Positions 1 to 38,597 of a DNA stretch of 38,597 nucleotides are shown piece after piece. The stretch comes from Flavobacteriales bacterium (lineage in GTDB: Bacteria > Bacteroidota > Bacteroidia > Flavobacteriales > BACL11). Every line of letters starts with the position of its first letter. Position 1 is the stretch's first letter. The position numbers were made by a program, and so were the translations under genes. The stretch lies in contig JABGVU010000079.1 of the NCBI GenBank assembly GCA_018645865.1, positions 1 through 38,597 on the forward strand. Direction: 5' to 3'. The notes below the pieces were generated by a model, which saw only the letters and a program-made list of their open reading frames with translations, did not search any database and was not told where the DNA came from.

Positions 1-2
1 GG

Positions 3-863
3 TACAATACAAAAACAGACATAGCACAATTTAGAGAAAACGCCTATATTAGTACTGAAAGTTATTTATTGAAAGGAGATAGTTTGTATTATAATAAAAA
101 CAAGCAATACGGAAAAGCATTCAGTAATGTTCAACTCATTGATACAATAGAAGATATGACTGTTTATGGAGGAATTGCTGAATATTTTGAAGCAGAAGAG
201 AAAGTAATCATAAGTGAAAAACCTATGCTAGAATTACTTTTTGAAGAGGACACCTTATTTATGCATGCCAAGCAGTTTTTTTCTCAGCAAAAAGAAGGTG
301 AAAAAAGAATACTTGCCTACTCTCAAGTAACATTCTTTAAAACAGACTTTCAAGGAAAATGTGATTCCTTAAGCTATAACTTTACGGATTCAGTAGTGGA
401 AATGTTTAACAGACCAGTACTCTGGTCAGATGACTTTCAAATAACAGCTGATAGCTTGCAATTCTTGGTACATAAAGGGAAAATATCTCGTATGTTATTA
501 AAGCCAAACCCTATGATTATTGCACAGGAAGATACCTTGGATTATAACCAAATAAAAGGAACAGACATGACCGGTTATTTTACAAATAATAAAATGAGAC
601 GTATGGATGTAAAGGGTAATGGGCAAAGTATCTTTATTATAAAAGATGAAAAAACTGAAGATAAAATAGGGTTTAACTATTCAGAATGTTCCGATTTGAT
701 TCTCTACTTTAAAGAAAATAAATTAAAAGAGGTTACCTATGGAGTTAAACCTAACTCCACTACTACACCTTACCAAGATATAGAAGAAAAAAACCGTTAC
801 TTGAAAGGTTTTTCATGGAGAGGTGCTGAACAGCCAAAAAGCAAAGAAGATATTTTTAATTAA
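3..863 (+). CDS. OstA/LptA-like outer-membrane LPS transport protein, 5' truncated by window start
   Basis: Frame is open from nt 3 through the listed ORF; repeated beta-type segments (GDSLYYNKNKQYGKAFSNVQLID, DTLFMHAKQFF, ITADSLQFLV) are typical of OstA-like proteins. Confidence 0.75.
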   Translation, partial: YNTKTDIAQFRENAYISTESYLLKGDSLYYNKNKQYGKAFSNVQLIDTIEDMTVYGGIAEYFEAEEKVIISEKPMLELLFEEDTLFMHAKQFFSQQKEGEKRILAYSQVTFFKTDFQGKCDSLSYNFTDSVVEMFNRPVLWSDDFQITADSLQFLVHKGKISRMLLKPNPMIIAQEDTLDYNQIKGTDMTGYFTNNKMRRMDVKGNGQSIFIIKDEKTEDKIGFNYSECSDLILYFKENKLKEVTYGVKPNSTTTPYQDIEEKNRYLKGFSWRGAEQPKSKEDIFN

Positions 864-898
864 TATACTTTTTGACAACCTACATAAGATATGATATT

Positions 899-2743
899 AT
901 GAAAGACACTAAAATGCTAACTTTTATTAAAAATATATTAATAAATATGCCATCAAGCTGGCTAAATCGAACAACCCATCGACTAGATATTTATGATGAA
1001 AAATTAGCCAAAACTCAATTCTTAGAACAGTTTGAAATCTTATTTAACAATAATAATTCTGAAGCAATAGCAATAAGTGAATTACCTACTGCTTACGACT
1101 ATATTCGATTAGGGCACCCTTTATCTTGTTTACTAGAATGGGTGATTGCTAACTTAAATAATATAAAACCAAAAAATGTAATAAGTTTTTCATCAAAGAC
1201 GATTCCTATTTTGGCAATTCTAAGAAAGAATTTATTAGCTAATAAAAGTACCCAAATTGTTTTTACAGATGAATTACCAAAGTTTATTGATTTTAAAGTA
1301 CTAAAGAATATTTATGGATATAAATTTGATTTAAAAAAAGTTGAGAAAGTAGAAGATATTTCTGCCTTTAATGGAAGTACCGTTTTCATTTCACAACAAG
1401 ATGAAATTAGTAATATTGATCTTAAATCAGATATTGACTTTTTTATCAATTTTCATTCTCAGTTTGGGAGTATTTTATTAGTAAATGGAGAACAAAATGA
1501 AAGTTACATTTCAGAAATTCAGCATGTACGCAGAAGAGAAACTATTGCAATGACGCCAGTGAATTGCCTTGCTAACTTAAATTCAATTATAAACAAGTCT
1601 ACTTTTGAAAATAACAAAAATAATACTGAATCAGATAAAAAACTTGTTTTAGAATCAATTGCAGATATTACCGATACAAATACAAAGGCAGTAGTAGGTT
1701 CTAGCGGTCTATCTATTCAGTATGCTATTATGATGGGACTTATTCATGATGCTTTAGAAAATCATAAAGGAAAAACTATCCGATTTATTGTCCCTCCAAA
1801 TTGTTATGGTGGAACAAATGATCAAGCAAGACGAGTTGCCGCTTGTATTAATAATGTTGAAGTTATGGATTTATGCGTAGATAGCGGTAACGACATGGTC
1901 AATAGTATTAATTTAGTTTTAGATGAAATCGCTAAGGAAGATGCTGTCCCATACATCATTGCTGAAATCCCAACTAACCCAAGAGTTGAAGTTCCTGATT
2001 TGAAAGAATTAGAGAAAGTGCTAAGTCAAGAATACAGAACAGCAACTGGGGGGTTGGCTATAGATCCTGTTTTTATATTAGATCAAACTTTTTGTCCTAA
2101 TGTTCACTTCTTAGGTGAAGATGAAATATTGTCAGAAGTTAGAACCATTTCGTATGTTAGTGGATCTAAGTTTCCTAGTGGTGGAGAATGTACTGCTGGG
2201 TACTGCGTTGGAAATACAAGAACAGAGTCCTTAATTGATAAAATAGAATTGCACCTAACACTTTGCGATAATGAGGCTACAAATCTTCAGTATGAGATTT
2301 TGGCAAAGCAAATGCCAACTATGAATCAAAGAATTAATGATGCATACAGGAATACACGCGAATTTGTAAACTTCATTAATAAAACTTTACCAGAAGCAAA
2401 AATCAATTTTGTATCAGAAGAATTAGCTCAACAAGGATTCACACCATCAGTATTTTCATTAGACCTACCTACTAAAGGAGATAATGATAAAGAAAAAGAA
2501 GAATATAAAAGAAAATTAAATCATGTATTAATTAATTTGATAATTACAGAAATCCCTAATGAAAGTAAATATTGTGTAAGCTATGGCCAGTTAAACGGCT
2601 GTTACTGGACGATTCCAGCTACATCTACACAAGGAACTACTAGAGAAGGTGATAAAGATTATATTGCGCGTGTTGCACTTTCTCCTAATATGGATATGGA
2701 ACATCACAAAAAAGTATTTTTAGATTTTGCCGAAACTATTTAA
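899..2743 (+). CDS. Cys/Met-metabolism-type PLP-dependent enzyme (cystathionine gamma-synthase-like) with ~250-aa N-terminal extension
   Basis: GSSGLSIQYAI, PPNCYGGT, AEIPTNPRVEVPDL and SYVSGSKFPSGGE (probable PLP lysine) match the Cys/Met PLP fold; ATG at 899 preferred over TTG at 872. Confidence 0.75.
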   Translation: MKDTKMLTFIKNILINMPSSWLNRTTHRLDIYDEKLAKTQFLEQFEILFNNNNSEAIAISELPTAYDYIRLGHPLSCLLEWVIANLNNIKPKNVISFSSKTIPILAILRKNLLANKSTQIVFTDELPKFIDFKVLKNIYGYKFDLKKVEKVEDISAFNGSTVFISQQDEISNIDLKSDIDFFINFHSQFGSILLVNGEQNESYISEIQHVRRRETIAMTPVNCLANLNSIINKSTFENNKNNTESDKKLVLESIADITDTNTKAVVGSSGLSIQYAIMMGLIHDALENHKGKTIRFIVPPNCYGGTNDQARRVAACINNVEVMDLCVDSGNDMVNSINLVLDEIAKEDAVPYIIAEIPTNPRVEVPDLKELEKVLSQEYRTATGGLAIDPVFILDQTFCPNVHFLGEDEILSEVRTISYVSGSKFPSGGECTAGYCVGNTRTESLIDKIELHLTLCDNEATNLQYEILAKQMPTMNQRINDAYRNTREFVNFINKTLPEAKINFVSEELAQQGFTPSVFSLDLPTKGDNDKEKEEYKRKLNHVLINLIITEIPNESKYCVSYGQLNGCYWTIPATSTQGTTREGDKDYIARVALSPNMDMEHHKKVFLDFAETI

Positions 2744-2802
2744 CTTAAAGTAAATAAGAAAAGATATGGGAAACAGGATTAGAAACTATACTCAATTTAA
2801 AA

Positions 2803-4407
2803 TCAGTGAATTATAACAAAAGAAGTTCTTCTATTAATTTTTCTATTATTGCCTAGTGGTTGGCTTTCTCCAAAGCCTTTATGTCGAAGTGTATTATTAA
2901 CTTTAGCACTTAAATATTCAAACACTACATTAGCTCTTTGTTCAGATAAGATTTGATTTTCTATCTCATTCCCGATATCATCTGTATGCCCTTGTATTTC
3001 AATCTGTAAATTTGGGTTTTTCTGAAGATAAGTAATCAATTTATCCAATTCAGCAAAAGAGCTTTCCTCTAAGGTATAGGAATTACTCGAAAAACTTACA
3101 TTTTTTAGTATTACCTCATCTCCTGTTTTATTGATAATGATATCCAATTCTAAATCCGCTAATGGTTCAGCTTGTAAATTTTCAGGTAATTCAAACTGAA
3201 AGATATCCTCTTTCCCAAAACCACTAACATCAGAAGTGTAATAAGCTGTTTTTCCATCACTTGATACAATTAAAGAATTTTCTGAATTGTGCGTATTTAT
3301 TGGATAACCCATATTTTCTGGCAAGTTCCACTCCTGTGCAGTATTGCTTCTTCTGCTCACAAACAAATCATAATCCCCAAAACCTGTTTGCCCATCAGAA
3401 GCAAAATAGAAAGTAAGATTATCAGGATGTACAAAAGGAGACATTTCATCATATTTCGTATTAATAGCATCACCTAAATTTTCAGCAGACATGAAGCCTT
3501 TTCTGGTAATTTCTGAACGCCAAATATCTTTTCCCCCATAACCTCCAGGACGATTACTCACAAAATACAAATACTTGCCATCAGGAGAGAAACAACCTTG
3601 CGATTCCCAATACTTGGTATTGATTGATTTCCCTGCATTATAATTAGTATTGTTCAGCATTAAATACAAATCGCACCTTCCTAATCCATCATCACGATTA
3701 CAGGCAGTGTACACCACTATTTCCTTGTCAGCCGAAAAGGAAAAAGCTCCTTCATTCTTTGCAGTATTTATTGCTCCTGGATAAGGAATTGCTTCTTGCC
3801 AAATTCCTTGTTCATTTCTAGTAGAGATATAAAAATCCTCTTGTGGAGCATAGTCTTTTTCAACTATCCGTTTGGTAAATACTAATGTATTTCCTTCAAT
3901 AGAAAGGGCTGGTAAATACTCTTCCATTTCAGTATTGATTTGCTCACCCAAATTCTCAGGACTAAAAGCTACAGGTTTGTGGATTGCATCCATTGCAAAG
4001 ATACAATTCCTAATAAATAAAGGAGTTTTTCTTGCTAGTACATCAGCATTCAAAGCTTGAGCTGCTTTAAAATAATACAAGGCATTTCCATAATGACCAT
4101 TGCTATAGTACATCTTTGCAATGGATGCAATCCCCATCACATCAGCTGGAGTATTTTCATCATACACATACAACATATATCGAGCAAACTCTTCAATATT
4201 CCCAAGGTCAGCATAAATGCTTGCCATTAATAAATTAGGCTTAGTCCAATCCGCATTTTTGGATAATATCTTTTCAGTAAGTTTCTTGGCTTTCTCTACT
4301 TTCCCATCATGGAAATATGCAACTGCTTTATCGTAATTTTTATAATCCTTAGTTTGTGCAAAGGAAATTGCAGGGAGCAAGAATAATATAAAAACAAGTA
4401 TCCTCAT
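2803..4407 (-). CDS. OmpA-family protein with TPR-like N-terminus and PD40 (WD40-like) propeller repeats
   Basis: Signal peptide; PD40 motifs (SFSADKEIVVYTA, CFSPDGKYLYFVSNRPGGYGGKDIW); OmpA C-terminal motif IEIQGHTDDIGNEIENQILSEQRA. Confidence 0.9.
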   Translation of the reverse strand: MRILVFILFLLPAISFAQTKDYKNYDKAVAYFHDGKVEKAKKLTEKILSKNADWTKPNLLMASIYADLGNIEEFARYMLYVYDENTPADVMGIASIAKMYYSNGHYGNALYYFKAAQALNADVLARKTPLFIRNCIFAMDAIHKPVAFSPENLGEQINTEMEEYLPALSIEGNTLVFTKRIVEKDYAPQEDFYISTRNEQGIWQEAIPYPGAINTAKNEGAFSFSADKEIVVYTACNRDDGLGRCDLYLMLNNTNYNAGKSINTKYWESQGCFSPDGKYLYFVSNRPGGYGGKDIWRSEITRKGFMSAENLGDAINTKYDEMSPFVHPDNLTFYFASDGQTGFGDYDLFVSRRSNTAQEWNLPENMGYPINTHNSENSLIVSSDGKTAYYTSDVSGFGKEDIFQFELPENLQAEPLADLELDIIINKTGDEVILKNVSFSSNSYTLEESSFAELDKLITYLQKNPNLQIEIQGHTDDIGNEIENQILSEQRANVVFEYLSAKVNNTLRHKGFGESQPLGNNRKINRRTSFVIIH

Positions 4408-5039
4408 TAAGGAATATTCATGTATTTATGGCTTTGCAAAGAAATTGTCCAGCACTTGTTTGTCTTAATAAAATCAATAATCATTGGGATTACTTTTTCA
4501 CGCTTACTCCATTCCGCCTGTAAGTATAATTTACAATCAGGAGTTAAACCTTTCCTTTGCTCTTCAGCCCAAATAAAATCATACTTGTTGTTCACAATAA
4601 CTTTTAACTCACTTGTTATTGGTTTTATTGCAGGCAATGGCGGCTGCATTTTTTTAGGAGATACACAGATCCAATCAAAATCACCACTATATTGGTATGC
4701 TCCTGAAGTTTCTAGATGTATTTTTAATCCCTGTTTCTTAAGAACTGTAGTTAATTTATCCAAGTTCCACATCAATGGTTCACCACCAGTAATTACAACA
4801 GTATCCACAGGATATTGAGTAATGCCTTTTAGAATATCGGCAATTTTAGTTGGCGGATGCAAATCAGTATTCCAACTTTCTTTTACATCACACCAATGGC
4901 AACCAACATCACAACCACCAATACGTAAAAAATAAGCGGCTTTACCTGAATAATACCCTTCACCTTGAATCGTATAAAATGCTTCCATTAAAGGCAACAT
5001 ATCTCCACTCTCCACTGCCAACTTTGTTTGTTTATCCAT
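4407..5039 (-). CDS. queE: 7-carboxy-7-deazaguanine synthase (radical SAM)
   Basis: MEAFYTIQGEGYYSGKAAYFLRIGGCDVGCHWCDVKESW with CX3CX2C motif; VVITGGEPLMWNL. Confidence 0.93.
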   Translation of the reverse strand: MDKQTKLAVESGDMLPLMEAFYTIQGEGYYSGKAAYFLRIGGCDVGCHWCDVKESWNTDLHPPTKIADILKGITQYPVDTVVITGGEPLMWNLDKLTTVLKKQGLKIHLETSGAYQYSGDFDWICVSPKKMQPPLPAIKPITSELKVIVNNKYDFIWAEEQRKGLTPDCKLYLQAEWSKREKVIPMIIDFIKTNKCWTISLQSHKYMNIP

Positions 5040-5126
5040 ATTGACAAAAGTAAGATAGTTTTTGGTTTTTAGTTTGTAGTTTTTAGCAATTTATTTCTTT
5101 AAGTTTGCAATACTAAAAACAGAAAA

Positions 5127-6824
5127 ATGAGCAAGCAAATTATAGAGTGTGTACCTAACATTTCAGAAGGTAGAGATGAAGATAGAATAAGAATTATATC
5201 ACAAATAGTTGAGGGAGTTAATGGAGTGAAACTACTAAATGTTGATCCAGGAAAAGCAACTAACCGTACGGTAATCACCTTTGTTGGAGAGCCACAACCT
5301 GTAATTGATGCAGCATTCCTATTGATACAAAAAGCACAGGAACTAATTGACATGAGTAAACATTCAGGAGAACATCCCCGAATGGGAGCTACTGATGTTT
5401 GTCCACTAGTACCTATTGCTAATATTAGTATGAAACAGTGTGCACAGTGGGCACACAAACTAGGGGAAAGAGTTGGAACAGAACTAGGAATTCCTGTTTA
5501 TCATTATGAAGCAGCCGCAAAAGAAAAAAAGCGTAAAAACTTAGCTAATTGCAGGCAAGGAGAATATGAAGGTTTATCCAAGAAATTAGTAGATGCAGAT
5601 TGGAAACCAGATTTTGGTCCTGCTGAATTTAATAAATCCGTAGAAAGATCAGGAGCAACAGCTATATCTGCTCGTGATTTTTTAGTCGCCTATAACATCA
5701 ACCTAAATACTACCTCTACAAGAAGAGCAAATGCAGTAGCTTTTGACATCCGTGAAGCAGGAAGAATAAAAAGAGAAAGTGATTCATTATCAGGAAAGAT
5801 AATTAGAGATGCAGATGGAAATCCTATGAAAGAACCAGGATTATTCAAAGCTGTAAAAGGAATTGGCTGGTACATTGAAGAATATGGAGTAGCACAAATA
5901 TCTTATAACCTAACAGACATCAATACCTCCCCTCTACATGCCGTATTCGAGAAAACCTGTGAGCGTTCAATCGCAAGAGGAATGAGAGTAACAGGGTCAG
6001 AATTAATTGGTTTAGTTCCTAAAAAAGTATTGATTGATGCAGGAAAACACTTCCTCAAAAAACAAGAACGTTCAACAGGAATTAATGAAAGTGAAATCAT
6101 AAAAATTGCAATTAAAACTTTAGGATTGGATGAATTGTCTCCTTTTAACCCAGAAGAAAGGATAATTGAATACAGGTTGAAAAATGATGCTAACAAGCCA
6201 CTAGTAAACATGAGTCTTACTGCCTTTGCTAATGAAACTGCAAGTGAGAGCCCTGCTCCTGGAGGCGGATCAATTGCAGCTTATTCTGGAGTAATAGGAG
6301 TAGCATTGGGTACTATGGTTGCGAATCTATCGGCACACAAAAGAGGTTGGGACAATAGATGGGAAGAATTTTCTAATTGGGCAGAGAAAGGAATGGCTTA
6401 CCAAGATACCCTTTTAAATTTAGTAGATGAGGACACTAATGCTTTTAATAAGATTATGGATGCTTTCCGTTTACCAAAAGACACTGAAGCAGACAAAGCA
6501 AAAAGACAAGAAGCAATACAAGCTGCAACAAAGTATGCTATCCTCACTCCTTTCAAGGTTATGGAAACAGCTTACAATTCAATGGAAGTAATGAAGGCTA
6601 TGGCAGAATTTGGAAATCCTAATTCAGTAACAGATGCTGGAGTTGGTGCACTTTGTGCGCGTACTGCAGTAATTGGAGCTTTCCTGAATGTAAAAATTAA
6701 TTGTGGCGATTGTGAGGACAAAGCATTTGTTGCAGATATCCTGGAAAAAGGACAACAATTAGTTGATGATACTTGTGCTATGGAGGAGGAGATTATGAAA
6801 ATTACGAATTCAAAAATAAATTAA
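5127..6824 (+). CDS. ftcD: Bifunctional glutamate formimidoyltransferase / formimidoyltetrahydrofolate cyclodeaminase
   Basis: IIECVPNISEGRD, HSGEHPRMGATDVCPLVPI, and C-terminal cyclodeaminase motif ESPAPGGGSIAAYSG. Confidence 0.95.
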   Translation: MSKQIIECVPNISEGRDEDRIRIISQIVEGVNGVKLLNVDPGKATNRTVITFVGEPQPVIDAAFLLIQKAQELIDMSKHSGEHPRMGATDVCPLVPIANISMKQCAQWAHKLGERVGTELGIPVYHYEAAAKEKKRKNLANCRQGEYEGLSKKLVDADWKPDFGPAEFNKSVERSGATAISARDFLVAYNINLNTTSTRRANAVAFDIREAGRIKRESDSLSGKIIRDADGNPMKEPGLFKAVKGIGWYIEEYGVAQISYNLTDINTSPLHAVFEKTCERSIARGMRVTGSELIGLVPKKVLIDAGKHFLKKQERSTGINESEIIKIAIKTLGLDELSPFNPEERIIEYRLKNDANKPLVNMSLTAFANETASESPAPGGGSIAAYSGVIGVALGTMVANLSAHKRGWDNRWEEFSNWAEKGMAYQDTLLNLVDEDTNAFNKIMDAFRLPKDTEADKAKRQEAIQAATKYAILTPFKVMETAYNSMEVMKAMAEFGNPNSVTDAGVGALCARTAVIGAFLNVKINCGDCEDKAFVADILEKGQQLVDDTCAMEEEIMKITNSKIN

Positions 6825-6829
6825 TAATT

Positions 6830-7168
6830 ATGTCAGAAGAAATGGAATCTTGCCCAGTATGTGAATCTCCTTATGGATACTCTACAGGATATGATTCCTA
6901 CACATGCCCTGAATGTTCCAATGAATGGAATAAAGAAGTTGAAATGGAAGGAGAATTGGTAGTATTGGATAGTAATGGGACTCGATTACAAACAGGTGAT
7001 AGTGTTATCGTTGTTAAAAATTTACCTGTCAAAGGTGCTCCAAAACCAGTGAAATCAGGCACCAAAGTAAAGAACATACGCTTAACTGAAGGGAAGCATA
7101 ACATCAACTGCAAAATTAATGGTTTTGGCTCTATGCAGCTGAAATCAGAATTTGTGCGAAAAAGTTAA
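6830..7168 (+). CDS. yjdM: YjdM/PhnA-family zinc-ribbon protein
   Basis: CPVCESPYGYSTGYDSYTCPECSNEWN zinc ribbon plus VLDSNGTRLQTGDSVIVVKNLPVKG; ATG at 6830 in frame with listed ORF. Confidence 0.9.
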   Translation: MSEEMESCPVCESPYGYSTGYDSYTCPECSNEWNKEVEMEGELVVLDSNGTRLQTGDSVIVVKNLPVKGAPKPVKSGTKVKNIRLTEGKHNINCKINGFGSMQLKSEFVRKS

Positions 7169-7178
7169 TCAGAAAGAA

Positions 7179-8117
7179 ATGATAGAAGAAAAGGAAACAC
7201 CCAAAAGAAGTAAAATCAAAACTAATCTGCACCCAAGAAATAAGAATAGGGAACAATATGATTTAGCAAAACTAATAAAGGAAGTTCCTGAATTAAAAAA
7301 CCACATTAAAGCCAATAAATACGGAGAGGATTCAATTCAATTTTCTGATCCTGCAGCTGTAAAACTACTTAACAGAGCATTGCTAAGTAATTATTACGGA
7401 ATAAAACATTGGGATTTTCCTGACACTAATTTATGTCCACCTATACCTGGTAGAGCTGATTACATTCATTATATGTCTGATTTGTTAGGAGAAAATAATG
7501 ATATTATTTGCTTAGATATTGGCGTTGGATCAAGCTGCATCTATCCTATACTTGGAGTTAGCGAATACCAATGGAAATTTATTGCTTCTGATGTAAATGC
7601 TGAAGCTATTTCCTGTGCAAAAGAAATCATAAAAGAAAACCCTACACTTAAAGGAAAAGTAAAATTCAGATTACAAAAGGATGAAAATAAAATCTTTAAA
7701 GGAATCATTAAACCTAAAGATAAAATTGATGTAAGTATTTGCAATCCTCCTTTTCATTCATCAAAAAAAGAAGCACTTAAAGGTAGCATGAGAAAAGTAA
7801 GAAACCTTACTGGAAAAAGATCAAAAAAGATAAAACTCAACTTTTCAGGAATGGCAAATGAACTTATCTGTGAAGGAGGAGAAAAACAGTTCATACAGAA
7901 TATGATAAGCGAAAGTGTAAATTATGCTGAAAATTGCTTATGGTTTACTACATTAGTTTCCAATGAAAAAAACCTGAATAAAATTTATAGCTCTTTAGAA
8001 AATACTGAAGCATATGAAGTTAAGACGATTAATATTGGTACTACTAATAAAATTAGTAGAATTGTAGCTTGGACTTTTTTAAGCAAAGAAGAACAAAAGC
8101 ATTGGAAAAAGAATTAA
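7179..8117 (+). CDS. rlmF: 23S rRNA (adenine(1618)-N(6))-methyltransferase
   Basis: LHPRNKNREQYDLAKL, NYYGIKHWDFPDTNLCPPIPGRADYIHYMSDLL, ICNPPFHSS (NPPF methyltransferase motif); ATG at 7179. Confidence 0.92.
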   Translation: MIEEKETPKRSKIKTNLHPRNKNREQYDLAKLIKEVPELKNHIKANKYGEDSIQFSDPAAVKLLNRALLSNYYGIKHWDFPDTNLCPPIPGRADYIHYMSDLLGENNDIICLDIGVGSSCIYPILGVSEYQWKFIASDVNAEAISCAKEIIKENPTLKGKVKFRLQKDENKIFKGIIKPKDKIDVSICNPPFHSSKKEALKGSMRKVRNLTGKRSKKIKLNFSGMANELICEGGEKQFIQNMISESVNYAENCLWFTTLVSNEKNLNKIYSSLENTEAYEVKTINIGTTNKISRIVAWTFLSKEEQKHWKKN

Positions 8118-8563
8118 CTCATTTTTTTAATACTTCTCTAACTACTGCACTGGGAAGATTAAAAACAGATAGTAAAGCTAGATGGGGAACTATGACTGCT
8201 AAAGAAATGATGATCCATTTGACACAAAGCAGTCAAATGATGCATTTAGGAATTACTAAATTGCTTATAAAGGAGAAGTATAGAGAGAAATCCATTGCCT
8301 TTTTATATACCAACAAACCCATTAGCAGAGGAATAGAAATACCTAAAGATATCTGTTACAAGTTTGATGATGGCATTACAGAGGATGTTGAACAATTGAA
8401 AGAAGAGCTAATAGAAGCCACTAACACTATGCTAATCTTCTTAATTGAAAAATCTGATTTTAAAGCTATACACCCTTTTTTTGGGGAGTTGAACTCAGAA
8501 CAATGGTTACGTTTTCAGAAGAAGCACTTTACGCATCATTTGAGTCAGTTTGGTTTGTTGTAA
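8069..8563 (+). CDS. DUF1569/DinB-like protein
   Basis: GRLKTDSKARWGTMTAKEMMIHL and C-terminal HPFFGELNSEQWLRFQKKHFTHHLSQF typical of DinB-like DUF1569; overlaps rlmF 3' end. Confidence 0.7.
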   Translation: MDFFKQRRTKALEKELTHFFNTSLTTALGRLKTDSKARWGTMTAKEMMIHLTQSSQMMHLGITKLLIKEKYREKSIAFLYTNKPISRGIEIPKDICYKFDDGITEDVEQLKEELIEATNTMLIFLIEKSDFKAIHPFFGELNSEQWLRFQKKHFTHHLSQFGLL

Positions 8564-8617
8564 AAATCTAATTTCAAACAATAAACCAATCAATTTATCT
8601 AGTAAAAATAAAAATAC

Positions 8618-8630
8618 TATGCTTAGCATA
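8618..8630. repeat. Perfect palindrome TATGCT-t-AGCATA upstream of lipoprotein gene
   Basis: Direct reading of sequence: 6-bp arms, 1-nt spacer. Confidence 0.6.
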
Positions 8631-8650
8631 ACACTTTATCTTTTTTAGAT

Positions 8651-8658
8651 TATGTTTG
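8651..8658 (+). promoter_or_regulatory. Bacteroidetes -7 element TATGTTTG for gene at 8684
   Basis: Matches TAnnTTTG consensus 26 nt before start codon. Confidence 0.45.
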
Positions 8659-8683
8659 CCGCAATTAACAAAAAAATTTAAAT

Positions 8684-9292
8684 ATGAAAAAATTAATTTA
8701 TTTATTATTCTCAGTATCATTTATTTTTACTGCTTGTAAAAAAGAAGAAGGATGTACGGATTCAACTGCTACTAATTATAGTGTTGATGCTGAAGAAGAT
8801 GATGGTTCTTGTAATTATGGAATTGTAGGAGGAGCTTGGATTACTAATTCTGAAGAAATAACTATGCATGCAGTAGTTTCTATGGGAGGCATGATTTTTA
8901 TGGACACAACTATTACTGAGATAGAAACTAATCAAGATTCAATGGGGAGTGTAATACAAAAATTCTGGAGTAATAATGATTTTAAGGCTTGGGATAATAA
9001 CGGTAATCTTGTTGATAGTGGTACATGGGTGCAATCAGGAAATACTGTAACTGTAACAACAGATACAGTGATAGTTGGCGAAATACTAAGCGTAACTAAA
9101 ACAAATTTAATTCATCAAGTTATAGGAAATGATACTTTTACTGAAGATGGTGCTGACTATGTGATAGATTATATTTTCATAGCTAATCACACTAGAGATG
9201 CAAATGGTTTTACTACTAATAACACAAACCAAAGAAAAGGGATTACTTCTTGGATTAACAAAAAGAAATTAATCAATAGTATTAAATTTTAA
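8684..9292 (+). CDS. Lipoprotein with CTDxxAxNYxxxAxxDDGSC motif
   Basis: Signal peptide with lipobox FTACKKEEG; GCTDSTATNYSVDAEEDDGSC. Confidence 0.75.
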   Translation: MKKLIYLLFSVSFIFTACKKEEGCTDSTATNYSVDAEEDDGSCNYGIVGGAWITNSEEITMHAVVSMGGMIFMDTTITEIETNQDSMGSVIQKFWSNNDFKAWDNNGNLVDSGTWVQSGNTVTVTTDTVIVGEILSVTKTNLIHQVIGNDTFTEDGADYVIDYIFIANHTRDANGFTTNNTNQRKGITSWINKKKLINSIKF

Positions 9293-9328
9293 TTTCTAAA
9301 AGACAAGCCCCTTGGGTGTTTCCATTAT

Positions 9329-9364
9329 AAAAAGGAATGTCATACTTATGGCATTCCTTTTTTA
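9329..9364 (+). terminator. Rho-independent terminator-like hairpin
   Basis: AAAAAGGAATGtCATacttATGgCATTCCTTTTTT stem-loop with T-tract, downstream of the 8684 gene. Confidence 0.75.
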
Positions 9365-9482
9365 TTTGTTTCCATTTATAGTAGACAACTGAAAATGAAA
9401 TGCAAGAATAATCCCCATTAATAATGGAAGTAATATTCTAAAGAGTGGTATTTTTTTCAGTAATTCATTTGGATAAATTTAA

Positions 9483-9490
9483 TATATTTG
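9483..9490 (+). promoter_or_regulatory. -7 element TATATTTG for gene at 9507
   Basis: TAnnTTTG match 17 nt upstream of ATG. Confidence 0.35.
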
Positions 9491-9506
9491 TATCAAAATT
9501 ATCACT

Positions 9507-10046
9507 ATGAGAAAAACTATTTCATTATTAATCCTAGCTGTTATTATCAATTCATGTACAGTTGAAGTTTTAGTAGATGGTTGTACAGATGTTTATGCAG
9601 AAAACTATAATTCTAATGCAGATAATGATGACGGAAGTTGTTGGTATACCTGCGATGATCCTTATTCAATAAATTATAATCTTGTTTTAAACTCAAATTA
9701 TTGCGAATATGAAGCTGATGTAGTGTTTTATGAAGATGTAGCAGCAGCAGTATATTTTGATAATCTTGGTATAGATTGGTTAGATATATATGTTGGAAAT
9801 GACTATGTTGGCAGTCTTCAGGCTACTTTAGGCTTTACTTATGTGCCTGTTTGCTACCCTACTGATCCTGATGCTGTTCATTTTACACTTGCTTGGGAGA
9901 ACTCACAATCCAGTACATTTACATGGTCAGTAAGAGATGGTTTTGGGACAATACATTATAGTGGAACTGATCTTATTCTGGCAAATAACTGTCTGCCAAT
10001 GGAATTAACATTTAAGAAAATTCAGGATTACAAAGATTCTAAATAG
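9507..10046 (+). CDS. Secreted/lipoprotein with CTDxxAxNY...DDGSC motif and a degenerate second copy
   Basis: Signal peptide with Cys (INSCTVEV); GCTDVYAENYNSNADNDDGSCWYTCDDPYSINYNLVLNSNYCEYE. Confidence 0.7.
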   Translation: MRKTISLLILAVIINSCTVEVLVDGCTDVYAENYNSNADNDDGSCWYTCDDPYSINYNLVLNSNYCEYEADVVFYEDVAAAVYFDNLGIDWLDIYVGNDYVGSLQATLGFTYVPVCYPTDPDAVHFTLAWENSQSSTFTWSVRDGFGTIHYSGTDLILANNCLPMELTFKKIQDYKDSK

Positions 10047-11118
10047 ATTTTAGGATAAACTGAGCAGCATTCTTTGAAGCTCCTTTTTTATCTAGTAAAT
10101 CAGTTAATTTATGATAATTAGTTAAGATTTTCTCATTATCATTCAACAGTACATCTAATTCAATTTTTAACCTGTTTGCATTCAATTCATTCTGAATAAG
10201 TTCCTTTACTACCAACTTATCCATTAGGATATTTACTAAAGATAAATACTTGATTTTAATCAGGTTTCTTGCTAAAAAATAAGTAAGCCAATTAGTTTTG
10301 TAGCATACTACTTGTGGCACTTTAAACAATGCAGTCTCTAAAGTTGAAGTCCCAGAAGTAACTAAAGCAGCAGTAGCATTTGAAAGTAAAGCATATGTTT
10401 CATCAAACACTAATTTTATATTATTTTCTTTTATGAAAGACTGATAATATTGCTTGCTAAAATTATTTGTTGCTGCAATAACAAACTGATGATTCGGGTA
10501 ATAGTTAACTATCGTTAACATTACAGGAAGTATACCTTCTATTTCCTGCTTTCTACTGCCGGGTAATAAAGCAATGATTGGTCTTTCAGTACTGCAGGAA
10601 AAACTAAAGTTTCCTTTTCCTATTTCATCCAACAGAGGATTCCCAACATAAGTTACTTTCATTCCATATTTTTGATAGAATTCAACTTCAAAAGGAAAAA
10701 TCACTAATAGCTCATCAACATATTTTTTTATTTTAGTTACTCTGCTTTTATTCCATGCCCAAACTTTTGGAGAAATATAATAAAACACCTTTATCTCCTG
10801 CAGTTTTGCAAACTTTGCAATCTTTAAATTAAAACCAGGATAATCAACTAAAATAAGAGCGTCAGGTTTATATTTTAGAATATCTTTCTTACAATAATTT
10901 AAATTTTCCTTTATAGCCTCTAAATTTTTCAAGACATCCAAAAGCCCCATGAAAGCAGTTTCTTTTATGTGCTTAGCAAACTCCACTCCTTGTGCTAGCA
11001 AGCGTTCTCCTCCCCAAACTCTAAACTCTAATTCATTATTACATTTTTTAAGTTCCTCTACCAAATTAGAAGCATGTAAATCCCCAGAAGGTTCACCAGT
11101 AATAATGTAAAATTTCAT
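10039..11118 (-). CDS. lpxB: Lipid-A-disaccharide synthase
   Basis: MKFYIITGEPSGDLHASNLVEEL; YYISPKVWAWNKSRV; ALLPGSRKQEI; VTSGTSTLETAL. Confidence 0.95.
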   Translation of the reverse strand: MKFYIITGEPSGDLHASNLVEELKKCNNELEFRVWGGERLLAQGVEFAKHIKETAFMGLLDVLKNLEAIKENLNYCKKDILKYKPDALILVDYPGFNLKIAKFAKLQEIKVFYYISPKVWAWNKSRVTKIKKYVDELLVIFPFEVEFYQKYGMKVTYVGNPLLDEIGKGNFSFSCSTERPIIALLPGSRKQEIEGILPVMLTIVNYYPNHQFVIAATNNFSKQYYQSFIKENNIKLVFDETYALLSNATAALVTSGTSTLETALFKVPQVVCYKTNWLTYFLARNLIKIKYLSLVNILMDKLVVKELIQNELNANRLKIELDVLLNDNEKILTNYHKLTDLLDKKGASKNAAQFILKSI

Positions 11119-11399
11119 TAGAATAGAATTAAAATAAGTACTAAAAATGCATAAGCTATGGTAGCACCAAGTATCCCTCTAGCAACTTCATCTCGGAACA
11201 TTTTAATCTGCATGAAAAACAAAACTGTATTTGTTAAAAATACACTTAAACTAATGTGATGCGTCATAGTTCCCATTCTATTAATGGTGTCAATTGCTAT
11301 ATCGAATTCAACCTCCAGATAAAAACCTACATAAATAACGAATGCAGTAATTGGGGCAAAAACACCAATAGAAAAACCTTTAGCTACATCTCTATTCAT
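11118..11399 (-). CDS. Small predicted membrane protein (93 aa) between surE and lpxB
   Basis: Three predicted hydrophobic segments; overlaps/abuts surE and lpxB. Confidence 0.65.
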   Translation of the reverse strand: MNRDVAKGFSIGVFAPITAFVIYVGFYLEVEFDIAIDTINRMGTMTHHISLSVFLTNTVLFFMQIKMFRDEVARGILGATIAYAFLVLILILF

Positions 11400-12171
11400 A
11401 ATTAGAAAATATTCTACTTAAGGATGATATTGAAGAATAAGCTGTAATATCAAATTGAACTGGAACAATCGATACATAATGGTTTGCTAATGCCCACTCA
11501 TCAGTATCTGTTCCTTTATCATAATTAACAAATTTACCTGTAAGCCAATAATAAACTCTACCCTTTGGATCAATCCTTTTATCAAACTCCTCCTCCCAAT
11601 TTGCATTAGATTGCCTACATATTTTAATTCCTTTGATTACCTGATCTTCTTTTATTTTCGGAATATTAACATTCAAACAAACACCTTTATCCATACCTTG
11701 ATCTAATACTGATTGTGTTACTTTTCTTATGTATATTTCTGCTTCAGAAAAATCAGCATCATGAGTATAATCTAACAATGAAAAACCAATAGAGGGAATT
11801 CCCTCCAAAGCTCCCTCAACAGCTGCTGACATAGTGCCTGAATAAATAACATTGATTGATGAATTAGAACCATGATTAATACCTGAAACACATAAATCAG
11901 GTTTTCTTTCCAACAACTGATTAACTGCTAATTTCACACAATCAACAGGAGTACCACTACATGCATATTCTCTTTGAGATCCTTTATCAACTACTATCTT
12001 ATCACATCTTAAAGTCGAATCAATCGTAATTGCGTGTCCCATTCCTGACTGAGGCCCATCTGGAGCAACTACAACAACATCACCAAAATCGTTCATAATT
12101 CGAATTAAATTACGGATTCCTAAGGCTGATATACCATCATCATTGGTTACTAAAATTAACGGTCGTTTCAT
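11392..12171 (-). CDS. surE: 5'-nucleotidase SurE
   Basis: ILVTNDDGISALGIRNL, VVAPDGPQSGMGHAIT, VSGINHGSNSSINVIYSGTMSAAVEG. Confidence 0.95.
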   Translation of the reverse strand: MKRPLILVTNDDGISALGIRNLIRIMNDFGDVVVVAPDGPQSGMGHAITIDSTLRCDKIVVDKGSQREYACSGTPVDCVKLAVNQLLERKPDLCVSGINHGSNSSINVIYSGTMSAAVEGALEGIPSIGFSLLDYTHDADFSEAEIYIRKVTQSVLDQGMDKGVCLNVNIPKIKEDQVIKGIKICRQSNANWEEEFDKRIDPKGRVYYWLTGKFVNYDKGTDTDEWALANHYVSIVPVQFDITAYSSISSLSRIFSNYE

Positions 12172-12186
12172 TTGCTTAAGTTTTAC

Positions 12187-12213
12187 ACAACAAAATTACT
12201 ATATTATTGTTGT
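12187..12213. repeat. Inverted repeat ACAACAA-N13-TTGTTGT in the divergent surE / protease promoter region
   Basis: Direct reading; lies between outward-facing TAATTTTG boxes. Confidence 0.5.
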
Positions 12214-12234
12214 ATAATAAGGAGGAATTTTTCC

Positions 12235-12242
12235 TAATTTTG
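12235..12242 (+). promoter_or_regulatory. -7 element TAATTTTG for gene at 12263
   Basis: TAnnTTTG match; TTG about 22 nt upstream as candidate -33. Confidence 0.45.
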
Positions 12243-12262
12243 CGAAAAAATAAAATATAACT

Positions 12263-12937
12263 ATGATTTGGATAATAATGATTGCCTTTATGATTGCTGG
12301 AGGTATAGCGAACTCAAAACTTAAAAGTAAAATAAAGAAATACAGTAAGATTCCTACCCTTTCAGGAATGAGTGGTAAAGAAATAGCCGAGAGAATGTTG
12401 GCGGATAACAATATAAATGATGTAAAAGTCATATCGGTACCTGGTAAATTAACCGACCACTACAACCCAATGGATAAAACCGTAAACCTAAGCCCTGATG
12501 TTTACCAAGGAAGGCATGTGTCTGCTGCTGCAATTGCTGCACATGAATGTGGGCATGCCGTTCAACATGCTACAGCTTACCAATGGTTACAAATGAGATC
12601 ACAAATGGTTCCAATTGTAAGTTTTAGTAATAAAATGATGAGTACAGTTTTTATTATTGGATTAATCGGAGGAAGTTTTATTGGTCTTGGCTGGCAAAAT
12701 ATGTTAATGTTATTTATAATTTTACAAGCTATTGTAACTGTATTTACATTAATCACTTTACCTGTAGAATTTGATGCAAGCAGAAGAGCTTTGGTATGGC
12801 TAAAATCATCAGGTATAACAAGTGAGCAAGAATTAACTTATGCAAATGACGCTTTAAAATGGGCCGCTAGCACCTATGTAGTTGCAGCATTAGCAGCAGT
12901 CACCTATTTACTTTATTATATCGCGCTTAGAGATTAA
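12263..12937 (+). CDS. YugP-like membrane zinc metallopeptidase
   Basis: AAHECGHAVQHA (HExxH-type motif HECGH), hydrophobic segments, FDASRRAL. Confidence 0.9.
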   Translation: MIWIIMIAFMIAGGIANSKLKSKIKKYSKIPTLSGMSGKEIAERMLADNNINDVKVISVPGKLTDHYNPMDKTVNLSPDVYQGRHVSAAAIAAHECGHAVQHATAYQWLQMRSQMVPIVSFSNKMMSTVFIIGLIGGSFIGLGWQNMLMLFIILQAIVTVFTLITLPVEFDASRRALVWLKSSGITSEQELTYANDALKWAASTYVVAALAAVTYLLYYIALRD

Positions 12938-12953
12938 ACAATACCAAAAAAAT

Positions 12954-12990
12954 AAAAAAAGCCCTAACAAAATGTTAGGGCTTTTCTTTT
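12954..12990. terminator. Bidirectional terminator hairpin between convergent genes
   Basis: A-tract + GCCCTAACA aaa TGTTAGGGC + T-rich tract, perfect 9-bp stem. Confidence 0.85.
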
Positions 12991-13004
12991 TATAAGAAAA
13001 AAAC

Positions 13005-13229
13005 TTATTTCTTTTTAACAAATGGTAAACCTGTTCTGCTATTTTCTTTAACCATTTTACCGTCAGGTAAAGCGTCTAAACAAGTTACTGGATTTCCTTT
13101 TTTAGAAACAGTTAACTCTTCCTTAGCAAAGAAATATATAGTTTGTACATTTCCTGTTGATTTTAAAGTAACTTCTTGCTTGTGTAAATAGTAAGTTGTA
13201 CCTCTTTCGTTTGTGTGCTTATAAGCCAT
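13005..13229 (-). CDS. Small conserved protein (MAYKHTNERGTTYYLHKQEV...RTGLPFVKKK)
   Basis: ATG at 13229 gives 74 aa; TTYYLHKQEVTLK...IYFFAKE...ALPDG...RTGLP pattern seen in small conserved uncharacterised proteins. Confidence 0.7.
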   Translation of the reverse strand: MAYKHTNERGTTYYLHKQEVTLKSTGNVQTIYFFAKEELTVSKKGNPVTCLDALPDGKMVKENSRTGLPFVKKK

Positions 13230-13648
13230 ATTATTTTTTTTGGTTAATAAAATTTTATTGGCACTAATATAGGAAAAAATATGATGCAATTTAAATTTTA
13301 CTAGATAAGTTTAATATTTATTGTTAATAACTACAAAAATTAAAAATAAATCAACTTTTTAAAATAACTTTATAAAACCAAATACTAATAAAAATAATGA
13401 AATACGTAAAAACCTATATATCAATGTGTTACAATGAAGCTGTCGTATTATAAAATAAAATATTCTGTGCTAGTAAGAAAGGTTTATACACTAGATAAGA
13501 CCGTTAATAACTTACACTACAAACTTATGAATTTAGTCTATTTTAAAAAGCAATTCTAATCAATCAAACAATATTTAATTCTTTTAAAATGCGTTTTATT
13601 GATGATTCAATCTGGAAATCACTATTTTTACCCATCTAAAAATTTAAC

Positions 13649-14083
13649 ATGAGAAAATTAATTCTAATGCTTATCTCAGTAATAAACATTTATTCATCAA
13701 GTGCACAAAAATATACCGATCAATACATTAAAGATGCTAGTAAAGTTGCTAAAAGTTGGTTGAGTGATATTAATAATAAGAAATATGATAATGCTTATTA
13801 TTTACTTTCAAAAGAGGTCAAAGCAATAACTAAACAAGATAACTGGATAGGATTTGTTAATTCCGAAATGAATGAATTTGGAGATTTAAAGAGTCGTGAA
13901 GTAACTCAAATATTTTTCCAAAGCAAAATAGAAGGAATGGAGGATGGATTTTATGTAGTGATAGATTATGATGTTAATTACGAATTAACAGAAGATCATA
14001 CTGAAAAAATGATACTAAAACAAAATGATAACAGTAAGTGGGAAATATTAGTATTTAGCTATGACTTCAAAAGTGGAGAGTAA
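13649..14083 (+). CDS. Secreted DUF4019-like protein
   Basis: Signal peptide; AKSWLSDINNKKYDNAYYLLSKEVK...WIGFVNSEMNEFGDLKSREV. Confidence 0.65.
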   Translation: MRKLILMLISVINIYSSSAQKYTDQYIKDASKVAKSWLSDINNKKYDNAYYLLSKEVKAITKQDNWIGFVNSEMNEFGDLKSREVTQIFFQSKIEGMEDGFYVVIDYDVNYELTEDHTEKMILKQNDNSKWEILVFSYDFKSGE

Positions 14084-14084
14084 T

Positions 14085-14312
14085 TTACAAACTATTTTTT
14101 GTAACCCAATATCTATATCCAAAAATTAATTTTTTATAGCCTTTAAGTTTAGATAAATCTTTTCTAATTAAAGATGGAAAGATTACTTTATTAATAATTG
14201 CTAATCCTTTAAAAATATACTTTTTCCGAAACAGCATTAACAGTAAAATTATTAATAGAATCAATAAAATAGTTATTATGCCATTACCAAGTCCTGTACT
14301 AAGTATTATCAT
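14085..14312 (-). CDS. Small predicted membrane protein (75 aa), last gene of surface operon
   Basis: One long hydrophobic N-terminal segment, basic C-terminus; start overlaps upstream gene stop by 4 nt. Confidence 0.5.
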   Translation of the reverse strand: MIILSTGLGNGIITILLILLIILLLMLFRKKYIFKGLAIINKVIFPSLIRKDLSKLKGYKKLIFGYRYWVTKNSL

Positions 14313-17300
14313 CTTATTAAAGTTATATGACCAACAATAACTTCAGTTAAACTAGCCTTAGTTTGTTTATATTCAATTACAAAAGGATATACTCCTTGGA
14401 TTGATAAATTTCCATCAAGCATAACCCCATTCCAACTGCCCATTTTATAATACGGATCCGTATTTTCAAAATTATTACAGATATTACCATCCTGTGAGGG
14501 AGTGGTGAGTAAAATTTCATTCGATTCAAAAATTATTTCACTACCCCATCTTTTATGAATTTTAATATTAAAAGAATAAAAACTCCCCAATCCTTTTGCA
14601 TAGAATTCATCATTACAATAATCGCCATTTGGCGTAAAACTATTTGGTGTAAATATTTTATTATCAGCATTAATACACACTTCAATTGCAAAGGAATCTA
14701 TACACCCTCCAGTATTAGCTAATATTAATTCAACAGAAAACAAACCCGTATCAGCATATACATGTATGGGGTTTTCTGCAAACACATAAGGAGTTTTTGA
14801 ATTATCTCCAAAATTCCAAAAAGAAGCTTGACTCAACTCAATAGGATTAACAATACTATTATCTAAAAATTGAAATTCGGCATCAATTAAAGAAATACAT
14901 TCTGTTTTGTTAGCAAAAAACAAAGCATCAATTTCATCATAACCAGGAATGCTAATGGTATCAGACAATTCACAGTTGGTAGAAACATCAGTAACAACAA
15001 CTTCATATCTATTATTTACAAAATCAATAATGCTATCTGTAAGGCTAACCGGGTTAGTGTTCCATAAGTAGGTGTAATTTGCAGTCGGCATGACATTCAC
15101 TTTTGCAAAACCTAGCTCACCATAACAAAGTTTAGTTGAAGTAGAAAAACTAGCTAAAAAGTTCGGAAATACAAATAGAGGAATGCTATCAACAACATCA
15201 TCAGAACAGCCATCAGAAACTGAAACTATATAAAGTGTGCTAATTGAAGGGTTCACTAAATGATTAAAACTATTACTTAAACCGTTATCCCAACTAAAAT
15301 TATAATCTCCAATTCCTCCACTAGCATTTACGCCTATATTAATATAATCTCCATTACAAATAGTATCTTCTGAACTATAAACATCAGCCAATAATTCACC
15401 ACTTATTAAAACAACAAAATCAATAGTTTCAGTACAAATTCCACTTCCGTATGAATAAGTAATTGTATGATACCCTTCTCCTGCCTGTAAAGGGTTAAAG
15501 TAGGATCCATTAATTCCATTTCCTGAAAGCACACCCCCTGTTGGTGCTGTATTTACAAAAATATTGGTATCCTTAAAACAATAAGTTAAATTAAGCCCAG
15601 AAAGATTTAATTGCGGTAAATCATAAATCGTAATACTAAAAGTATCTACACAACCATTAGGAGCTGTATAAGCAACATAGTGCTGACCTAAACTTAATTG
15701 ACTTGGAGCATACAAACCCTGATTATTATCAACAATAGCATTACCTACCCAATAACCGCCACTAGGATTTGCATTTAAAATTACATCAGGAGAAGATTGA
15801 CAAATTAGGGTGTCAATTAATACCGATTGAGAAGCAACTTTTACAATTAAATTATCTGAACAATTATTAGCTGTAAAAGTTAAAGTATGAATTCCTGTCC
15901 CAGAAATTTGTGGGCTAAATTCTCCTGGTAAATTAGTGTTAATTATCCCATTTCCAGCCCAAATTCCATTAGCTGGGGTTCTAGGTACTGTTGCTAAATC
16001 CAATTGCTGAACTCCCTCATTCATACAAAGGAATAAAGTGTCAATCTGAATATCAGTATCCACAACTAAAACCTCTGCAGTATCGGTACACCCACCAAAA
16101 GTATAAGTTACTATATCATTTCCGATTCCTAAAGAAGGATCAAAAGTACCCATAGTTTGGTTCGTAATATGTGTACCATTCCATGCTCCAACTAATGGAC
16201 TACCAGTCAAATTAAAAGGTGCCTCAGAAGGGCAAACTACTAAATCAGAACCTGCATTAATCTCATTCACTAAAATATCAACATAATCATCACACCCCTG
16301 TATAGAATATATTAAATTATGTAATCCACTATTAGCTACATCTGTCAGGAAGAACCCATCAACCGTTACTGGCCCTCCTAAAATTGATAACTTATCTATT
16401 GCAACATCCGATTGCCATGTGCCTGTAATTACTCTTAATCTTAATTTTACTTCAGTAGCATTAAAAGCTGATAAGTCAATTACTGCTTCTTGCCAAAGGC
16501 TACCTAAATCACCTGCTTGATACCAATGATTCCATGTCCAAGTGGAACCATTATCAATTGAAACATCAACAGCAAAACTACCTTGTCCTGCTCCTTGTTT
16601 ATGAAACCAAAAATGTAAAATAGGATTGTCGTAAGCCGATAAATTCAAACAAGGACTAATAATTGCAGCTTCTTTTGAATTGTTATTTGGACTAGATGCT
16701 TCTGTATAAATATAATTATAGCCTTCAAAAGCTGATGATGGACCTGTACCTCCTGAAGGAGTGGTTCCACTACTAACCACCCAATCAAAATCATTTGCAG
16801 GGTCTTGTGTCCAATTACTCAATCCTAATTCAAAACCATCCTGAAATGGAAATTGTAAAACAGTGTTTAGACATAAACTTGGCTGTTGAGGGTTATCTGG
16901 AAATACTGACCATACCCCATTAACAGGTGTAAAAGAAAGTCCGTAATTTCCTGAGTTCTGACAAAGTGTATCATCTATCTGAGTAGTAACCCCAGCAACT
17001 GTTATCAATAAGGTATCTGAACAACCATTCGGAAGCGTATAAATTGCTGTAATTACTGAAGGTCCGTTTCCTGTTGTAATATTACCATTTGCTTGAACGC
17101 AATTACAAGTTGAGCTCCAAGTTCCTCCTGGAGTAGTTGAAGATGTTGTAATATTAAAATTAGTGTTGAAACAAGCTGAAATATTTGGCCCTGCATTTAC
17201 GCCTAAGACTGTGACATCCAAATCATCAGAACAACCACCAATTCCATACGTAACTGTATAGGTTCCTGCTACCAATGCATTTGGGTTAAATGTTCCATTG

Positions 17301-18382
17301 TTTCCACTTGTAATTCCTGTTCCCCACCACCATCCACCAGCAGGATTAGCTGTTACATTAATTGAAGGAGCAGTTTGACAAATACTAATAGGTACTTGAG
17401 TTATAGGAGGATTTAAGACCACAATAGTTATGGTGTCACTTTGTGGAGCTGCCATACTAGCATCACTTACTGTAACAATATAGCTAGTTGTTACTAAAGG
17501 ACAAACTGTCCATACACCAGGACTATTGTTCCAAGCAGGATTCCAACTATAAGAATAAGAAGTGACATCTCCACCATTTACAGTTGCATATAATTCAGCA
17601 CATTCTCCTACACAAATAGTATCATTATTTGCCGTTAACTCTACCTCTAAAGGGCAATCATTTATTATGAACTGGAAGGTTGATGTTAAATCCCAAATAC
17701 TATCACAAGCATCCTGAAAATAAGACTGAAAAGAAAGAGTATAAATACCACTTTCATTTAAGCCAGGAAAAAGAGAAAGCTGAACCTGATTAGTAGAGTC
17801 GTTTATACAATTTAAAGCTATCGCATTTACCGTTTGATTTAATTGTCCCCCAACAAAAACTTGAGCTGTCCCAACTGAATCGCAATGAATATTTTGATCC
17901 AGTTCAATAATTAAAGTATTTAAGCTACAACTTACAGCAGTAGGCAAACTAATTACAGGAGGTTGTGGTATAGAAATTTGAGATTCCCAACTCAATTCAA
18001 ATCCTTCAGCAGCAACATTAACATCCGAAATAAAATCGATAGTAATGCAGCCAGAGGAGGTGATCTGAGGAGGTAAATTTACACCAGAATATGGCCCTCC
18101 CAATATTGGAAAGGTATTGTTTGGACCATCATAAATTATTACATAATCATTCTGTGGTTCCGTTTCAAAAAAAGAAAAATTAATTGCAATAGAAATAGCT
18201 CCTCCAGGACAAATAGTAAAGGAAAAACTCTCATTATGCGTATACCATCCTGGGTTATTCGTATTGGCTTCACTATCGGTTAATGTCCCCTCACAATCAA
18301 ATACAGTTTGGTTGGACATGGTATACTGTGCGAGAATACCATTTCCAAAACACATAAAAACCAAAATAAAAAAATATTTCAT
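14309..18382 (-). CDS. Giant secreted protein: CUB-like N-terminus, MAM-like and PKD-like segments, T9SS type-B / gliding-motility-associated C-terminal domain
   Basis: Signal peptide; CUB-like FSFTICPGGAISIAINFSFFETEPQNDYVIIYDGPN; PKD-like FWNFGDNSKTPYVFAENPIHVYADTGLFSVEL; C-term KIFTPNSFTPNGDYCNDEFYAKGLGSFYSFNIKIHKRWGSEIIFES...GVYPFVIEYK. Confidence 0.88.
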   Translation of the reverse strand: MKYFFILVFMCFGNGILAQYTMSNQTVFDCEGTLTDSEANTNNPGWYTHNESFSFTICPGGAISIAINFSFFETEPQNDYVIIYDGPNNTFPILGGPYSGVNLPPQITSSGCITIDFISDVNVAAEGFELSWESQISIPQPPVISLPTAVSCSLNTLIIELDQNIHCDSVGTAQVFVGGQLNQTVNAIALNCINDSTNQVQLSLFPGLNESGIYTLSFQSYFQDACDSIWDLTSTFQFIINDCPLEVELTANNDTICVGECAELYATVNGGDVTSYSYSWNPAWNNSPGVWTVCPLVTTSYIVTVSDASMAAPQSDTITIVVLNPPITQVPISICQTAPSINVTANPAGGWWWGTGITSGNNGTFNPNALVAGTYTVTYGIGGCSDDLDVTVLGVNAGPNISACFNTNFNITTSSTTPGGTWSSTCNCVQANGNITTGNGPSVITAIYTLPNGCSDTLLITVAGVTTQIDDTLCQNSGNYGLSFTPVNGVWSVFPDNPQQPSLCLNTVLQFPFQDGFELGLSNWTQDPANDFDWVVSSGTTPSGGTGPSSAFEGYNYIYTEASSPNNNSKEAAIISPCLNLSAYDNPILHFWFHKQGAGQGSFAVDVSIDNGSTWTWNHWYQAGDLGSLWQEAVIDLSAFNATEVKLRLRVITGTWQSDVAIDKLSILGGPVTVDGFFLTDVANSGLHNLIYSIQGCDDYVDILVNEINAGSDLVVCPSEAPFNLTGSPLVGAWNGTHITNQTMGTFDPSLGIGNDIVTYTFGGCTDTAEVLVVDTDIQIDTLFLCMNEGVQQLDLATVPRTPANGIWAGNGIINTNLPGEFSPQISGTGIHTLTFTANNCSDNLIVKVASQSVLIDTLICQSSPDVILNANPSGGYWVGNAIVDNNQGLYAPSQLSLGQHYVAYTAPNGCVDTFSITIYDLPQLNLSGLNLTYCFKDTNIFVNTAPTGGVLSGNGINGSYFNPLQAGEGYHTITYSYGSGICTETIDFVVLISGELLADVYSSEDTICNGDYINIGVNASGGIGDYNFSWDNGLSNSFNHLVNPSISTLYIVSVSDGCSDDVVDSIPLFVFPNFLASFSTSTKLCYGELGFAKVNVMPTANYTYLWNTNPVSLTDSIIDFVNNRYEVVVTDVSTNCELSDTISIPGYDEIDALFFANKTECISLIDAEFQFLDNSIVNPIELSQASFWNFGDNSKTPYVFAENPIHVYADTGLFSVELILANTGGCIDSFAIEVCINADNKIFTPNSFTPNGDYCNDEFYAKGLGSFYSFNIKIHKRWGSEIIFESNEILLTTPSQDGNICNNFENTDPYYKMGSWNGVMLDGNLSIQGVYPFVIEYKQTKASLTEVIVGHITLIR

Positions 18383-18816
18383 TATTTATTTACTGTAATT
18401 AAATCAGTAGTAACTTTATTGCTCCAATTCTTATTTTTATCCTGAATACGAATAGTAAAAGTTAATGTTTCTGTATTTCCATTACCAAATATAAATGGAG
18501 CATCAACCTCAATAAGTATTTCACCTGTTATTGAAACTTCACTCTGAGGAGGATTTAATGGAAATAAATGATAATAATCAGAATTAGAAAGTCGGCTATC
18601 CTTTATTTCTAATGATAAATAGTCAGGGTCAGAAAAACCCACAAAACCCTGAGGATGACTATAAGAAATTCTTACATTAATATTTTCTTCGAACTCAATA
18701 ATTTCAGAAGGATTCATTTCAATCAAACTAATTGAAAACTCATTTTCAACTTCCGTTTTTTTACAATTTGAAAAAATTATTGATACAGCTAGTAATATGC
18801 AAGTTATCCCTTTCAT
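18382..18816 (-). CDS. Small lipoprotein (Ig-like?) of the surface operon
   Basis: Lipobox SIIFSNCKKTEVEN; TAATG overlap with next gene. Confidence 0.65.
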   Translation of the reverse strand: MKGITCILLAVSIIFSNCKKTEVENEFSISLIEMNPSEIIEFEENINVRISYSHPQGFVGFSDPDYLSLEIKDSRLSNSDYYHLFPLNPPQSEVSITGEILIEVDAPFIFGNGNTETLTFTIRIQDKNKNWSNKVTTDLITVNK

Positions 18817-18818
18817 TA

Positions 18819-19769
18819 TTACTGCACTGTAAATGTAAAGTGTTTGACAATATTATAATCCGATCCATTAGATGGAATTTCGGTAACCGGATTAATATCA
18901 TCTTTTACAAATATCTTAATAAAAACAATATCCCCAGAATTATAAGATGACATATCTAGTGTGTACTTATGATAAAAATCATCAGTTGCACTTCCATAAT
19001 ATCCTGTTTCATTTTTAGGTGGTGTAATAATTCCCAAAGGAAATTCAGGTTTATTTTCAAAATTAAATAAATTTGTAGAAAATTTAATTTTATTATAACT
19101 TAGTTGATTAGAAGTTAAAATATCATCCTGAACCGAGAACCATAAATCAATTGAATTAGCTGTTGCAGGCACATATATCGTACCTCTAGGCAGCTCCCTT
19201 GGCAAAGGAGTATTTTGCCCTGTAACAAAAGCGATTGCACCTCTCATTTCAGGAATATTATTGGGTTGCAAAGGTGAATTACCAAATATATCTTTTGCTC
19301 CATTATCAATCCAATCTTTTATATTTTGAATATATTCTTCCTTATGATCATACCAATAATGCTCAGGGTTATATTCTGCTGAGAGTGGCATAATTCCTGA
19401 TATACCGTCAATATCTTCAATTAACCTTTTGTACAAGATTGACTTATCAGAACTGCTTGGCTTTACTCTAAACTCATAAGCATTTGTATTATCATTTTTT
19501 ATTACTGGTTGATAAACAAGCGTGTTGTACGAACTTTCAATAGTCCTAAAGTCAGGTTCAAAAGTTCCATCATGACAACCCGAATTTGCACAAGTAGGAA
19601 TAAAAATATTATTATGAAGTGCTTGAATAGTAGTTGGATCAGAGAAGTAATTTACAGTTGTGTCTTCAGGAGGATTCAAATTAGAATTATCATAAGGGTT
19701 AATTTCTCCATCTTTCTTACAGGCATGAAAAACAAGAGCAACTATAATTATATAAAGACTCTTTCTCAT
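18819..19769 (-). CDS. Lipoprotein with cytochrome-c-like (PSCyt1-like) segment
   Basis: Lipobox VFHACKKDGE; FIPTCANSGCHDGTFEPDF (CX4CH) followed by IMPLSAEYN...YIQNIKDWIDNGAKD. Confidence 0.65.
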   Translation of the reverse strand: MRKSLYIIIVALVFHACKKDGEINPYDNSNLNPPEDTTVNYFSDPTTIQALHNNIFIPTCANSGCHDGTFEPDFRTIESSYNTLVYQPVIKNDNTNAYEFRVKPSSSDKSILYKRLIEDIDGISGIMPLSAEYNPEHYWYDHKEEYIQNIKDWIDNGAKDIFGNSPLQPNNIPEMRGAIAFVTGQNTPLPRELPRGTIYVPATANSIDLWFSVQDDILTSNQLSYNKIKFSTNLFNFENKPEFPLGIITPPKNETGYYGSATDDFYHKYTLDMSSYNSGDIVFIKIFVKDDINPVTEIPSNGSDYNIVKHFTFTVQ

Positions 19770-19771
19770 TT

Positions 19772-21103
19772 TTATATCAAATCAAATAAGGAGTTATTAC
19801 TAGCCGTAAGTCCTGCACCCATCATCTCATTTTTAAACCCTAAAATCTCAGCTATTGTTGGTGTAATATTTACAATATCTCCAATTTGATTATTTTCATT
19901 TCCTATTGTTAGATTCGAATCAACTCCAGGACCAATCACCATGTTAAAGATCCTTCTACTATTAGCATCTGAATGATCAAAGCCAGTAAAAGCATTAGCA
20001 TCAACAATATTATTCGATTCTAAATTTCTACCATGTTCTGGCGAAACAATTAAAGTTGTGTTATTAGCCATTTCAGGTATATTATTTTGAATATAATCCC
20101 ATAAATGACCAACAGCATGATCAGTTGCGTGCAAACTTTTTAAGTAGCCTGAGAAATCAGAATGACAGGCATCTACAGATGATAAATAAACTACTGAAAA
20201 CGTAGGTCTGAAACGTTTTAGCACTTCACAAGCATAACCTATAGTTTGTCCATCTCTATTGCCTCCAACTGGAGGATGAACAATTGTTCCATTTTCTTTT
20301 TTCTCAAACATATCTTTTACAAATTGCTTAATCTCTGCTTTTTCTTCTTCAGTATTACCAATATTAGGCAAAGGTTTCCCTTGTGAATACCATACATTGT
20401 CTAAAAAATATTTCATTTTATACATAGGGTCCAACTCATCTTCAGGATGATATATTTTTGCATTTTTAAGATGCTTTTCTCCATCATCACCAAAAGTAAT
20501 TGTAGGCGCTAAAAAATTAGCTCCAAATTGAGAGCCATAATCAGGGTGTAAACTATAATCCAATAAAGGCAGTGAATTACCAATTCCATTTCCTATAAAC
20601 CAAGTTTTTGTTGCCTTTACCCCTTGATGTCTTCTGAGATATTCAAATATCGTTGGCATTGAAGGTTTCATTCTCAAGCCTTGAGAATATAAATAATTTC
20701 CGGTCAACAAAGTATTTACTCCAGCATAATGACCAACTGTTGATGCATTTACTTCTTTGAATAAAGTGCCTTGTTGCTGTAAAGTTTGAGATAATAATTT
20801 AGGGATTGGAGTGTCTCCGCTTATTATTCCATCTGTACCGTAAACAATCTTATCAGTGGGTGGCGCTCCATCAAACATGTTATACATAATATTTCCAGCA
20901 CTTGGATAATCTTGACTATCATCTAAATATCTTTGTAAAATAGATTCTTGCTGCCTAACTCCTCCTGCAAATGCAACAAAAACAACATGATCGGCCATAC
21001 GACTTCCAGTTGCAGCAAACAATCTACCACTTGGCAAAATAAAAGGAGCTGTGATAGCAGCAGCACCTAAGGCTGTATTTTTTAAAAAATTTCTTCTTTT
21101 CAT
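19772..21103 (-). CDS. Tat-exported alkaline-phosphatase-superfamily / DUF1501-like protein
   Basis: Tat signal MKRRNFLKNTALGAAAITAPFILPSG; VNTLLTGNY, SSVDACHSDF, TTLIVSPEHGRN, FDHSDANSRRIFNMVIGPGV; ATG at 21103 is preferred over 21124 because it gives a clean Tat signal. Confidence 0.7.
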   Translation of the reverse strand: MKRRNFLKNTALGAAAITAPFILPSGRLFAATGSRMADHVVFVAFAGGVRQQESILQRYLDDSQDYPSAGNIMYNMFDGAPPTDKIVYGTDGIISGDTPIPKLLSQTLQQQGTLFKEVNASTVGHYAGVNTLLTGNYLYSQGLRMKPSMPTIFEYLRRHQGVKATKTWFIGNGIGNSLPLLDYSLHPDYGSQFGANFLAPTITFGDDGEKHLKNAKIYHPEDELDPMYKMKYFLDNVWYSQGKPLPNIGNTEEEKAEIKQFVKDMFEKKENGTIVHPPVGGNRDGQTIGYACEVLKRFRPTFSVVYLSSVDACHSDFSGYLKSLHATDHAVGHLWDYIQNNIPEMANNTTLIVSPEHGRNLESNNIVDANAFTGFDHSDANSRRIFNMVIGPGVDSNLTIGNENNQIGDIVNITPTIAEILGFKNEMMGAGLTASNNSLFDLI

Positions 21104-21104
21104 A

Positions 21105-21587
21105 TTAATAAAACTGATATTCATTAGACAAAGAAAATGCAGAATACACCATCTCTACTGATACATCAGGATGTGATGCAAAAAAAAATAAGAAGAATTC
21201 TCGTTCTGCCTCTGTTAAATCGCGTACATAAAACCGCTTATAGGTTTGTTCAATAAAAGCATTAACATCAGTCCTCATAAGTGAATCAGATGGCATGGTG
21301 ACTGCTGATTTATTCATAAAATTACTTAAGATTATTTCATGAGCAACTTCTTTATCTCCAATTGATTCAATACAGTTTGTAATCTCTACTAATTCATTTG
21401 CTGACAAAGCCTTTTGAAACAAATTAGCGTATAAGATAGAGATATATTGAGATATAGTTTTTAACTTATTTTTATTTGCATTATATGAAGTTGCGTTCAC
21501 TTGGTTTACATCATAAATAATATCATCCTTCTTACAAGATGTCGCTAATACTGATAAACAGAAAAATAATAGAGTTATCTTTTTCAT
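21105..21587 (-). CDS. Lipoprotein with YxxLxxRxLTxxE-like helical motifs (160 aa)
   Basis: Lipobox LATSCKKDD; ILYANLFQKALSANELVEI and QTYKRFYVRDLTEAEREFF. Confidence 0.6.
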   Translation of the reverse strand: MKKITLLFFCLSVLATSCKKDDIIYDVNQVNATSYNANKNKLKTISQYISILYANLFQKALSANELVEITNCIESIGDKEVAHEIILSNFMNKSAVTMPSDSLMRTDVNAFIEQTYKRFYVRDLTEAEREFFLFFFASHPDVSVEMVYSAFSLSNEYQFY

Positions 21588-21593
21588 AAGCGA

Positions 21594-22508
21594 TTAGTTA
21601 AAGTGAGCATATTCATCTGTTTTCATTATTGCTCTTTGCATTTTCTGAAAATCTTTATCCACAAAATAAGTTTCCATTAAAACAGTTGTTTCTTGAGTAG
21701 TTGGATTTCTTGCTAACAAAGTACCAAAACACCATACAATAGTACCTTCATAAAATTCTTTAGTATTACAAATAAGATGTGTAAAATCACCTTTATTATT
21801 GACTGATCCTCCTAGTACTATTTGAGCAGTATTATCTTCAATAATCTTATATACCTCATCAAATTCATACTGTGTTGGATAACGAAAAAGAAGATTGTCA
21901 AAAGCAGCATTAATAAAATTAAAAGTATTCATGTTAATATTATCATAAACTGAATTGAAAATCATTCTTCTATGCATCTCATTGATTTCAATAAACCCGT
22001 TATAGTATTGCAATTCAGATATTAAAACATTATTTAGTTTATGATAATTTACAAGTTTCTTATTAGCATCCAGCATATTGCCATTAACTGAATCAACTAA
22101 ATAAGCCGAATAATGATTACCTAATTGAGACTCTATATAATTATTAGAAGCCCCCTCAATTAATCGTACTTTTATCATATCATACATCCTATGATAATAT
22201 GCAAATTTATAAGATGAATCTCCTTCGATAAAACTGGTATCAGATTGTAGTTTTATTATCAAGTCGCCCCTACTTTCTAAAGTAATATCTTTATCTTTTA
22301 AAAACTGAACATCATTTTCCATTTCTATATCAAAAGGCTCTCTTCCAAGCAAGTCAATATATAATCGGTTTACATAATTTTCCAACAACAAAGTAGGAAT
22401 TTCACCATAATATGGTGCATCATTATCATTAATGATTTCAACATCATTCTTACAGGACAATAAGCCAATAAAGAAAAGATATATATATAAAACTTTATTG
22501 CGCATCAT
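21594..22508 (-). CDS. Lipoprotein with DUF1549/DUF4214-like motifs (304 aa)
   Basis: Lipobox FIGLLSCKND; VNRLYIDLLGREPFDIEMENDVQFLKD; FDNLLFRYPTQYEFDEV; CFGTLLARNPTTQETTVL. Confidence 0.6.
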   Translation of the reverse strand: MMRNKVLYIYLFFIGLLSCKNDVEIINDNDAPYYGEIPTLLLENYVNRLYIDLLGREPFDIEMENDVQFLKDKDITLESRGDLIIKLQSDTSFIEGDSSYKFAYYHRMYDMIKVRLIEGASNNYIESQLGNHYSAYLVDSVNGNMLDANKKLVNYHKLNNVLISELQYYNGFIEINEMHRRMIFNSVYDNINMNTFNFINAAFDNLLFRYPTQYEFDEVYKIIEDNTAQIVLGGSVNNKGDFTHLICNTKEFYEGTIVWCFGTLLARNPTTQETTVLMETYFVDKDFQKMQRAIMKTDEYAHFN

Positions 22509-22523
22509 ATTTAAACTATTATC

Positions 22524-23540
22524 TTATTCTATAACTATGCTTTTTTCTACTGTTCCGTCATCATAGATATAAAAGAGTACCTCATTCTTAGTCCCTTTTG
22601 TTTCTCTTCCTAATAGGTCAGTTATTTTAAGAAGTTTTTTGTTTGTAGTTTGCTCCTCTATTGCACTTACTGTACAAACAGAAGTGCAAATGGCTTGAAT
22701 AAGATACATTCCCATTCCTGTTCCAGGATCTACACAAGCATTTCCAATACAATCCCAAGATGGAACTGGAGGAATAACAATACAAGAATCTAATATACAA
22801 TCATTAAGGGTAGTATATTGACCATTGCCTGTCAAAGGATCTATACAAGCACCATTAACACAATCCCAAGATGGGGCTGGAGGCATAACATTACAAGAAT
22901 CTAATACACAATCATTAAAGGTAGGATATTGACCATTACCTGTCAAAGGATCTATACAAGCACCATTAACACAATCCCAAGATGGAACTGGTGGCATACA
23001 TGCAAGTAAGCATGCAGTAGCTGAAAGGTACTGACCATTACCTGTTAAAGGATCTATACAAGCACCATTAACACAATCCCAAGATGGAATTGGAGGCACA
23101 CAAGGTAATAATTGACCGTTAGGACCAATAGCAGATGTATAAGTAAATATTCCATTATACATAGCAATACAATCATTATTATAAATATTTCCATCACATC
23201 CACATACAGGAGCGTACATCATATTACAAGGTCCTACTCCGCCAGTCGGAATGCAACTTTCGCAAATTGTAGTATCACAACCTGTTATAATATCAGTAAC
23301 AGTTACGCACCAACCTGAGTAAAATGGTTTTTGACTAGAAGAACCTATTGTACCGTCATTCCAAACATAAGTATATTGTGAGATTCCATTAACAGACACA
23401 TGCATCATTATAGTTGATGATGATGTAAAGTCAATGTAATTACTGACTCCAGAGAGTGAGCAAGGACCTGTTTGAGCTAGAACATTAGAAGTTGAAAATG
23501 CTAGTAGAAAAGCAAATAGTAAAGTATAGAAGTTTTTCAT
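22524..23540 (-). CDS. Secreted Kazal-like domain protein with four PSWDCxxxACxDPxTGxGxY repeats and T9SS-like C-terminal sorting segment
   Basis: Signal peptide; CNMMYAPVCGCDGNIYNNDCIAMYNG; four repeats; C-term KLLKITDLLGRETKGTKNEVLFYIYDDGTVEKSIVIE. Confidence 0.8.
   Translation of the reverse strand: MKNFYTLLFAFLLAFSTSNVLAQTGPCSLSGVSNYIDFTSSSTIMMHVSVNGISQYTYVWNDGTIGSSSQKPFYSGWCVTVTDIITGCDTTICESCIPTGGVGPCNMMYAPVCGCDGNIYNNDCIAMYNGIFTYTSAIGPNGQLLPCVPPIPSWDCVNGACIDPLTGNGQYLSATACLLACMPPVPSWDCVNGACIDPLTGNGQYPTFNDCVLDSCNVMPPAPSWDCVNGACIDPLTGNGQYTTLNDCILDSCIVIPPVPSWDCIGNACVDPGTGMGMYLIQAICTSVCTVSAIEEQTTNKKLLKITDLLGRETKGTKNEVLFYIYDDGTVEKSIVIE
22668..23096 (-). repeat. Four tandem coding repeats (~33-37 aa each; CX4C-X15-CX3/4C)
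   Basis: PPIPSWDCVNGACIDPLTGNGQY..., PPVPSWDCVNGACIDPLTGNGQY..., PPAPSWDCVNGACIDPLTGNGQY..., PPVPSWDCIGNACVDPGTGMGMY...; first three nearly identical at DNA level. Confidence 0.9.
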
Positions 23541-23549
23541 TGTAATTTA

Positions 23550-23580
23550 TTTAATTAATTGGTAAATGTAATTAATTAAA
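23550..23580. repeat. Perfect inverted repeat TTTAATTAATT-N9-AATTAATTAAA upstream of surface operon
   Basis: Direct reading: 11-bp arms, 9-nt spacer, ends 10 nt from the operon's first start codon. Confidence 0.75.
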
Positions 23581-23636
23581 GAATACAATACAAATTAAAT
23601 ATTGATTTCCTAAATAATTCTTATTCGCTCAACATA

Positions 23637-24374
23637 TTATCTAGCAAACAAAAACTCTGATTTTTCAGTTTCTTCTGTAAATTGATAACCCAAATTTGAA
23701 AACGATTTTAAACTCTCAGATTTTTTTATTTTATTTTTAATAATAAAATTCGCCATCTCTCCTCTAGCTTTTTTAGCGAAAAAAGAAATCACCTTTAATT
23801 TTCCAGTTTTAAAATCCTTAAAAACAGGAGTAATTACAGGGTTAATAAATTTATTGAGATGAATTGCTTTACTATATTCCTCTGACGCTAAGTTAATAAT
23901 CTCCTCTCCCTTTTCTAGTTCCTCTTTAAGAGATTGATGTAACTTTTCACCCCAAAATTTATATAAATTATTTCCAGTTTTGGTTATTAGTTTTGTTCCC
24001 ATTTCTAAACGATAAGGATAAATTAAATCTTTCGGCTTTAACAAACCATATAATCCTGATAATATTCGCAGGTTTTCTTGTGCAAAGTCTAATTCAATAT
24101 TAGAAAATGTTTCTGCTTTCAATCCTTGGTAAACACCTCCTTTAAACATAAATAAAGCTTGCCCTACATCTTTAGCATTCCACTGCTGAAATCTTTTCCA
24201 ATTTAATTGAGCTAAATTATCACTCAAATTCATCAAACTTTTTATATCGCTTACTGTATAAGTTTTTAATTCCTTTACTAGATAATTAGCTTCTTCTAAA
24301 AACTGATTAGATGTTCCTTTAGTAATAAAATTATCAGTAGCAAGTTTTTTAGCTGGAGAAATAATTATCTTCAT
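23637..24374 (-). CDS. yaaA: Peroxide stress protein YaaA (UPF0246)
   Basis: MKIIISPAKKLA, FKGGVYQGLKAETFS, LRILSGLYGLLKPKDLIYPYRLEMGTKL, ISFFAKKARGEMANFII. Confidence 0.95.
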   Translation of the reverse strand: MKIIISPAKKLATDNFITKGTSNQFLEEANYLVKELKTYTVSDIKSLMNLSDNLAQLNWKRFQQWNAKDVGQALFMFKGGVYQGLKAETFSNIELDFAQENLRILSGLYGLLKPKDLIYPYRLEMGTKLITKTGNNLYKFWGEKLHQSLKEELEKGEEIINLASEEYSKAIHLNKFINPVITPVFKDFKTGKLKVISFFAKKARGEMANFIIKNKIKKSESLKSFSNLGYQFTEETEKSEFLFAR

Positions 24375-24414
24375 TCTTATATTGTATTATTGCACAAAAT
24401 TATCAATTTAATTC

Positions 24415-25290
24415 ATGTATACCATACTAAAGAAATATAAACTAACTTCACTACACTTAATGGTAGTTATTTTAGGATTGACTGGAGTATTTGGGAAATT
24501 AATTTCATTAAGTGCAATTCATTTAGTTTGGTACAGAATGGGTATCGCTTTTATTAGTATTGCTGTCTTTCTCGCTTTTAAAAAACAATTATTTAGTGTT
24601 AGCAAAAAAGATCTTATTGGCCTTTTAGGTGTTGGTGCTTTAGTTACCTTTCATTGGTTATGCTTTTTTGAGTCAATAAAAGTGTCAACTGTATCAGTTG
24701 CTGTAGTTTGTCTAGCCACCTCATCTCTGTTTTCAGCATTGATTGAACCTTTTTTTTTCAAAAGAAGATTTCTTTTTTATGAAGTAATAATGGGTGTAGT
24801 AGTAGTATTAGCATTAGCCTTTATTATGGGGGCTGAAACTAAGTACTTTTGGGGATATTTTTATGGTATAATAGCTGCTTTGCTTGCTACTCTATTTACT
24901 TTGTTTAATGCTAAGTATATCAATAAAGTTGGAGCTGCAAAAATTACAATGATTGAAATGCTTTCTGGCGTAATAATTATCAGTTGCATTTTATTTTCCC
25001 AACAAGATTACACTGTATTCACAACTAGAATCTCCATTACTGATCTAACATACCTTATTGTTTTAGGAACGCTTTGTACTGCAATGGTTTTTGTTTGGTT
25101 GACCGAAATCATGAGACACATTACTCCCTTTTCATTAATAATGGCAATAAACATGGAGCCAATTTACAGCATTTTATTAGCACTTTTGATTTTTAAAGAA
25201 TCTGAACTTATGAGCCCTTCATTTTATATAGGAGGTAGCATTATCATTGGTGTTATATTTTTGGAAGGTTATCTTAAAAATAAACAATAG
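24415..25290 (+). CDS. EamA/DMT-family transporter
   Basis: Ten predicted hydrophobic segments; SAIHLVWYRMGIAFI, TFHWLCFFESIKVSTVSVAV, MAINMEPIYSILLALLIF. Confidence 0.88.
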   Translation: MYTILKKYKLTSLHLMVVILGLTGVFGKLISLSAIHLVWYRMGIAFISIAVFLAFKKQLFSVSKKDLIGLLGVGALVTFHWLCFFESIKVSTVSVAVVCLATSSLFSALIEPFFFKRRFLFYEVIMGVVVVLALAFIMGAETKYFWGYFYGIIAALLATLFTLFNAKYINKVGAAKITMIEMLSGVIIISCILFSQQDYTVFTTRISITDLTYLIVLGTLCTAMVFVWLTEIMRHITPFSLIMAINMEPIYSILLALLIFKESELMSPSFYIGGSIIIGVIFLEGYLKNKQ

Positions 25291-25293
25291 TTT

Positions 25294-25324
25294 TTTGTAT
25301 TATTCGTTTTGATTCTTAATTTTG
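25294..25324 (+). promoter_or_regulatory. Bacteroidetes promoter TTTG-N19-TAATTTTG
   Basis: TTTG at 25294-25297, TAATTTTG at 25317-25324; 19-nt spacing; upstream of 25343 gene. Confidence 0.7.
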
Positions 25325-25342
25325 CGGACTTAAAAATATATT

Positions 25343-26821
25343 ATGAGAAAAATAACGTTACTATTTATCCTTTGCTTAATCATAGCATCTCTGTCTTATT
25401 CACAAAATAAATTTGGTAAAAAGAAAATTAACAAAGAGGTAATAGGTTATACTATTAGTGGCAAAATAGAAGGACTCCAAGACACCTCAGTTATGTTGGC
25501 TTATTACTTTGGAGGAAAACAATATGCTACAGATACTACAGAAGTGGTAAACGGAAAATTTTCCTTTGAAGGAAAAAGAGAATTACAAGGAGGAATGTAT
25601 TTAGTTGTATTAGCAGATCAAAAATACTTTGATATCATAGTATCAGAACAGCATTTTTCATTCTCAACTAAACTTGATGATTTAATTGGCAGTATGTCTT
25701 TTGAAAACTCAAATGAAAACCCTCCTTTTTATGAGTATTTAAATTTTATTACTCAAATGCAGAAAGAAGTAACACCAATAAGAAAGCAACTTGAAACTGC
25801 AGAAGGAGATGCAAAAAAAGTATTACAAGAAAAAGCTCATGCTATTGATGTAAAAGTAAAAAAGTTCAGGTCAGATTTTATGATAAATAATAAGGATAAA
25901 TTTTTCTCAAAAATTGTTACTGCAACTACTGAAATTGAAATCCCAGAATCACCATTAGATAGCACAGGTAATCCTGACAAAACATTTCCATACAGATTTT
26001 ATAAAAAGCACTTTTGGGATAATATTGATTTCTCTGACGCAAGAATGCTAAGAACGCCTATTTTCTTTAACAAGATGGAGCAGTACTTGGATAAATTAAC
26101 AGTAAAACACCCAGATTCTATTAATGTTTCTGCTGATATTCTTATTGAACTTTCAAAATCAAATGGGGATATTTTTCAATATGTAGTATCCTATATAACT
26201 TCAACCTATGAAAGATCAAAAATTATGGGAATGGATGCTGTTTTTGTACATATGGTAGAAAAATATTACATCACTAATGAATGTGATTGGGTGGATTCAA
26301 CACAGTTGGTTAAAATTGCGGATAGAGCCCAAAAAATAGCACCCAACTTAATTGGTAGAAAAGCATCAGAATTTCTTGATTTTTACGGAAGACCTTTCAT
26401 GAAAGATACTTTAGGAATAACACATACAATTCAAGAAATTAAGGCTGACTATACAGTATTAGTATTTTTTGGCCCTACATGTGGGCATTGTAAAAAAGAA
26501 ATTCCTAAAATTAAACATAATGTAGACTCATTAATATCAGTTGGATATAATATAAAGACCTTAGCTGTAGCAACAGAATTTGACAAGAAAGAATGGAAGA
26601 AATTTATCAATAAACAAGAAACTGGCGATTGGATAAATGTAGCAGACATTAATCATGATGATGAAGGAAATCCTGTAGCAAGTAGTGATTGGAGAGATAA
26701 ATATGACATCTACTCTACTCCTGTTATTTATTTATTAGATAAAGATAAAAAGATAATTGCTAAAAGAATTTCGCATAATCAAATTGTTGAAATACTTGAA
26801 AGATTAGAAAATAATAAGTAA
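25343..26821 (+). CDS. TlpA/thioredoxin-like disulfide reductase with DUF4369- and DUF5106-like regions
   Basis: Signal peptide; YTISGKIEGLQDTSVMLAYYFGGKQY...; FFGPTCGHCKKEIPKI (CxxC). Confidence 0.85.
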   Translation: MRKITLLFILCLIIASLSYSQNKFGKKKINKEVIGYTISGKIEGLQDTSVMLAYYFGGKQYATDTTEVVNGKFSFEGKRELQGGMYLVVLADQKYFDIIVSEQHFSFSTKLDDLIGSMSFENSNENPPFYEYLNFITQMQKEVTPIRKQLETAEGDAKKVLQEKAHAIDVKVKKFRSDFMINNKDKFFSKIVTATTEIEIPESPLDSTGNPDKTFPYRFYKKHFWDNIDFSDARMLRTPIFFNKMEQYLDKLTVKHPDSINVSADILIELSKSNGDIFQYVVSYITSTYERSKIMGMDAVFVHMVEKYYITNECDWVDSTQLVKIADRAQKIAPNLIGRKASEFLDFYGRPFMKDTLGITHTIQEIKADYTVLVFFGPTCGHCKKEIPKIKHNVDSLISVGYNIKTLAVATEFDKKEWKKFINKQETGDWINVADINHDDEGNPVASSDWRDKYDIYSTPVIYLLDKDKKIIAKRISHNQIVEILERLENNK

Positions 26822-26823
26822 GC

Positions 26824-27330
26824 TTACAACATTACTTCAGTCGCACCAGCATCCTTAGACAGATAAAAGCGTAAATTATAGTTACGTAATAATTTATGTA
26901 CTTCAGCTTTAAGACTGCCAGTTCCTATTCCGTGTACAATAATTAGTTTCTGATAATTGCTGTTTAATGCCTTTTCAATTCTTAGATGACATTCATTCAA
27001 TTGAATCTGAACAATTTCAAAATTATCCAAATACTGATAACTTTCACTTAAAAGTTCAATATGTAAGTCTATTTTTAAAACGTTAGCACTTTTATCTCGT
27101 TTAAAAGAATTACTTGACTTATTATCACTATCCTTTTGATGAAAGTAATTGCCGTAAGCTATATCCTTATCCGTATTTATTTCAATTTTCACTAAATCTT
27201 TTACAGAAGCCAATACATCAAAACCATCTTCAGTTTGTACGGTTACCTTGTAAGCAGAATTAATTTTAACTATTTCTCCTTTCTGATTTTCAGTTTTGAA
27301 AAGAATTTTATCGCCAAGTTGAAATTGCAT
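26824..27330 (-). CDS. Smr-domain protein (DUF2027-like)
   Basis: KIDLHIELL...LIIVHGIGTGSLKAEVHKLLR. Confidence 0.8.
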   Translation of the reverse strand: MQFQLGDKILFKTENQKGEIVKINSAYKVTVQTEDGFDVLASVKDLVKIEINTDKDIAYGNYFHQKDSDNKSSNSFKRDKSANVLKIDLHIELLSESYQYLDNFEIVQIQLNECHLRIEKALNSNYQKLIIVHGIGTGSLKAEVHKLLRNYNLRFYLSKDAGATEVML

Positions 27331-28244
27331 TAGAAATATATTGGATGAGCATGTAATTTTCCATTACTAAGCTCTAAAGTTGGCATTGGGAATTTTATAA
27401 AACCCAAAGAATGTAAAACTGTATTAAGTAATTTATTTTTTGTTTTTACCCTAGTTAAATCAACATCTAATGAAAGCAGAAACTGTCTTCTTCTCGGAGA
27501 ATCATTTTTCTTTTGATAAGCAGAAAGCATTCCATTAGCACCATGTCCTACTGCAACATTTAACCATTGAGGGAAATTGGTAGTTTGAATATCAAATAAA
27601 TATTTTAGATTAAATGATAACCAGTAATTTTGTCCGTTATAATCTTTTAAAGCTCTTTGCAAATGATTCCCTCCTAACTGTTCAGTATTTTTATTAGCCC
27701 ATTCTGAAGGAGAATATGAGTATTTAAGTTGTATTCTTTGCTCATTCCATTTTAATGCTTGGCCAATTGCCAATAAGGAACCTATAGTGTTTGCTAATAA
27801 GTCTCCTGATGAAGCTCCCCATTCTGCTGATTGACCATCTAACACTTCTATAATTGTTAAAAAAAAAGTTCCTGTCAAACCACCATACCAAATTGCATTT
27901 TTTCGTTTCATCCCAGTCCATTTGTAAGCCTTAATTCCTGCAACACCACTATAGTAAGAAGATGTCATATGGCCTAATTTATCCATTTGTAGCCATTCCC
28001 CATTATCATTTATAAAATGGAAACTACTTTTAGGATAATCAGTATACCAAAGTTGATTTAAACCTACTAAAGAAACAGTATAGATTGCAGCCTCAGAAAA
28101 TAATAATACATTTCTCTTTTTCTTATCTATAATGGTAGGTGAGTCTATACCCCAACCATTTTTTTGATAGGTTGTAGTTTTCCAGTCCTGAGCATTTATT
28201 TGCAAATAAAAACAAGCAAATAATATCAGAAATAAATGTCTCAT
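27330..28244 (-). CDS. DUF2279-family secreted/outer-membrane protein
   Basis: Signal peptide; WLQMDKLGHMTSSYYSG, SAEWGASSGDLLANTIGSLLAIGQ. Confidence 0.75.
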   Translation of the reverse strand: MRHLFLILFACFYLQINAQDWKTTTYQKNGWGIDSPTIIDKKKRNVLLFSEAAIYTVSLVGLNQLWYTDYPKSSFHFINDNGEWLQMDKLGHMTSSYYSGVAGIKAYKWTGMKRKNAIWYGGLTGTFFLTIIEVLDGQSAEWGASSGDLLANTIGSLLAIGQALKWNEQRIQLKYSYSPSEWANKNTEQLGGNHLQRALKDYNGQNYWLSFNLKYLFDIQTTNFPQWLNVAVGHGANGMLSAYQKKNDSPRRRQFLLSLDVDLTRVKTKNKLLNTVLHSLGFIKFPMPTLELSNGKLHAHPIYF

Positions 28245-29645
28245 TTACAAGATAGTTGCCTTAGCATCTTCCAAGATATCAAATGCTTTTTCTTGTGTAG
28301 AAGCTTCAGCATAAGTACGCAAAACAGGCTCAGTACCTGAAGGACGAATCAAAAGCCAAGTATCAGCATCAAAAAAGAATTTAAAGCCATCAATAGTTTC
28401 AATTCTATCAACCTTATATTTTCCGAATTGAGTAAACTCTCCTGCTTTACAATCTTCAATGATTTTTAGTTTCTTATCATTATCAATATGCAAATCAATA
28501 CGCTCAAAAGCAAACTCACCAACAATTGCATAAACCTCATCAATTAAGTTTTCTAGTGATTTTCCTGATTTTGCCATAAATTCAAACAGAATTAATCCCA
28601 TCCAAATTCCATCACGCTCAGGAATATGACCTGAAGTAGCAATACCTCCTGATTCCTCTCCTCCTAGCAACACATCTTCAGTTATCATTTTTCCTGCAAT
28701 ATGCTTAAAGCCAATCTGAACCGTTTCTTGATCCAAATCATAATACTTACACATTTGTTCTACTTTAACAGAACAAGAAAATGCAGTAACTACTTTTCCT
28801 GACATTCCTTTATATTTCACCATGTAGTGAATTAGTAAAAGGATAATATGATGTGAATCAACAAAATTTCCTTTACTATCATAAAGCCCAATTCTATCAG
28901 CATCACCATCAGTAGCTAAACCACAATCCAACTTATTATTTTTCATCAATTCCGAAAACTCTTGCAAGTTCCTGTGAATTGGCTCTGGAGCAGTGCCTAA
29001 AAACCCAGGGTTATCATCACAATGCAATAAAGTAGCCTCAGGTAATAAGCGTTTTACAGCATTCATTCCAGCACCAAACATAGCATCATAAGCAAAATTC
29101 ATATCTGAATTACGGATAGCATTTAAATCAAAACTTGCGGCCGCATGCTTGCAATACATATCTTCCAAATCAACATAAATTACTTTACCTTCAGCAACCA
29201 AATCCTCCATACTCATTGCATTATAATCTACTGAATTAGCATTAGGAATTCTATTTTCAACAGCTGTAATATCAGCAGGTAAAAGCGGACCACCAAAATC
29301 ACCTTTTAATTTATAACCATTATAAGATGGCGGATTATGAGAAGCAGTAATCCCCACACCCAAAGATGCTTTTTCTTTCACCACACCTAAGGAAACCATA
29401 GGAGTAGAAACAAAGCCTTTTGCAATTTTCACCAATACTCCTTTACTAGCTAAAACCTTAGCAGCAGTTTCTGCAAACAGTTCTCCTGAAAAACGGCAAT
29501 CATGTCCAATTACTACTGAAGGGTTATCATTATTCTCGTTCAACCAATCGGCCACAGCAATACTTACTTTTGCTACATTATCAGTAGTGTATTCCTTTGC
29601 AATAATGGCTCTCCAACCATCTGTTCCAAACTTAATCTTTGTCAT
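28245..29645 (-). CDS. Phosphoglucomutase/phosphomannomutase family protein
   Basis: KFGTDGWRAII, GVGITASHNPPSYNGYK (active Ser), TDGDADRIGLYD, GGEESGGIA, RPSGTEPVLRTYAEA. Confidence 0.95.
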   Translation of the reverse strand: MTKIKFGTDGWRAIIAKEYTTDNVAKVSIAVADWLNENNDNPSVVIGHDCRFSGELFAETAAKVLASKGVLVKIAKGFVSTPMVSLGVVKEKASLGVGITASHNPPSYNGYKLKGDFGGPLLPADITAVENRIPNANSVDYNAMSMEDLVAEGKVIYVDLEDMYCKHAAASFDLNAIRNSDMNFAYDAMFGAGMNAVKRLLPEATLLHCDDNPGFLGTAPEPIHRNLQEFSELMKNNKLDCGLATDGDADRIGLYDSKGNFVDSHHIILLLIHYMVKYKGMSGKVVTAFSCSVKVEQMCKYYDLDQETVQIGFKHIAGKMITEDVLLGGEESGGIATSGHIPERDGIWMGLILFEFMAKSGKSLENLIDEVYAIVGEFAFERIDLHIDNDKKLKIIEDCKAGEFTQFGKYKVDRIETIDGFKFFFDADTWLLIRPSGTEPVLRTYAEASTQEKAFDILEDAKATIL

Positions 29646-29679
29646 TTTTCTTTCTTAAATTGGTTGCAAATTTATACAA

Positions 29680-30750
29680 TTAACGCATAATTTCCCTCTT
29701 ATTTAATGCCTTTTGATATTTACGCGCATTTATGAGGTGTTTGGCATAAGTTTTCGCAAAATTATGATAGCCAGTAAAATCCTCTTTAGCACACATAAAA
29801 ATATAATTATGTTCGCTTGCATTCAACACAGCATCAATTGCATTAATTGAGGGAATACAGATAGGACCAGGAGGTAAGCCTTTGTTCTTATAAGTGTTAT
29901 AAGGCGAATCAACTTTTTTATCTTTATTCAACACTCTCTTTATTGTAAAATCACCAAGTGCAAAAATAAGCGTTGGATCAGATTCTAACTTCATCCGTTT
30001 TTTCAAACGATTAAGGTATAATCCCGCAATCTCAGGGCGTTCATCTTTTTTTATACTTTGCTCTTTTTCCACTATTGAAGCCAAAACTGCAACTTGATAA
30101 TAATTAAATTTTATTTCAGCAGCTTTTTTCTTTCGATTAGAATTCCAGAAATCTGAATACTCTTTTACCATTCTATTCACAAAACCCTCTACTGAAGTGT
30201 TCCAATAAAATTCATAAGTATTAGGAATAAATAAACAAGCTACATTGTCAGTGTTAAGTTTTAATTTATTTAAGAATGTAGTATCAGTAATATATTTTAT
30301 AATTGATAAAGAATCCGCTTCTATTTGACTAGCAATTTTACCAGCTAACTGCTCTTTATTTCTCAAATTATTAAAGGTAACTTTTATTGGCGTTTGCTTA
30401 CCTGAACGCAATAAATTAACTAAATCATTATTATTTACTGCTCTATTAATTCTATACCTGCCTGCTTTAATATTAGTATCGTATTTTTTTTGTCTTGCTA
30501 ACCACTCAAAGGAGTTGGCGTTTATCAATAATCCATTTTCTGAAAGCACTTTTACTACATCAGAAAATTCAGAATTACTTGGAATGTAAATATATTTCTC
30601 GGTATTATCAGGTAAAACTACATTGGGTTGATATACTCTTGAATACAACTCATACACCATGCCAACACAGCCAAGTATTGCAAGAAGAATAAATGCAGTT
30701 ACAAACTTACGGAAAGATGATTTTTTCTTAGATTTTATTTTTCTTTTCAA
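29680..30750 (-). CDS. mltG: Endolytic murein transglycosylase MltG
   Basis: N-terminal TM; VAVLASIVEKEQSIKKDERPEIAGLYLNRLKKRMKLESDPTLIFALGDFT; SPYNTYKNKGLPPGPICIPSINAIDAVLN. Confidence 0.95.
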   Translation of the reverse strand: MKRKIKSKKKSSFRKFVTAFILLAILGCVGMVYELYSRVYQPNVVLPDNTEKYIYIPSNSEFSDVVKVLSENGLLINANSFEWLARQKKYDTNIKAGRYRINRAVNNNDLVNLLRSGKQTPIKVTFNNLRNKEQLAGKIASQIEADSLSIIKYITDTTFLNKLKLNTDNVACLFIPNTYEFYWNTSVEGFVNRMVKEYSDFWNSNRKKKAAEIKFNYYQVAVLASIVEKEQSIKKDERPEIAGLYLNRLKKRMKLESDPTLIFALGDFTIKRVLNKDKKVDSPYNTYKNKGLPPGPICIPSINAIDAVLNASEHNYIFMCAKEDFTGYHNFAKTYAKHLINARKYQKALNKREIMR

Positions 30751-30751
30751 A

Positions 30752-32596
30752 TTATAGATTTTTTAAAATTAATCTTGCATTATGATTCGGAGCAATTTCT
30801 AAAATTTTATTGAGATATACTTTTACATCTTTCATTTTATTTTGCATTTGTGCTGAAAGAACTAAATTTTCATAGGCTAATATATAATCAGGATCTAAAG
30901 CAATGGCTTGTTTTAAATACAAATCTGCTTTTAGGGAATTTTGCTGTAAGATGAATATATACCCTAAATTTAGGTGTATCTCTTTATGTGTAGGATTAAG
31001 AGCTAATGCAGTTTCAAAAATTACTTTAGCTGCTTTTAGTTGTTTGTTATCAATTAGAAAAGCTCCTAACTTTAATTTATAATCAATTACGAACGGCATA
31101 AGAGAAACTGCATTATCATAATACCTTTTAGCATCCACTGTTAAGTTTTTTAATGCAAATACCTCAGCCATTCTACTATAAGCTAATGCCAAGTCACTAT
31201 TATTGTGTTTTAGGGAGTCAATGAGATTACTCATCACAAAATTAATTAGGCCTTTATTATCACCCTTAAGATAGAAATATTGTATGAAAGAAGGGAAATC
31301 AATAGCTGTATTATTAAGTAGAGTAAATGCACTATCCAAATATATTGGATTTTGCTCAAAGCTTTCAAAACGCTTTAAATAAGCCTTTGCCTTTGATAAA
31401 TTAGTTGGAGTATCATTATTGATGGCAAATAAACCTAAGAAATTTCCTTTTTCATTTTTTATAGTGGAAGGAATCGCTATTTTATGGTCAGTAATACTTA
31501 CATGCTGTATGTCAGTAGAGGTTGATTTTGGCATGTGACAAGAAATACAATTCTGAGTTTCTTCCTCTTTACAATCAATATGACATTGCATGCATTTATT
31601 ATCAAAATATCTAGTGGATAAATTAGTTACACTTTTGTGCGGATCATGGCATGTAACACAAGTAACCTCAGAAGATTTAAAACAAGCGCTTTGCTTTAAT
31701 CTATCCACATGTGAGGCCATTATAAATGACTCTTCATTTTCATACTTTGGCAAGTAGACATCCATCACCTCACTTAAATGCTGACCGGGTTTAAAATCAG
31801 TGAATTTTTTTCCTTCATTTAAAATCGCTGTACCTTGTAAATGACACCTTTGGCAAACGTCAAACTGCAAATCCAAAGGTAATCTTTTAGGATTTACAAT
31901 TGAATAATCTATGTATTTTGAGGTATCAATAATATTCCCAGCCAACTTTTGTTTTACATGCACCTCACCGGGCCCATGGCATCTTTCACAATCTATTCCA
32001 CTAGATATAAATTCATATTTATTAAGAGAACCCTCTACATGATTTGGGTAAGCATTATGGCAACTCATACACTCTAACCCAATTTCACGAGAAAAACGCG
32101 TGTTATTTCCATTTTCAAATCCAGGCGGTAAGTCTGAAATTTTATCTTGACAATAATAAGTATACGGCATTTGGTACACATAGCCATTAATTTCAAATAA
32201 GTGAGAATTAGTATGTTGCCCACTACCTATCTTATAGTTTACTTTTTTGATGAGTTGATGCGTAGTATCCTTTCCTTTTATTCGGAATTCTTTTAAATAC
32301 AGACTATCATTCTGCCAAAAAGGTTGGTAGGATAAATTTTTAATAGTATCCTTAATTATTGGCATTTCAGAATTCGATAAAGCTGAATACTCTTTTGTGG
32401 CAAAATGAAAGGATTTTCCCATTCCTGTTTGCATATAGGAATCATAGATTTCAGCATGACAAGCCCTGCACTGCTCTTTATCTATGTACCTTACAGTATC
32501 ATTATGATTTAAATATTCGGTATAAGTACTTACCTCCCCTCTTTGACAAGCAAACAAAAGGATAGAAACAATAAATAGTATTAAACTATTTTTCAT
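30752..32596 (-). CDS. Multihaem cytochrome c lipoprotein with C-terminal TPR region
   Basis: Seven CXXCH motifs (CRACH, CMSCH, CERCH, CQRCH, CVTCH, CMQCH, CISCH); lipobox LLFACQRG; TPR-like HLNLGYIFILQQNSLKADLYLKQAIALDPDYILAYENL. Confidence 0.9.
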   Translation of the reverse strand: MKNSLILFIVSILLFACQRGEVSTYTEYLNHNDTVRYIDKEQCRACHAEIYDSYMQTGMGKSFHFATKEYSALSNSEMPIIKDTIKNLSYQPFWQNDSLYLKEFRIKGKDTTHQLIKKVNYKIGSGQHTNSHLFEINGYVYQMPYTYYCQDKISDLPPGFENGNNTRFSREIGLECMSCHNAYPNHVEGSLNKYEFISSGIDCERCHGPGEVHVKQKLAGNIIDTSKYIDYSIVNPKRLPLDLQFDVCQRCHLQGTAILNEGKKFTDFKPGQHLSEVMDVYLPKYENEESFIMASHVDRLKQSACFKSSEVTCVTCHDPHKSVTNLSTRYFDNKCMQCHIDCKEEETQNCISCHMPKSTSTDIQHVSITDHKIAIPSTIKNEKGNFLGLFAINNDTPTNLSKAKAYLKRFESFEQNPIYLDSAFTLLNNTAIDFPSFIQYFYLKGDNKGLINFVMSNLIDSLKHNNSDLALAYSRMAEVFALKNLTVDAKRYYDNAVSLMPFVIDYKLKLGAFLIDNKQLKAAKVIFETALALNPTHKEIHLNLGYIFILQQNSLKADLYLKQAIALDPDYILAYENLVLSAQMQNKMKDVKVYLNKILEIAPNHNARLILKNL

Positions 32597-33060
32597 CTCT
32601 TGAGCACATAATTGTTTTGGCGTACCATTTCAAAACCAACAGATTGAAATAAAGCCAAACTTGCTTTATTATCCGATAAAATTCCTGTGTGCAATTGCTT
32701 TAAATCTAATTTTTTCCAAGCGTACTTAATAAGTAAAGTAAGTGATTGTTTAGCAAAACCTTTTCGCCTATATTCCTTAAGAATAACGATACCTACTCCT
32801 GCGTTTTGTTTTTTAAAATTGTATTCATATAAATCAATACAACCTATTGCTTTTCCTTGCCAATCAATTACAAATCGAAACTGCTCTGCAATAGCAATAT
32901 CTTGTTTAGCATGACTTATATAATTTGCTAATTGTGTTAATGAAAACGGTTCAGTTGTACCACTAACTGACCAAAGTGATTTATCATTTTCTAGTGAAAA
33001 TAGAAAATCCAAATCAGTAACTTCTAAAGTCCTAAGCTTTATTTCAGCAGATACTAGCAT
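32593..33060 (-). CDS. GNAT-family N-acetyltransferase
   Basis: IKLRTLEVTDLDFLFSLENDKSLW, VGIVILKEYRRKGFAKQSL, NKASLALFQSVGFE; ATG at 33060 preferred. Confidence 0.9.
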   Translation of the reverse strand: MLVSAEIKLRTLEVTDLDFLFSLENDKSLWSVSGTTEPFSLTQLANYISHAKQDIAIAEQFRFVIDWQGKAIGCIDLYEYNFKKQNAGVGIVILKEYRRKGFAKQSLTLLIKYAWKKLDLKQLHTGILSDNKASLALFQSVGFEMVRQNNYVLKR

Positions 33061-33827
33061 GCAAATTCGCCAGCAAACACCATGCTTGCTTCTGCGCTTA
33101 ACCAAATATTACGGTAACCGCCATTAAACTCTTCAAAGCTAACTGTCAATTCACCACCCTTAGTTTTTACATTCACAAGTGTTTCTTCAATGCAGTTTGC
33201 ATAGTGCATAGCAATAGCTGTGGCTACAACACCTGTTCCGCAACTTAGCGTTTCAGCTTCCACGCCTCTTTCATAAGTCCGTACTTGCAACTCACTAGCA
33301 TCCAAAACAAAATTTACATTTATTCCTTCCTTTTTAAAAGGAATTGAATTTCTTATTTTTTTTCCTTGTTTGTTAACATCAATATACTCCAACTCGTCCA
33401 CCATTTCAATATAATGAGGTGAGCCTGTATTCAACAATAAACCATCACCTACGCCTTCAATTTCTTTGACATCTTGCATTTGTAGATAAATACCATCATC
33501 CATTAACCTTCCTTTATGTTCTCCATCAATTGCCATAAAAGTAGTTTCATCTTCAATCATTTCTAACATTTGAGCAAAAGCGATTATACATCTCCCTCCA
33601 TTCCCACACATGCTGGACTGTTTACCGTCAGCATTAAAATAAATCATCTCAAAATCAAGAGTATCATGCTCACGCAATAGAATAAAACCATCTGCACCAA
33701 TTCCCATTCTTCTCTCACAGAGTGCAGCAATTAAATTATTATCAGTTATGTCAAATTCTTTTTCTCTATCATCAATAATGATAAAATCATTCCCTGTCCC
33801 TTGGTATTTATAAAATTCTATAATCAT
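33054..33827 (-). CDS. dapF: Diaminopimelate epimerase
   Basis: FYKYQGTGNDFIIIDD, SSMCGNGGRCI, ETLSCGTGVVATAIA (both catalytic Cys present). Confidence 0.96.
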   Translation of the reverse strand: MIIEFYKYQGTGNDFIIIDDREKEFDITDNNLIAALCERRMGIGADGFILLREHDTLDFEMIYFNADGKQSSMCGNGGRCIIAFAQMLEMIEDETTFMAIDGEHKGRLMDDGIYLQMQDVKEIEGVGDGLLLNTGSPHYIEMVDELEYIDVNKQGKKIRNSIPFKKEGINVNFVLDASELQVRTYERGVEAETLSCGTGVVATAIAMHYANCIEETLVNVKTKGGELTVSFEEFNGGYRNIWLSAEASMVFAGEFAC

Positions 33828-34002
33828 GTGGTAAAAGTAGAAAAATAGTTGTTGGTTATAAGTTATTAGTTGTTAGTTTTTAATAATCAAGAATAAGCAA
33901 CAATCAAAAAGCTTTACCTAATCTTTAATTTTACCAGTTCCTGTAGGCTCATTTACTTATAAAACCTATTTTTGCATTTCTTTAATAACTAAAAAAAATC
34001 GC

Positions 34003-35442
34003 ATGTCAGCATCTTATGAATTAAAATTGAATGATTGGATAAATAAAGAAAAATTAGGAGTAAATTTATTAAACTCTGTAGGCACTTTAATGTATGATAA
34101 AGGAATTGAATTAGTCCTTTTCAGAAATCAATTATTAGAAATTGGGGTTTCAGAATTAATGAATACTATTTTTTATGCTAACAATGTAGTAAATAGAAAG
34201 GTAAATATTGAAACTGCTGCTGCATTAGCTAATGAAATGTTAAACCTGGACTTAGCTCCTTCAAAATTAGATATTGGCTTACTAAGTGCTGAATATTTTG
34301 AGCAAGACGCAACTGATGTAAATGCTTTCTTAACTGAAAAACTAGCTAACTTTATTGGTACCGACAAGGACAAAGTTAAACCAAAAGATGTTATCCTTTA
34401 TGGATTTGGTAGAATTGGAAGGCTTGCAGCCAGAGAGCTTGTAAAACAAGCTGGGAAAGGACAACAATTAAGATTAAAAGCTATAGTTGTAAGACGATTA
34501 ACTGATGCCCAAATTATTAAAAGAGCTGATTTGTTAAGAAACGATTCTGTTCATGGTGCTTTTAAAGGAGTTGTTGATGTGGATTTGCCAAACCAAGCTA
34601 TTCTTGTTAACGGACAAGTTATCAAACTTATTGATGGAGGAAACCCAGAAGATATTGACTATACTATACATGGAATTGATAATGCTTTATTAATTGATAA
34701 TACAGGAGCATTTACCGATAAAGAAGCTTTATCAATACATTTACAATCCAAAGGAGTAAATAAAGTATTATTAACAGCTCCTGGGAAAGGAATTCCAAAT
34801 ATTGTTTATGGAATTAACTCTAAAGAAATTGATGTTGATGCAACTGATATTTTTTCAGCAGCATCCTGTACAACAAACTGTATTGCTCCTATTTTACATG
34901 TAGTTGAAAACAAATATGGCGTAAACAAAGGACATTTAGAAACTGTGCATTCTTATACCAATGACCAAAACTTATTGGACAACATGCACAACAAACCAAG
35001 AAGAGGGAGATCGGCAGCTATTAACATGGTAATCACTTCAACAGGAGCAGGCAATGCTGTTACTAAAGTTATTCCTTCTTTAGTAGGCAAACTTTCAGCA
35101 AATGCTGTTCGTGTTCCTACCCCAAATGTTTCATTAGCAATTTTAAAGCTGAACTTAAATAAAGCGACTTCATTAAAGGATATTAATGAAACAATAAGAG
35201 AGGCAGCTTTAAAAGGAAGTTTAGTAAACCAAATTAACTATCAAATTGATCCTGAATTAGTATCTACTGACGTTATAGGAAACAACTGCTGCTCGGTATA
35301 TGACAGTAAAGCAACTATTGTTACTGAAAATGGTGAGGATGTAGTACTTTATGTTTGGTATGACAATGAGTTTGGTTACACAAAGCAAGTTATCCGTTTA
35401 GCAAAGCTAATTGCTAAAGTAAGAAGATTAACTTACTATTAA
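34003..35442 (+). CDS. gap: Glyceraldehyde-3-phosphate dehydrogenase, long form with ~125-aa N-terminal extension
   Basis: LYGFGRIGRLAAREL, FSAASCTTNCIAPILHVVE (catalytic Cys), VWYDNEFGYTKQVIRL. Confidence 0.93.
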   Translation: MSASYELKLNDWINKEKLGVNLLNSVGTLMYDKGIELVLFRNQLLEIGVSELMNTIFYANNVVNRKVNIETAAALANEMLNLDLAPSKLDIGLLSAEYFEQDATDVNAFLTEKLANFIGTDKDKVKPKDVILYGFGRIGRLAARELVKQAGKGQQLRLKAIVVRRLTDAQIIKRADLLRNDSVHGAFKGVVDVDLPNQAILVNGQVIKLIDGGNPEDIDYTIHGIDNALLIDNTGAFTDKEALSIHLQSKGVNKVLLTAPGKGIPNIVYGINSKEIDVDATDIFSAASCTTNCIAPILHVVENKYGVNKGHLETVHSYTNDQNLLDNMHNKPRRGRSAAINMVITSTGAGNAVTKVIPSLVGKLSANAVRVPTPNVSLAILKLNLNKATSLKDINETIREAALKGSLVNQINYQIDPELVSTDVIGNNCCSVYDSKATIVTENGEDVVLYVWYDNEFGYTKQVIRLAKLIAKVRRLTYY

Positions 35443-35454
35443 TATTCACGCAAG

Positions 35455-36021
35455 TTGAAGTTAAAAGAAAATTATTTTCTTTGGTATAAGTTACTAAATT
35501 CATCTTTTACAGGCTTATCAATTGGTATATTGTTTACAATTTACCAACCACTAACCAACCCTTCTATTTACTCCTTAGGTGGTATTGTATTGGCTGCAGC
35601 AATGTTGGTTATTGCTAAGTTTTACGACAGATTATTAAATATCCGTAAGTTTTTTCAAATCTCAATGGGGGTTGAAATAGTAATACTGATGACTTTGCTA
35701 ATATTTATAGTTCTGCAATACACTTTTACTTCAGCTATTTTGGTATACATAGGTTATCAATTTACTTTTATTTTTGGAGGCTATTTGGTTAGAGCCGAAA
35801 CGCTAGTTGCAAAGGATAAAGAACTATTAGGGAAAATTGATATTAATAAACAATTGGGCTATTTAATCGGTTTAGGGCTTTCATTTATATTTTACAAAGC
35901 ATTGAAATACGGATTTGAACTTACAATTGCAAAAACACAAATTTATATTTTGCATTATTTCTTAATTAGTCTGCAAACTATTATTATTGTAGTATTAGCC
36001 AATTCTTTTAATTGGAAATAA
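35455..36021 (+). CDS. Hypothetical membrane protein (188 aa), TTG start
   Basis: Several hydrophobic segments; ORF starts 12 nt after gap stop. Confidence 0.6.
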   Translation: MKLKENYFLWYKLLNSSFTGLSIGILFTIYQPLTNPSIYSLGGIVLAAAMLVIAKFYDRLLNIRKFFQISMGVEIVILMTLLIFIVLQYTFTSAILVYIGYQFTFIFGGYLVRAETLVAKDKELLGKIDINKQLGYLIGLGLSFIFYKALKYGFELTIAKTQIYILHYFLISLQTIIIVVLANSFNWK

Positions 36022-36079
36022 AAGAGACAAGCAAATATTTGGCTCTATAAATCTAATTATCATTAAACGATCAGCAACA

Positions 36080-37126
36080 TTACATCTCATCAAAATCAAT
36101 CACTAAATTGACTGATGCTGGCCTAGCTTGACATCCTAACACATAACCTTCAGCAACTTCATCTTCCGATAAAGAATAATTAGCATCCATAGTAACACTA
36201 CCTTCCATTACTTTAGCCCTACAAGTGCAACATACAGCACCTTTACACGAAAAAGGTACGTCAGCACCTTGTTGCATAGCAGCATCCAGTATTGTTTGTC
36301 CTTTATTTGAAAGCGTAAATTCAAAATCCTCTCCATCAACACTTACCCGTACATTTGAAATAATTTCATCAGAATCATTATCAGTAATATTTCTTTTTTC
36401 AACAGTTGTAAATCGCTCAAAATTTATTTTTTTCTGGGTTATATTATTCAGTAGCAGTAATTCATTAGCATTGTCAATCAACTCCCCAGGTCCACAAATA
36501 AAATAAGCATCCGCAGTTTTTAAGGGTATAAAAGTATTCAATAATTGCTGAATCGTATTCTTGTCCAGCCTTCCGTTTATAGCTCCAGCAACACCCTGTC
36601 TTGAGTATGCATTATGTATTTTTAATCGATCCGAATTATCTATTTGCAATTGTTGTAATTCCTCAGCAAACATGCTCGAATCTTTCGTTTTATTTCCGTA
36701 GATAAGAGTAAATTTTACATCACTTTGTTTTGCTAATTCTGTTTTTATCATAGAAATAATTGGGGTAACACCACTACCAGCACAAATTCCTACAATATGT
36801 TTGTTATTTCCGTTAATTACGAAGTTTCCTGATGGTGGCATAACCTGCAAAACATCTCCCTGTTTAACACTTTCTGTCAAAAAAGTAGACATCTTTCCCG
36901 TTTCTACTTTTTTTACTCCTATAGTTACACCTTCAGTGTTCATACTACAAATAGAATATGCTCTTCTAACTTCTTCTCCATCTATATCCTTTTTTATAGT
37001 AATATATTGCCCTGCTTCAAATTGAAATAAAACATTATTACTTACATCAAAACTAATCGCAACTGCATCAGGAGTAAGTCTGACAACACTTATAATTGTT
37101 AAAGGGTGGAACTTATTCATAATCAT
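36080..37126 (-). CDS. paaE: 1,2-phenylacetyl-CoA epoxidase reductase subunit PaaE
   Basis: FNR-type domain (QYITIKKDIDGEEVRRAYSICS, CAGSGVTPIISMIKT) plus C-terminal 2Fe-2S ferredoxin CKGAVCCTCRAKVMEG. Confidence 0.9.
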   Translation of the reverse strand: MIMNKFHPLTIISVVRLTPDAVAISFDVSNNVLFQFEAGQYITIKKDIDGEEVRRAYSICSMNTEGVTIGVKKVETGKMSTFLTESVKQGDVLQVMPPSGNFVINGNNKHIVGICAGSGVTPIISMIKTELAKQSDVKFTLIYGNKTKDSSMFAEELQQLQIDNSDRLKIHNAYSRQGVAGAINGRLDKNTIQQLLNTFIPLKTADAYFICGPGELIDNANELLLLNNITQKKINFERFTTVEKRNITDNDSDEIISNVRVSVDGEDFEFTLSNKGQTILDAAMQQGADVPFSCKGAVCCTCRAKVMEGSVTMDANYSLSEDEVAEGYVLGCQARPASVNLVIDFDEM

Positions 37127-37208
37127 AAAATTTCTGCAAAAATATCATTTTAGATAAAAACGAATAGTATATTGTGACAAATATCATATATAGGAAAACA
37201 TAAATTCA

Positions 37209-37216
37209 TAAATTTG
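37209..37216 (+). promoter_or_regulatory. -7 element TAAATTTG upstream of paaA
   Basis: TAnnTTTG match 19 nt before ATG at 37235. Confidence 0.45.
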
Positions 37217-37234
37217 CATAACAAAATATTTACT

Positions 37235-38158
37235 ATGAACGAAATTAAATTTCAAGATCGCATTGATGCCGAAATAAAGATTGAGCCTAAGGATTGGATG
37301 CCTGATGCTTACAGAAAACATTTAATTCGTCAAATTTCCCAACACGCACATTCCGAAATTATTGGAATGCAACCTGAAGGAAATTGGATTACTAGAGCTC
37401 CATCACTTAGAGCTAAAATGATATTATTAGCCAAAGTACAGGATGAAGCTGGGCATGGCTTGTATTTATATTCTGCCTGTGAAACTTTAGGTATCTCTCG
37501 TGAAGAATTGGTACAACAACTTCATGAAGGAAAAGCAAAATACTCTTCCATTTTTAATTACCCTACTTTAAGCTGGGCTGATATGGGCGCTGTAGGTTGG
37601 CTAGTTGATGGTGCCGCTATTGTTAATCAAGTTTCTTTACAAAGAACTTCTTACGGGCCTTATTCCAGAGGAATGGTTAAGATTTGTAAAGAAGAAAGTT
37701 TTCACCAAAGGCAAGGATATGAAATAATGGCAGAAATGGCAAAAGGAACTGCTGAACAAAAAGCTATGGCACAGGATGCTTTAAATCGTTTTTGGTGGCC
37801 CTCCATTATGATGTTTGGTCCACAGGATTCTGATTCTCCAAGAACAGGAAATGCTATGAAGTGGAAAATAAAAAGACAAACTAATGACGCTTTGCGCCAA
37901 GATTTTATTGACAAAACTGTAGGGCAAGCTGAAGTTATTGGGCTTACTATTCCTGACCCAGATTTAAAATGGAATGATGAAAGACAAAGTTATGATTTCG
38001 GTGAAATGAATTGGGAGGAATTTTGGAATGTAGTGAATGGAAATGGTCCTTGTAACAAGCAGAGATTAGCACATCATAAAAAAGCCCATTATGAAGGAAA
38101 ATGGGTGCGTGATGCAGCAAAAGCATACACTAAAAAACAAGAATTAGTAGCAAATTAA
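37235..38158 (+). CDS. paaA: 1,2-phenylacetyl-CoA epoxidase subunit PaaA
   Basis: [72 protein letters not shown] di-iron motif. Confidence 0.96.
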
Positions 38159-38169
38159 ATATATATATT

Positions 38170-38454
38170 ATGGCAGAAAACGCAACAGTTTGGGAGGTAT
38201 TTATTCAGAGTAAAAATGGTCTAGCACACAAGCATGTAGGAAATGTACATGCTGATGATAAAGTGATGGCTTTGGAAAATGCAAGAGATTTATACACAAG
38301 AAGAAATGAAGGTTCGTGCATTTGGGTTGTAAAATCAGAATATATTGTATCATCAGAAACAGAAGATAGTGAAGCATTTTTTGACCCCTCAAATGATAAA
38401 ATGTATCGTCATCCTACTTTCTACACTATGCCTGATGGAGCAAAACATATTTAA
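38170..38454 (+). CDS. paaB: 1,2-phenylacetyl-CoA epoxidase subunit PaaB
   Basis: WEVFIQSKNGLAHKHVGNVHADDKVMALENARDLYTRRNEGSCIWVV. Confidence 0.95.
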   Translation: MAENATVWEVFIQSKNGLAHKHVGNVHADDKVMALENARDLYTRRNEGSCIWVVKSEYIVSSETEDSEAFFDPSNDKMYRHPTFYTMPDGAKHI

Positions 38455-38456
38455 GC

Positions 38457-38597
38457 ATGAGTAGTTTATTTACATATACTTTACGAATTGCGGATAGCTC
38501 TCTAATTCTAGGACAAAGAATGTCAGAGTGGTGTTCAAACGGACCTACTTTAGAGGAAGACATTGCAATGTCTAACATTTCACTAGATATGTTCGGA
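38457..38597 (+). CDS. paaC: 1,2-phenylacetyl-CoA epoxidase subunit PaaC, truncated by window end
   Basis: MSSLFTYTLRIADSSLILGQRMSEWCSNGPTLEEDIAMSNISLDMFG, directly after paaB. Confidence 0.9.
   Translation, partial: MSSLFTYTLRIADSSLILGQRMSEWCSNGPTLEEDIAMSNISLDMFG

Follow-up and report, generated by a model that had tools for sequence, protein, structure and literature searches.

A conserved Bacteroidota gene cluster with remote similarity to the planctomycetal PSCyt1-DUF1549-DUF1553 and DUF1501 module

The locus described here raises the question of whether the parts of a protein system best known from Planctomycetes can occur in Bacteroidota as a set of separate genes, and whether such a set forms a conserved unit. 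Planctomycetes and Verrucomicrobia are rich in PSCyt and PSD domains, whose function is unknown (PMC2754498, PMC5615132), and in R. baltica PSD1 and PSC2 were found 41 times each (PMC2754498). In some bacteria DUF1501 travels with DUF1800 and chitin synthases (PMC5122149). Gene pairs for a fused PSCyt1-DUF1549-DUF1553 protein and a DUF1501 protein are also present in Bacteroidota, in genomes G255 and G266. A first-pass annotation of a 38,597-nt stretch of Flavobacteriales DNA (contig JABGVU010000079.1), hereafter the window, had proposed an eight-gene operon in which the parts of such a system are split over several surface lipoproteins and coupled to T9SS cargo.

Gene order and conservation of the cluster

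As listed in Table 1, the cluster consists of eight open reading frames (ORFs) between positions 14085 and 23540, all on the minus strand, in the order K, A, B, T, C, I, G and m. All were present in the ORF list and the junctions could be read directly: from K to m they measure 15 nt, 6 nt, 1 nt, 2 nt and 2 nt, followed by a TAATG junction and a 4-nt overlap, so that the tight layout originally described is correct. The single nucleotide between B and T (TAA T ATG) assumes that T starts at the methionine of MKRR at 21103, and not at 21124. The start at 21103 is probably the right one, since the homologues begin at this methionine. Upstream, on the same strand, yaaA ends at 23637, 96 nt ahead of the first ATG (23540), and downstream lies a convergent DUF4019 gene (13649-14083, plus strand). 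A promoter scan was uninformative, with 62 promoter-like sites versus 58.5 expected, and a terminator scan found no strong internal terminator.

Table 1. Genes of the cluster, in order of reading, with their positions in the window
Gene	Position	Strand	Product
K	22524..23540	-	338 aa, secreted Kazal-like and WDC-repeat protein with T9SS-like C-terminus; lineage-specific first gene
A	21594..22508	-	304-aa lipoprotein, all-helical, DUF1549/DUF1553/DUF4214-like
B	21105..21587	-	160-aa lipoprotein, half-size relative of A; starts CKKDDI
T	19772..21103 (ORF up to 21124)	-	Predicted Tat-exported alkaline-phosphatase-superfamily protein, DUF1501-like; 450-aa ORF, 443 aa from 21103
C	18819..19769	-	316-aa lipoprotein, PSCyt1-like monohaem cytochrome domain and C-terminal beta domain
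I	18382..18816	-	144-aa lipoprotein, conserved, beta-rich by eye
G	14309..18382	-	1357-aa predicted T9SS type B cargo: N-terminal CUB, MAM, PKD, CHU_C
m	14085..14312	-	75-aa TM microprotein; rare lineage-specific last gene

When 198 genomes of the same order were searched with T, close orthologues with 59-92% identity were found in the same family and in one other family, while a second version, at ~40% identity, occurred in additional families, and two genomes carried it as an extra copy. Contig ends aside, the order A-B-T-C-I was identical at every close or second-version locus that was read, and in one genome A was separated by 2.5 kb from the rest. A, T and C occurred together in the same 25 of the 198 genomes (Fisher p about 1e-30, relatedness ignored), with two exceptions only: G096, which carries fragments of A and C and no full T, and G062, in which A lies near a contig end. 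The number of copies per genome was one or two. Two further types of match were set aside, namely weak T matches of 300-400 aa in Flavobacteriaceae, which are other phosphatase-superfamily proteins with no A, C or I adjoining, and 505-aa matches near some five-gene clusters, which by eye are gpmI-like (phosphoglycerate mutase) and lie outside the system.

A scan of 85,462 GTDB species genomes yielded 379 relatives of T. Neighbourhoods were retained for the best 80, which according to their record titles came from Flavobacteriales, Cryomorphaceae, Chitinophagales, Sphingobacteriales and others, mostly from metagenome-assembled genomes. Among them, where the contig was long enough, T was accompanied by B in 73 of 76 cases, by A in 65 of 68, by C in 70 of 71 and by I in 68 of 69, and G was colinear with T in all 61 loci with room for it. 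In a tree of T, the G-bearing loci (clade I) split with full support from ten five-gene loci, and in this sister clade no G homologue follows the A-B-T-C-I core. Synteny in relatives, which the first-pass annotation had named as a test of its proposal, is therefore strongly conserved, both across the best 80 of the 379 T relatives and in the order sample, and the occurrence of the six central genes in identical order in dozens of genomes places their reading frames far beyond chance.

A, B, T, C and I, which have a gene each in the window as in the relatives that were examined, are thus passed on as a set, to which one clade always adds G. Homologues of K came for the most part from the close family and also turned up in two different gene settings, whereas m had homologues at 5 of ~115 loci searched, a set that includes duplicates of some genomes. 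Since K is kept mainly in the close family and m in few species, the conserved unit has six genes and not eight: A-B-T-C-I, plus G in one clade, with K and m as lineage-specific additions. The proposal of an eight-gene operon thus stands as regards gene order in the window, but K and m fall outside the conserved unit. In the open-access literature we found no description of this Bacteroidota cluster, nor of a split, lipoprotein-based, T9SS-linked form. The operon is real, widespread, conserved and previously undescribed, and it belongs to a known but functionally dark type.

Similarity of the core proteins to planctomycetal and other domains

In Pfam and NCBIfam scans of the window proteins, T and G alone were named above cut-off. 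More distant similarities were examined by profile comparison with reference sets taken from Bacteroidota genomes that carry genuine fused systems or DUF1800-DUF1501 pairs, in which the DUF1800 label of the partner proteins is based on position and sequence reading. As a control, signal peptides were cut and each comparison was rerun with 40 column-shuffled queries; E-values between profiles are relative only. The scores of T with DUF1501, C with PSD, A with PSD, A with DUF1800, B with PSD3, and A with B were above those of all 40 shuffles. B with DUF1800 and I with PSD, which were used as negative controls, scored no better than shuffles.

The T protein of the window matches Phosphodiest above the Pfam cut-off and does not reach the gathering threshold of DUF1501 (PF07394), and no DUF1501 Pfam match was found in its own genome. 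Among members of the family, Sulfatase matched in 9 of 26 and DUF1501 in 1 of 26 (2.2e-4). Comparison with eighteen DUF1501 proteins by hhalign gave 97.4% over 378 columns, which dropped to 72% when the Tat signal and N-terminal region were removed, still with none of the 40 shuffles as high. D318, H321, G365-R366 (the GRN of PE.GRN) and D383-H384 are invariant in T homologues and align with the D.H, E.GR and DH motifs of DUF1501. D318/H321, GR and D383-H384 stand where the metal site is expected in proteins of the alkaline phosphatase superfamily; no conserved Ser/Thr nucleophile was recognized in T. The RR motif of the Tat signal is invariant in 26 homologues, and the window protein falls narrowly short of the cut-offs of TAT_signal (E 0.024) and TIGR01409 (E 0.0092). 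A PDB sequence search with the T profile returned nothing. Judged by profile comparison, T is homologous to DUF1501 over the domain, including the motifs, and T also has a Tat signal.

For C, the haem motif CX4CH and the motif WIxxGA were each present in 78 of 80 homologues, and M127-P128 was invariant. When C was compared with fused PSCyt1-DUF1549-DUF1553 proteins, hhalign gave 96.3% for their PSCyt1 end, with the haem motif, MP and WI..GA aligning with PSCyt1 (PF07635), although the haem-motif spacing differs, being CX2CH in PSCyt1. The Pfam gathering threshold of PSCyt1 was not reached, as window C had no match and the best member an E-value of 0.048, and plain HMMER found a PSCyt1 match in only one C member. 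In the predicted structure, a helix runs into the CX4CH motif and is followed by a second long helix with WI..GA and then by a beta domain. Foldseek searches of the PDB with this model gave no significant informative match and no cytochrome, the top matches being to the beta domain, and a PDB sequence search with the C profile returned nothing. The genome itself encodes TatC and a cytochrome c assembly protein, so export of folded T and attachment of haem to C are possible.

The similarities of A and B are weaker and less specific. Members of the A family matched DUF4214 (37 of 56), PBS linker (21 of 56), PSCyt2/DUF1549 (10 of 56, best 4.5e-5) and PSD1/DUF1553 (4 of 56, best 0.022), and comparison of A with PSD proteins gave an hhalign value of 44%, with 0 of 40 shuffles as high. 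A carries a DUF1549-like N-terminal motif, and the C-terminal motifs of A and B resemble the ends of PSD-type proteins. A is also weakly similar to DUF1800, which matched 2 of 56 members and gave an hhalign score above shuffles. B is related to A, as the hhalign score exceeded 40 of 40 shuffles with signal peptides removed; its members matched DUF4214 in 21 of 26 cases, and in fused PSD-type proteins it is the C-terminal end that B resembles. Copies of the helical motif could not be counted reliably in DUF1549/DUF1553 proteins or in B, the regular expression used being too strict. The AlphaFold model of A is confident (pLDDT 91.8) and almost all helix, yet Foldseek found no significant PDB match, the best sensible ones being PBS linkers, and no solved structure of the DUF1549/DUF1553 family was found. 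A match of the A profile to BamM (PDB 9n2d) was rejected, having an E-value of 0.068 and being confined to positions 5-60, close to the lipoprotein signal. I had no Pfam or NCBIfam match and no counterpart in the planctomycetal proteins.

Since A, B, C and T of the window all remain under the relevant Pfam thresholds, the claim is one of remote homology and shared logic and not of membership. The idea that PSCyt1, DUF1549, DUF1553 and DUF1501 parts lie here on separate genes came through both checks by which the first-pass annotation could have been refuted, synteny being conserved and similarity to these families present. It is upheld for T and C by profile similarity, but the homology is weak to moderate for A and B, whose similarity is shared with DUF4214 and phycobilisome linkers, and does not extend to I. 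The homology proposal of the first-pass annotation was largely right, more so than its eight-gene boundary and its suggestions on function. An alternative that we regard as rather unlikely, but that deserves the most weight among the rivals, is that the operon was assembled independently from a Tat-exported phosphatase-superfamily enzyme (T), a generic cytochrome c-like lipoprotein (C) and DUF4214-type scaffolds (A and B), so that the planctomycetal likeness reflects convergence of common parts and not shared ancestry as a system. The family counts agree with such an origin, as DUF4214 is found in more A and B members, and PBS linkers with better scores, than PSCyt2/PSD1, T matches Phosphodiest/Sulfatase in more members than DUF1501, and PSCyt1 was detected by plain HMMER in a single C member. 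However, all three component types, each of a family named beforehand, are matched together in one operon, profile comparison clearly favours DUF1501 and PSCyt1, and the DUF1549-like motif of A and the PSD-type end motifs of A and B point the same way.

Putative lipoprotein export signals and the T9SS cargo

A, B, C and I all have a lipobox-like start. The surface lipoprotein export signal (LES) is described as C-X-K-(D/E)2-X at the mature N-terminus (PMC5080379). Window B fits this pattern exactly, whereas window A, C and I fit only partly, and among homologues C-X-K-(D/E)2 was found in 38 of 74 for I, 26 of 74 for B, 18 of 72 for C and 10 of 71 for A.

CHU_C (PF13585) was recognized in window G with 33.6 bits against a cut-off of 27, and an N-terminal CUB together with a C-terminal CHU_C was present in 8 of 8 distant homologues scanned, whereas MAM was above threshold in window G only among the G copies scanned. 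By its C-terminal CHU_C, G is classed as T9SS type B cargo. K showed Kazal_1 below cut-off (E 0.003), and the 111-bp tandem repeat behind its WDC motif was confirmed, with 3.2 copies; its T9SS-like tail was read by eye and had no Pfam match. The suggested coupling to T9SS cargo fits the G-bearing clade, but it is not obligatory for the core, since the sister clade lacks G.

The tight link with G could also mean that the core is a non-redox platform for structure or maturation, in which C has no working haem and which folds, glycosylates or anchors G, or other cargo in other genomes. Such a role would suit the presence of G behind the core in 61 of 61 clade I loci and the conservation of the N-terminal CUB and C-terminal CHU_C of G, as well as the usual requirement of type B T9SS cargo for partners. 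We nevertheless judge it improbable, because the CX4CH motif and the downstream MP are practically invariant in about 80 divergent homologues, which is hard to explain without haem, and because the core is kept without G in the sister clade.

Proposed working and comparison with known systems

Taken together, we lean slightly towards reading the locus as a dispersed Bacteroidota version of the PSCyt1-DUF1549-DUF1553 and DUF1501 module, forming an outer-membrane complex that serves G. In such a complex, A, B, C and I would be anchored in the outer membrane, facing outward in part at least, and would associate with T. T, with its conserved D..H / DH metal site, might hydrolyse or transfer an ester of phosphate or sulfate type carried by a glycan or a lipid, and C may act as a single-electron carrier for a linked redox step. 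A and B would provide the helical scaffold, whose planctomycetal counterpart is joined to the cytochrome in one chain, I could be a small partner, and G may be an exported surface protein or adhesin that is matured, anchored or accompanied by the complex. Counting against this reading are the matches of A and B to DUF4214/phycobilisome linkers, which are as good as or better than those to DUF1549/1553, the drop of the T-DUF1501 comparison to 72%, the lack of a PDB cytochrome match for C, the partial export-signal fits and the sister clade without G. That the complex would act on algal or other oligosaccharides for feeding seems very unlikely: the PSCyt proteins of freshwater Verrucomicrobia have a proposed oligosaccharide role, their genes lying near sulfatases and carrying carbohydrate-binding modules (PMC5615132), and T falls in the phosphatase/sulfatase superfamily, but no glycoside hydrolase or SusC/SusD gene was found among the window proteins scanned, and there are one or two copies per genome, not many.

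Compared with the PSCyt1-DUF1549-DUF1553 and DUF1501 pairs, the dispersed version likewise combines a Tat-type DUF1501-like protein with helical regions of DUF1549/DUF1553-like type and with a cytochrome domain of the PSCyt1 kind. It differs in having separate lipoproteins in place of one fused protein of 730-1130 aa, in the order scaffold - enzyme - cytochrome, in the additional I and T9SS giant G, and in having CX4CH and one or two copies, versus CX2CH and 4-8 matches per genome in the fused systems. The DUF1800 and DUF1501 pairs of Bacteroidota and Proteobacteria likewise have a DUF1501 partner with a helical protein gene directly upstream, but no cytochrome or lipoprotein set alongside in the loci read, and A is only weakly similar to DUF1800 and B not at all. 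The DUF4214 and phycobilisome linker (PBS_linker_poly) domains share their helical repeat with A and B; they are domains of other proteins, and we know of no cytochrome or DUF1501 partner for them.

A further-reaching claim, which we find possible but would not put at even, is that the operon encodes a modular redox and hydrolase machine of the cell surface. This machine would be widespread in Bacteroidota, would correspond in unfused form to the planctomycetal PSCyt/DUF1501 module, and would have the processing or anchoring of a T9SS giant as its dedicated task. If true, PSCyt1-DUF1549-DUF1553, DUF1800-DUF1501 and this operon would belong to a single superfamily of surface complexes, each of the type 'helical scaffold + cytochrome + Tat enzyme'. 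Few genes recur as often in Planctomycetes as those for PSCyt, PSD and DUF1501, for which no function is known, and in the low-copy, unfused version the division of labour can be tested part by part, with respect to haem binder, enzyme and binding partners. The consistent T9SS cargo partner points tentatively to the cell surface as the place of action, and the cluster offers clues to the function of four protein families that Pfam and NCBIfam do not name, as well as a new handle on a planctomycetal module of unknown function.

The Kazal/WDC-repeat gene and its relatives

Within K, the gene for the secreted Kazal/WDC-repeat protein, an array of 3.2 copies of a 111-bp unit encodes the unit PSWDCVNGACIDPLTGNGQY. 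Several relatives carry a longer version of this gene, with products of up to 575 aa, and in locus L066 it is seemingly split into several frames. Relatives in L060 and L062 lie in genomic contexts that differ from that of the window; in L060, the relative immediately follows a phosphatase-superfamily gene (307 aa), which the profile of the Tat-exported protein T also matches.

Other genes in the window

Coordinates of features in the window
Feature	Position	Strand	Description
Tandem repeat	22749-23098	-	In K
ORF	872-2743	+	623 aa; long, unusual N-terminal part; sole Pfam match the PLP-enzyme domain Cys_Met_Meta_PP (residues 259-505)
Glyceraldehyde-3-phosphate dehydrogenase	34003-35442	+	~128 additional N-terminal residues
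Multihaem cytochrome	30752-32596	-	c7/c554-like, CXXCH doubled, fused to a TPR region

The gene run holding the multihaem cytochrome gene also contains a YceG-like (MltG) gene and phosphoglucomutase. This gene marks the organism as a producer of c-type cytochromes.

The fused system in Bacteroidota

Two Bacteroidota genomes (G255 and G266; loci L217-L227) gave 4 to 8 matches to PSD1, the DUF1553 domain of fused PSCyt1-DUF1549-DUF1553 proteins, most of them adjoining DUF1501; the genuine fused planctomycete-type system is thus present in Bacteroidota as well.
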